Positions 1 through 64,000 of a stretch of DNA of 64,000 bases are shown in pieces. Origin of the DNA: Mariannaea sp. PMI_226 (Eukaryota > Ascomycota > Sordariomycetes > Hypocreales > Nectriaceae); NCBI GenBank assembly GCA_024336345.1, contig JANFOG010000003.1, forward strand, positions 1,122,501 through 1,186,500, written 5' to 3'. The notes beneath the pieces are model-generated. The model did not search any database, was not told the origin of the DNA, and worked only from the letters and a program-made list of their open reading frames with translations. Within the stretch, counting starts at the first letter, position 1; the number at the start of each line of letters is the position of its first letter. The position numbers and the translations under genes were made by a program.

Positions 1-598
1 TCTGTCTCTAGAGAACCAAATCTGAAAAGTCAATCAGTTCGCCATATAGGGTAGCATATTTCACCGTGTTAACCGTAAATTCTATCCGGATGGAAAGGTG
101 TCAATTCCTCTAGCTAGCACGGGATTTCCTTAAGGAAACAGCCCCTATTTCCTCGGGCCGGCTGTAGGTCCGGCTTCCTAATCTGCTCACGCACCGCCGG
201 TTGATTATCTCAAGAATGGGCTGGTTACGCAAATACAACTGAGTGAATAGCCACTCTGAATGAACGTAGTTAAGCTGATCATCGGCTATAGAAGACCCAA
301 GATCTCTTGGCTATTAATCAGACGGCTACGACATTGGTCTCGAGAATTTTCTTTTACTCAAGACATGTTTGACGTCGTCGATTGACAGTCATATTCTAAC
401 GCGCTCATTTCAAGAGTAGAAGGGAAAGATCATTTATTCAAGGCCATATTGATAGAATTTCATATTACACTTCATTGAGCGATAATCCACCTTTGACTCC
501 ATTACCAGAGCCCATGACATCAGTTCAACTCATGTTACCCCATCCGAAGAAAAGCAAAGTGCAAATAAGCTCATGCTTCATACATCATGTCGACGTTA
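1..598. other. intergenic, nothing recognised
   Basis: No open frame with family features, no repeat and no RNA gene was seen here. Its right end is the 3' flank of the small secreted protein gene that reads leftward from position 1000. Confidence 0.5.
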
Positions 599-1000
599 TT
601 AAAATCCACCGATGTTGCAAATGGCGGTGTAAAGGGTGACCTTTGCGACGTTCTGGTTGACAACATAGCAGCCATTGCCGTTGGCATCGATAAGAATAGG
701 ACCCGACCCATCGAATGGGCAGAGTCCGCCGATAGTGGCCAAATTGTGGCCATTAACATCCAGCGAGTCGAACTGAGAACCATCGGAAATGATCTCAATA
801 CTGCCGACAAAGTTGTTTCCGAAGTCGATATCGGTGTTTTGATACTGACCACCGACAGCATCCCACTGTCCAGCCCAGTTCTTGCAGCGAGCATCGCTAT
901 AGTAGTTGACGTGGTTTGGGTTTCCGTCGCGCTTCATAATAGCAGCGCCCAGAGCGGAAGTGGCCATGAGGGCCAGGCTGAGGATATTGGCAGAAACCAT
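599..1000 (-). CDS. small secreted cysteine-containing protein (133 aa)
   Basis: The protein starts with a hydrophobic signal peptide of about 18-20 residues (MVSANILSLALMATSALGA), followed at residues 23-24 by a Lys-Arg pair, a plausible Kex2 site. The mature part is about 109 residues, Gly/Asn/Asp-rich, predicted beta-rich, with four cysteines (one in an NYYSDARC motif at residue 39, then near 93, 109 and 127), enough for two disulfides. It is a single coding exon; a GTAAG...TTTTTAG intron fits the 5' leader. The family is not recognised beyond small secreted proteins with a YYSD-x2-C start, a motif that also occurs in the C-terminal module of the secreted gene at the right edge of this window. 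A role outside the cell is inferred from the signal peptide only. Confidence 0.75.
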   Translation of the reverse strand: MVSANILSLALMATSALGAAIMKRDGNPNHVNYYSDARCKNWAGQWDAVGGQYQNTDIDFGNNFVGSIEIISDGSQFDSLDVNGHNLATIGGLCPFDGSGPILIDANGNGCYVVNQNVAKVTLYTAICNIGGF

Positions 1001-1007
1001 CTTTACT

Positions 1008-1085
1008 CTAAAAAAGAAAAAACAAGAACAAAGAGCGGTCAGATTGTATTGCTGTGTATGAGGTGGTTCTGTTGATGGCTCTTAC
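1008..1085 (-). other. probable 5' UTR intron of the 133-aa secreted protein gene
   Basis: On the minus strand, AAG/GTAAGAGCC at 1085 opens and a pyrimidine-rich TTTTTTTAG at 1008 closes a 78-nt segment that ends seven bases before the ATG at 1000. Size and splice sites match the other introns in the window. Confidence 0.5.
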
Positions 1086-1212
1086 CTTGAAGGCTTTAAA
1101 TGGTTGGTTTGATAAGAATATGTAAGACTGGTTTTCAGTGTAGAAGATGATGCTTAAAGCTGCTTGGAAATGATTTTGTTAACATGATCTGATCAGTTGC
1201 GTATAACCTTCC

Positions 1213-1220
1213 TATATATA
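1213..1220 (-). promoter_or_regulatory. TATA-like box upstream of the 133-aa secreted protein gene
   Basis: TATATATA lies about 213 bp upstream of the ATG at 1000, or about 135 nt once the probable leader intron is removed. The sequence is palindromic, so its orientation is inferred from the gene. Confidence 0.35.
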
Positions 1221-2924
1221 GGGACGAAAATACATCCCGTGTCTATTCCGTCAAGGGCCTTTCTTCTGAACAATGCGTCCAAGTATAATGTGCAAGCAAG
1301 TCAGATGTTTCGATTTCTACTACCTAAGCTATTCCTATCAACCTGGCTCAAATTGGAACTTTGGTTGTATATATGGCAATCTGAAGTGGTTCTTGTAGCC
1401 ACATGCTGGAATATTGAGTTGTGATTGGCTTATATCTCGGTATCCTTTTGTGACCCTACGGCAAACTTTACGGGAAGTGGAGAGTATCGAACAGGCAGGG
1501 CTAGCAAATCAAATCGCAAGGAAAAAACAACGGGGTACTTGATTCACTACTTTATTTCGCCTATACTTGATGTATCGGGAAAATTATCTCCTCATTGATT
1601 GTCCGTACCACATCCCAGATTAAGTGATTATCCGCACCACATACTCTTGAGAAGCGGGTTGAAACGTTCCCAATTGGGTTATACGATTCGTCATCCCTTC
1701 CGGTGTGCTAATAAAGTAATAGCTGCGTAGTGAACAGGGATATTGGGGAATTAGAAGGATCAGTAATAGATATACTTGAGTTTATGTGAGAAATAGCCTA
1801 TAAAGAAAGTACTCGCGATCCTCATGATTACCCCCAAGGCTTTAAATAGCGACATGGCGATAGGTATTCTCGGCGCTGATCCGTACTTTTTGCGTAATCA
1901 TAAGCCACCAAGGTATGATGCAGACCGATTCGCAAATATTGCCTTAGCACACCAGAAGGGATAGGGTTTGTATCCAATGTGGCTCGTCTTGGAAGGTTGG
2001 CATGATATGGAAGAGGCCCTGTGCGCTCCACTCTGCGATATTAGAGTCAGCACCAAGGGGGATCCAGCCAGCTTACGGCGCGCAATCTCTCGGTGAAGAA
2101 AACAATCTACCTCCTCTGGCGTGTAACGTGCCAAGTTAATGAAAGCAGAGAGTATGTATTTGGAATTTGAGATACTCGAAATTTCACTTCATCTTTCTAT
2201 TCTACATGATGTAGGTAGTTACTCAACAACATCCATCCCTGATAGGGTGACGTGGGATGATCGTCGCCTGCATGTGTCTGGAAGCACAGCTTTTTTAGTC
2301 GGCTTTTGCTAATGGCTGCAATAGAATTGTTTGACCTATCTAGGTAATAGATATCGCTCCCGTCAGCTTGGCTACTGTAAATTACTTACTTTTAGGCAGT
2401 CTAACTAACTGGGCTTGGGCCACCCGAGAGTTACGTTTCACTTGCCTTATGAGGCAGCACACTTAGAAGGTATGCATGGGATGGATTGGTGCGTTCCAAT
2501 CAGTCAGCACGCCTATATATAGATGGCGGTCTAATTACCCACGTTGATTTGTCAGTCCAGCAACTTACGACACCTCGCGATTCTGGTCCACAATATCAGC
2601 CTTCCTTAGGGGCATTGTGGTGATATTTTGGCGCTGTAACCTAACCCAGCCTTGTCGTTCCTAGGAATCCTTACAAAGAAAAGCACGGGGGTGTTTCAGT
2701 TTAATATAATCTGATCATCTAAACAACTCTTGATGTTTCAACCACACGTGCATCTTTTCAAAGATTCTACTGGACTCTCCAAGGGATCTTTTGATAGTAC
2801 TCATGATATTCTTACTTGTAATCTCATAGCGTGTATTCACAGGATGCATCATGGCATGTACAGCATATACGGCCGTAGATGGTGTTGTTTGGCTTGATGG
2901 TTCTCAATCTCAGTTCTCATACAT
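1221..2924. other. intergenic, no gene recognised
   Basis: Short open frames in this stretch have no signal peptide, domain or splice structure and read like random translation. No clear repeat was seen. Confidence 0.45.
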
Positions 2925-2930
2925 TATAAA
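2925..2930 (+). promoter_or_regulatory. TATA box of the six-exon secreted protein gene
   Basis: TATAAA sits 131 bp upstream of the ATG at 3061 in a region otherwise free of coding signal, a normal spacing for a fungal core promoter plus a short leader. Confidence 0.4.
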
Positions 2931-3060
2931 GTAAACCTGCAAATCTATCGTCGGAACTTGTAATTTCTTGTAGTACGACACTCACAGGCCATCACTCTTC
3001 TTCTTTTGCTTGTTTTTACAGTTTCTTGAGCGAACTGAACGAACAACAGCCTGCCTCAAA

Positions 3061-4840
3061 ATGTCGGCTGCCCTTATTCTATCCCTGTTTGCCCTTGGGG
3101 CGCAGGCAATGCCAGTGGCCCAAGCCAATACGGACGGCAACGTTTTTCTCTCAGTGTCCGATTACCCTCCAAACTCACCCTTTGTCCAAGCATCCTGTGC
3201 AGGCAGTGATATTAGCCACCCTGTTGACCAGATTTGGTCTGATACAGCTGCTGCCGATGCCTGGAACTGGGCCGTGGGCAGATGGAACCAGGGCGCTAAC
3301 CGTCCTGATGGTGCCAACCTCAACTTCACGTCCTACTTTTCCCATCAGTTCAACGGTCCTCAACTGTGGGAATGTGGTACCTTTGGCAGTCTGTCAAACT
3401 GTATCCAGACTCTGGGTCACTGTGGTGACCAGAAGGGAACTAGCGGTGACGTTAATGTTCCCGGTGCCTACGTGATCTTGAACAGTTTCGTTCAAATCCA
3501 CAATGTAAACATCCCCCTCTGCGCCAGCAGGTTTGAAAAATAGTGACAGCACTAACTACTGTTTTGCCAGGTTCACCAAACCATTCACGACGATCTGGGC
3601 GCTGTCCAGAGCAACATGCAGACCCAGATTGGCCCATTCCAGTCGACCTTCTCGCCAAAGAAAGACCTCCCCATCGATCTCTGGAAGGAGATCCTCGATG
3701 TTCTTGGGTTCATGACCGGTTTCTTCTATGCTGGAGTCTGGAACAGTGGTAAGTTCTTAAAACCCTAGTTGTACACCATCATATCCTAAACAATTTCTAG
3801 TTATGAAGGACGTCTTCAAGAACATTGGTAGCGACAAGCATGGAGAAGTTAAAGATGCTTATAATACTCTCATTTCCCAGACTATCACCGCGGCTAGCCG
3901 ACATCTGCCATCGTAAGTAATAGACAAAACTCGTGTGAGGGAATTATTGTAAACTCAGTACATTAATTTCCGGCTAGTCAAACCAACGCCCTTGGTATCC
4001 AGAACGACCTGGCTGCTTCCCTCGGCGCTATTGCCAACTTCTGGCAGAACTTCATCGCCGAGGCCAATGCCGAGCTCTTTTCTGGCGCTTCAGACAGCTT
4101 GAACGCACTCTTTGGGCTCATCAATGGTGGTGCTGCACTCAACCAGCTCACCATTGGAGATCAGGATGTCCTCTCCACAGTCGAGACGATTCTATACGCC
4201 TACATGATCCCCCAGGCCTGGGCTATCAGTCCTCAAGATCTCCACCCCGTTATCATGTGAGTTAGCTTCAAAAGGCAAAAGAAAGAAATTACATAGAACA
4301 AGGGGCTAATTCGACGGGAATCTAGTGCATCCCCCGGCGATGATTGCACAAGCTATGCTCAGCCCACCACCACAGGAAAGATTATGAATGACGATACTGC
4401 TGCTCGTACCCACGTGTGCCTTGATAACGTAATTTACTACGTCGTCAATGCGAAGAGCGATGGTACCGTGGAGCCTCTTCCTGGTGGCGACTTTAACACC
4501 CTGTCGAATGGTAACTGGGGTGGTGTTCGCTTGGACGACATGGTCATCTCGTAAGTGATGCTGCATACGATCAATATTCGGAAGAAAACGATTGACTAAT
4601 GTTTGATGTTATAGTTCTCTCGCCGCCTACAAGAACAACAACAACGCCAACGGCTACTCGAGACCCGACATTACTACCCTGCTTGGCGGAGGAGATTCCA
4701 TTGACAGTGACAGTCTGGGTCTCACCAACAGCATCCGAACCCCCGGCTTCTTCAACATTCCCATCTGCGACAGTGTAGATACCTTCCAGCAAAATCTCGG
4801 AGCTGGAAACCCCAGCATGGCGAACTGGCCATGCTTCTAA
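3061..4840 (+). CDS. secreted protein of unknown family, six exons (487 aa)
   Basis: Exons that close in phase are 3061-3504, 3571-3748, 3801-3912, 3978-4256, 4326-4550 and 4615-4840 (1464 nt, 487 aa). Introns are 52-69 nt with GTAAG/GTGAG donors and CTAAC-type branch sites. The ATG at 3061 is preferred to the upstream one at 3010 because it begins directly with a signal peptide (MSAALILSLFALGAQA). The mature protein is Trp/Asn/Gly-rich with several cysteines (in SCAGSD, WECGTF, SNCIQ, GHCGDQ, DDCTSY, HVCLDN, IPICDS) and ends in NWPCF. The middle, about residues 150-270, is amphipathic and helix-rich. There is no GPI signal and no enzymatic motif I recognise, so it is probably an extracellular protein. 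The family is unknown to me. Confidence 0.75.
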
Positions 4841-6574
4841 GCTTCTAACGACACGGACGGGTTCAACACGGAGTTAACGACGCTGCCATGACTCGGATGT
4901 GACGAAAAAAAGTACAGCCAAATGAGCTTGCTTTATGTAAATATGTTGGTTCCTTTTTCAATGGAGATAGATTTCGATTTTTGATCTGGTTTTCTTCTTT
5001 CATAGACTCCTGTCTTGAGGAGGTCATGAAGTATATAGTCGAATGGAGATTGCCCGCCCTGGGTTTCCTGTGGGCAGTAATGACTACGAAAGCTGTACCT
5101 ATGAGCAAGAACTCTTGAAAACCGCTTCTGAATATGCTAGACCGTAAATGGATGGAGGATCTTAGCCTCCCATCGGCCAATCATTAGCCATGTATGCTGT
5201 GTGCAGACGCCACCATCGGCTTGATTTTCGGACTTAGAACAGATCGCATGAGTTCTAGCCTTTGGGAGTGAAAGCCCATGTTGAAGATATGAGAATCGCA
5301 AACCACAAATGATAGGGTAAATTATATTATTTATGTGTGAGGGTGGTCTGGTTATGGATTCAGACCTATGTCCTGATGGTGGCCGTAGCATATTTGATCC
5401 CGCATATGACAACGTAATGCACTTGGTCTCGCTGACGCTCTTGCAACGGCTCTTCGGCAATCGTTGTAATAACATTATCTAATTTTTCTTGTCTTGGGGT
5501 TTTTTGATTTTGCTATAGACTTCCCAGTGTTGCTCTTCATGTTCTACGGCAATACATCGAGCAGCGTTCGCTGAGCTTTCGGCTTTGATTCTTGCTTGCC
5601 GAGCAATCCTTCTCATCCTGACTCCGAGCTGATCACCCAACTGGGTGTAGCAGCTGAAAAACTGTAAGGGGATGACTGACCAAGGTAAAACGCAACGGTT
5701 CGAAGGGAATTGTAGTTATATTGTAAGACTTCAACTTACTGAGCTTTCGGTTACGTCCTGACACTGCTACACTTTCTCACGATGACTCAAGGAATCGGGG
5801 AACCTCAGTCTAATTAATATGCTAGGCTCTACGGCAAAGTACCTCAGATTTCAAGCAAAATCACCAGAATTGAAAACCCACAATATTATATCCCCCATCC
5901 TAACCCATTTCAGTCGTTGTCAACCCCCTTCGGGCTATCCAGTTCGTCCAAAAAAAATACTTATTCCTCCTTTTCCTAATTTAACCTCCTGGTCGGCCCA
6001 CCGTTGATCATGCCGCTGCGCTGTCTGCGGATTTCCGCTACCCTTCAGACACTAATTTGCACCGTTACGCATCACTTTCCGCCGCGTGGCAAGCCTATTG
6101 GTATGGCTTCAGTGTAGTAATCGCTGTGATCAATAGTCTCTGAAACAATATAGATGGCGTATATTACAATCTACAAAGCTATCGATATGTGCGTCACGTA
6201 TGTAGCTGAGCCTATGTGTCTAGATTTACAAGTCGATACAGCGGTGTAAATCGGCCAGGCGTACACTTCCGAAGAGAGAGAAGCGTATTAGAGGTTACAG
6301 CCAAAGCCGCAAAACTTACACATTACTGCATGGTCGAGAAGAGCAGTCACTAGCTATGCTGTTCATTTGTGAAGTACCCGTGAGACTCTTGGTGCCAATA
6401 TGAGCTTTAAGACAGCATAGGATGTGTGTTTCGTTATATTCAAAGTGACATTTGCAAAAGCTCTCGTGAATTGCTTGTTTACAAAGATCGAGACAATACA
6501 ACAGGGTTCGCCAACGCAAGTGGTTGCTGAACACAACCTAAATGGGAAACGCAACAGCTTCCTTTTAATTACTA
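4841..6574. other. intergenic between tail-to-tail genes
   Basis: This is the 3' flank of both the secreted protein gene and the leftward Clr5-ankyrin gene. Small open frames lack any recognisable domain. No repeat was seen. Confidence 0.45.
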
Positions 6575-9500
6575 CTAGCTCAATTCAACCCTCATCTCTT
6601 GGTCTATCGCATCAAAATCCCAGCTATCCTCGATTATTACATCTCGAAAGATATTCTTGTCCTCTTCAGTCCAAACACGATAATCTTTGAGCAATTTAGC
6701 TGCAGCATGGTGACCTTCTGCTTCGGCAAACTTTACCGCCCGTAAATATTGGATTTGCCCTTGCCCGGTAGTGCTTACCTTTGAAATAAGGAGAAGCTGG
6801 ATAATATCGATACGTCCATGTTCTCCTGCAGCCTCAAGTGCTGTTCGTCCATGAATCGAAGCACCAGGCGCATTGCAGTCGGCTCCACTCTCGATCAAAA
6901 GTTTCACCGCCCCAATGAAGCCAGATGTGACAGCATACTGTAACGCGGTTGCTCCTTGAAATTTCCAGGCTTTGGCATCCACATTCGCGCCCAAGTTGAT
7001 CAGTAATCCCATTAGCGCTATGTCGCCTTTTTGTGAAGCTGCTTGAATTGCCGTTCTTCTAATCTTATAGTCTTCTTCAGCCGAGAAAGCATTGACATTT
7101 ATACGTTGCTCGAGCATGAAGTTTACAACCTTGTCCATATCCTTTTCAATAGCAATAGGAAGCAATGAAGGCCAGTCATCATCTTTTGTGGCAACAACAC
7201 TGGGCTCTTGAAGCAACTTCATTGTTGCCGCCTCGTTATTGGAATCAATCGTGCAATAAAGGTCTTCAGGGAGCAGTTGATGTCCACATCCGGATAGCAA
7301 ACCGACCATCCCCTCTTGTTTGCCCAGGAACGCTACCCCAATCAGAGAGCACCCGATTCGCATCAAATTTTGGGACGCGCGATAACGGACTCTGTGTGAT
7401 ATCCATGAAGAATGTTGACGTATTGCAAGGAACCTCAAATCCTGAGTAAAATGCCGCACATCAGAAGAAAAGGTCAAACCATGGTCTACCAAAAGTGACA
7501 CCAGTGCTTGATTTCCATCGTAGACGGACTTGGCCAGGGCAATGCTTTCGCATGAGGCGCTGTGATGCCAGTAGCCAGCATATTTCTCTCTGCGACTGAG
7601 TAGCTGCGATAAGAGCGAAATGTCTTTTGTTTCCAAGGCAAGTTGTGTGGCCTCCACAAGAGCCTTCGGGTAGTATGTCCTGGTATCCAAGTTGAGAATA
7701 TGATTTGCGGTTGCTAGCTTTCGAGATCCTATCGCCTTGGCGAGCATATCTTCACGTTGGGGTGACTCTTTGTCTGGGATTTCCAGACCAAACTCAAGAA
7801 TCTGGATGCAGATGTTGTCGCTGCCATAGAAGAGTGCGTAATCCAGGTCTCGTATGCTGAATCCAGCTCCTGCCTCCAGGAGGAGCTTGGAAGCTTGCTC
7901 TTCATGTTCCAAAAATGAACAAGTCAGTGCAGTGCCCTCAAGCCAGATGGACCTGCCCCCCACTCGAACAAAGGGCCTTTTCGACATGCGACGGTTGATC
8001 TCTGCACCATGTGCTATCAATAGCTGGAGAATCTCCACCTCACCGAAGTACGCAGCGATATGCAGCGCGGACGGAGAATTTGGATCTCTCGGAGCCGGTT
8101 TCATTCCCGCATCCAGTAGCAGCTTGCACAAAGTATAGTTCCCCTGAGACACGGCCTCCCATAAAGGATTGGGGGGGGTATAGTCTGTGTACCACCAATC
8201 AGTCCCCCCCAAGTTCAGCTGAGGCGGTTTGCTTAATGGATTCCACTCTAACAACATGGCGTCTATCAAATCTTGGTGACCACATTGAATTGCGCAACCC
8301 AACACCCAACTCGTGTACATGAGTCCTCTGGACTCCTTGAGTTGTTGAAGGTGGCTAAGTAAGGGGGCTGCGATGTCGAGATTGAAATTGAGTCTTTCAT
8401 TATATATAGATATCGCGCTGATTGCAAGTAGAATTCGCTCCTCCGTGACGATGAGATCAGGGTGTTGTAGTACCCAGTCAATAATTTTTGGCTTGAATTT
8501 TGAATTCCGATTGTGCAAGACTGCTGCTTGTATTGAACAAATCGGAAGCGAATGGTTGACATTTGAGACATCGTTAATATTAGCACCATGCCTAAGGAGG
8601 AATTTGGTTAAACAGACATCGGACTGCATCAATGAGATGTGCATTGGAAGGATGGTCCATAGCACTGCCCCCTTTACTGTAGCTATTTCGGTTTGAATCT
8701 GTCTTCTGGTCCACGCGCGTATCTCGAATCCTGACTCGTTCAACCTTCTGAGCAGCGTAACTCGAGATAATCGAACTGCAGCTGCAAAAATACGGCCAGC
8801 AAGAGCCTGTGCGGTTGGCTCTGGTAATGAAGCCAAATTGCCAAGCAGCACCTGCATGCTCAAGAGGTATTCAACCACATGGAGGATAAGTTTGTCCATT
8901 TCGAGAAAATCAAGGACGAAGGGGATGTTATTTGAGGTCAAGTAAAGAAGACATTCCAATGCACAAGTGACAGAAACAGTATCCCCAAGTTGGCCTGTGA
9001 TAGCTTGCGAACGAGCCAAATGTTGATTCTCGAAACTTTCGGGCATCACACCAATTAGGTATTGATAAACAGCTGCATACTGAATCTGAAGTGATTGATT
9101 GGACTTGGGTGGCTGCGACTGCGCTCCAAGCAATAGAGCCGGGATTTGCAGAATCTCAGTCATTTGGGAAAAGTCGCAACAGTGATGCTGCTTCATGATC
9201 AAGTCAAATACTGATGTGGTTAGCATCAATAACAAGCGTTAGACTGCCTAATTATTCTTACCAGGTATGCACCAGTTACTTTGAAATCTTGTCCAAGGCA
9301 GCGACTCTGGCCACGGTATGAAAGCAGCTGGAATACAGGTTGAAACTCTTGGGCTAATTTGCATGAGGTGTGGCGTGGCATCGTGAGGAGAGGTCGCTCT
9401 TGGACTTCCAGTATCAGTCATGTCTAGCTGAAGTTCGAACGAGTTGATATTTCCTGAAAAAGATCCGAGTTGTTGATAACAATAATTTGTCGGCGACCGC

Positions 9501-9960
9501 AAAGATGGCGGCGAGAACAGTGGTGAAAGCGCTTCCATCTCGACTGCTTCTGACCCTTGATCAAGGTGGCACATGCTTGGAGATCCAAGCATTCTCAAAT
9601 CTGACATTCGGCTACTCTTCATGTCATTTTGTTTGCCTTTCTTCTCAATTCTCCATTGCTTTAGCTTATTGAAAAATTGACGTCGGCTATTTTCTCGTTA
9701 GGAAATGGTAAGACAACACGACCCCTGCGGAGATAGGACCTGGCTTTGAAGTGGAGATCATTTGCTAGACTATTAAGAACTTCTTCGGCAGTTTTTTTTT
9801 CTGCAATGTACATTCGCAAGATTGTGGCCTTTTTGTCTTCCCAATCTTGAGTCGTATGGTGATGTCGGCGCTGCTTCTGAACGTGGGTGTTTGTTTCGAC
9901 CGACGTTCTGGACACAGACAACGGAGCCGCTTTTGGAGCAATTGGTCGAAAAGGAAGCAT
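6575..9960 (-). CDS. Clr5-domain ankyrin-repeat protein (1093 aa)
   Basis: Three exons on the minus strand close in phase: 9960-9740, 9686-9262 and 9210-6575. Introns are 53 and 51 nt; the first carries CTAAC near its acceptor. Splicing the first intron assembles a Clr5 domain at about residues 38-90, from TTQDWEDKKATILRMY through DLHFKA to SRRQFFNKLKQWRIEKKG. A low-complexity Ser/Pro linker follows (about 90-215). The rest is largely helical with ankyrin units that are clearest at about residues 560-640 (SALHIAAYFGEVEILQLLIA) and 940-1045 (TALQYAVTSGFIGAVKLLIE). Clr5 is a short fungal N-terminal domain often joined to repeats and thought to be nuclear or DNA-associated; ankyrin repeats bind proteins. 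A role in regulation or nonself recognition is inference. Confidence 0.85.
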
Positions 9961-11744
9961 GGTTGTTTCTCAGGTTTCGTGTCATCGGATCTTCACAAGG
10001 TCTTATGAACTGAGAGTAAGGAATAGTGCTTCTCCTTATTGTTGGGGGAGATAGCTGTTATTAAATACTAGGAGCCAGGCTGCATGTTGTAATTCAAGTG
10101 ACAGTGTGTCAGGTATGAAATCAGCGTGTTGTGCAACAATAATTACGTCAATCTGGGATCTCAGCCGCAGTACATAAGACGCTGCGGGCCAATGGTAGTA
10201 GGTACTATGTACACAAAATACAAATCAATAATAAACGAAGTGCACAAGAGAGTCCCGGCCTATTATCAGTAAGTGCAATACATCAGTTTAGCCAATAAGC
10301 GTGTAACACGAAAAACCCAAGATCCGATATCTCAGCGGGTCATGTGGCTAGCTGTCACGTCCTGATCAGCCTGAGATCACGTGTATACAGCCCCATAAAT
10401 CTCTCACCAATCACCGACCACATAGCGGACAGCCATCCATATGGATCACGATCCACACCGTAATCCAGCTGACGCAAGGAGCGCAGACGAATTAAGGGAG
10501 CGCAGCGCTGATTGGTCAACCGAGCATACGAATTGTGAATTGAAAGAGCCTTGTTCTAGATACAAAGGAACACAGAGAAAAAGAACAGCTATATCTTCGG
10601 ATAAATGAACGGACCGTATGTGGGCTGAATTGACCAATAAGAAGTCTTCATGTTGCGATGCCAGCAACATAGCTCACTCTCATAATCATAAGCCCTCAGA
10701 CATTTAGCTAGCTAGCTATATGAACAACACTCATCGCCATTGAATAGTCTACTTAAGTGCTCAGTGTTTAACATACAACTTGATTACCGCAGTCTATTTG
10801 TGTATTATTAGATATAACAGGCTCGAGTATAATCAACCATTTGCGCCGGTCTTCTAAGGACATGGATGCTACTAGCAGTTTTCCATATCCTGTTATGTTT
10901 ATTATCTGGTATGAGCCGTGTCGGACTTCCTGACATGGAAGAAATTATCATCCTTATATATTTCTATCTGGGCTTCTATTGAAAATAGTCAAGTTGATAT
11001 GGTAAGTCATGGGAAGCCCCTTCATGTTTTCTCAAGAAGTTCCAGCCTTGGGGGCAAGCGCCTAACTAGTATATTGTTGGACGACGATGAACTCGAATCA
11101 TAGTCATATTACCCTGACGGGAAAGGCGGCTAAGTTCCTCTTCACCCCATTGAATGCTGGGACCCCCAGGGTACTAAAACACGTTGAAGGCCTCCATGTG
11201 ACTAGTGCCTACTGGGTGATCGCTTGCAGCATGATAGTTACCCAGGCGCTTCGAGAGCTCACGAGAGGCTCTCGATTGGCTGGATGGAAGTTGAAGTTGA
11301 AAGGTGCACTTTGGGGCTCACCTGATTCCAGCCCTGTATTCGAAAGACCTTACCAACATCGCTGAGTGCTTGCAGGCCCCACACAACGTGTGTGACCAGG
11401 CAATGTGAAGGTGCTGATCCCCTCTATCTATGAAGTTAGCAGCCTCCCTGTTTGTAGCTACAATTGAAGCCGTTAATACGGACTGTTTGCAACAACAATG
11501 GGGGTTCTTGGTGCTGGCGATGACGCTGGGGGCTATGTAGCAAAGTTGGTCCTCTTTCTGGCCTCTTAGGCTGACAAGGCTAGACTTTAATTACCATGGT
11601 AGCGCGCGACTACCGATTCGCGCATGTGCCGACATGGAAATGTCATTTCATTTAAAGGTGCTGCGCGCCACTATGACGCATCTAAATCGTGATTGAAAGA
11701 GAGCCTCCAAAATCAGCCATTTATCAGCACTTTATTACAGTCTT
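9961..11744. other. intergenic between divergent genes
   Basis: This should hold the promoters of the Clr5-ankyrin gene (left) and the HNH-APH gene (right). A short GCTA iteration occurs near 10708-10722. No coding sequence was recognised. Confidence 0.4.
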
Positions 11745-13565
11745 ATGCTACGCGGAACAGACGACGACATGGCGGACACCATGAATATTTTGGAACAGGC
11801 TCTTGCAGTCATTCGAAATGCTAGTCTTCAGTACCCAGACGAACAACTTCTCGAATGCTTCTTGCAAGATTCGATAGACTCTGCAACTGCCGCTCGCTAT
11901 CTGCTTCAACGATGCTCCGCTGGAAGAAATGACCTTGGTTTGATACCGCTGCTGTCCGATTGGAAACAATTGATCGCTTCTTGTATGGGCTATCAGATTA
12001 ATCCCACACAAGCGCCGTGCTCACAATAAAAGTCAGGTACGAGTTCCCGCCCCACCGAAGGCCTGACAGAGACGTTATCGCCAATATCAAAAGAAGGGAT
12101 GGCGGCAAGTGTTGCATCACCGGCTTGAAAAGCTCCTTCATTGATCCGCTGGTCGTCACTCCTATACTTCCAATGACCAGGGCAGTCAAGAAAGTAGGTA
12201 CAGCTTTCTTCGTCCTTGTCTTAATCTGGTTCCAGCTAAGCAGATACTGGTTTAGTCTTTGCATGAAATGCTTAGTGTCTACATCGGTCCCGGATTGCAG
12301 CAGCGAATACTCTCCAATGACGCTTCTCTGAATGATCACCAGAATCATTGGCTTGTCCGCAAATCTGCGGCAATGGCGTTGTCGCAAGGTTTTTTTCAGT
12401 TCATATTCAGCAAAGGCTCTGATGTGAGTATCTGACTGCCTCTCGTGGCATGCATACTCTCATAATAAAAGATTGTCAAGCCATTCTCGCTTACAAAGAT
12501 CCAGTATCGTATAGCTGCAGTCAGAATTGGAGGTCCAGCATGGCCTTCCATTCTAGACAATATGTCAATGCTTCAGCGTGGCTGTTTCACAGACCACTCG
12601 GCTTCTGGCATGGAAACTCCGGATGTTACATTGTTGCAAGTCATATCGCAATTTGCAAAACCCATACGGTGGAGATTGCAGATAAACAGCCACTACCAGC
12701 CACCAACATGCGATCCTCCTCACTTTGGCGCCTCCTCTCAGAGTATGCCGCTGCGACTTTCACAACAATGTGCTGCCTGGTACCAGCCACCCTCCGCATA
12801 CAAGTCTACCGCTGCTTGGGGTTCCTGGGAGCACACTTGTACGGGCCATCCTCCAGCTTAAAGGTTCAACGACTTCCATTTGGTATGTATCTTAAAACAG
12901 CAAGCGCAAATGAGCACCATGGTTTGGCCAATGATTATGGTGCTTTACAGCTCATACGACGCTATAGTCATATAACTGTCCCTCGCCCATTAGACCTCGT
13001 ATCAAACACAGGCACGTCTTACCTGCTGACTTCCCGAGTTCCGGGCCTCCGTCTGGGAATGTGCATTGATACACTTAGTGAGAACGAGGTATATACATTG
13101 GTTTGTGACTTGCAGAGATGTCTTGGGGAGCTGCGGATGATACCAAAGGACGTCAACCCAAATTATGCCATCAGCAATACCCTCGGTAAGCCGTGTTATG
13201 ATTACCGAATTATCGCGGGTTTAGACTATGACGAGGAGCAGGGAGATTTCATTGGACCATTCGTGGACGAGGAGGAGTTTAACAAGATCCTCCAAATTGG
13301 CGCATTGCCTAGTGTTTCTCATTGCAGTGGACATCAAATCGTCTTCACACACGCAGATTTGAATATGCGAAACGTCCTCATCCATAACGGCAGGCTTTCA
13401 GGGATCGTGGACTGGGAAAACTCAGGATGGTTTCCGGAGTATTGGGATTATACCAAGGCGTATTATATCACCAAGCTCCAGAAGCGGTGGTTAAAGATTA
13501 TCGATGAAGTCTTTAAACAGTTTGGAGATTTTGAGAGTGAACTAGCAACCGAACGCCAGCTCTAG
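11745..13565 (+). CDS. HNH-like plus APH-type phosphotransferase fusion, with a frameshift
   Basis: Four exons fit: 11745-12016, 12070-12193, 12256-12423 and 12505-13565. The second carries an HNH_2-like start (IANIKRRDGGKCCITG), but the stretch where an AHIVP-like motif is usual reads VTPILP, so the histidine is missing. The third ends in NHWLVRKSAAMALSQGFF, typical of this fungal architecture. The last holds an aminoglycoside-phosphotransferase-like domain with VQRLPFGMYLK, the catalytic HADLNMRNVLI and the metal site IVDWENSG. In exon 4 the frame must change near 12668-12672: the first part (RIAAVRIGGPAW, METPD, FAKPIRW) and the second part (from VEIADK on) are in different frames, and no plausible intron lies between. 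One base or four bases appear lost, so it may be a pseudogene or contain a consensus error. Substrate is unknown. Confidence 0.65.
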
Positions 13566-13908
13566 GAGTACTATTTCTAAATTCTTATGGCGAATGTGCT
13601 CTTTTATTTGGGCTTTTAAGACCCTTAGGATATAACGATACAGGTATAGCTAAAGTAGAGCAGGTCTCTTGCTTGAGGACATGGACGACTATTTTCTCGT
13701 GATACTACCTCGTCTTGAGACGGGGCTGCACACGGCCATTGTGCATCAGATCCATCATCAGCGTAAGCCACCAGATTTAGAAGGCGATATCCAAATGAAG
13801 GAAGATGATGTTCATCGCCTCAGGGATGTTCCCGATGATCCGGTTGCATTGGAACAACGACGTGGAAAAGAAAATGCTGGGTTCTATTGGTGCTGGGATT
13901 CCACACGA
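13566..13908. other. short convergent intergenic
   Basis: Shared 3' flank of the HNH-APH fusion gene and the leftward SRPK-like kinase. No feature was seen beyond T-rich segments that could serve 3' end formation. Confidence 0.4.
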
Positions 13909-15559
13909 TTACTCATCTTCACTCTGAGCAATGTCTCTCTTGCCTCTCAACCAAGGATGGAAGTAAGCTTCCAGGGTGGTGAGGCGGTCTTCAGGAAGCC
14001 AGGTGAGGACGCACTGGAGGAAGTTGAGGAACATTTCCTTGTCTTGTCCTGACAAAGTGCTGGAAAGAGACTCAAGTTTCTTCTCAGATGGCAAAGGGAC
14101 GTGATCAAGCCATTGACCTAGCGCAAGCAAAATCCTCAGTTTAGAACGCGTTGGGACGGACTGGAGCATTGATAGGGACAATTTTCAGGCTTGCTTCCTG
14201 TCCTGACACTCACCATCTTCATTCCAGTATCTGCGTGTTTTCTCCGCCCTCCTTAGAAATTCAGGCGGTGGTGGACCAAGAAGGGCCGTCATAGCTGCAA
14301 GGTGGTGGGCGTCGTTCTGCTCCTCAGATTCGTGGTCGTAAACACGGAAGAGACTTTCCTTTTCAAGAAGATCCCAGGCCTAAGGCGCAAAAAACCGAAC
14401 CGTATCGGAAAAGAGAATCATAGTGGGGTAGGGGTTTCTCATACGAGGAGTCCCACGCTCCAGACATCCACAGCATTTCCCCAGGTCATCCCGAGAATAA
14501 CTTCAGGTGCTCGATATGGTATCGGCATGGCGTTCCCGCGATGCACCCTACCGATGCGTGCCTGCCCTAAGTCGCAGATAGTGAGCGGGCCGGCACCTCC
14601 CAACATATACTGAGAGACGTAAATGATGGTATCGCCGACCTGCTTTCGTGCTGATGGCTTGTGCATCTCGTTCTCTTCCACCGTGGAGAGAACCGAGTCG
14701 TCCGTAATAGCAATAAGCAGATTATCTGAATGAAGGTCTTGTTATTAATTGGTTAGATAAAAGCGAGTTCGACGGGCCGATAATTGTGCTAGTTGAGGGG
14801 GATAGGCTTAGATTGCTTACCTGTGTGGATTACGTCCGCTTCATGGAGGAAGTTCAGTCCTAATAACACTTGGCCGAGAGCGGTTGTGACGAGACTCTGC
14901 TGGAAGATTTTATTTTTTTGTAGCTCCTGTAGAGTTCTGAGACTCATGCCTAGAGGTGTCATGACGAAAACGTCGTGTTCGCCATTAGGGCCTTGCAGCT
15001 TGAAAGAATCTTGGAATTGTCGCACATATTCCTGGCCAGGGTGGTCATCCATGTTGGTGCCAGATAAGTGACGATAAACCTTTAGCTTCTGGTGATGTTT
15101 TTTCAGAGTGTTGATATGAACCTTGAGCGTCCAGTACGTTTGGTCTCTGAGCAGAAGTGCCAGGCAGTTGGTAAATATAGCTTTTCGTTTAAAAAATCAA
15201 AGTACTAAAGCTTACCTGAGATCCCTAGAGAGCCACAAGGTCGAACCTGTACCATAGCCCAGCTTTGCTACTACCTGATAGCGATCTTGAAGGACCTCAC
15301 CGATCCGCATGGGATAGTAATCCTCCCGCTTGTAGAAGGGTAGTCTCTCCTCCTCAAGCCTTTGAGATGGGTCTATGACCTCGAATCCGCTGGATGGAAA
15401 CTGGCGAGGCCGCAACGGTGTTGACGGACTGGAGAATTTTCGCGAGTCCATGACGGATCGGAATATCGTCGGACGAGGCAAATTGACAGACAGCTGTGAC
15501 GAACGAAAGAACTGTCTCGTGAACATTGGTTGCAAGGAGACCTTAAAGCGATGGGTCAT
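13909..15559 (-). CDS. SRPK-like serine/threonine protein kinase (445 aa)
   Basis: Five exons on the minus strand close in phase: 15559-15216, 15146-14821, 14737-14445, 14379-14214 and 14117-13909. The N-terminus is basic and Ser/Pro-rich. Around residue 75 comes [17 protein letters not shown], the entry signature of SRPK-like fungal kinases, then a glycine loop ([11 protein letters not shown]), YWTLKV with the ATP-site lysine, the catalytic loop [12 protein letters not shown] in place of HRD-x4-N, CDLGQA in place of [13 protein letters not shown] and DVWSVG. The last exon has [13 protein letters not shown], close to the kinase C-lobe end. The family phosphorylates serine/arginine-rich proteins; this divergent copy may have another substrate. 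All catalytic residues appear present. The basic start could be mitochondrial, but this is uncertain. Confidence 0.85.
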
Positions 15560-17746
15560 GTTTGGGTAAGAGCTTTTGGGTCTTATCAGAAGTCAGCCCA
15601 GGCGATGCACGTCAATTTAGTGCCAACCGTGTCCTCGTTGTCCAACACATGCTGATTGCGTAAGGCTGTATCATAGCCCCGCTTACTACTCATGTGCGGC
15701 TTGTGTAAGACATAGCTCCGGAACATACTGTGCAAAGCAAGTCCTGTTAGAATAGGGAATCCGACCCTCAAGGTGGCTGGGAATCATTAGGACTACTGTA
15801 TATATATATCACAAGTATCCCCAATATTATAGTTTCTTAATCAAGAATCTTTACTTGCATTTATACCACCTTCTACTGTCAACAAGTCCAAGTACCTATT
15901 GGTCTCGTCTATAAGGAAATTCGCTTTGTGTAATAGATTGATGTAGGGGGTCCAGGTCAACTGTTCCTCTCCTGGTGTGGCGGTCAGTAGGTTGGGACAA
16001 CCTGTGTGTGGTTTGTGTACGTAGCGCTAGATGCCAGGCGGCAAAGGGATTCTGTTACCGCCAAGGAACCTAGTTATAGCCCTAGCTACTGACTAGGAGG
16101 TAGTTTTGGAATTTTGGGAGATTTACAATACATCATCTCAAGCGCTAGGTGCCTACGTTTTAGAATGGTATGGCGCCACATCCTTGTCTTCATAGCTTAC
16201 AAGGAGCCGCAGTGGCAGATAAAGCCCGATGAGAGGCCTCACCCTTTTGCGTATCGAACATATTACTAACCATCAGTCATTTGGCAGAGAGGAAGCCCAC
16301 CCGACTAGCCTAACGAAATGGTCAGGCGCCTTGACAATATGGATTGGGCATCTTCTATTCCTCTGATTTGGTGAGATTTATTTATTCGGACGTGGTACAA
16401 CCTTATTGACGGTAGGAGGCTATACGAACGAGTCCGTACCGCAAAGCTCTCTCTTTGCTACGTATAGCCTACGACACCGGCGAACAAGAGAAGCTCGTCA
16501 AAATACTAGACATCAAGATATCCATCAGCATCTTGGGACTGCACCGTTTATTTCCCTTTAAAATCAGCCATGCATCCACTTACATCAGCTATTGTAAATC
16601 AAGGCACTCAATATGTATGTATCTAGCGGTTGTGGTTGCCTAGTGCATGCAACAGTCAAGGACTGAAGGCTAGCAATAGAGGCCTGTAGATCACCAAAGA
16701 AATACGGCTAAGAATCGAACTACATTGATACCTAGCTCACTCGACTCGCAATGCACACTGTTTTTATTCGATTCGCACGCTATTATATGCTGAATGAGAC
16801 GACAAGCATAAGATGTCACTCTAGACTCGCTAATCACAATGTCTCCGACTCATCGTTACCCTATATGCCGCTCAACCTCGACTACCAGCTCTGTTCCCCC
16901 AACTGGAAGATGTCGATGATTGCGGAGAGGTTTTGGAAGATTACACCGGTCGCTGCGTCATTCTTTATAAAAACTGCTACATAACTAAGTACGCACTCAT
17001 ACTAATCTTGTGGAGGAGTTGAAATGCTCTTTGTTCGCGAAAAGACCGTTATTGTCATGCCGGAAGTTTTGCTCTCTATACTAGGGGCTTTATAAGGGAA
17101 GAAATCGTTGATTATATCATTATGGAAAATGCCATTGGCAAGGGACTTGATACCATCTAGATACAGTTGAGATCAGGTGAGAAAACCCAGCCCTAAAGCA
17201 AACTACGGGATTATCTTCAATTTGCATAACCTTCACCACCTGGACACTTTGGATGTATTGGGAAAAAAATCAGTTGAAGAGTCTCTATTCTGGACTTCGC
17301 CATAAAGCGATATTTAGGACGGAATGAGCAGTGGGCCATTCATGTTTGAATCTCAGTTGAACGATGCTGTCTTTCAAATGATTTTTGCAACTGGGCTGAA
17401 GCAAAAGGCTCAATATTAATGGCATGTGCATCCATTCGTTCTTCATGATCACCAACAGGTATATTCTCTTGGAGATCTGCAGATAAGCAACTTCATAAGA
17501 GGATGGAATTGTGGTACTACGAATAGTCGACACACGGCGGGTTGGTACTGGAGTATTGAGAATAAGTGTCGGCAAATGGTCGATTGTGGCCCTTGGAAGG
17601 ATGGCTGGTAGGAGTATCTCAATGCGCATGAATGGCTTGCAATGCTTCGGTGAGAAGTTTGGTCTTGAGCAACCAGGTACAGAGCCTCGGCAGTGACCCT
17701 TTCGCCAAATCTATTTCCGTCAGAAGTATCTTTGAGCATTGGTTAG

Positions 17747-17766
17747 CTCTCTCTCTCTCTCTCTCT
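17747..17766. repeat. (CT)10 microsatellite
   Basis: Ten uninterrupted CT units in the gene-poor region upstream of the transporter's 3' end. Confidence 0.9.
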
Positions 17767-17946
17767 GGTGCAAATTCAACATCTGAAATGCCGAGAACAA
17801 GCCTCGAATTGAGAACATGTGCCTACTATGTTCCATTGCTGCCCGACCCTTCATATCGGAGTTTAGCTTCCAGAGGAGCGAACATGTGGGGGTTTCCACA
17901 CGTGTAATGTGTAGCCGCATGCCTGTGAAAGGATATTGAGTGAGTA

Positions 17947-17963
17947 ATAGTCTAGCCGACTAT
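17947..17963. repeat. small inverted repeat
   Basis: ATAGTC and GACTAT flank a 5-nt loop (TAGCC). It is perfect but short, and could be chance. Confidence 0.5.
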
Positions 17964-18090
17964 TCTATGATCAAGGATACGAGATATAGTCCGTCGTATA
18001 TCGGAGATAGCCGCGAAGGCGGTATTTCGGGGAGCCTACGATCAAGTGGAGAAGTGATCTGCAGGAAGCGATGTAAATTACCTCGGCATG

Positions 18091-18110
18091 CAGGGCCTAG
18101 CGAGGCCCTG
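18091..18110. repeat. small GC-rich inverted repeat
   Basis: CAGGGCCT and AGGCCCTG, perfect 8-bp arms with a 4-nt loop. It would form a stable hairpin in RNA. No neighbouring coding frame explains it. Confidence 0.6.
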
Positions 18111-18467
18111 GGGATGTGAGAAAGCCATACAAACCTCTGGACCCTTGCATGGTAAATATTATGGCTACTAGATATACAAGTTGTTAGTGTTGAATGCTTC
18201 TAATGGGTGTAAAGACATTCCCGAGTTGTTAGCTTGCAAAGTGAGTAACGGCAGTTAGCCAGCAGCAGCAATGAAACTATGAAGATACCCTCCATGTCAA
18301 TACGTGCACGCTCCTTAGTTCGGGGAAACAAAGACGATAAAGCAAAGAAAAAGAAGCACCAACAACTGAAATTTCTAATTTTATGTTTCATATCGAGAAA
18401 GTAGCGTATTTTATCTATTATAGGACAATTTGCACATACACCTAACGCGATGTTCGGGAGTCACACT

Positions 18468-19964
18468 TTAGAACAGCGCCGGCTTCCACCCACCAGCAAC
18501 GCCCCGAGCGACACAAAAGACAACACAGGAGGCCAGATAAAATCCTCCTGCAAAAATAATGAGATTTTGATATGGGTCAGCACCCTCCTTTTCCAAAAGG
18601 GCTCCAGCGATGGGAATTCCGATCAGGGCACCAAAACTGGCGATAAAGTATGCAATACCGTTAGATTTTCCGTAGTCCTCAATCCGACACACCTTTGATA
18701 TGCAGACTGGTGACAAGCTGATAGCTGCCCCTGACCAGAATCCAAAAAGCACAGTGAATGACATGACTTTCTCTTCACTCCCGTCCGTTGTAAACCAGAG
18801 GCCCAAGATCAAGGCTGCGCATACCATGGCCGCAACGCACATGGTATTGAACGCCCCAAATCGATCAGCCGTGTAGCCCGGCAGAATTCGGCCTGGTATA
18901 GCTCCTACATTTAGCAAGATATTGAGAAGGTAGGCTTTGTCAGGGCTTATTCCATAGGAAATAGCATATGATGATATGTATGAGTAAGGAATGAAAACCG
19001 CAAACTCGATAAAGAAGATTGCCAAGACAGTCACACCGAACTTGGTTTCCTTAAGGAGCTTGAAGTCGATCGAGACCTTGGCTGCTTTGTTGTTAGGCAA
19101 TCGTTTTCTCAAACATATGCTTGCAATAACAAAGAGAGCGGCAGATATGAAGGCAATGATACGAATCGCCCAAGGGAAACCAAGACGAGGTGCAAGATAC
19201 AGGACGAGAAGGGGGAAGATGACGCCACCCAGCCCGCCTGCTGTGCATGCTACACCAGTTGCAAAGGCGCGACGCTTGTAAAACCAATGGCCAATGGCGG
19301 ATATGGCCGGATTGAAAAGCAGTGACGCAGATATGCCGCCGCACAGCCCAAACGCTAAGAGGAACTGGTAATATTCTGCACATGGATTAGCTTGTGTGAT
19401 GGTGAGACAGGGAACCGTCAGCGGCGAACTTACCCTTAGATAGACTCAAGAAGATAAGAGATGCAACAAGGCCAATGGAACCGGGGATGATCAAAATCTT
19501 GATGTCATGAGCATCAAAAATAGGGCCTGCAGCGTATGTTGTAAGCCATATGTGATACTTAGAATAGAACATGCACCTAGTGGCTTGGGGGTAAAAAACA
19601 CTAACCAACTTGTCCACCACAAGCCGTGATGCAGAAGGCGTAGCAGCTGAAGATCCACCCCAACTGGCTTTCGGATATTCCGTGGAGTTCGTGTTCTGAA
19701 ACCCAAGCTTGCAGCACAGCTATTGTGTTGAGAAGGCCTAAAGGAGGTAACATGGCACACCACGCGCCGAGCACAACCAACCAGGCTTGTAGCCCTCCAT
19801 CCGGATAATCGAGGTCATCGCTCGAGATGTCAACTTGAAACTGTCCATCAGAGGTTTGATCATGTGAGTAGATAGAGACGAAGTTAAAATGTGAACTCAC
19901 CTTGCTCAATTGCAAGTGGTTCAGCCTGGCGAAACGCCTCGGGCTTGTCAGCAGAATCCGCCAT
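18468..19964 (-). CDS. MFS transporter, monocarboxylate-transporter type (430 aa)
   Basis: Four exons on the minus strand close in phase: 19964-19901, 19833-19606, 19526-19434 and 19375-18468. The short hydrophilic N-terminus is followed by VDISSDDLDYPDGGLQAWLVV, the DGG-x-AW entry typical of fungal monocarboxylate-type MFS proteins. Hydrophobic segments suggest about 12 membrane spans, with FGLCGGISASLLFNPAI, WFYKRRAFATG between the halves' early helices, and GRILPGYTADRFG in the second half. The family moves carboxylates or related small molecules across the plasma membrane, usually with protons; the substrate cannot be read from sequence. Neighbours give no clear pathway. All exons are intact and I see no missing helix. 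Confidence 0.88.
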
Positions 19965-22547
19965 CGTCGACTTCGTGTTAGTTGTCTGAATCGCTCCTAC
20001 AAAGGTCTCGTAGCCCTCCTTGATAACCCCAGTGTTGACGACAGCCTATGCATCGAGTAGCCCAGTTGTCTCAGCCGGTCAGACCTTGTTTCGGATATGT
20101 CCGCATGTAGAACTTGAAGTGAAAAGGTTTTACGCACTTGAATGGGACTCGGGGCCAAATTGGGAAGCCCAAGTGGAGACAAAACTTGGGGATCGTCGAG
20201 AGAACGGCAGTGGACTTGGATGATGACTAAAAGCTGTGGATAACATCACCAGACTAGGCATGGCATATATCATGGAGAATGATGGAATTACAAACTGGAT
20301 ATCGCTGCGCATGATTTTGCAGTTCCTATAGACTGCGGTAAACCGATCGATGGCTTGGTGAAATCTCCCCTGAACTATCGCAACCTGAGGCTTGTTTCTG
20401 TTCCTGTGTCTTGGCTGTGGCTGTGGCTGGTCAACAAATCCTTTAGTCGATGTGCTCTGGCTGCCCCTTTCCATTGAAGTGCCCGTACCTGCATATCTTC
20501 AACATATTAGACGAACGAGAATGAGAAATGTATGTGGATGTTTTCTTTGGCGCATTGTGTGGGAGCTTTCTGACAGTTCTTGGGGCGGCATGGTCTGTCT
20601 CAGCCTTCTCCCAAGGGCGATGGCGCTAGCAAAACGATAAACTGTTCTCCACCAAAAACGCCATCGCAAAAATGAACTCCCTGTGATCAGAAGTCGTGAC
20701 AACCTAGCAATGTATGATAGGGGTTCTTTGTAAGAAAAATGGCTAGAAAACCTGGAGGTTTCTGTAAATTTTTATCCTAGGTTGTCACTAAGGCTAGAGA
20801 CAATGTATTCACTCCAACCTCGAAGTGAACACTCAACAAAGCTGGTATATGAGGAGATCATCCGCTGCTCAAGGCTGTTTGTGAAGGCATCACTCGCCTA
20901 GCGAAGGAGACGCATCGCCCTCGTCAAGCGGGGTCAGGGGGCTGCGTAGTATTCAAAGTATTGTGAGGCCTGAGCTAAATTTACCAACGGAACATGTCCC
21001 TGCAAGCTTCCGCCCTTGGCTGTCCATCATGTGAAGGTACACAAGGGGGGCGTCGCATGACCCTGTTCGTGTCTGATGAGAAATGGCAGTAAGCACACCA
21101 ACAGCGTCTTACTTGCTTTTCGACCAAGTAGTATGAATCGAGCAATTTCCCCGAGATGTCCCAGTTCTGTCACTACATGACCTGGATTGGTTTAATATCT
21201 ACCCGGCTGCTATTGCCATCGGAGCCGAAGAGGGGGTAGAATGGACGGCCCAAAACTTTTCCTCCGCAACTAGCTTGGCGGAAGTTCAGCTCGCTCCAGG
21301 GATCTATCGGGCTATATCTATCCAGGAATACACCGTGCCATCCATGAATTTTGTTGGCGAGATAGCTTCATTTCCAGGCCTTTTTTTTATTTTTATTTCT
21401 TTATTTTTCTATTTTTTTTTATTAGCGGGCATGACAGGTAGCCTATTGAACAAGCACCAGATAGTGCCGGTGCTGAGACAAGCGTGACGATCTGAATTAT
21501 ATCTAGTCTACCGAAGCAAGTCAGCAACTAACCTTAGCGCTTGCGGGGCATGCTATTGGAAATATAAATGAACCTCGAGAGTTGCATTTGCCAGTAAAGG
21601 TGAGTGCTAACCAAGATAGATCGTATTTGATTCGCATTCGCTTTCTGAAGCTGCTTCAGTGGTTAGGCGAAGGTGGTGGAAAACGGCTGCCGGCTTGGTT
21701 TAGCCACCCGCCCTACCCCGCAATATCTGCTCCTGTTGGCACACTTTTGTGGAGGCATCCATACGCCCTGGTCTACTATGGGACTAACAAGCTCTCACAG
21801 ACCAACCCCGTTGCATGCACAGCTTAATTGCCCCCCTTCCCACCAAAATGGCCACCAAAATGGGTCTGCCCACCTGGGCTGCTGCTCTCACGGGAAGATG
21901 ACCCGCCTTGAATTTGTCGGGTGGTTCGGGGTCTCTTGCCCGAATAAACTGGTAGAGTGCCTGGTAGAAGGTCATTGGCGTCAGCAAGGTCTGCCGGTAT
22001 CCGATCTGGATACGTGCCAAAACAAGAGTTTCTTGCCTCAGATTGAAGAATGGAGACTGCGTAGCAGGAGCAGCAGCAGCATCAGCAGCAGCAGCATCAG
22101 CAGCAGAGAGGCTAGAGGTTCGGTAAAGTACTGCCCAAATCAACCCACACCCTCCAGATCACTCCTTATTATTTGCTGCGTGGCGACCACGGGCCCAACC
22201 TTTGTGTTACTACCGATACGATATCTCGATGTCAGACCCTCACATCCACAGGGCTGCCAGCTCGTTGCATGAATGAATATTGAATCACCTCAATTTCAAT
22301 CATTGCTTTTTCCTCTGCGAAATACTGTTCATTTTGTGCTAGTTGCTTTTGGCAGGTACCTTACCTAACATTTAAATGACATTTTCTTTACCAGATTTGA
22401 TTGGTCACATTCGTAGTACGTACTTTATGTTGATCCAACATTACCTGCCATCGTACGATGGGGACAAATTGCTCCAAAACCTCTCACCGACACCTTCAAA
22501 AACGCGAGGGACAAATGCTCAAAAATTGAAATAATCCCCATCTCCCA
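19965..22547. other. intergenic between divergent transporter and dehydrogenase genes
   Basis: About 2.6 kb with no recognised gene. It includes a T-rich tract near 21381-21421 and an interrupted CAG repeat at 22071-22106. Open frames across the CAG repeat translate to a serine run and look artefactual. Confidence 0.4.
22071..22106. repeat. interrupted CAG trinucleotide repeat
   Basis: CAG units broken by single CATCAG variants. It lies in noncoding sequence about 440 bp upstream of the dehydrogenase start. Confidence 0.8.
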
Positions 22548-23835
22548 ATGGCCAATTCCAACGTGTATATTGCGGCCGCTGGTGCTTTCTTTGTCATTGC
22601 TCTCACTTTTGGGATTCCTCGCTTTTTCGCAGAGTATTTCCCATGGCAGAGTCTGTCGAAACAGCGCACTGGCAGACCTACCGTCACCACCAAGTCGTAT
22701 AAAGGCAGGACTGCCCTGATCACTGGCGCGAATGGTGCATTTGGCTCGAGAGCTGCCAAACTTTTCGCCCATCGCGATGTCGAGACTCTTGTTCTGGTTG
22801 ATGTCAGGGACTGCGGAGATGTCAAGCAGCAAATCGAGGCGGAGCTCAGCGATCTGGGCAAAACCAAGCCCAATATTCTAGTTTGGCAGGCCGACCTCAT
22901 GACATTTGCAGGCTGTCAAGAACTAGCAAACAAAGCACGAGAGCTCAAGCACCTGGATCATGTGTTGATGACTGCTGGAATTCTGGCATTCAATCGCCGC
23001 GAGTCGCCTGAGGGCTGGGAAACTTGTGAGGACACCCCCCTCCCCCCCCCCTTTTTTCTTATCGCCAGAACAAAACCTTCACTGCTTGAAGATTCTAACA
23101 ATTTGATTGTATCATGGCAGCGATCCAAGTGAACTTCCTTTCTGGTGCACTAATCTCACTCCTTCTCTTGCCACTGCTTAAATCCTCCCCAGCCAATCCT
23201 TCTCCTCCTGTTCTCACCTTCGTCACTACCTTTGGCATTTACCCCTCCTCCTTTACCATGGGTATGCCTAGACGTGGCTCTTATCTCAAACACCTCAGCA
23301 ACAATAAGGATGGTATGCAGCAAGCGCACCAGTACGGCCGTTCGAAAGCCCTCCTTCTGTACTTTGCCCGTGAGCTTGCTAGCAGAGTATCGGCCGCTGG
23401 AGCTACGGGTACAGGCATAGGCAAAGTGACAATTAACAGCGCTGATCCTGGTTCTGCTTGGACTCCACTCACGAATCCAAACCAAGATAAATTAATCCCG
23501 AGACTGATTATGAACTTTGGGGCGAGAGCTCCAGAAATCTGTGCTACTGCCCTGGTCAATGGAGTTTCGGCGTCAGCGGACGCGCATGGGAAGATTATGC
23601 AAGATTTTGATACTGCACCGTAAGTTTCTTATATAATTCGACCGTGAGAAATATCATTAAGCGATAAAATTACTGACAATTACACCGAAGCTATCCTCCT
23701 TTCATGGAGAGAAAGAGTGGTCGTACTGCTCAGCAGCGGGTTTGGCAGGAGGCTCGAGAGGAGTTTGAGGCAAAGGTCCCAGAGGTCAAGGCTATCTATG
23801 AAATTTTGGATCAAAATTCCGATAGGTCTACATGA
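22548..23835 (+). CDS. short-chain dehydrogenase/reductase with N-terminal membrane anchor (373 aa)
   Basis: Exons 22548-23025, 23121-23619 and 23691-23835 close in phase. Residues 7-25 are hydrophobic (YIAAAGAFFVIALTFGIPRF), likely a membrane anchor. The Rossmann fold begins with TALITGANGAFG (TG-x3-G-x-G type) at about residue 56, an acidic residue after the second strand (LVLVDVRD) suggests NAD preference, MTAGIL corresponds to the NAG motif, and YGRSK provides the catalytic Tyr and Lys. The C-terminal tail is helical. The first intron (95 nt) contains a nearly pure C tract. This pattern matches fungal retinol-dehydrogenase-like SDRs, which reduce or oxidise small lipophilic alcohols or ketones. 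The substrate is unknown. Confidence 0.88.
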
Positions 23836-26800
23836 AACAGAGGCAGGACCATATGGTCTGAGATGGAGGGAATAATCAGATGACAGCAGAATCTAACCAT
23901 GACGGCACTGTTTCTGATTGTTCTATGAAAAAAACTCTTCAAGCAAGAACTTTCAAATCATTACGTAGATGAGGAAGTAGGCAGAAAAAGGAGAAAGTGG
24001 TCCTGTGGATTGTGTTCCTCCGAATGCAGTCATATAGATTCAAGGGGTATATCAGTGGGAGGCGAATGCTCACTCATGGATTTCTTCGATCTTAACCTTA
24101 GTCCTGAGAGGGTGCAAACGAGTCATTGGTCTCCCAGACAGGAAGTGTCTTTTTTTTCTTGTTTTACTAGAATATACTTGCCATTTTCCGAAAATAACAT
24201 CCATCATCCAATACCGATGGTGGCTCTAAGTCCTACGTAATGATTATTTAAGATCAACGAAGCCAAGTCCCGCACCCCGAAGATATCCACAAATGGTCTG
24301 CACACCAGTCACGTAACAAAGAAGCTATCTGCCAGGCACAGGCGATGCAGCAACGGCCGAGCGCAACTATAACCGGGACCACTTTTAAGATTGCTTCCAG
24401 GGGGCGAGAGAGGGAGAGAGAGTCTTGGAGTTGAGGATGACTGATTCGATGAACCAGATCACTTGAGATGTGATCTATGAGCGAAGGTGGCAGGCCAGAA
24501 AGCACACGTATTATTAATGAGAAGCCGCTGTACCCACTGTTCGTCTGACATACATATCAAAGAAGGGGGATGACAGTGCTCAACGCGACATATGCGAGCT
24601 CGTCCAGACCCCGAGGACCGTTGCCAAGAAAATAGTCCTATTTGGCTGTGGGCGAAGCCAGAAACGCGGGGAAGGGACGCAAATTCCAACCACGAGAGAA
24701 CATGGGACGAGAAGAAGGATAACTATTGGCAGAGCTAATTGGTGGGTTTGATTTTTTGCAACGATTAACGCGGCCTGAAGACAATGATGGCGGCGGAGCT
24801 AGGGGAGTCGTCACGGGTGGCACAGATGTGATGGCGCGATTAGGGCAGAAATATCCTGGGCGCAATTCCCTGCCGTGGCTGCATTAGTGCTTGCAGCAGG
24901 TCCAAGCTGTGATATGTGTGTCTGAGGCGAGCAAGACGACCAGAAGGAGGAGAATAAGGGAGTTCTGTTACACACGAACACGACCCGGCAAGGTTTCACA
25001 CTATCCGCCTAAGTCGAAGTTGAAGCAACGCGCCACCAGCAACCTTAAAAACAACTCCCACGTGTGCTCCTCTTTCGCCCTATGGGGCGATGTCTCTCAA
25101 CTGAATGGTGGCGTGGAGAGAGTTCATTTGGAAACAAGCACACTAGCTAAATACCCGGATAACACCCACATGAATCACTGTTTCACGTACCTTTGACGCG
25201 TCGTTGGCAGCATAGCAGTCTCAGGTACTGTCTGTTTCGTATCGCATGCCTACATCCTTGGTAGTAACAGCCCTCCTGGGAGTGGTGGGGTTACACTAAG
25301 AACATCAATAGTCTCCCACCATCTGTATCTTGTCTTCCATATCTTCATAGCGTTCGCAGTCGAAGGGGGGAAAGCTCCGTATCGTCTGTAACTGACATTC
25401 CCAATTGTTGTCTCAATATTTCCCGCCTGAAGATCAGTGCAAGGTACCCGAATAGTAGGACTCAGTTTCTGATGGAGGGGGGGGGGAAGGGGGTGTGGTG
25501 GACTCGTGGGGGTTAGGGGATGAAAAGAAAAAGATTAATGTATTGCACCCGTATGTTGAATTCGCCGCACATATTCGATCAAATTTTGACAGTGCTTGAG
25601 CTCGGTAAGGCACATAGGTAGTAGCGCTCACTTACTACAATGCGTAGCACGCCTCTTTTTGCGGAGACCAGCACTACTATCAACGTTGCCAAGTAAGCCA
25701 TAGTGGACCATTTGGCCAGCCCTTGGGTGGCAAGAGTGAATTCATTGTTTGACAGCAGGATCTAGAAGGAAGACACACGACACGAAGTACTGGAAATAGG
25801 GTCGCTTAGAGACTTAGCCAACGAACTGTTCATTCAGAATCCTTGGAACGCTTTGACATCATCCCCTGACGTGAGCAAGTGATGCCCTGTATTGAGGGAG
25901 ATCTGACCAGACTACCTATGTTGGCATTGGTTACCTATCTCCATATGGCGGCCTCACATCAAGGGCGTTTACTACAGCTTCTGTCATCTAACGAGTGACG
26001 CTTTCGATCGAAACAACTGCTAACCTATTCAAGCTTTCTACTTCTTGTTGTAGGTTGGCATCGGCCGTGATAAGACTGGTCATGTTGTATCCTGGAGACT
26101 TGCAGACGAGAGACGGGCTGGTGGAGAAATCATAGCACCATTTGCTGCCGTACCTTTTCCCTGGTCTGGTGTATGATAGCACGCGCTGTTGTTCCAGCGG
26201 AGGTACGTGCCACCACTGTTGGCTTAGCACGAAGCTAGGCTGGGAGCTAGGCTGCTGTCAAATCATGATGCGTAAGGGGCGTGATTGATAGATTGCTGAT
26301 AACTAACTTGGGAAAGATACCTATGGCATTTTCACCCACTCGCGTCGTCGGAATACTGAAGCCTAAGCCAAATTGCGTAATTTATCCCCTTTCAAGTTCT
26401 CGACGTCCAACCAACATTTGAGTTTGACACAATCCTGACTTAGCCTAAAGAGGAAGTTGCACGGTCCTCTTCTGTGTGCGCTCGGATCCTCGGTTCCCGG
26501 GATTGCTTTCACGGCAGTAGGTACACACCCACTTAACGCCACCTTATCTTGATGATGCTTGGGCTTGTGCCTGTGCTTGGGCTTGAGCTTGTGCTTGGGC
26601 TTATGCTTGGGTGGCATGTGTCTGACAGCCTGCCTGCCTGTCTGTGTAACACACTGGGTGCTCGGGGCACACGAGGCCGACATACATTACAGGTACTGTA
26701 CCTTGGGCCTTGCCTCAAGGCAGCTCGGTTCCTGGAGGGCTCCTCTGCAAATAGGTCCCAGAGCGCCGAGGCATCATGCATCAAAATATCATAGTAGGGC

Positions 26801-27757
26801 GTGCATCCGACTTCAACAGCGAGATGACACTGCCGAGTTCCGCAAGTGCTAGGATTTGTTAAATAGAGATCCGCGATGACCTCCCCTCACAACAACATGC
26901 CAATCTCCCTGGCCAGCGTCAACCACTTACCCATGAACCGTTGCCTCCTTCAGCTCTCAACCTAAGCGGACCGCTCCGTGGAGAATTCGTGATGCAGGTT
27001 GATGAGAACAAGAAGAGGACTCCTTTACACCAGGGGGAGGGGGCAAAAGAACCTCGGACGCCTCTTGGCGCACTAGCCAACCACAGCCCAACCCAGCCGA
27101 CCCTCCACCACGCATGACACTGAAACCTGTCATGCTAACGCGAACCAGAAAAGTAGAACGACCGCAGATGCAGAACGCACACGGACGCCGGGGTATTTTC
27201 TGCTGCTTCAAAACACAAAAGTACTAGTGGTCGAGCTGATCTCCCCTTGTATGCGCCACATGCGAATCTAGAATAATTGTCAAGCATTCGGTGACTTTCT
27301 TTTCGGTGACTTTCTTGAGACCAAGGCGGCGTTGGAGCTAGCAACTGTTTGTCCGTAGCAGCAGTCGTGCTCGTCCCATCCATACCACCATCTCATCGCC
27401 GTGTTGGTCTTCTCAATGACTCGAGCATGAATACAGGTGGCCACGTTCCCCCACAGTCTGCTCTCTCGGTTATCCAATGGGAACTAAACCATGTATTGAG
27501 AAAGCTAGATGCGGAATAATATCCGCTACATGTGCCTCAGCCACAAGTTCCAGACCCTCCACTCTTCCCTCCCGTGTGCATCCGTATGCCCCCGTACTGT
27601 GGTCTGCAAGAGAATCTTTCCTGGATGACTTCTCGAAGATCTGGGGAATCCCGAGATTTGTGGTCCGGGGTGGTCCATGTCGAGGGATCCATAAGAAGGA
27701 CGGCAGGCCATGCAGCTTGAATCCTGAGCTCTGCCCGCACTGCAACCTCTCCTCAAC
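23836..27757. other. long intergenic region (3.9 kb)
   Basis: The largest gene-free block. I found no domain-bearing frame on either strand. It contains homopolymer and purine tracts (near 24405-24421 and 25478-25492) and a degenerate CTTGGG/CTTGTG repeat at 26557-26613. It also holds the promoter of the CFEM receptor at its right end. Confidence 0.45.
26557..26613. repeat. degenerate hexanucleotide repeat
   Basis: About nine units alternating between GCTTGG and GCTTGT variants. On the minus strand it translates to a Lys-Pro-Lys-His run within a 106-codon open frame that has no other coding character. Confidence 0.7.
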
Positions 27758-29485
27758 ATGAAAGCGCGGCTAGCTTTGTTCGTTGGTCTCATCTTCATCC
27801 ATCCGATATGGTGTAATGAGACCTTCAAGATACCAAGCGTTCCTGATTGTGCAGTGAGTAGCGCGTTTATCGCTTTCCATGATTTTGACGCTACAGTTCT
27901 AATGCCTCGAATTAGTTACCATGCTTCAAAGACTTGGGATCAAGCTCTGCCTGCTCAAGCAATCCAGCATGCCTATGCACGAACGAAACCCTTAGCCAAC
28001 AAGCCCTCCTCTGCACCCAAGGGGCATGTCTCCCTAGAGACATCTTTGGTCAGTCACAGGTTCACACTGGCGAATCGAACGAATTAATTTCCTGACTGTT
28101 GGCTTCAATAGCGACCATCAATGCAACCATGACTTCTTGCAATGCGCCTGTCCGAGATGTCCGCCAGAAATACGATGTCCTTACCATAGCCTTGACCGTA
28201 CTTGCTACTGTTACGGTTGCCTTGAGGTTACTTGAGAGGCTTCTTTTCCGCTCTGGCATGTTTTCCGACGACTACTTCATTGTCCTCAGTACTGTAAGAA
28301 TGCTCCCTTATTCTGAAGTATTCAAGGATTAACTGCTTACGCTTTTGATAGCTGGTCAATATTGCGAACTCATTGACTTGTATTTTTGGCCGTAAGTGAA
28401 CGCACCAAGCCAACTTTGAATTTGAAATCTAACAATGATGCCCTCAAGTGTCACCAAATGGATTAGGAAAGGATTCTTGGGCTATTCCTGCTGATCAGGT
28501 TACAGAATTCCTACGTGTAAGATGCCCCTTGACATTATATTTGCGCTGTAGTCCCAACATGCACCATGGCTAACATCTGTATCAGTTTCTTTATGTAGGC
28601 TCAGTGTTTTACTCCACCACGGTCTTTTTGGTCAAAATTTGTATCCTTCTATTCTTCCTTCGTATATTCCCTGGAGAAACGATTCGAAAGGTCACCTGGG
28701 TGACAATTGGTCTAAACGCGGCTGCCCTTGTCATATTTAATGTTGTAACGCTCACGCAATGCCGCCCAACCAGCTATTATTGGCAACGATGGGACCAGCT
28801 CCACGAAGGCAACTGCAACAACATCAATGCCATGGCCTGGGCTGGAGCCGTTATCAGCATTGTCATGGATTTTTGGATGCTTGCGCTTCCAGTGTCGCAG
28901 GTGGTACATCTGCAAGTTCACTGGAAGAAGAAGGTCGCTGCTGCTCTGATGTTTGGCGTTGGTACTTTGTAAGGGCTTCTCATATTCACTCCGTCGGCCC
29001 CAAAGAAACAAAAAAAACTAACAGAAAATGCGCACAGTGTCACAGTCGTCTGTATCCTCCGACTTAAAGCCCTTGTAAAATACGGCCATACTGTCAATCC
29101 TACTTGTAAGTTTGGCGGTCTCTCTCTCTTCTGTGCTTCAGCGTTGCTAATATGGGCTATAGGGGATGCATATGATACCTGCTATTGGTCCTCGATCGAA
29201 CTAAATGTCGCCATCCTCTGCGTTTGCATGCCAAACATCCGTCTCCTGCTCGTCCGAATGTTCCCAAGAGCGATGAAGTCATCCCATAACCGCTCGACCA
29301 ATGTTCGAAATGGTTTATCAGCATCTCGCGGAGAGAGGATCAATGACGAGGATCCAACAGGCGGCCGCCCAGACACCCGAAATAAGCCAGGTTTCCAGGT
29401 AACCTCCGACCCGAAAGGCTCATCGAGTACTATCGAGTTAGTTGGCTTAGAGAGACCGACGAGCAACAGAAGAGATGTCGTTTAA
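27758..29485 (+). CDS. CFEM-domain PTH11-like seven-transmembrane receptor (430 aa)
   Basis: Eight exons close in phase: 27758-27853, 27916-28048, 28112-28293, 28352-28391, 28449-28516, 28586-28968, 29038-29105 and 29163-29485. A signal peptide (residues 1-19) precedes a CFEM domain with eight cysteines spread over the first three exons: PDCA, LPCF, SACS, PACLC, LLCT, GACL, TSCN. A rhodopsin-like fungal seven-helix region follows, with ERLLFRSGMFSDDYFIV in the first loop, FYSTTVFLVKICILLFFLRIF, and the late motif AYDTCYWSSIELNVAILC. The cytosolic tail is hydrophilic and Ser/Arg-rich. The family is known from Pth11 of rice blast, a surface receptor for infection-related development; CFEM domains can bind haem or surface ligands. 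The ligand here is unknown. All cysteines are present. Confidence 0.9.
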
Positions 29486-29893
29486 GTGTCCACCAAGTGA
29501 GTCACTGTATGAGTAGGACTTGTATGATCCTTTTGTTTGAGAGAGAGAGAGGGGGGGTGTTTAATTTGGGCTGAGAGGGTTTCCTTATAAATACACGATA
29601 CCACAATTCATAGTTTCAGAGACGAGTTCTATCCCCCAGCAGATTCCATCTTGATTCAACGCGAAACGACGCGCGACCGCCTTCAAATTTGGAAGCGCGA
29701 GTTAATATTAACTATCCAAACTAATAAATTTATATGGTCATTTATGTATACCCTGGACCTCAAACGGTGCATTTCGGTATTTAGGCCGCTCCCCGAAAAA
29801 GGAAATCGGGATTACATCTGCATGTAACAGCACTCCAGTCTACACGACTCCAGTGACAAATATTTAAGTTACAAAAGATAAGACTTGCATAGC
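29486..29893. other. convergent intergenic
   Basis: 3' flanks of the receptor and the GPI-anchored protein gene. A short GA tract followed by G7 lies near 29541-29558. Nothing else was seen. Confidence 0.45.
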
Positions 29894-30766
29894 TTAGAAA
29901 ATGATGTACGCAGCGACGAGTCCAGTCAAGATGAGGCCAGCCCTCACTGAAAGTTGGCTAGCTCCGTTGGTTGTGTGGGTAGGTGTGCTCGCGGCATGTG
30001 TTGTTGAAACTGAGGAGCCGGTCGAGGAAGTCGAAGCAGCCACCGGAGTGCCGGACGGCGTGGCAGATGTAGTCTCAGAAGAGTCAGAGCTAGAGCTGGA
30101 ATTGTCGTCATTACCGTCATCATTGCCATCTTTACCACCATTCTGGCTGATGACGGATTCCCAGGATGGGTAGGTGGTGCCTGGACAGGCGGCAATACAC
30201 TCGTACGTAGACTTGTATGAGTTGATGTCGTCCTTGTTCTTGTTCACTTGGCTGTAGTACTTGTCATTGCACTTCCTGGCACAGGCATAGGCAGAGCATG
30301 GGATGTGGTCCGGATCCCCGAGGCCTTGACCTGCCAATTCCGACTTTCCCCATTCTCCAGTGCCTCCCTTCAGATAGAAGGCGTTGCTGTACTCGAAGCC
30401 AGACGGACCATCCTTGTGGGGATCAGAGTTCCACTCCATCGAAGAGATCTCGAGTTCGGCAGATTCCGGGACCACATCGGCGGGGATCTTGACCTTGACT
30501 GTCGTGGTGCCCATCTTGGTTCCGTTGGCGAGCAGGCAGACAGGGCCCGTTCCCCAGCCTGGCGGAGTGGTGGCGAGGTACAGGTTGAAGTTGGTGAACT
30601 GAGCGTCAAAAGACTTCCGACCATCGGCAATGTCGGTTTGGATCGTGATTTCAACTTCAGTGTTGGCATTTACAGTAGAAGGGATGTCGATGTTGTCGAA
30701 CGCCAAGGCGCTTGAAGCGCAAGTCAGCGCCACGGCCAGTGGGCCAAGAAAGGTGGATGAGATCAT
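29894..30766 (-). CDS. GPI-anchored serine-rich surface protein (290 aa)
   Basis: A single exon. A signal peptide occupies residues 1-22 (ending ALTCASSALA), followed by a beta-rich domain (about residues 25-130) resembling Ig-like folds of fungal wall proteins, then a cysteine-containing helical section with CSAYACARKC and YECIAAC (about 160-200). After that comes an Asp/Asn then Ser/Thr-rich stalk (about 215-270), and a hydrophobic C-terminus (LILTGLVAAYIIF) preceded by small residues (TNGAS) suited to GPI attachment. It is expected at the plasma membrane or cell wall. The precise family is not recognised. The gene is convergent with the CFEM receptor. Confidence 0.82.
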   Translation of the reverse strand: MISSTFLGPLAVALTCASSALAFDNIDIPSTVNANTEVEITIQTDIADGRKSFDAQFTNFNLYLATTPPGWGTGPVCLLANGTKMGTTTVKVKIPADVVPESAELEISSMEWNSDPHKDGPSGFEYSNAFYLKGGTGEWGKSELAGQGLGDPDHIPCSAYACARKCNDKYYSQVNKNKDDINSYKSTYECIAACPGTTYPSWESVISQNGGKDGNDDGNDDNSSSSSDSSETTSATPSGTPVAASTSSTGSSVSTTHAASTPTHTTNGASQLSVRAGLILTGLVAAYIIF

Positions 30767-31179
30767 TGTGTGAGAGGAAGAGAGGAGGGCTCAAGAGGCT
30801 CCAGAAGGAAAGTTATTGAGTTGGACGGTTATAGCGAGTGACTGGGATAAAGGAATGACAGAGACCGTCTGGAGTGCTGCACCGTGGCCAAGATTACTAC
30901 TCTAGAAACGGTCGAAGATTCAAGTGCACGAAGAGAAAAGAAAAGAAAAAGCCACAGGCAGCCACTTATGACAGATCTGCCCCCTTACGGAACTCCGTAC
31001 CTTGCACTAAGACCAGAATCGCCCCAGGCGCCCACCCGTCAGGTCACAATGACAGAATTTTCCGGTAAGCGAGCTGTACTAGGAATGGCGTCGTCCAGAA
31101 CTCTCATCCTATTTGTCCGTTTACCCAAAACTCGTTGTGCGACCTGTTTAGCTTGCATGGACTTTTTTCATCAAGATAG

Positions 31180-31265
31180 TTTTAACTCTTTATAGTAATG
31201 CCCGAATATCGCATGGAATTTCTCAGCAATCTAATTTTAACTCTTTACAGTAATGCCCGAATATC
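31180..31265. repeat. pair of 31-bp direct repeats
   Basis: 31180-31210 and 31235-31265 share 30 of 31 bases (core AGTAATGCCCGAATATC). The spacing from start to start is 55 bp. The single difference is T versus C. Confidence 0.85.
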
Positions 31266-31300
31266 CTGCATAGGTAAGTTTCAGATACTGTGAATTTTTC

Positions 31301-31326
31301 TTGATTGATTGATTGATTGATCGATT
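31301..31326. repeat. (TTGA)n microsatellite
   Basis: About six TTGA units with one changed base near the end, shortly after the direct repeat pair. Confidence 0.85.
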
Positions 31327-33845
31327 GTTTAGCCTGGTCATTTGTGATTCTGCCCACGTGGCCCCGTAGTTATCCCTGGAGGAGACGGGCCACGACAGGA
31401 GTTCTGCCTATGGCTCCAAGCACGCGAGTGAAAGCTTTCGGAAATAAAGGGTCATTGATTAATCACTCATGTTGTTTACTAGATACAACGACAAAATTCC
31501 TTACCAAGAGAATGGCGGATGTACTTCAGATAGTCTAACATTTTTTTACATGGTCCAGGGCCCCAGTGTACAGTCAAACAGGTAATCTACGGCAGTCCCA
31601 ATAGCTGGATTGATGGCCACACAACGGCCACCTCAATCCTTTCTCGTAACATCATAAGATGGTTCGCGTGACGTGGCTTTTTAAGCAATAAAACGATGGA
31701 AGGCCGGCAAAACGAAGAGATGAGCCAACTGTAGCGCAATTTTCAGAATGCACCTCACATAAAAAAGAGCACACATTACATGCTAGATTTGGCCATGATT
31801 GACGCACGTCGATAAAATCAGTGGATTCTGTCTAATTGAGCACATTTTTTAAGTATAAATTGATTACTGCTCAAAGCGAGTTTATATTGGTACATGACGG
31901 GGGTGATATTAGAAAGCGCTCTCAAGAGAAACACGTTATGACGCTTGGAAATGCCCAAGTATAGTTACGTCAACTAAGCTGAGTGGAACCCCAAGTCCTT
32001 TATTATTTACCTAGCCAAGCAAGCGTTGTCACGTGGTTTTACGAGTACTATGTAACTTGCGTAGCATGTCACTAAAGGGCAAATTAGAACCCAAGCTACC
32101 TTGTCTATGTTGTAAGCAACTCGGACGAAAATTGTATGCTGCACAAGTCTTTATACAAAATGTATCGGGGAAAGCCACGAGCACGATGAGAAGCGTTGGC
32201 ATTTTTCTTTTGCTGCTTTTCCTAGTAACATGAGTTCCCACGCCTTATGGGTTGTCTGCCTTTGGCTGTGCTACTGTAATGAAAAAAAGACTTATTTTCG
32301 TGTCCTGGCCGTCTCAGTCAACGTTGCGTCGAAATCTAAAGGCTAGAGTGGTTTGATAGAGAGGACGCAAATCGGGGCTGGCAATCCTTCTACAACTTGG
32401 TTTTTGAGTTCCTAATACGATTTTCAATCCAAGACTTTGTTATTTCCCACCGACCGGCAATGCGATGAAGCTCTCTCTCTCTTTCCCTCTTAAAACACAA
32501 AAAGGGCGTCATGTTTCTATGCGCCTCTCAGATGGTAGGCACATACACACGTTCTTTGCTCGATATGCTGTTGAGTCGTTGACGGTATTGTCACCTATTG
32601 TTTGTCAAGATAAGGCAGCATCTTGCACGGGACAGGAGACCATAACTGAGTAATGTAGAGGTGGTTGTCAATCTGTCGACGTATATTGGTAAAGAAAAAG
32701 TCAACCACAACTAATCCGGCAAAGAAAAAAGAGTGTAGTTGCGGCCATGTTCAACAGCTACAATATTCAACAGTTCTAAAGACGACTGGGTGGGAACATC
32801 TCAATCCACTTTTGGGTACATAGATTGTACTATCCGTGACCCTAAACCACGGTAGATTCATCATATAGCACCCCCATTTGCGCGTGCAAGCCTTGATTTC
32901 CCCAAAAAAATCTTTCCGGCTGTCACGTTGATACATCTAGTGAATTAGCCTTTGTTTTAATGCACTCATGCACCTCAAGTTGATTAGATGCAATATCTGA
33001 TTCCTAGCTTGGATCAGAGGGCTCAAGAATTTAGCTGCGAATAAATGGACTGACCCTAACCTGCAACGGCTAATTGGACTTGCATAGTCCGAAACGTAAT
33101 GAGGAAAATTCGGCCAAGAGACGGAATTTGTTATTATGAAAATCCCCACCATATTTGGACAGTCTCTTTGTTTCAATGCACCAGGAAACGTCGCAGACCT
33201 CCTCTTCCATGGTGATCTATGAGCCAACAACAGTTCGCGATTCTTGCTCGCATCAGCACTAATCACTTTGCAAGGGAATACATGCTAAACTCGGCAAAGC
33301 GCCTAAGCGTTCGGCAAAAGCAAAAAAAATAAAGAGCCAACCTGGTAGTCTACAGGAAATATTATTGACTGTAAAATAAAAACTTGGACACCTCAACATC
33401 ATAAGGAAAAGGCTGGGACAATGCAAGACATACTGTATCGTGCCAAGCAACGTCGTCCGACACGATTCGCAGCAAAAACCTGCTAGCATCCCCAACAGGT
33501 GTATTAAGTTCCTTGATGATGGGGAGTTTCTTATGGCAAGTGATATAGCGTCAGCTCTCCTGCAGCGTGCTGACGCCAAGACGCGCTTATTCAGTCTTTC
33601 ATGTGGTGAGCTGTCAGACGTAAGTGCGGCTGGTTGGCTTCTCACACTCCATCCGAGTCAGCTCATGACCCCGGCAGTTGTTTGGACTACCTTACCTACC
33701 TACTTGACTAAATAAATTACGCATCCCCCAATCCCGTCCCCAAGTCGGGAATTTATTTCCTTTTGTCCTGTCCTGTCCCTTCTCGTCCCGCCCTCAATTC
33801 CCAACAACATCTTACGATCATTGTCATTTTTGTTGCGCTTCCACA

Positions 33846-35061
33846 ATGGAATCATTCAACGGCCTTGCTGCATTGGCCTTCATTGCGGCAGAAGTCGCCT
33901 TTGTCCTCGTCGCAGCCGTAACTTTCATCCTCCTCCCTCGCCGTGCCATAGCCTCACGCCTGCTCGCAGTCATCGCCCTTGCAGGCTTGACTTATGGTCT
34001 CCAAGAGCAAACGCTGCGCATCTTCATTAACCCCGCACGCCGATCCAATATTGTGCCTCTGCTATGGATCAAGTTTCTCAACGTCGCCGAGCTCGTTGCC
34101 GTCTCCTGCGTGGACAAGGCCCAGTTATCTGAAGGCAAGCAACTCAGTACCACGGCGCTCGTCTGGAGAAGCGCATCTCTTATTTGCAACTGGCGTCGGG
34201 TTGATACGAAATGGGAGATTAAAGATTTGCCAAAACAACCCTGCAAGAGTGATACTTCTTTCATCTTGTACAATCTAATGCGCATGTCTGTGACCTATAT
34301 AATTATTGACGCGTTGACTTCCGCACCACCAGCAGAGAAGCATCTTTTGATGCCTGAAAAGAGGACACTCCTCAATCTTCGAGATCTTACGACTGAAGAC
34401 ATTATATTCCGTCTTGCCGGTACCATATCGTTTTGGGTCATGGTGTCCCTCTACAATTTCCTTTCCTACACCCTCGCTGCAGTATTGACCGTGTTTATAC
34501 GGCTGACTACGTCCGACCGGTGGCGCCCTTTAAATGGACCGCTCAGTTCGGTGTATACTGTCCGAAAGTTCTGGGGGTGAGTGACAGACAGGCCAAGTCG
34601 AAATGGGGCGTTGATATTGATGAGAATCCAGAGAATTTTGGCATCAATGCCTTCGAAGGTGCCTGACAGGTCCAGCTGACGCTTTCGTCGACAACATCCT
34701 GTGTATTCCTCGCAAGACCTTGCTTTCACGCTATTCCAGGATTTTTCTGGCATTTTTTCTCTCTGGTTTGGTCCACCAAGCAGCAAGCTTAGCTATGGAT
34801 GTCCCTCGCACCGATGTGGGCACTCTCAACTTCTTTATGCTCCAACCACTGGGGATAATAATCGAGGATGGAGTGCAGGCGGCAACCAAGGGCCTTGGCT
34901 TGCCATCCTTTGTTCGGAGACTGGTGGGATATATCTGGGTAATAGCATTTTTGTGGTGGTCAACACCTCAGTGGTTCTATTCGATGGCTAGTCTTGACGA
35001 TCAAGGGCAGCTGCTCCCTTTCCCTATCGTCAAGAGGCTACTACCAGCACAGGATATATAA
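33846..35061 (+). CDS. wax-synthase-type membrane acyltransferase (386 aa)
   Basis: Two exons, 33846-34576 and 34632-35061, joined by a 55-nt intron. Splicing at CCAG/AGAA restores the signature FWGEFWHQCLRR, which fixes the intron boundary. Other family marks are W-RPLNGPLSSVYTVRKFW before the junction and FLSGLVHQAAS after it, where the His is the likely catalytic residue. About 7-8 hydrophobic segments indicate a multi-pass membrane protein, probably in the ER. Relatives include plant wax synthases and fungal O-acetyltransferases such as those in terpenoid and trichothecene clusters. The acyl acceptor is unknown, and no biosynthetic backbone gene lies next to it. Confidence 0.85.
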
Positions 35062-35550
35062 CTAGTTTTTGTCGATTTCCAAGGGAGAATATCGACGCCA
35101 TTGCAAGTATCATGGCAGATGGATGAAATAATTATACTTCAAGTGAGATTATTCCAACTTTCTTGACGCACAAGACATTTTAGACGGTCAAGAAATAATA
35201 AGACATAATAAAAAAGTCGGTTGCCCTAGCATGCTAGATAAAGATTTTGTTTCTCCATACCTCGTTATGTTCTACTATTGAGCCAATTATATTCCATATT
35301 TAGATTACTATAAAAAATCATGTTTGATAGACGATAATCCATCTGGGTTTCTTCATACCTCTTACGCTAGCTATTCAATGTTCCTGTCAAGAGAAAAAGA
35401 GAGAAAAAATCCAACCTAACTGCTCTGTCCGAATGGATGACATGTGAGGACCAGTCAGCATTGGACATGTGAGCTTTACGGTAATATGAAAATCCACAAT
35501 CTGTCGAGTCTCCTATTCATCGGTTTTAGATGCAGTAGTGCCCTCCATAT
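35062..35550. other. convergent intergenic, AT-rich
   Basis: AT-rich 3' flank of the acyltransferase and the mannosidase genes. No repeat or gene was recognised. Confidence 0.45.
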
Positions 35551-37350
35551 CTAGACTGGCCTCCTGAAAGGGTGCGCTTCAGTGTTGAACACGTACTTAT
35601 CCAAACTGATCAAACTTGGTTCACTAAACACAAGATAGAAGTATTTGAGAGTCTCGCTCATCCAAAATGACTCCATCGAGTCCATAGCAGCGGGCTTTTC
35701 CCTTGGCATGGTTACATCCCATACAGCAGTATTGGCCAAGCTTGTCGCAGTCGTTGCATTAATCGCTTCGAACATGTCCCACGCCGAGTCGGCAAGCTCC
35801 GCTCGACCCGTCACGCGGTACAGGATGAAGACGCTTTCGATGGCCTCGGGTCGCAGAATATACCGACGATCGGGAATCTTAGTGAAGCCTTTTGGGAGGT
35901 GCTCTTCTCGGATGATCACATCAGCCTCCGTGTCCTCACCATTTTCACTCTTAGCACGTTGGAGAATGGCTTGTTTCCAACTGTTCTCATCCCAAGTGCA
36001 TTTTTGCACCGATGGACAGGGCAGCATATGGAATTTCTCTGGCATGATACCATGAGGAAATGCATTGTAGGCGTAGATGCAGCCATTGGTGAGTTTACTG
36101 GCAATTGTTACGTCTTCATCGCGGCCAAACAACCTCCCGCCTAATGCCATCGCCCCACCTAAGAAACAAACAAGGTGCTGCCCTTGAGGATCCAGCTTTA
36201 TCCTAGAGTCCGGCTCTGTATTTTTGCTATCCGTGTGGACAGTTCCAGATACAAGAATATCCTCGTCTGTAGGCGTCATAGGTCGGAAAAAGTTGTGCTT
36301 AACCGCTGTGTCCATCGCCTTTGTATACATCTCCTCATACATAGGCAACTGTCTACCAAGCAACGCCGCCATTTTAGGCATGTACTCATATATAGAGTCA
36401 GCCATGGCACCAAGGGTAAATGTTGATCCCGAGTTGAACACCAGTTCCTTAGCATTCACACTGAGCGGCCAAAGGCCAGGCAATTCGGTTGTGTCCTGTT
36501 GGGGGGCCATCAAGTCGGCAATGTGCTGGACAGCAGAGAACCACTTGGAGTCCCCAGTCAGCTGCGAAAGGCGTGTAAATTCCAGAGAGAGGCTACCGAT
36601 CTCAGCCAGCAAGACTCCTGCCCTCGCTTCTTGTCGTTCCTGCCGCATTGCGGCGTGGATGTCCCACCGTGTGATGGGCATTCTATTGGGTGTATCGAAG
36701 GCCTTGTAAAGCATGTTGCCCACCTGAACTGCCTTCTTCAGCAGGCGATGATCCTGGCTAAGGTCGAAAGCTGAGAGAAGAGCCCCCAAGTGTCGAATAG
36801 TGGTCTCAAATGTGTTAATCTCTTGCAGTTCTGTTTTTGAAAAGTCGATGACTTCGATAGCATCCACTGCCTCAGCAAACTCGGCCTTGAAATCCATTAT
36901 CCACAGCGTGTCAAGAGCATCGATGAGGCTCGCGGCCCAGCCGCCAAAGGGATTCCTGCGTTCACCAGAGAGAGGCTTTAATTCATCCCAACCCCATGCG
37001 TTCTCACGGTAAGAAGTCCATGACTTGAGAAACGTCCTCCTAACAGCGTCCTGGCGCGATTGTCGCACCTGACGCGCAGAATTCGTCTCGGGAGCAAAGC
37101 TTGCCTGGACCTTGGGGAAGCTTCGAGCAGTACCAGTGGGAAGGGTCTGGATAGAGGTAGGTGGGAAATCCGTGGCGATAGTCCTCCAAATATCGGAGTC
37201 GTCGCTGCTGGCCTGCCAGAGCGAAGGGTCGACAGGGCGGTTAATGTACTGACTGATGTTCTCCGGTTGATGACTGGAGGTCCAGAGATAAATCGCGATG
37301 ATGGAGAGTAGAGCGCCCGCCCAGACGAATGACCTAATGCGCGGCAACAT
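35551..37350 (-). CDS. class I alpha-1,2-mannosidase, GH47 (599 aa)
   Basis: A single exon. Residues 7-24 form a signal anchor (SFVWAGALLSIIAIYLW), giving a type II membrane protein with the catalytic domain in the ER or Golgi lumen. GH47 features include FLKSWTSYRENAWGWDEL near residue 105, NPFGGWAASLIDALDTLWIM, the acidic INTFETTIRHLGALLSAF, LVCFLGGAMALGGRLFG, YILRPEAIESVFILYRVTG and the C-terminal FNTEAHPF, whose Thr usually binds the calcium ion. The enzyme trims mannose from N-glycans on secretory proteins. The length is normal for the fungal family. It is convergent with the acyltransferase. Confidence 0.93.
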   Translation of the reverse strand: MLPRIRSFVWAGALLSIIAIYLWTSSHQPENISQYINRPVDPSLWQASSDDSDIWRTIATDFPPTSIQTLPTGTARSFPKVQASFAPETNSARQVRQSRQDAVRRTFLKSWTSYRENAWGWDELKPLSGERRNPFGGWAASLIDALDTLWIMDFKAEFAEAVDAIEVIDFSKTELQEINTFETTIRHLGALLSAFDLSQDHRLLKKAVQVGNMLYKAFDTPNRMPITRWDIHAAMRQERQEARAGVLLAEIGSLSLEFTRLSQLTGDSKWFSAVQHIADLMAPQQDTTELPGLWPLSVNAKELVFNSGSTFTLGAMADSIYEYMPKMAALLGRQLPMYEEMYTKAMDTAVKHNFFRPMTPTDEDILVSGTVHTDSKNTEPDSRIKLDPQGQHLVCFLGGAMALGGRLFGRDEDVTIASKLTNGCIYAYNAFPHGIMPEKFHMLPCPSVQKCTWDENSWKQAILQRAKSENGEDTEADVIIREEHLPKGFTKIPDRRYILRPEAIESVFILYRVTGRAELADSAWDMFEAINATTATSLANTAVWDVTMPREKPAAMDSMESFWMSETLKYFYLVFSEPSLISLDKYVFNTEAHPFRRPV

Positions 37351-37839
37351 TCTGAAGGCTACAAAATGTAGACGGATGGGTATAGGGAATTAGCTCACTT
37401 GGCATCGAAGTCGGAAACGAATGAGTGGAATTGACGAATATAAACTAGATGGAGTAAGCAGCCTCGTGGGGTTTGGTTGTGAGACATGGTCGCCGGCCCC
37501 CCCCCTGTCACCAGCGCCAAACACAAGTGCGGGATTGGCTGATCAGTCAGCAGCCTTTCACAGCCAACACACGGTACCAAATTCATATTAAAAATAGATC
37601 TATAGTTGGAATTTTGCAGTTCTCGTTCAGTATTTTGAAAGAACTAATATCGCCAAGGCGCTGAGATTAGGAAAGCGTCATGCACGGCGTCAGGTCGACA
37701 GGCCGCGCTCGTTTGCCCGCGCTTCGTCGAGACCCTCGTCGGTTATTTTGTTTTGCCATCTTGCTGTCTCGTGTCTTCCTTGAAAGCATTCATTCGTCTT
37801 CTTGCATTGTAGCTTCCTCTTGTTCTGAAGGCTCGCACT
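37351..37839. other. divergent promoter region
   Basis: Shared upstream region of the mannosidase (left) and the Cys-rich membrane protein (right). A C-rich run occurs near 37497-37505. No specific site was assigned. Confidence 0.4.
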
Positions 37840-38860
37840 ATGATGGTTTGTTTAGCCCCGACAATGAATTTCATTCTCCTGCTTGCCCCTACGATCTTGC
37901 CAGTAGTTTCTGCGGCCTGCTATTATCCCAACGGGAAACTAGCCCCAAATGATGTCCCGTGTAGAGACGACATCTCCAATTCGGTTTGCTGTGGGCAGGG
38001 TTACGCATGCCTCTCCAACGGCATTTGCCAGGCAACTGGTGATGAGCTGCAAAAGGAGCATGCAACAGAGTATGTTCGTGGATCATGCACAGATAGGAAC
38101 TGGCGTAGTTCGGCTTGCCCTCTATTCTGCATAGATCCTGACGTCGATAATGTCGGCGGAGGCGAAGGCATCGGAAAGTGCAGCAAGACCACCGAGGACA
38201 TGTATTGGTGCGTCAATCTCAACCAGAACGCAGTTGATTGCGACCGCAAACAAAATGTCCTCTTTTTCCCAGGTGAGACTCTGCATATTAGGGACACGCC
38301 TAACTCGATAAGGGACCTCAGCTGACCTGTGATGGCTGTTGGACTTTAGGGAAACCAACTGTCATCACAACTATCGGCGTCTCTCCCACCAACTCCGCAC
38401 AACCGCTTAGTACAAGTTCGCCTCCAACTACGACCGCGTACACAACGGCACAAGAGCATGAAGTGCTGTCATCAACTCGCTCCGATATAACACCTACCTT
38501 GGCTGACGTTAAGAACGACTCCAAATCTACATCTCCCAATACCAATGCTTCAATCATTGGCGGTGCCATAGGTGCCGCAATGGGTGTGCTTCTTCTCGGG
38601 GGCTCGGGTTTTGGCAGTTCCTCCAATTGAAGAAACGGAGGCAATTAACACCAGATATGGCTGACGTATCAGATACTGCTCCAACAAAGGTTTATCGAGA
38701 AAACAGGAACGAAGTATACGAGCCATTGCCTGAAGCCCGCCAACATTCAATGCATTTGGCCCCGATTTCATGGCATACTCAACCAACGACTCAGCAGCAC
38801 GTCGAGATGCGGTCGACACAACCGCACGAGTTGCCTGCCAACCATGAACACGACTGTTAG
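37840..38860 (+). CDS. Cys-rich single-pass membrane protein, frame slip at the transmembrane segment
   Basis: Exon 1 is 37840-38272 and exon 2 begins at 38350 (77-nt intron, phase 1). A signal peptide (to about residue 28) is followed by an extracellular domain with ten or more cysteines (AACYYPNGKLAPNDVPC, SVCCGQGYACL, SACPLFC, YWCV), then a Ser/Thr-rich stalk. The transmembrane stretch starts IIGGAIGAAMGVLLLGGSGF. In the frame as given it stops at 38630, but a frame change near 38600-38612 continues as WQFLQLKKRRQLTP, a stop-transfer plus cytosolic tail running to 38860. This layout is common in fungal surface proteins, so one base is probably missing. If the sequence is right, the protein lacks its anchor-tail junction. 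Function is unknown. Confidence 0.6.
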
Positions 38861-39463
38861 TTCTCGTTTATTAGAAGAGTTCAAAAATGGGGAGATAAAA
38901 CATTGGGGGCGGAGAGGGATCTCTTAATTAATGAGCTTAGACGTTGCATGCAGAGTTGCATGTGCCTCAGAAACAAAATATGCTCTGATTTGATGAAGCA
39001 TATGTAAGCGCAGGATCCAACTCCCCGGAATACGCGCACTTGAAAATAGCTACGAAGAACTGGGAGCTGAGATGGAATCGAGTCTTACTCTAGAGGTGGC
39101 CAGTTTCAGCATCGAGTAGATGATCATGGCCTTGAGGGACGTGATAGGTTGGAGAGTTTGTTCCCGCTCAGCGCACTTTACGAGGTAATGTAGGGGGAAA
39201 ATATTTTACCATAGATAGAAACTGAAAAGACGCGTATTCACAGTACATAGAATTTCGGTTATCGTTGGTATTACTAGAACAATACTCACTAAATTATGAC
39301 CGTTGAAACTGACTGTAGGGCCGCACTCGTTAAAAAAATGCAATTTGAAGAAAATCTCATCCTTACCTTCTTTCCGGTATCAGTACCCGTTCCGACCAGA
39401 AACTAGAAATCCCTAGCATCGTATTTCCAAGCTCTCCCTCCTTTCCAAGTCATATAAGAGCCT
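38861..39463. other. convergent intergenic
   Basis: 3' flanks of the Cys-rich membrane protein and the DUF676-type hydrolase. Nothing was recognised. Confidence 0.45.
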
Positions 39464-41381
39464 TTATTCTTGCTTCGCGTGTTTTTGTGCCTCCTCTCCT
39501 TGTTCCTTTTCTTGTTCATTACCACCAGCGTTTTTCTTCGAGAACAGTCCCGCACCCGGGATCGAAACCTGGCCTAGAGATGAGACAGACGCGGGCATCT
39601 TCGGCATCGAAGGGACGCTTGGCATCTGCATCTGGGGCATCTTGCTCGGAAGCCAGCCCTTCATCTCGGAAAGTCCTGTTTCTCCGCTCTGCTGTGCCAC
39701 CTTGAACAAGTAGTTCAGGTAGTTGCGCTTCTCCGGAGTGTTGACCTCTTCACCATCTGTTTCTCCACCATTCTGGTCTTCGTCTGGGAGGGGAACAAGG
39801 GACGCTGCAGCTGCGATATCGATTGGAGATTTGTCGGGCAAATGTTCATCGAGATGGTCGTCTTCCTTCTCTTGGCTCTCAATCTCGCCAAGTTTTTCTG
39901 GCTCCTTCTCCAGCATCTCTGTTACTTTGGCCTCCTTTTCCTGTTCTTCTACGTTGGCTTTCTGGATCGAAGGGTCGTCAATAATCTTCTCGTTCGACAA
40001 AAACCATTCCTCGACCAAAGTCGCAGCTTTTTCCAGCATTTCCTCGTAGCCCACATTCTTCTCCGGCCTGAACATGCCCAAATGGGCCTTCATCTCATCG
40101 TTGGACTTGTGCATGGCGTGACGGGAGAAGAGCTGGCATGCAGGCTGGCCGGCGTCGGGCACGGCGCAGAAAGTCCTCTCCGGCACAAAATACCCTCCGC
40201 TCCAATATCCATTCTCTCCGAGAGAAATGTAAAAATCATGAATTCCGATGCCCTTCAATGAATTCATCCGCTGAAGCCTAAGGTTGAGCTCGTTTTGCTT
40301 CAGCAAGGCACCAACGAAGGTGAAGTGATCTGAAAGCCATGCGAAAGAGTTGCCAACGTTTCCACGGTTGATGTAAGCAAGGCCTTGTCCTAGTGTATCC
40401 ATGCTTTGACGGTATCCCTCAACAATAGACTCTTTGTTGATGTTTTTAACACTTCTCATACCCTCCATGATGGCAGCTCTGTTCATATACGCTGCAACAC
40501 CGCCGGCGGCAATTGCTCCCACAGTTCCAGTTTTCACCGCCACTAGCTGCCAAGCCTTCCACTGGGGGTTCCGAGAAGACGGAACCGTAGATGCCGCAGC
40601 AGTACGTGTACCGAGCCGAGCAAGCCCTGCAGGCGCAGCGGCAGAGAGTGCCGTCATTACATTGAACACACTGCTTACCTTTTGATAGTTGGAGAAAGCG
40701 CCGTAAACAAACATGGAGCGGGCAAGGCCATTGTAAGGGGTGTCAAAAGTTAGAATACCCTGGATCGGTGGGAAGACAGGGCCGTCTGGGTCTTCGCTGG
40801 TTGACCTTTCGTTTAGTGCAGAGAACAAGGCGTCTATTGCGACAAAGCCTCTACGAGGGACATTAGTATACGTTTAGTAAACGGCGGTTGATGCTACTTC
40901 ACCCCATGGAATGAGCGACGAGGACTACGCCGACATCTCTGTCATGCGGAGGCCATGCGGTCTCAGAGTGTTCTTTTCTGATATCCATGACCTTTTCTTT
41001 CAACCTTTTAACAACAAGTTATTGTTACTTGCCATAATGATATTTCAAGGTCAGGAAAGATGGTACACTTACCACTGGAGAAAGGCTGAGGTCGCCTCAG
41101 TGAGTTCACCCTTGGTCTCATATTTAGGGTACACGACTGATTCCACCCGGTCATCTGGTAAGCCTTTCTTTACAACCCTCTTTAAGTCCTATAGTTCTGT
41201 TAAAATTGACCCCTTTATCTTTCAGCCTTTTAATACTCACGTTCGGGAAGTCATAAAAAGTGTTGTCAGTTCCCTATCGTAGATTCATCGGTTAGATATC
41301 ACGATGCCACCTGTCGATTTGGGTAGCAGAAATAATCACCTTGAACCCATGAATGAAACATAATAGCAGCGTTCGGGTCAT
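39464..41381 (-). CDS. DUF676-type alpha/beta hydrolase (putative lipase), five exons (559 aa)
   Basis: The long last exon has no ATG of its own; four small upstream exons complete it in phase: 41381-41340, 41273-41241, 41188-41073, 41004-40903 and 40850-39464 (1680 nt). The spliced N-terminus reads LLLCFIHGFKGTD (first strand and oxyanion loop), DNTFYDFPN, VVYPKYETKGEL, then VLVAHSMGGFVAIDALF with the nucleophilic serine, and ILTFDTPYNGLARSMFVYG. A Gly/Ala-rich helix (about residues 200-220) may touch membranes, and FYISLGENGYWSGGYFVPERTFC follows. The C-terminal 150 residues are Glu/Lys-rich and low in complexity. The family is serine lipase-like and usually intracellular; the substrate is unknown. 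The intron before exon 5 has a perfect TACTAAT branch site. Confidence 0.85.
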
Positions 41382-42832
41382 AGTATCTGATAATTATGAA
41401 GTTGAAAATGCATTTATTTAGTTGACGGGAAATTCACGTCCTACGTTGGCGACAGACCCAGAATGAGATATATAATGTTGAGCCATAGATCCCCAGAAAA
41501 TTGGGTAGCGTTGGGGACAAAGATCGTCATTATCTGCGAATGACGTTTTCCTTCTACTCCTTAGTCTCATATGCCAAGTTCTGTTCGACAAGGGGGAAGC
41601 AGATGGATGTGTGGCGATACTGGAGCGGAGCCAATAAGCGGAGGGTTGGTGGTGTGGATAACGTCATACTCAAGGCGTACCCCTTCAGAGCGTCATAATT
41701 TTTGACCACTTTGAACCCTTCTGTCTCGATTTACGTTTACGAGGCCCTTTTTAATTCGGTTCGATTTATTTGGACAATCAGTGCTTTTTGAAGAAATGAG
41801 GAAAGAGATTTGCGAACGTTATCTAGTAGCGAGCATTAATTAGGTGTACAGGTAAGTTATCCTTTGCCAGCAGGATAAATGGTTGCATATATAGCCTTCT
41901 CGTATAAGCATCAATCTTAGCTTCTCAAAACGCATCCCTTATGGTTCTCAACCCCGAGAATGAAACTCATAAGCCCCGACTAAGGCTAGGTGTATGCCTT
42001 TCCCGGTGCTTCTTTCTCTTGTGCTTCACATATTCTTTGTGAGGCGTAGCCGCCACTTTCTGCTCGAGGTCCGCTTTAGTCCCCGGCAGGTTGACATGGC
42101 ATGCGTGGCCGATGCCGCGATGATGATCCTCGTACGCTTGTGGAATCTTTTGTCGCTTTCATCTATTGACTCTTTGCTGATTTGACGAACCCTCCAAGCA
42201 TAAATTTTGGTCGTGGCAGTGACTGGGGGCGAGTAATTTGCCACTGGATTGTGTCTGAGATAGATGCATGCTCCCATCACGCTGTAGTGAGAGGACTTCC
42301 TCATAAGAATGTCGTGGCTCATATTTCCTGCCCAATCCATGGGACTATGTACTACTGAATGTACTATTACCATTCCCTTCTGCCTGGTTTGCAAGCGAAG
42401 ATGCTTCAGAGCTCATCAGGATACCGTTTATGGGCTGGGTTTGCAACACAGCATTGGAGGGCCGCTCAAATACATTGCGGAGGTCGCTTGCCGTTAGACG
42501 CTAATCGGCTTCGACAAAGAGCATAGATGCAAAGCGAGACGCATGTTGGTTTTAGGGAGACCTGGAGGTACTCATACTATTTTGTGCCCACTCCATAAAC
42601 AGTCCATTTACTCTCTTTTGAATAAGAACTCTACCAAACGCCCCACAGAAGTTATGCCGAGTCCCAATATATCAACTTTGGCGTATGCCTCTCGTTCTCC
42701 TAAACTTCAGATGCCATGTACCATTCGGTTCCGACTACAGGTCTTGGTGTATCGGCGATCTTACCGATCTCCAAGTTCGTCCAAAGGAACGTGTCGCCTT
42801 CCTAAAGAAATTTGGACACACGAACCCTCATT
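41382..42832. other. intergenic, 1.45 kb
   Basis: Upstream region of the hydrolase and 3' flank of the kinase-like gene. No feature was recognised. Confidence 0.45.
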
Positions 42833-43892
42833 TCAGGCCACGTTCAGGAATTCTGACAACTTTCTGACGGCCTGGTTATCGCCCTCTTTGCTACCAGCCA
42901 GCTCCTCATCCACCCATCCTTTCGACCACCCGCCAGCAAAGTCAATGAGCCAGGCGTTATCCAACTGGTCGATAATTACATTGGACGCCTTCCCATCTCC
43001 CCAAACTACTCCGACCTCATGTAGCTTGTCAACAGTCTCACGTATTTGGTTTGCCCACTTCCGTCTCATTTCATTTGGCACAACAGACACATCCACATCG
43101 CGCAAAGTGTCACCGTGGACGCCTGACAGGATGAAATCACGCAGTAGTCCGATGATTGCTCCTGAATCAGCATGTTTGACATATCCTTGAAGTCTTGCGA
43201 CGCAAATATTCGCGCGAGAATCAATACCAGCCCCCCCGCATTTTCTGTGCGCTGACTAGCTCTTGTTCAAGGTTTGGGTCTTGAAGTCCTGCTCTGTGAG
43301 CCTTGCACAGCATAATTTGAGAGCCGATCTGCACTTTGCTGACAGTAGCGTTCCCACTGAGGAAGACACGTTGAATGATGATCTTTCTGGAAGAGTACTG
43401 AGGGGTCGTGCTGTCAGCGTGGAACTCGGTTTCAAAATCAGGATCCGGCGCAGTCTCTGGGAGCGAGATCGCGTCGTCTGGACTGATGGGGAAGATAACG
43501 GCTTTACTATCGACGGTCTGGAGGCGAAAGTTGAGGACACTAGGGTAGAGATACGAGTGCAAGTCTTGATCGGAGGGGATGTCAACAGGTGGTGGTGGCG
43601 CCACTTGCGAAAATTGAATCTTTCCGAGGCCGACAATAACGTCGGAGACCTGGTCCTCGAGTTTTTCATAATCGTCATCATCGGCAGTGACAGCTTGGTT
43701 CAAAAGGCGGATCAGCTGATCTTCAATGAAACTTTCGTGCTGCGAATTGCCATTTGCCTGGCAGGATGAGCTTGCGAAGAGTGAAACAGCGATACGTTTG
43801 CCGTTGTACTCAAAAGTGATGTCGGCGCCTTCGTCGTCTCCACCATTGATACACACGACCCGGACGTCATCATACTGCTCGTAGTCGCCCAT
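42833..43892 (-). CDS. kinase-like protein with one-base frameshift in a G7 run (352 codons if repaired)
   Basis: The first 220 codons (43892 to about 43235) encode an acidic N-terminal part typical of a fungal protein family I know only as kinase-associated. At 43231-43237 a run of seven G (minus strand) breaks the frame. One base later the frame continues in a kinase-like C-terminal half: ANICVARLQGYVKHADSG, GAIIGLLRDFI, KLHEVGVVWGDGKASNVII (catalytic loop) and NAWLIDFAGGW (metal-binding Asp; family members as I recall them have Gly where Ala stands). It ends KLSEFLNVA. Removing one base from the run gives a single uninterrupted frame. This may be a consensus error or a recent mutation. There are no introns. 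Function is unknown. Confidence 0.65.
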
Positions 43893-44739
43893 TACTCAAT
43901 TAGATGGAAAGATGTGGAAATTGAAAAGACGCTGGACCTGAGGACTATCAGAGTCCTGAACAAGTGAAGGGATCGCATGTAGGGTTGAACGGCATCACCA
44001 GGGATTTAAATCACGTGAGATAACCAGATTATCTGATTCTCTGCCAGCAGCTAAAATCCTAGGAGCCTGCCCAAACAGAATGCATATATAAGCCCTAGCA
44101 TATGTTATTGTTACATATCGTTATGACTCCAGTACTCTTTACTAATACCATCTTGTTATGACCCAGTTTATATTCCTTCGGAATCATTCAGATTATTACA
44201 TAAGTGATGAAACTACAAAATGAAGTTAGCAAGCATTCATAATATTATAGGCTCAGCAACTTGCAGACTTAGCCTTGATTGGTCAGCCACTTTATCTCCA
44301 TTGAGGATTTTATGGTACTGCGGATCAAACTGCTCAGTGTATCAAAAAAAGAGAAAAATGAGTTTTAAAGAGAGTTGCTATTACATATGCTACCTTCCTC
44401 TCTCGGCCAGCATAATTAGGAAATGATTTTATCCACTCGATATTCGCTTGGTTTCTTCGAAGCCGCTATCCGTGACAATTTTCCCGATTTAGTAAACATA
44501 CAAGGCCATAGCATCAAATAGTAGGTGGTATTCTTCGGGTCGATCCTGCTCTCGCGCTTCAGATAATCGCCGGTTTGCCGATTCAAGTGTAAGTACGTCT
44601 CGGTATATATGACGGCCGTGAATGTAATTGCAAAGCCCTCGTTGACAACTTCATCTAACCCTCGCATATCAGCCTGTATACAACAACAAATGCGAGCACG
44701 AGCGATCCGAGTCTTATAATTCATCATAACTGCGAAAAG
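43893..44739. other. divergent promoter region
   Basis: Between the kinase-like gene and the nitroreductase. A TATATA at 44085-44090 could serve the leftward gene. The right half is AT-rich with no gene recognised. Confidence 0.4.
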
Positions 44740-45399
44740 TTGAAAAAAATGCAGTTCTCAGATCTTATTAATGCGCGACACTCCTCGCGAGTTTTTTATT
44801 CAACGCCAGTTCCCCAAGAAAAAATAGATCTCGCCCTCTCCCTTGCCAAGCACTCTCCTTCGTCCTCCAATATCCAACCATGGCGACTTTATCTCCTCCG
44901 CGATGAAGCACTTGTCCGTTTAAGGGCTGCGCTTACGACTGCGGCAACTTCGACAGCTGAGCCAAAAGTTCCAGTCTTACCAGAGCAATTCCGACACTTT
45001 CGTTCTGACAACGGAAAAATATTATATGGTGAAGGCTGGGGCATCCCGAAAGATGACACAGAAAAGCGCCGCGAAGCGGTGCTTCGAAATTATGATTTTT
45101 TTGGTGCGCCTCTTGCCGCTATTGTCTGCATGGATAAGCGACTTTCTGCTGTAGATTGTTTGTCAGTAGGCATGTATCTGCAAACGTTTCTTCTGGCGCT
45201 GGTCGAACAAGGTGTAGGTTCGTGCGTGGAAGCTTCGGTAGTAGCCTACCCAGAAGTTATTCGAGAGGCGGCAGGGATCCCCGAAGAAATGATGATGCTT
45301 TGCGGAGTAGCTCTTGGGTACGAGAATAAAGACATGAAGGTAAATAAGATCCGGACCGAAAGGATGGAAACAGAAGGTACGACTGTGTTTCTCGAGTAG
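44740..45399 (+). CDS. nitroreductase-family flavoprotein (219 aa)
   Basis: A single exon; the start at 44740 (MKKM) or its second ATG, three codons on, is equally good. The N-terminus has the nitroreductase pattern ARHSSRVFYSTPVPQEKI followed by AKHSPSSSNIQPWRLYLL, the FMN phosphate and isoalloxazine binding region. The central part contains RNYDFFGAPLAAIVCMD, the helix SVGMYLQTFLLALVEQGVGSC, and EEMMMLCGVALGYEN near the C-terminus. These enzymes are FMN-dependent, usually dimeric and reduce nitro groups, quinones or similar acceptors using NAD(P)H. Length matches the family. No introns are present, unlike most neighbours, which leaves bacterial origin possible. No operon partner is evident. 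Confidence 0.9.
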   Translation: MKKMQFSDLINARHSSRVFYSTPVPQEKIDLALSLAKHSPSSSNIQPWRLYLLRDEALVRLRAALTTAATSTAEPKVPVLPEQFRHFRSDNGKILYGEGWGIPKDDTEKRREAVLRNYDFFGAPLAAIVCMDKRLSAVDCLSVGMYLQTFLLALVEQGVGSCVEASVVAYPEVIREAAGIPEEMMMLCGVALGYENKDMKVNKIRTERMETEGTTVFLE

Positions 45400-47150
45400 G
45401 TAATTGAACCGCCACTAGAAGCTGTTGATATTATCCATAAGGCATCTTTAAGAAACTTGTCTTCACTGCTAGGATTAGCAAGGAATCGCAGCCTTGCTGC
45501 CCATACACTTCTAAAATGCATCCCCAGAGAGCATATCTATTTAGCAGAGCCTGGCATGACTCCTTGTTAATTTTATCCGCACCCATAATAGTATTTTGTC
45601 CCAAAGGCACTTCTCTGACCATGCCGGGAGTACGCTCTACCGCAGCAAGTCATCCTCTTCCAATTGAAGCGTAGTGTCTCGAAAATTGTCCAAAGATAAT
45701 CCACATCTTGCTTCGTCATGACGTAGCTCAACGCTAGCAGAAATGTATCAACTTGTCAACCCCTGGATATATCATGAGTAACATCCGAAATACAGGTCGA
45801 GACGAAATTATGAACGTAGTCTTTCGGCAGACAGTTGGGCCATCATTGATATCTACGTGCTGCTCAATATTGCGATCAAAATTCTGATACAAGACCACAG
45901 AGGCCCAACTGCGTATCGGCCCCTAGGTTGTGCAGTTTGCCATAATATCAACCCAGCCAACCGAGTCGACGGCTACAGTATCTACATTGGCTTGTTTTTA
46001 TACGTTACTCTCTCAGCTATCCAGAAAGTCTGGGCTTGATGCATAGTAACTTTGGTAGAAGAAACATTGGTGATGGTTCGAGTCGGCAAAAATTAATGCC
46101 AAGGTTTTAAGTAGGATTTATTAGTAACCTGAAGAACCGACACCACGGAGCAATTGTGACAATCAGGACAGAGAGCGAGCTCAATTACCCTACTACCTAG
46201 TTCAAGTCTGTCGAGGAGAGCCCCAAATTTCGCGTTTCTGAGAATGCTAACCTGCTTGCACTCGTCTTCATAACAAGTTTTAATCAGGTTGGCCAATCAC
46301 GTCTAATTTCGTCGAGTCACTGCGACGACCATTTTTCATCCGGGTGGTTGGTAAACCTTGCGTACGCTAGATGGATTCCACCATAGTCGGTCGTTCAGAC
46401 GTTTGTAGTAGCTATTTTTACTGATCTATTCTTGAGCGATAATTATGTACCCTTGGGCAAACCAGTTTCATCGAAATAATAAGTAAATTTACCTGAAAAA
46501 AGCAAAGAGGGAAAAAAGGGTAAACGATGCCGCCACGAGCAAGGCGAAGACATGGGACTGACAGAAGAGACAAGCAGAAGATGAGATGAGCCGAGATGAA
46601 CTGAGCAGATACAAAATGTCATCTAGTTTTCCATTCTTTAATGAGGAAATGGGCCAGCAATTCGCCTCCGTCTTGTAGGTGAATGGTAGGGTGAGGCATA
46701 TAGTTACTTATTATTACTTCTTTACTCTAACAACCAGGCTGTATTGTCCGAGCTAAATCACTATACGTAGCCATTTTTTCTTCTTCACATCGATCAATCG
46801 CAACATATGCAATATTTTCCAATCGTATTCAAGCAATCCCGGCCGTTGAAAGCGTGTAAAAGGAACGTTGCAACCCCCATTCCATCTTGCAGGGGAAACG
46901 TATTAGTGTTCAGCCTTTCAAGCCTTTCTCAATGCGATCACGTGTGCACGGAGTGCATCAAAGAGGGGTCGCAGTTTGGATCCGCAGCGAGTTGATGAGA
47001 TTTATTGTTTTCGCATTTCAAATTTCCGAACTGACTGCCCCGGAAGTAATGCAACAGCATATAGCTAGGATACGTCGCCGAACAGGTATTGTAGTATATG
47101 TAGGCCTCCCGATTTTCAGTAGAGCTGAAGGCTAACAGTCCATTGTAGGA
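45400..47150. other. intergenic, 1.75 kb
   Basis: No gene was recognised. A short minus-strand stretch near 45660-45730 has some coding character (TKQDVDYLWTIFETLR) but no flanking support. The 5' end of the Zn2Cys6 gene must lie near the right edge and was not resolved. Confidence 0.4.
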
Positions 47151-48762
47151 TGGTATGAAGCCTCAGCCGCGCCGCCTCTCTTGTCCAAGTTTAGAGATAT
47201 TTGCTAACCCTAATATCAAGTACCAACTGTCGTAGCCGTCGCGTCAAATGCGACGAAAAGAAACCAATCTGTGGGAACTGTTCCCGCAAGGGCGTTTCTT
47301 GCAGCCAGACGGAGCGTTTTGTGCATGATCAACGATCAATTGGAACTCGTCCTCCGCGCTCGGGTCCGAACGCCGATCTTGACTTTGGACCTTCGGCACT
47401 GGCGTTGGCTGGAACAGCTCAGCCTGAAACTACGTACGACGCATTGCAACTAGCGCAGACTGCACCACGATTTGAAGGCCCTAGCCAATCATCCCAGGCT
47501 GGTACGCAAGTTCTCAGGTTGGGCAAGCAGACGGCTGACCTGGTGCAACGCTACCAGAATGGTATTGGGACATGGCTCGATGTGCTGGATCATCAAGTAA
47601 ACTATACTCGGCACGTTGTCAGGATTGCCTTCTGCTCAAGATTAGTTCTCTACTCAATCTGCGCGCTCACGGCAAAACAGTTGAGTTTGGCTAGCATTGA
47701 GTCTGAAAGGCCAGACTGGGAGGCTATAGCTGCTCGCTACTATGGCGAGAGTCTTGGACTCCTGATCAATCACCTCAACCAGCCGGACAATAGCCATGAA
47801 ATTGAACTCACAGCTGCGATTGCTCTATGCAGCTATGAGCTACTAGACCATCCAGGTGTCGACTACAAAAGACATTTGGATGGCGCACGATCCCTGATAC
47901 AGTCACGCAAGCCGTCCAAGACTTGGACGGAGCTTGAAAAGGCAAGTTTCTGGGTCTTTGCTCGGCAAGATGTCGCTATGGCTCTGGTGAATGAGAGCCC
48001 GACGCTGATTCTCCCTGACGAATGGAGGCCCCTTCTTCCAACCAAACTGATTGAAGAAGATGCCCTGGGGAACAAGGTCTTGTGGCTCTTGGCTCAAATA
48101 ATTGAACTAAGATTTGGATCCAGCGCTTCCACAGTCAATGAATCAGAATGGTGCCGTATTCAAGATCTACGGCGAGATCTTGATCAGTGGTTCACTAGTC
48201 TCCCGCCAACCTACCATGGTATCCCGATTTCGGGGACAGAAGAATCAGGACTCGTTGATATCCTGCTTACCATGACCTCAACAAGTAAGCAAAAAACTCG
48301 GTGATCTGTTCGGCAAGCTCTTGGATTGACTTGCTACATTCTAGTGACGGGACTTCTCTACTATCACTTGGCTAGGATGCTTCTCCTCGAGCACTGGTTG
48401 CTGAAGTTTGACGGACTCAAGTTCGTGTCCAATGAGGTGCCAAGATTTGACCGCCAATACTTGGAGTCTCAGCTGCAAACATTCGCTCAATCCACAATGA
48501 ATATCTCTTTCTCTTCTGGCTTACCACATAGTGTGTGGCCTGTCGCCGTAAACCCCCTATTTTATGGTAGGTCACCCATAAAATGAACACTAGTCGTGTG
48601 AGATAGTAGTAACAGATTCTAGCTGCAAGATATGCTCCCCAATATGACCAGAAACTGAGAATTTGGGCATTTTTGCATAACATTGAAGAAGAAGTTGGAT
48701 TTCATACAAAGAGTAGAGTTCTTCAATCACAACGCGAACGTTGTAATCAACCAACAGCCTAG
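47151..48762 (+). CDS. Zn2Cys6 transcription factor with fungal-specific regulatory domain (at least 474 aa, start unresolved)
   Basis: Exons 47221-48284, 48345-48566 and 48623-48762 close in phase. The first cysteine of the zinc cluster is completed across an intron: GGATG at 47148-47152 joins T at 47221, giving CTNCRSRRVKC, then CGNCSRKGVSC, the CX2CX6CX6CX2CX6C pattern. The initiator ATG is further upstream, in a short exon I could not place because an in-frame TAA precedes the acceptor GCTAACAG at 47131-47138. The rest resembles the Fungal_trans_2 type: YALVLY-like helices, YYGESLGLLINHL, GVDYKRHLDGARSLI and LLEHWLLKFDG, with AFLHNIEEEVGFHTKSRVL at the end. It is nuclear and DNA-binding. 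Its 3' end is 66 bp from the convergent P450, so the two may share a locus. Confidence 0.8.
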
Positions 48763-48828
48763 AAAGACTCAACCAATCAATTTCACCTTGCCTGATCGAC
48801 CTATTATTTTCCCATCCATGTTACCTTA

Positions 48829-50492
48829 TCACCCCTCGTTGACGGCCATGGCTCTGCGTTGGATGGTCAAAGGCATTGCACTGGGCCAGAGATTGAATCC
48901 CTCCTCCCGCTTCAATTCCCACCCTGGACCCGGCAGATTCAGTTCATATCGAGTAACGAGGGTCGCTACAAGCACACTTTGTTCTATGTAACTAATGTTT
49001 CGACCAATGCAGCCTCGAGCGCCAGTGCTGAATGGGATGAATGAAGCCTGCGCTTCCTTGGCCCCTACTTCAAACCATCTCTCTGGGCGAAATTCTTCAG
49101 GACTGGGAAAGAAAGCGACATTCCGGTGCGCAGTGTATGCGGGGACTGCTACAGTCGTATTTCCAGGGATCCAATGTCCATCAATGGACATGCCCTCCGG
49201 GGGCGTCTTTCGATGCAATCCGAATGCGACTGGAGGTGAGAGTCTCAGAGACTCATCCAAGCATGCTCGGAGGTATGGAAGGTTCTTGACTGTAGCGTAA
49301 GGGGGTATTCCATCGCCTCGAATCCCCGCTTCCTTTAATTCTTGCCTAAGTCGAGCCAGTGCGGCAGGCGTACGGAGGAGGTAGTACATGATATGTGTCA
49401 AAGCGATGGCGGTCGTATCAGATCCTGCATCCACTATGATGAGTTAGTATAGATTTCCAGCGCGCCACGGAATCTTGGGTCTCGCGTACTAAAGACAGTA
49501 ACCTCCGCAGCAACCTCATCAACGTCGAGATTTCTGGCGTTACCCTCCTTGTCCGCTAGAAGACACTCGACAAGGTCGTCTAGCTTCTCTCCGTTGTGGA
49601 ATCTTTCAATGCGCTTACGCGTCATTTGTCGGACCAACTCGTCGAAGTCCTCGCCAAACTTCCATTGTGTTCGGAAGAAACCAGGCATCTTCTCCAGGGT
49701 GAAGCGCAAGAATCGGAACCAAGTGGGTGCCCAGGAGACAGTCGACGTCGCTCGTCGCCCAGCATGAAGGGACTTTATGTAATTGAATGGTTTCTCGGCG
49801 CCAGCAGGAGTCTTGATTGTGACGCAGTCGTCTCCACGGTCCAGGCAGCCAAGCGGATGACTGAGGGCAATATCCAACACAGCATCGACAGTGAAGAGGT
49901 TGGACCATTTACGAAAGTCGACAATTGCTGGATCGCTGTTATAGGTTGTTGAGGCATCGTCGCAAATTCGATCGAACTGGGCGATAATTCTTTGAGTCTT
50001 GTCCACAACTTTGAACTCCCACTGCACCAGGTTTCTCGTTGCAAAAGCATGGGATAGAAGACGACGCTTGCGAGCGTGATCACCCTTGTCCACAGAGTCG
50101 AGGATGCTCATGCGCGGACCAGCAATGGCCACGTACGAGTCTCCTTTAAAGCAGGGACTAGCATGACCATAGATGGCCTTGATAGCAGCCGGAGTAGAGA
50201 AGGACAGGGAGTTTGGCCCAACACGCACAACGGGATGTACCTTGTGCACCTCGTGGAGCGTGCGAGAGCGAAATCCGCGAGATCTCTCATAGATGTAGCC
50301 GATATTAGTGATACCTGCAATGCAGTTGAGGTTTGGGAAACGGCGAAATTCTTTGGGGTCCTTTAGGTATGTGATGATGGGCTCAAGGATCATGTAAGTG
50401 GCCCCCAAGCCAAGTAAAATGAAGACGAGTAAAAGCGACAACATTGGGTAATACTGAGGGTGGAAGCGATTGGTATTGATAATTTCAAACAA
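48829..50492 (-). CDS. cytochrome P450 monooxygenase (535 aa)
   Basis: Two exons, 50492-49490 and 49433-48829, with a 56-nt intron that splits the codon just before the I-helix. An N-terminal membrane anchor lies at residues 17-40 (MLSLLLVFILLGLGATYMIL). Key motifs are MDAGSDTTAIAL (I-helix oxygen-binding), ESLRLSP (ExxR), FRPERWF, and the haem-binding loop FSTGARGCIGRN with its Cys ligand. Length is normal for a microsomal fungal P450. It is expected at the ER with an NADPH reductase partner. The substrate and CYP family cannot be named by eye. It is convergent with the Zn2Cys6 regulator. Confidence 0.93.
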
Positions 50493-51323
50493 AAAGACAG
50501 CCCCGAAAATATGCTTGCAGAATTCAAGGGAATCCTAGCCTTCTTATATTTCCCCGAGATGGTCATCTTCCCGTTTTGAAAGGTGTTACTCAACTACGTC
50601 AAAGACGCTCCTATCACAGCTGACTGCGATCGCCCCAAAACAGTCAAGGATCCGAGGTTGCGCTTCGTATACCAAACATGGTTTAGCTTCATATCGATCC
50701 TCGTCCCCAATTGAGGCAACTAGGCGTTAGCTTGGCAAGTTTGAGTCTTCGACGCAGCAACAACTGCAGTATCGTGGCCAATACCAGTCCAAATTCGACA
50801 AGCTATCGCGGTGTTGTATTCTACCTTCTTAACGCAATCCAGCAAGGTGACCAAGCTTAAATCCCATGGACAGGTTTAGTTGCAGGCTGGACTTGCAGGC
50901 GGAGTAATCGATTATCACGAGGTCAGGTATGCTGAGTGGCTCTCCATGTTATACGAGCTTCGAAAGGGGAGAGCGGTTAATCTTCCTGTGTAGTATATTA
51001 TTGCAGGCCATTTTAGACAGTACTGCGAATCTTCTAAACAGGCTCACTCTCCCGCTGGTGGAGGAGCTTCATATCCTCACTCGGTGCTATGCTGCTAAGC
51101 CAGGTTGGAGACCGGTCTTAGAGGTCTATGGAGTGGAAAAACTTTACTTTCTTGAGCCCCTTATTGTTCGTTATTGGAATAGCAGGCAATGCCGGATTGC
51201 GTATTTTCATTTAGTAGTGTCAAATAGCGGTCAACACCAAAGGTGCTGTGCGGTGAAGAGATCGCCGGCAGCTATGACTGTGTAAGTAAAACACAACCTA
51301 TAACAACAGGAACAGTGAGACCT

Positions 51324-51344
51324 TATAGGGGTCAAGCCCCTATA
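51324..51344. repeat. perfect inverted repeat
   Basis: TATAGGGG and CCCCTATA with a TCAAG loop. It is followed by several related TATAG/CTATA words within 60 bp, suggesting a degraded small element. Confidence 0.75.
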
Positions 51345-51423
51345 GACTGCCCTATCCATAGAAGATAAATAGCCTGCTATAGGACATTTCCATAGCTGAA
51401 AATCAAGACCTTCTATGCCTTGA

Positions 51424-51467
51424 AGTTGACTCTATTCTATGTGATAGTTGACTCTATTCTATGTGAT
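51424..51467. repeat. two tandem 22-bp copies
   Basis: Two identical copies of a 22-bp unit beginning AGTTGACTCTATTC, head to tail, about 80 bp from the hairpin. Confidence 0.9.
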
Positions 51468-51896
51468 AAGTAGAATCGCCAACCAAGTTGATGTAGTTCC
51501 ATTGAAAATAATTAAACCCAAATACAGACGAATGATGGTTAAAATAACAAATGGTTTCTAAGTCTCTCAGTGTCGGGATGAACATCGCAGCGTCTTACGG
51601 GTATGATGTTATCATGCCTATCTCTACTTTCCAACCAGGCATCACCTGTGTGAAGTTACGCAAGTACAAAGCCATATCCTCAGTAATCAGGAGATACTAC
51701 TCTGCCGACCCAGAATGCATATTTCTCCAGACTTGATATCTCCACCGCCGACCGGTCGCTTTGCCCTTAACTGTATTAGTTGATCTGGCTTCTATGGATA
51801 TTCAACATATATATTGCGAAATAAAAAAAACAGTAGACCTTTGAAGTCTTATGTTCATCCCCTAGGAATAATTGTCCGGTCGTGCGGATGCGAATA

Positions 51897-54800
51897 CTAT
51901 GAAATAGAGTTGCAATGGCTGCTACCGTGGTAATCTCCAAACCTGAGGACTAATAATCTCCCAGAATTGCATCCGAATACAACAGTCGACCCATCTGTCG
52001 CAAAGTCTGAAGACCGAAAACCAATTGGCAGCCAGAGTAGATTGGATCCATTCAATGTAATCCAACATTCATTTTTGCTCAATGCATAGCCAGGAAACTG
52101 AATAATATCCGAAATTCCTTGAGCAATAGAGTGGGCCACATGACGGAACTCTTTTAGACTTGTAAAGTTCCTATTGCATCCGAATGATATGAACGGGTAG
52201 ACTTCTGAAGCTTCTCCAATTTCTATCGTCTGGATGCATGCACCAGTATCGGCACGGCAGAGAAAGATCTCCCGCTTCGAATGATAGATGGCGAGGACGC
52301 AGTTATCTTTACTGAACGCTAATCCTTGAACCATGTTTAATCCTGGAACCCCGGTGTTGATCAGGCTATGCGTACACCAGATGCATTGGCCAGTATTCAC
52401 ATTCCACATTGAGATGAGAGGGTTTGAAAATCCCCAAAAACAGCTCGCGATAAAGCAAGAATCATTTGAGAAAGCGAGCAACCGGCAGCAGCCACCTATA
52501 TCAGACAAATTAAGCCCAATATTGAGTATCCTAAAGTCGCAACCCGTGTTGACGCGCCAGATCTGGATTGCACGACAATCACCAGACGCGAGAAGGCAAT
52601 CGTCCTGTGAAAAGGCAATGGAAGACATCTCCTTTTCTCGACACTTGAAGACACGTACCAGTTTTAAGGTATCAATCTTCCATAACCCAAGAAAATAGTC
52701 GCTCTTCTGGGCACAGATGGCTGAACCATCATTAGAGAAGGCGCACTGAGAGTGCAAGCGTATGCTGCTTTTGATGGTTCCCAGGCCCCTACCTTCTTCG
52801 ATGTTCCAGAGCCTGAGAGTTTTACCATTAGAACGATTGAAGTGCGCCACCTTTGAACTATCAAGCGATAACCTAAGCCCGAAATTTGGCTCAAAAAACT
52901 TAGGCTGGGACCAGAAATCTGCCCTTGCGTTGATATCGTAGCGCCAAAGCCGCACACTGCCGGAGTCAGCCGATGCAAGGAGCGGTCTAAGACGTGAAAA
53001 TGACAAGTTTCGACATCTGTGGTGAAAAACGTGGATGCATTCGTCGGTATCGGTGCGCCAAAGCTGAATGCACGTCTCTAGCCGTGCCGCAAGAACCTGA
53101 TTGTCGTGAGAGAACAGGGCCGCAGGATTCGAGAACGCTTCATGAGAAAAGTCGCGTGGAGGCGCAGAAGCCTCCGTATTTGAAGTTTCTAGCACAGGTA
53201 AAAGAATAGATACTCCTGTATCAGCACGATAGAGCAAAACTGAATCCGGTCCTGGTCCTGTAGAGTGTGATGCGATAAGTGAGGAGTTGGGTGAAATAAC
53301 CAGGGACCGGACAGGAGTTATATTTCCATAGTCAATGCCGCGTGTGCACATCCCGGAATTGATTTGCTAGAGCCAAATTGTGCCATCGGGAACGGCCCAT
53401 GCAATTACTCAGGCGTCGTCCGATATTGATACTCTTGACTCCGTCAAATCAAACATGGTCCTTCTTCTCGTTTTTATCAAGGGTATGGAGAAATGGTGCG
53501 CTTTGGTGCACTCGCGTTCATTTAATCGCCATATATAACCTGGGACTAGTCGGTCCCTGGGCTCTGCTCTCTGGCTCGACACTAAGAAGAGAGTATTGTC
53601 GTTCGAGAAGGTAGCATCAATTGTATCGATGTGCTTGATGATAAGCGTTTGAAGTATCTCTCCGGTTTCTACTCTGTAAAGCTGAATCAATTTTTCGGAA
53701 GTAGGTGCAAGCTGGTAGAATGCAGCAATGAGCGAGGAGTCATGGGATAACTTTACTCCAACGCATTCTAGGCCCCGACTTTGACTGTCATTGTCCATCT
53801 GAGACTTCGAACTTTCATCAAGCACTGATTTAAGTACACGCACACATTCACCCGTGTCCTTTCGCCACAGTCGAATCTCTCGTTCGTCGGACGACACAAC
53901 AAGAGAAGAATGCTTTGACAAATACACCGAGTTCACGGGGTTTTTATGGCCCTCCAGTTGTTTGACACATGCGCCTGTGTCCACCAGCGAAAGCTGAACT
54001 GCATTCTTGCCCAAGAGTGAAACAACAAACGAGCCATCATGCGAGAGTGCCACTGGTGCGCGCCCCAGGTCCCCGAAACTTTTGAAGGCCAGAAAGCAAG
54101 AGTCCCAGCTCTCATCCAGGCCAGACTTGACCGCTACCCACTGGGGCATGCTCTTCTGGAACAAAGTCTTAATGATGCTCATTTGTGGTGCAAAAATGAG
54201 GACGGAAGAGTATAGCTGGAGTGGTGCAGCGCTAATGATAGAGATATTGTACTGTACAATCCGAATGGCGTCTGCTAACATCGCTGTCAATGTATTGTTG
54301 CCTCTCGCCTAAATATTGGAACGTCAGCTAACTCTTGGGGTATCCGAAACATCTAGGGGTTGCGTACTATACTGAATACTTCTAATCTTCTAATCATCAA
54401 CAGACCATCCACGGTTCGTCGCATTATGCTCAAAGCTTCAATCCAATGTAGGAAGTGACACTGCAAAAACTCGGTGACGAAATCAAGGTCGTTGATCTCG
54501 TCTCTGGCGCCTTCGAGATGAGTGACCCAGTACATACAGGCATATTGAACTTCAGCCGGAATATAGCTGTCTACTTGAGCTTGATCAACTGTTGAACCCT
54601 CATTTCGAGTTAATCTGAGACAGCACATGTCCTCTCGGAGAAAGGTTTCCATAACTCGAAGACAGTTCGTCGCTATGGTGTTCTGAATTCGCATCTCATC
54701 CAACCAAAACTCACTGGTCGATCTCTTCTTGGAGTCTAATAGGAAGTCTCTAAAAGATAGATGTAGTAATCGTACGGGTGAGGTGGCTAAGTTTGGGACC

Positions 54801-57137
54801 TGGAAAACCGAATGCAGGCCACTCAATAGGTTTGAGATTGACCTTTTTTCAATGTTGAGTAACTTCGCCAACACGGTAATTGAAAGAGGATCCTCAAGAA
54901 GGATAATGGGGCCGACAATGTCCTTGAACTTCCCAAGAACCCGAGCACGTTTCTCGTCATCCAGTCCCTTGACGAGATTGTTGAGTACGGGAAGGTATGT
55001 GGCATCGATTGGGGATTTTCGTCTCGTATGCTACTGCATTACTTCCCGGAGCAGGTCTTCAGGATCGCCACACCTACGATCATCAAGAAACCGGCAGATG
55101 GTAGCAGCAAAGATAAACAGTGGCGTTGCCATTTCCACGAGTCTCTCCAGGCATGACTCGCCAGGCCACTCATTTCCGAGCCAGGCTTCAGCATTGTCCT
55201 GAACTAAGCAATTGTACCCACGACGGATTTCCTGTACCCGAAAATTGAAGTACAGGCGCAAATCTCGCTCAATAAGAGGTGTCGAGACTTTATGAAGGAT
55301 AATGTCCTGATATACCTCTTTGATTGACGAAAAGCCGCGGCGAGCGGCTAGTTCAGGACGACTTGTAATGAAAAATTTCAAGACGGAATTCCGCGAGAGA
55401 GCCAGGAGAGAAATGATGAGTTTGATGTCATCATCATGCTCAATCTCATCAAGAGCATCCATCAAGATTATAACCGGCTTATCGCCTCGTGCTGCTGATT
55501 TGACTGCAGTTATTGGCCGTAAAACTAGATGGTGAAACTGGGGCTGCGGTCCCTTGTCCACGATAACAGAATCGGTCTCGATCGACTTTTTGATCTCAGT
55601 TGCTATGTCCGGATATTTTTTGGCAATTTGCCTAGATACGGTGGTGAACCACCTTGAAATACTCCCTCTATCGCCCTCGCCTCTTTTGAAGAAGAAATTG
55701 GCTCCCAAGCAGCCAAGCTTGTCGAAATCCAGGCATAGAGTTCGAGAAATTGTTGACTTTCCAGTGCCTGCCATGCCGTTCAACCAGAGAATAGATTTTG
55801 CGTCCGGTTGTTGGGCCCAATTATGGATCTCGCCGAGGAGCTCAACGCGGGTTCCCGACAAACACTTAGGATTGGAACCTTCCTCGTACGAATCATAGCA
55901 GGCCCCCTTTGCAACAGGGAGGCGATCCAAAGCCGATTTCAGCGTGTCGTTATGTATGGCGTCTCTGAGCCAATAAGTGTTAGCAATTTTGAAAAGTTGC
56001 CAATCGCTATGGAAATTAATACCGAAGGCCTCGAAGCTCCTCCGTGTTATCCTCTACCATAGTGTGGATATTCTGCACGTCTTCAGTTACTGTGACGACT
56101 CAGTCAGCAGAGGCCATACTCGCAATAATGAGAGTATGTAACTAACTAGATCTAAGCACCTGAGCTATCTCTGGTGTGGCATTCAGCTGCCAGGTTGGGA
56201 CGTAGCTGAGAAGCTCCTTGGCATAGGCAGCGGCTGTGGCGGATGCATATCGCTGCCAGCGGTCATTCTTGTGCGAGTCAGCATAGTCGCAGATACCTCT
56301 AATGATGAGGCAGGGGAATTGTTGCATCAATCCAGCAGCCTCCATCTCTACACATAGACACTGCTGTCCAACAATTTCCGCCACGCTGTCCCTGAGTTTT
56401 GCATCCTTTACAAGCATATTACCGGAAGCAATAACGCCGTAATGAATCTCTGGATTATTTGACGATCTTGGGGTACGAGTAATCTCGTTGGATGCGTCGC
56501 AGCCCTGACAAGAATTATATCCTGCGTGAACGTAGCTAGGCATGAATAGCCGGTCATGCTCAGCTCCCTGATACATCCAGGCTTCGGGGTTTTGAGGCCT
56601 CAACGCATGGAGACCTTGAAGAATCTTTGGAATAATGGTACCCGTAATCTCATGCTCCGATTGTAAGTTCCCCAAGGCGCTCAAGAGCACCGTAGGAGGG
56701 GCGTTGAGAGAGCCTTTTCTTTCCCAACCTTGTCCTGCTTTTTCTGTTCCCAGGTCATACTGAACGACCCCACCTGTCGTGCCTTCGGGTTGACTTACAA
56801 CAACATCACCAAGCCGAAGGTCAACATGTCGGGTAACGCCGCCGCCAATGCCGACCAGCAAGCCAACCCGGACATGGGGTAGGGAAGCCGCCAGGTTGGA
56901 CACTGTTGTCGCAGCAGAGACGATTCCATACTGTCCAGCGGGAAGCCCAGCAATGACGATGTTATGCTCTCCCATACGTCCCCATGTATATGAATTCGTG
57001 TCTGATGGGTGCTGTTCGAAGCTGCTGTGGGCAGCATGGCGCTCGTCAAGCAGCATCGTCGCCGCTGCCCGTTCGATGGGGAGGGCGGCTATCCACCCTA
57101 TGGTATAGAGCTCGACACTGGGCAAAGATTCGCGCAT
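51897..57137 (-). pseudogene. NLR-type gene: PNP/UDP-phosphorylase, NACHT, WD40; three in-frame stops
   Basis: Exons 57137-56147, 56089-56023, 55964-54380 and 54308-51897 close in phase and total 5055 nt (1684 aa if read through). Domains in order: phosphorylase-like (YTIGWIAALPIERAAA, LLVGIGGGV, EMEAAGLMQQFPCLIIRG), a short linker, NACHT (Walker A GMAGTGKST, Walker B IILMDALDEIEH, sensor FFITSRPE), a helical section with LLHLSFRDFLLD, then two WD40 blocks. In-frame stops lie at 55031-55033 (TAG, after the NACHT), 53409-53411 (TGA) and 53367-53369 (TAG), the last where a WD repeat would carry Trp. No indels break the frame. This architecture is known for fungal NLRs in nonself recognition. 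The ATG at 57137 is preferred to 57257. A truncated PNP-NACHT protein could still be made. Confidence 0.85.
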
Positions 57138-59257
57138 GATTGATGGGCTTGTTCTATCTTGACATGAAGTGACATTTGAAGTGATGAAGATAAGGGTGAA
57201 AAGTAGAAACCAGAGAGAGGAAACAACGGCACTTTGGCGCCCAACGACGCGGGGCATCGCTCAGCCGCAAATTGTCTGCAGCCTCGTTTCAATCTTACTT
57301 AGACCAATCAGTCAACACCTTGTATTTTTTGGGGGGACGAATCAAAATATTAGAAGCAGGAACTATATGATGTACACCGCCTACTTGACTCTTCCACCTC
57401 GAGTACTTTGACGGGCAACAGCTTGTATATGATGCATATTATTCTCAATACCTAATGGCAGCTATCTATTCTTCTACTACTATGGCCCTAATTAATTACT
57501 ATTCACTGCTCCTCTATCGCTATAATCTCTCTTGCTCAATTTGCGCGAGTCCTATCACACCTTGGGTCGCCGCGGTGAGCGCTTGGACAGCATGATGAGG
57601 ACTGGGACGGATACATCATTTTGTCTTCAAGCCTCAGAGTGTAATCCACTGGATAGATATTTGATATATCATCTTAATTCAACATACCTTTCACTGCAAA
57701 ACAGCGCAGATAGTTCAAACCAATAACCGATTCCACATTACCAGTAACCTCATATAAATAGTTCGAGCTCCCCACGATCCATCGACGGTATTAATCAAGG
57801 CATTTATCACAAGCAACTGCACTGAACCCTCTTGAATCAGTTAATTAACCTTCTTATAGTATTATATAGACTTTTTATAATACCCATAAGAAGCCTAAGA
57901 AGCCACATTTCTATATCGTAGAAACACAAAACCCAGAACGTTGTTGTATACAGTGGATGCATTGAGTGTGATGTGAAACGCGGCTTCGGTGGGGAGCATG
58001 CACTTGACCCCGGATGGATCTACCTCAATGGTTTGCGGCAGTGGGTCTGATCTACAGAGACAAGAGCTTTGCGGGAGTGAGACAACATGATACAGGGCGA
58101 GAAAACAATGACAAAAGTGGTGATCGTTTTGATCAGCCCATCCTGGTCACAAGAATGCAAGGGGGTTCGTTCTAAAGACTCATCCGTTCCAATACTATAA
58201 ACAGCCCCAGCAACCTCGGCACAGACTTCTCGCTTAGTGGTTGCAATAAGTTGAAGGTATATACATAGGATTCTCAATACATGTACCACCTTGCTATGTC
58301 GGGTCTTCTGTCGGCGTCGGCGCCGATAACCCTGGCCGACTTCTTCAACACCCTGGCCATGGACATCGGCCCGCTTCACCTACTACCCGGCGAATTCATG
58401 ACAATTCGTGATAGCTGAATACCTGCTACATGAAAAAATGATGACTGCATTGTAAGTGTAATGCCGCAAGATACAATTAGAAGCCTGTGTCCCTCGGAGC
58501 CGTGTTTCTCCGTCTTATTCTACGCGTACGGCACAAAAGCGGAATGCCTTCCCTTAAATGCTGCACAGTCAACCTCGCGCCGGGCTCCACTTTCCTATCT
58601 CATAGCAAGTGCAAATTGAGGCCTCGTCCAAGTATGTATCTGATCTACCTCACTTACTTGTTTTGGCAAATACTTTTAAGTCTGCGTTCCTCTTTGCTTT
58701 TTTTTTCTTTGGTTTCTCTCTATCCCTACTATAAGCGAGGGGGTGCATGATGGGATGCTGAAGTGTATTAGCATATCCGATAGGGTAGTACAGCGATCTG
58801 GTTATTACGGCGAAATAAAGATATGCTTCACTGAGGCGGCTGGAAACTATAGTCGCATAATGTAGGTAGCCAGCCATCTGCAAGTAAGAGGACATGACAG
58901 TATTGGCGTCCATGAATTGGTAATTATGAGAATGCGGTATACTACTAAGTCACTGCTATGTGAAAGGCGTGTGATTTGAGGTTCGAGGCTCATCCAGCCC
59001 ATATTCCAGCATAGTAAAGCAACTCATCTCTTGCCAATCCCACCCACAGTTCATTGGGAACCATGCCAAAACAGGGACAAAGTACTAGGGGGTTGTGCCG
59101 CAGCTTGATAGACTTAAAATGGAAGCTGTCATTCGAGCTATGTCGATCTTACGCAAACGGATAGGAATAACAGCGCTTGAGCGGAGTCTCTGCTGAATAT
59201 GTAAGCTGAATCTCCCCTCTTACATTCGGAGTAATACATATTCAGCCGCGAGACACA
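57138..59257. other. intergenic, 2.1 kb
   Basis: Upstream of the NLR and of the small secreted protein. An open extension of the first NLR exon to 57257 codes for a hydrophobic stretch that is probably leader sequence. An AT-rich imperfect hairpin lies at 57850-57893. No gene was recognised. Confidence 0.45.
57850..57893. repeat. AT-rich imperfect inverted repeat
   Basis: Arms CTTCTTAT-GTATTATA and its complement (57850-57866 and 57876-57893) match except for a one-to-two base bulge, with a 9-nt loop. Confidence 0.7.
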
Positions 59258-59264
59258 TATAAAA
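59258..59264 (+). promoter_or_regulatory. TATA box of the SH3-like secreted protein gene
   Basis: TATAAAA 89 bp upstream of the ATG at 59347, with pyrimidine-rich leader sequence after it. Confidence 0.5.
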
Positions 59265-59346
59265 AGTGTGTCTTTGCCCATATCTTCAGAGGTTCTACAA
59301 GTCTCAAAATCAAACCCACTATCCACTTCCTTTTCTACCTACCAAG

Positions 59347-59737
59347 ATGAAGCCCGTTTCTTCCATCATTTGCCTGGCTCTTCCTTTTTTGGCCAGTGCT
59401 GCCCCTATTATCGAGAAAAGAGAAATGTGTAACGTCTTCAACAATGACGGCGCAGTTAAATGCAGAAGTGGTCCTCACTTTGACGCCAAGGTAGTTACTA
59501 CGATTGGTGATGGAGATGGATGGGACTTTTCCTGTTACAAGGCGGGAGACTGCTATGAAGGGAACTGGTAAGTCTTCTTTTAACACCCACCATCGACTGA
59601 GGCAATGGCGAATACTAACAATGCGTAGTACTTGGGACTATAACTGGGAACTTAAATGCTATATCAACGGATATTATACCTCGGATCAGTGCAACACGAG
59701 TAATTTTCCCTTCCCTTTTGAGTGTCTAAGATTCTGA
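59347..59737 (+). CDS. small secreted SH3-like protein (109 aa)
   Basis: Exons 59347-59567 and 59629-59737 (61-nt intron). A signal peptide occupies residues 1-18 (ending LASAAP), followed by a short pro-region with a Lys-Arg site (IIEKRE). The mature part resembles a bacterial-type SH3 fold: CNVFNNDGAVKCRSGPHFD then VVTTIGDGDGWDF, with eight cysteines in total, including CYKAGDCYEGNC, KCYING, DQCNT and FECLRF. The intron splits a Cys codon. A comparable small Cys-rich SH3-like family exists in fungi, with roles in wall binding or host interaction in some cases. Extracellular location is inferred from the signal peptide. Confidence 0.78.
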
Positions 59738-60460
59738 AGCTAAAATTTGCACCTTTCTTGCAGAAAATCTCCCCAAATGTTAATGTGGCTATCAACATAT
59801 CCGCGATTCGAAGTTGAAGAGTTGTCAGGGTTTCTAAGGATCGAATCCCTGAATCTAGGACCACAATGGGCATTGAGCAGATGGAGACAAAAAAAAATGC
59901 AACTCCCGTGGAAGCTTCTTTTTGAGCATATGTTTGGAAAACTTTGTGTATTTAAACCACATATGCAACGTAAACCATAGCGTGACGGACGCAGTGGCAT
60001 AACAACACTGATTTCTGAGATTCCGTCAGATTTTCCACTCTTCAGAAGAACTTGACGTACAGAGCTAGACCACAGCTCCCAGTCTCGCTTGTATCACAAA
60101 GCTATTCCACGATACTAACTACTGTCCATCATACATTTGTTTACGAGTAAACAATGGAGAATTGCCCCCAGCACCAGCCCAGATGAGAACCTTTCTCTTA
60201 GCTTGTTTTGCCTACATGTGTTTTGCGAACTGTCTCATTCTTCGTCTGTTCCAACGCCGAGTTAGCCTACGCTCCTAAACCCCATAGAACCTACTTACCC
60301 TGTTTGATTTATAATGATGGCGTGATGTACTACAAGCGACACTGACAAGATAGCCAAACCAGAGACAAATGGGGCCAGAGGCAGATCTGTGGCTTATTAT
60401 AATCAATCTGACAAAAATGCCTACGACCTCAAACTGCTTGGCTGCGAAGCTGATCCCTAG
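59738..60460. other. intergenic, nothing recognised
   Basis: 3' flank of the SH3-like gene and of the RCC1 relic. No coding frame or repeat was recognised. Confidence 0.45.
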
Positions 60461-61587
60461 CTAGCCACCATCCAATCTTCTCCACATGAGATATCGGCCA
60501 TTGGCGGTAATAGCAGCAGAGCGATGTGTACCGCCGTCTAGGACAATTGCATCTTTATGGGAGAGATTGGAAATCTTCATTAGGTGTCGCAAAATAACCT
60601 CATCGCTACCAGCAGCCCCGGCATACCCAGCTTCATCAACACCAATAGGGCCCCGATCAGATATGGTCTCGCTGGCGAATGTCAAAGAAATGGTACTCAC
60701 CTGGAACGGTATTTTTATTTTACTGGAGTAGATTCTGAACTTCATGGGGAACAGGGTTTCCTGCTGTCGTCCAAGTGGTCGAGGGCCGAGTTGATTTGCG
60801 ATGGTTTTCCCATTCTAGTTGCAACAAAAGCATTTCTTGCCATCTGGATTCTATGCAACTGAGTCGACAAAATTGGTAGAAATCGATTAGTTCAGGGGTA
60901 GTTAGACTTACACGAAATGTACCCCAGCTGTAAACAAGTCTGATGTCGGTAACTATTAGACTACGATTATGACTGGCAGCCATTTGGGTAAACTTGACTC
61001 TACTCCGAGGGAATCTCATTCAACCTTAACTCGTGATGATTCAGAGACCCATCTTCGTCCTCAGAATCTGCATCCACATCTAGGCTCACTCTCGTAGCTC
61101 GTATCGCTTCCTTGACCGCCTTCATCGTTTACGCCCAAGGTGAACAGTTAATTATCTGCGGTGAAGACAAGGGTGTTTCATACAACCGCATAAATATTAT
61201 ATGATAAGAAGCTCTTCTGGGATGTTTGGGGTCGAGATGAGTGTTTCATGCCTGGAGATGGAGCCATCTTCCTTTAAAACCGAGACCCAGCTCACTATAC
61301 TCGCCGCAGTGAAAAGCGAGGACAATTAGGACCGTTGCTGAAGCCTGCTTAATTCTTCGAGCTAATGAATTATCAGTACCGATGTGTTTAATGCTCTTTT
61401 GGACTTTTTCTTGGGGAGTGTGCTCCAGCGTGGCTTTGGGCTTCTTTTGTACTGGTTGGGCGGAATCCACCACACTTTGCTGCTCATACAGTCGAGATTG
61501 TTTCCACTTCTTCACTGACTCTGTGGGAGCAGGCGCTCGCCTCTGGTCCCCGCTAGTAGTTTTATTAGAAAACATTGATAGTGACAA
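60461..61587 (-). pseudogene. decayed RCC1-like (Ran exchange factor type) pseudogene
   Basis: Several minus-strand fragments in changing frames follow the order of a fungal RCC1 protein: a basic N-terminus ending KKPKATLEHTPQEK (about 61587-61390), a first blade trace ECGEYSELGLG-like (FHCGEYSELGLGFKG), LGVNDEGGQGSDTSYE (about 61168-61115), an acidic insert DVDADSEDEDG with LNEIPSE (about 61099-61015), LVYSWGTFR (about 60937-60910) and the final DGGTHRSAAITANGRYLMW (about 60545-60480). Stops and frame changes separate them and several blades between are missing, so it cannot make a seven-blade propeller. The parent family loads GTP on Ran in the nucleus and is normally essential and single copy, so this is probably a dead duplicate. 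Confidence 0.65.
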
Positions 61588-63031
61588 CTTTGGTCAGATT
61601 GAAAAGACAGGCCCCAGAGGTGAGTTCGTATCAGCAGTATCTTTTTTGTTTCTGGAACATTTGACGGATTCTCAGCTATTCTTCGTTCAATTAGACTTGG
61701 TATCATAATACTTCCTCAAAATCATGAAGAACCATGTGCAAGCCAACTCTTGCAATCAAGTCATACATTGAGAATAAGAGAACCGGCATTTTGTACTCAC
61801 ACTATTCACGTAGCTTAATGATATCCAAAAAATATCGATAAACTATCCTTTGGTCATGACTTCATATATTCAAATGCAAAACACGAAAGAACGGCACGAG
61901 ACTTGCTTGACCATGACAACCTCATCGGAAGGGTGCAGCAAGGGAGACGAGACTGTAGCGGTAAGGGGCTGTATTTTGTGATTGTTCCCTTCCCGGAACT
62001 CCAAAGCTCAGCTGACAGTCAAGATGTACCAGTCACACGCGCAGTACTGTGACTCTATTTTCAATGTACCTTAGTGTCCAATACATTTCAACATAAGCCA
62101 GCACTATTCCCTTCATAGTCGGGATTGCATTTTATTGCCGAGAATGTATACAGAAGCGAGGAGTGCAGTATAGAACTTAAGCAAGCCAATCAACCCTCGA
62201 AGACTTTAAGCTCGGCTTTAACAATAAGCCGTCAACAAAGCCCATCCACCAAGCCTCAATGCTGTGATTGCCATCATAATCATGTTGTGTGATGCTGGTA
62301 TTTCTCCTGACATGGTTTGTTGGGAGAAAACCCCACGCCCAAAAACACCCACAAGGCAGGTCTCGTGATGCAGGAAAACGATGTGCGAAACGGTCGCGAC
62401 AGGAGGTCCGGAACGGCCACACCACAAATCTGGAAAGGAACGGAAATCAGCCAATCAAATTAGATAGAAATGAAGAGAACCATTTGATCAAATGGTATAT
62501 CACAAATCATAAGTCATAGAAAAGGTCCGTAGCTTGAGCTTCCCGAGAGATTGGCAGGGTTGTAATAACTGAACCTTCGCATGGAGAAAATGCGGCCAAG
62601 TTCATCATTTTTAATCCTTTTAGCAACCAGGCAATATTAAGTAGGTCATAATAGCCCCGCTCGCTAAGTATGTCAACTATTTGAGGCAGGATCACATGAC
62701 CAAAGCAAGACGCCAGAGGCACAGTTATGCGCGGAAATTACCTCCAAATTGAGGAATGCGCCGTTTTTGCGTGGTTCCGCATATTATGAGTTGCAAAACT
62801 AAATGTTCTGTCACGGACGAGGATGTTGTAATTTTGACGGAAAAAATTGTACCATTGGGAACCTTCCAGCGTGTTTGAAATAATGTACAGCAAAACGGTA
62901 GCAAACTGACCGACCACTATCCTTTCGAGCATCGTCTTCACTCATATCTACCTATGTTCGTATCCATAATCACAACATAACCATGTTCAAATCAACTCCT
63001 AGCCAGTGTAAATAAAAAGCCAATTAACATC
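61588..63031. other. intergenic, 1.4 kb
   Basis: No gene was recognised. Short frames near 62177-62454 and 62738-62941 lack domains and flanking support. Confidence 0.45.
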
Positions 63032-64000
63032 TTAGTTTTTAATGGTGCACTGGACAGAGCCCCAGCCAGGTCCATAGTTGGATGCACAGTTGTCAGGGAA
63101 GATGGCCAAATTGCTCTGCGTGCCCTGGCAATTCGGTTGCTCAAAGAAGGTGCACGAGCAGATACCAGCATTGCAGCCGGCAATGTTGCCGCTACCGGTG
63201 TTGGGAACCTGGTAGTTATAGCAACTCCCGTCTGTCGAAGGGTAAAACTCAGTGGTGTAGTCAGAGCAGCCACCATCAGAGTAGTATTGGACCTTGATGG
63301 GTGAGGAAGGAGTGTTATTGTTGCCACCACCACTACCACCAGTACCCACGGCAACGCACATGGCTGGGAATGTGAATGGTTGCGCGGTGTAAACCGTAAT
63401 AGAGTTGGGTTTTCCGCTAGCTGGGCCAGCACCAGCGTAGATACTGAAGTCAAATTCACTCTGAAGATCAAGTTCAACACCAGCCACGCCGCTCCCACAC
63501 ACATCGCCATTGGATGTAGCTGTGGCAGCTAGCTTTGCGGTTGTCTTTGGGGTGTCCATGGCCACACCTGCAGAGAAAAGTACCTCTTTTCCGATCTTCG
63601 CCGCAATGCCAAACGAAAGAACAGGCGAGACATGTGCCTCTACCGACACCTGCTCGGTGATGGAGGGTGTGATCAAGTCAAACTTTGGATTGAACGAGCT
63701 GGACTTCACGCCCACGAGGCCGAAGACGGTATCGTCAGGAATGGTCATGGCAACACCGATACTGGCCTCGGTCTTGCCGGTAATTGACCCGATTCCGGCA
63801 TCAATGCCAAGACTGATCTCAACTCCGATTTCAAATAGGCCTGGGACGCTGAAGCTAGCCCCTGGAATCCCAAAGGTACCAAAGTCAACGGAAAAATCCT
63901 TGGAATCGCTGTACGCAGCTGCGGCTGAAACTCCTAGTCCAAGACTGATACCCAGCCCATTTTTGGCTGTGAGAGAGCCTTGAGTGAGCTTGAGCTTGTT
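63032..64000 (-). CDS. secreted beta-rich protein with C-terminal Cys-rich module, 5' end outside the window
   Basis: An open frame enters from the window's right edge and ends at 63032; about 322 residues are visible. The ATG at 63748 is internal because coding continues upstream in frame (NGLGISLGLGVSAAAA, VDFGTFGIPGASFSV, EISLGIDAGIGS). The visible part has alternating hydrophobic residues in many short strands, like a repetitive beta domain, with ELDLQSEFDFSIYAGAGPASGKP resembling fungal DUF7223-like proteins (tentative). After a Gly/Asn linker comes a compact cysteine module: VQYYSDGGCSD, GSCYNY, AGCNAGICSC, PNCQG and DNCASNYG, ending at QCTIKN. It is likely extracellular, although the signal peptide lies outside the window. 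Confidence 0.7.
   Translation of the reverse strand, partial: NKLKLTQGSLTAKNGLGISLGLGVSAAAAYSDSKDFSVDFGTFGIPGASFSVPGLFEIGVEISLGIDAGIGSITGKTEASIGVAMTIPDDTVFGLVGVKSSSFNPKFDLITPSITEQVSVEAHVSPVLSFGIAAKIGKEVLFSAGVAMDTPKTTAKLAATATSNGDVCGSGVAGVELDLQSEFDFSIYAGAGPASGKPNSITVYTAQPFTFPAMCVAVGTGGSGGGNNNTPSSPIKVQYYSDGGCSDYTTEFYPSTDGSCYNYQVPNTGSGNIAGCNAGICSCTFFEQPNCQGTQSNLAIFPDNCASNYGPGWGSVQCTIKN

Follow-up and report, generated by a model that had tools for sequence, protein, structure and literature searches.

The 64,000-nucleotide stretch analysed here (the window), from the 25-contig assembly of Mariannaea sp. PMI_226, carries a minus-strand PNP-NACHT-WD40 gene of the NLR type that was probably full length until recently. 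Ordinary nonsense point mutations appear to have ended the full-length receptor, with relaxed constraint on its later domains. The value of the case lies mostly in correcting a previous sequence-only reading, which ascribed the silencing to repeat-induced point mutation (RIP) or cytosine deamination. It also suggests that plain point mutation can remove an NLR gene although, elsewhere in the same genome, a second NLR relic shows apparent RIP decay; losses concealed in gene models bear on how fungal NLR repertoires are counted.

Gene structure

The reading frame extends from an ATG at 57137 to a terminal TAG ending at 51897 and comprises four exons:

56147..57137, minus strand: exon 1, PNP_UDP_1 (nucleoside phosphorylase-like) N-terminal domain (Pfam E 1.3e-8), part of the deposited protein P0001
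56090..56146, minus strand: intron 1, 57 nt, GTTAGT..CTGAC..ACAG
56023..56089, minus strand: exon 2, short linker
55965..56022, minus strand: intron 2, 58 nt, GTATTA..CTAAC..TCAG
54368..55964, minus strand: exon 3, NACHT / NPHP3_N and arm region (Pfam NPHP3_N E 1e-27, NACHT E 5e-7)
54309..54367, minus strand: intron 3, 59 nt (starting at 54379 if an upstream 5' splice site is used), CTGAC motif
51897..54308, minus strand: exon 4, WD40 repeats to the C-terminus (Pfam WD40 E 3.5e-8 and 1.7e-8)

All three introns start with GT, end with AG and contain a CTGAC or CTAAC motif. The previously given coding length of 5055 nt over four exons was reproduced when intron 3 starts at its upstream 5' splice site, while the site used by P0001 gives 5067 nt. 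Of five pieces scanned, four gave Pfam domains and one, 54356-55030, gave no match; the frame is therefore not a product of chance. An N-terminal effector domain, NACHT and C-terminal repeats thus lie in one frame, as in fungal NLRs, interrupted by three stops. The stretches GMAGTGKST and ILMDALDE are presumably the Walker A and Walker B motifs. An apparent frameshift near 56050 was ruled out, as intron 2, which P0001 also uses, accounts for the change of frame and no indel is needed. The exon model, the Pfam domains and the junctions of P0001 together bear out the sequence-only reading of a PNP-NACHT-WD40 gene that stays in register and is broken by three nonsense codons and no indel. An Rfam scan of the window returned nothing at gathering scores.

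Premature stop codons

Codon numbers of the three in-frame stops refer to the 1688 codons of the 5067-nt model:

55031..55033, minus strand: stop 1, TAG, codon 664; homologue column Y 51, F 18, H 14 of 118
53409..53411, minus strand: stop 2, TGA, codon 1185; inside a WD repeat, variable column, Trp in 0 of 87; the deposited protein ends here
53367..53369, minus strand: stop 3, TAG, codon 1199; WD-repeat column with a conserved Trp (78 of 81)

By the standard code no full-length receptor is encoded, and because of the three in-frame stops the gene is filed as a broken NLR member. The frame nevertheless stays open for 489 codons past stop 3. Homologues align on either side of every stop and have sense codons at all three columns, based on 119 of 120 listed homologues (from 2841 hits among 7988 scored candidates), with P0001 omitted as the same locus. 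The register of the WD repeats may slip in this alignment, in which 32 of the 119 sequences are gapped at stop 2 and 38 at stop 3.

That a single C:G to T:A change separates each stop from a sense codon is literally true, but it holds for every stop codon, as such a step from some sense codon reaches TAA, TAG and TGA alike, and the argument carries no information. The homologue columns are more telling. The proposed change of Trp (TGG to TAG) at 53367-53369 agrees with the near-invariant Trp there, and judging from these columns a transition is clearly supported at stop 3 only. The Tyr/Phe column at stop 1 favours a transversion, and the variable column at stop 2 is compatible with either kind of change.

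Deposited gene model

The deposited protein BGZ63DRAFT_439426 (P0001) is identical over 1167/1167 residues to the window sequence spliced as above, sharing all three junctions of the four-exon model, with one further intron:

55023..55073, minus strand: 51-nt intron of the deposited model, covering stop 1; coding sequence in aligned homologues; without a CTRAY branch motif

Stop 1 is thereby spliced over and the protein terminates at stop 2. Eight in-frame GT-AG candidates of 45-120 nt cover stop 1, and a ninth (66 nt, 53432-53367) spans both later stops. All nine lack a CTRAY motif, and alternative introns over the stops were set aside, although the candidates are weak evidence either way, because several are expected by chance. 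The public gene model probably conceals a broken gene behind a false intron.

Proposed role of RIP or cytosine deamination

A RIP pseudogene was recognised by depressed CA/TA and TG/TA ratios with lowered GC content, and by a duplicate of more than about 80% DNA identity. The gene has a CA/TA of 1.56, a TG/TA of 1.54 and a GC content of 0.48, which block by block resemble the background (CA/TA 1.46, sd 0.59; TG/TA 1.43, sd 0.55). This background consists of 199 blocks from the window, gene included, and from nine stretches around NLR paralogues; it is not a random sample and excludes the stretch on contig C15. Only the 750-bp flanks are moderately low (CA/TA 0.67 and 0.82, TG/TA 0.95 and 0.69, GC 0.42 and 0.41), lying 0.9 to 1.4 sd below the background mean. 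Searched with a 901-bp DNA probe from the gene, the genome gave one match, the gene itself, so that no second copy was found with this probe; a lost copy, or one of a part outside the probe, is possible. The nearest protein paralogues found are 64% identical in PNP (67% in one piece of 146 residues) and, for NACHT, 58% identical over 111 aa. The proposed multicopy NLR family stands as a large family, but not as one with a second DNA copy detectable by the probe.

RIP-like decay does occur in this genome, as in an NLR relic on contig C15 (CA/TA 0.36, TG/TA 0.33, GC 0.34), and two places in it carry DNA-methylase genes. For stop 3 a C:G to T:A step is the best explanation, and if transitions are taken as eight times transversions, in a model without extra CpG mutability, the probability of such an origin reaches 0.61 for stop 2 and 0.37 for stop 1. 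With kappa of 2-4 it falls to 0.28-0.44 and 0.13-0.23, respectively. RIP is disfavoured by composition and copy number, and with a transition clear at one stop of three the proposal of RIP or another deamination process lacks support; we regard it as very unlikely. Podospora anserina offers a comparison in the pseudogenes NWDp1 and NWDp2, which likewise are damaged genes from an NLR (NACHT-WD) family; they contain many nonsense mutations, and RIP has lowered CA/TA and TG/TA in their NACHT region (PMC1805685). The Mariannaea gene differs from these in having three stops and normal ratios.

Sequence constraint and consequences of the probable loss

Among the matches listed, the nearest protein besides P0001 is P0002, with 59% identity over 62% of the query, while the best C-terminal relative by E-value (P0121) is 29% identical. 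The previous reading suggested that other strains may carry an intact allele, as at loci under nonself-recognition polymorphism; the best 120 of 2841 homologues include one protein named Mariannaea, P0001 from the same locus, and no second Mariannaea allele. The Hypocreales proteins P0003-P0006 have the domain order and NACHT region in common with the Mariannaea gene (identities 41, 42, 42 and 39% over 99, 87, 89 and 99% of the query), but, compared here as annotated proteins only, lack stops.

Relative-rate counts against P0002, averaged over eight hand-chosen outgroups and speaking for the preferred explanation, were 30.1:17.9 for linker-NACHT, 23.8:12.4 for the arm, 18.2:8.4 for WD 889-1100 and 16.6:13.4 for PNP. 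Single-segment chi-square values of 0.35, 3.1, 3.6 and 3.7 count against the preferred explanation, and diversifying selection could be an alternative cause of the faster change. At columns at least 80% and at least 90% conserved, the departures in NACHT and the first WD part are matched in only 3-5% of homologues, whereas departures as high as those of the arm occur in 39% and 14%, and of PNP in 9% and 31%, respectively. At 95% columns the arm alone stands out (3%), and NACHT (23%) and WD (18% and 15%) do not. As a whole, the conserved columns give a mixed picture.

Under neutrality, three nonsense codons correspond to 71-85 substitutions, or 1.4-1.7% per site. The chance of seeing no frameshift is then 0.21-0.26 at an indel:substitution ratio of 0.03, 0.03-0.04 at 0.1 and <0.01 at 0.2 by negative-binomial estimate, and 0.13-0.18, 0.001-0.003 and lower still by Poisson, the ratios and a frameshift fraction of 0.8 being assumptions. 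The absence of an accumulated frameshift counts against neutral loss.

If nonsense loss is correct, ribosomes would stop at codon 664, so that the arm and the WD40 sensor would not be made, and the transcript would probably be subject to nonsense-mediated decay. The later domains would be under relaxed constraint. The genome holds further broken relatives of the gene, and its loss may belong to a series of losses in a family whose members here also include open genes, one relic decayed by RIP and another that decayed without it.

Alternative explanations

A shortened product might function, either a 663-residue PNP-NACHT protein up to stop 1 or, with 1167 residues, the deposited protein up to stop 2. 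The two putative Walker stretches are intact, the PNP exon exhibits little excess change, and annotated homologues in other fungi, among them P0049, P0105 and the partial record P0084, have PNP and NACHT without WD40 in precomputed Pfam lists. The longer form would need the deposited intron over stop 1, which, unlike the other three introns, is without a branch motif and removes sequence that is coding in homologues, and stop 2 lies inside a WD repeat with open codons continuing beyond stop 3. As linker-NACHT and arm also evolve faster than in P0002, we consider a functional shortened product unlikely. That the stops are assembly errors is hardly credible, since the stops are three separate substitutions and the assembly has 25 contigs, although the deposited protein with the same stops is no independent check, because it apparently derives from the same assembly.

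Another possibility is a conditional gene in which A-to-I mRNA editing in fruiting bodies turns UAG into UGG, as in Fusarium graminearum PUK1. PUK1-type edited genes share with the Mariannaea gene an in-frame UAG under a predicted intron (PMC4817773, PMC11156358), and an annotated intron hiding the stop is the pattern given for 69 edited genes in the former. Two of the three stops are UAG and stop 3 falls at a Trp column, but a U at -1 is true of any UAG and the loop probability of stop 3 (0.71) is not unusual, lying just below the upper quartile (0.73) of 81 TAA/TAG control sites in the same gene (mean 0.35). A gene of the PUK1 type would have UAG at every premature stop, whereas codon 1185 is UGA, with no Trp among its homologues and a G at -1, a context given for 4.98% of edited sites in PMC4817773. 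Stop 1 has a hairpin-loop probability of 0.11, under the control mean, and Trp in 0 of 118 homologues. Editing therefore cannot account for all three stops and would yield no full-length protein; we hold it to be highly improbable. There is a remote chance of a stage-gated NLR, its first UAG bypassed only in fruiting bodies, by editing or by splicing of 55073-55023, which would give a sexual-stage protein of PNP-NACHT and half of the WD40 region.

A pattern search of the genome gave two matches against four for the reversed control, so that a match by itself is no proof; one of the two was by eye without a kinase-like frame. The other is a kinase gene (C12:4135775-4135791) with a tandem TAGTAG between conserved kinase blocks and hairpin-loop probabilities of 0.77 and 0.86, a hint of possible mRNA editing in the sexual stage of Mariannaea.

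Structure of the broken gene

The gene runs on the minus strand from 57137 to 51897, and splicing of its four exons, together with Pfam matches, confirmed the sequence-only reading of a PNP-NACHT-WD40 frame with three in-frame stops and no indel. PNP_UDP_1, NPHP3_N/NACHT or WD40 models matched four of the five gene pieces scanned, and no frameshift was found in the whole spliced frame. The coding length of 5055 nt was reproduced when the upstream 5' splice site of intron 3 was used; codon numbers are counted in the model using the deposited intron 3. The observation of a broken NLR frame is right and, to the extent that sequence can tell, the gene has truly been lost. It is an ordinary case of an already known kind, a broken NLR of a large family.

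Exons and in-frame stops of the NLR gene (spliced frame of the window)
57137-56147, minus strand, exon 1
56089-56023, minus strand, exon 2
55964-54368, minus strand, exon 3
54308-51897, minus strand, exon 4
55033-55031, minus strand, stop 1, TAG, codon 664 of 1688
53411-53409, minus strand, stop 2, TGA, codon 1185 of 1688
53369-53367, minus strand, stop 3, TAG, codon 1199 of 1688

Origin of the stops

Each stop had been noted to lie one C:G to T:A transition from a sense codon, an argument without weight because every stop codon has some such precursor. The gene was aligned with 119 homologues. The stop 1 column held Y 51, F 18, H 14, S 8 and Q 7 (n = 118), and that of stop 2 held K 28, T 14, A 10, S 10, Q 8 and R 3, with Trp in none of the 87 homologues aligned there. 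At stop 3, Trp was present in 78 of 81 homologues, bearing out the WD-repeat Trp expected at 53367-53369. Weighted by codon usage and transition bias (kappa), a C:G to T:A origin had, at kappa 2-4, a probability of 0.13-0.23 for stop 1, 0.28-0.44 for stop 2 and 1.00 for stop 3 (0.37, 0.61 and 1.00, respectively, at kappa 8). Such an origin is well supported for one of the three stops, where any transition would fit, RIP or not.

RIP signatures and paralogues

Silencing by RIP or cytosine deamination was not supported. The ratios of the gene (CA/TA 1.56, TG/TA 1.54, GC 0.48) lie near the background means of 1.46 (sd 0.59), 1.43 (sd 0.55) and 0.474, computed over 199 blocks (750 bp each) drawn from the window plus nine further stretches, and a 901-bp probe of the gene found only itself, with no second DNA copy, across the genome (42,196,573 bases, 25 contigs). 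On either side of the gene, values in the 750-bp flanks fall to CA/TA 0.67 and 0.82 and TG/TA 0.95 and 0.69, roughly 0.9 to 1.4 sd below the background mean; we take these flanks as ordinary AT-rich intergenic DNA. In the RIP-inactivated NWDp1 of Podospora the two ratios are 0.1 and 0.12 within NACHT, rising to as much as 0.76 and 1.03 in the outer flanks, and the genome background there is higher, at about 2.2 (PMC1805685).

A strong, RIP-like signature is present in an AT-rich NACHT relic at C15:67000-69999 (GC 0.34, CA/TA 0.36, TG/TA 0.33). Decay without RIP also seems to occur in this genome, because an NLR relic at C19:3983997-3985298, on the contig to which the window also belongs, combines nine stops across its three matched pieces with normal ratios (CA/TA 1.33, TG/TA 1.31). 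DNA-methylase matches (PF00145) without stops lie at C2:671387-671962 and C19:910239-911114, and are possible relatives of DIM-2 and RID.

The family is large, the PNP piece having 52 genome matches including itself (some with stops, possibly introns). The closest protein paralogues found are distant (PNP 64%; NACHT 58% over 111 aa). A PNP gene at C22:1660126-1662003 has 67% and 54-58% identical pieces and a NACHT match of 24% only; its stops may be unspliced intron.

Extent of decay

Compared with P0002 from Ilyonectria, its nearest relative apart from P0001 among the matches listed, the gene carried mean unique changes of 30.1:17.9 in the linker-NACHT (chi-square 3.1), 23.8:12.4 in the arm (3.6) and 18.2:8.4 in the WD40 part (3.7), with no clear excess in PNP (16.6:13.4, chi-square 0.35). 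Departures at columns at least 80% conserved (in brackets, the share of homologues with departures as high) numbered 11/137 in PNP (9%), 19/108 in NACHT (5%), 6/67 in the arm (39%), 23/58 in the first WD part (3%) and 20/63 in the last (13%); at 95% columns the counts were 1/80 (58%), 2/59 (23%), 3/35 (3%), 1/14 (18%) and 1/6 (15%), respectively. Together, these counts suggest, without proving, relaxed constraint. By computation, three nonsense codons correspond to about 71-85 neutral substitutions, or 1.4-1.7% per site. With rare indels, a frame free of frameshifts is no surprise; with common indels it would be odd. A recent loss fits.

Deposited model, and possible shortened product or editing

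The top protein-search match was P0001 (BGZ63DRAFT_439426), a hypothetical protein of Mariannaea sp. PMI_226, whose genus is placed in Nectriaceae, Hypocreales. Splicing the window by the four exons and removing 55073-55023 gives this protein exactly (1167/1167 residues), and the next codon is the stop 2 TGA; the deposited model thus bypasses stop 1 via a 51-nt intron and terminates at stop 2. That intron is without a branch motif, which the other three all carry, homologues align across it, and it is probably false. The sole in-frame GT-AG stretch of 45-120 nt removing stops 2 and 3 together is 53432-53367 (66 nt), in which the stop 3 TAG would serve as 3' splice site and a branch motif is absent.

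A functional 663-residue product ending at stop 1 is unlikely but conceivable, since some homologues (P0049, P0105 and the partial record P0084) are listed with PNP and NACHT and no WD40. A-to-I editing of the premature UAG stops was also considered. In Fusarium graminearum, in-gene UAG stops become UGG in fruiting bodies, and false introns in the annotation had concealed 69 such genes, a pattern that the annotated intron over stop 1 resembles (PMC4817773; PMC11156358). Stop 2, however, is UGA, making a full-length receptor impossible by editing. Hairpin-loop probabilities were 0.11, 0.02 and 0.71 for stops 1, 2 and 3, compared with a mean of 0.35 (upper quartile 0.73) for 81 TAA/TAG sites within the same gene. 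Among the literature matches listed, judged by the terms they contain, none tied such editing to NLR or NACHT genes.

A whole-genome search for the PUK1-type site pattern yielded two hits, fewer than the four obtained with the reversed control pattern. One (C12:4135775-4135791, minus strand) falls within a kinase gene where two TAG codons stand in frame and in tandem, as has been published for PUK1 of Fusarium graminearum, and we tentatively take this gene as PUK1-like. Two pieces upstream of the stops matched Pkinase (E 4.6e-26 and 1.7e-4, the latter short of the curated cut-off), whereas neither the first upstream piece nor the downstream piece of 32 residues had a Pfam match. Further upstream, two TGA codons and a third TAG occur in the same frame as the tandem pair, possibly within introns. 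For the A of each tandem TAG, the hairpin-loop probability was 0.77 and 0.86, respectively. By its resemblance to PUK1, the tandem TAG suggests that Mariannaea sp. PMI_226 may use sexual-stage A-to-I editing.

Other reading frames in the window

Seven of the ten other frames scanned gave Pfam matches.

Pfam-matched frames elsewhere in the window
6581-9238, minus strand, ankyrin repeats
12423-13562, plus strand, APH-type phosphotransferase
18474-19445, minus strand, MFS
35557-37389, minus strand, GH47
47195-48301, plus strand, Zn-cluster transcription factor
49440-50534, minus strand, P450
63035-64000, minus strand, DUF7223
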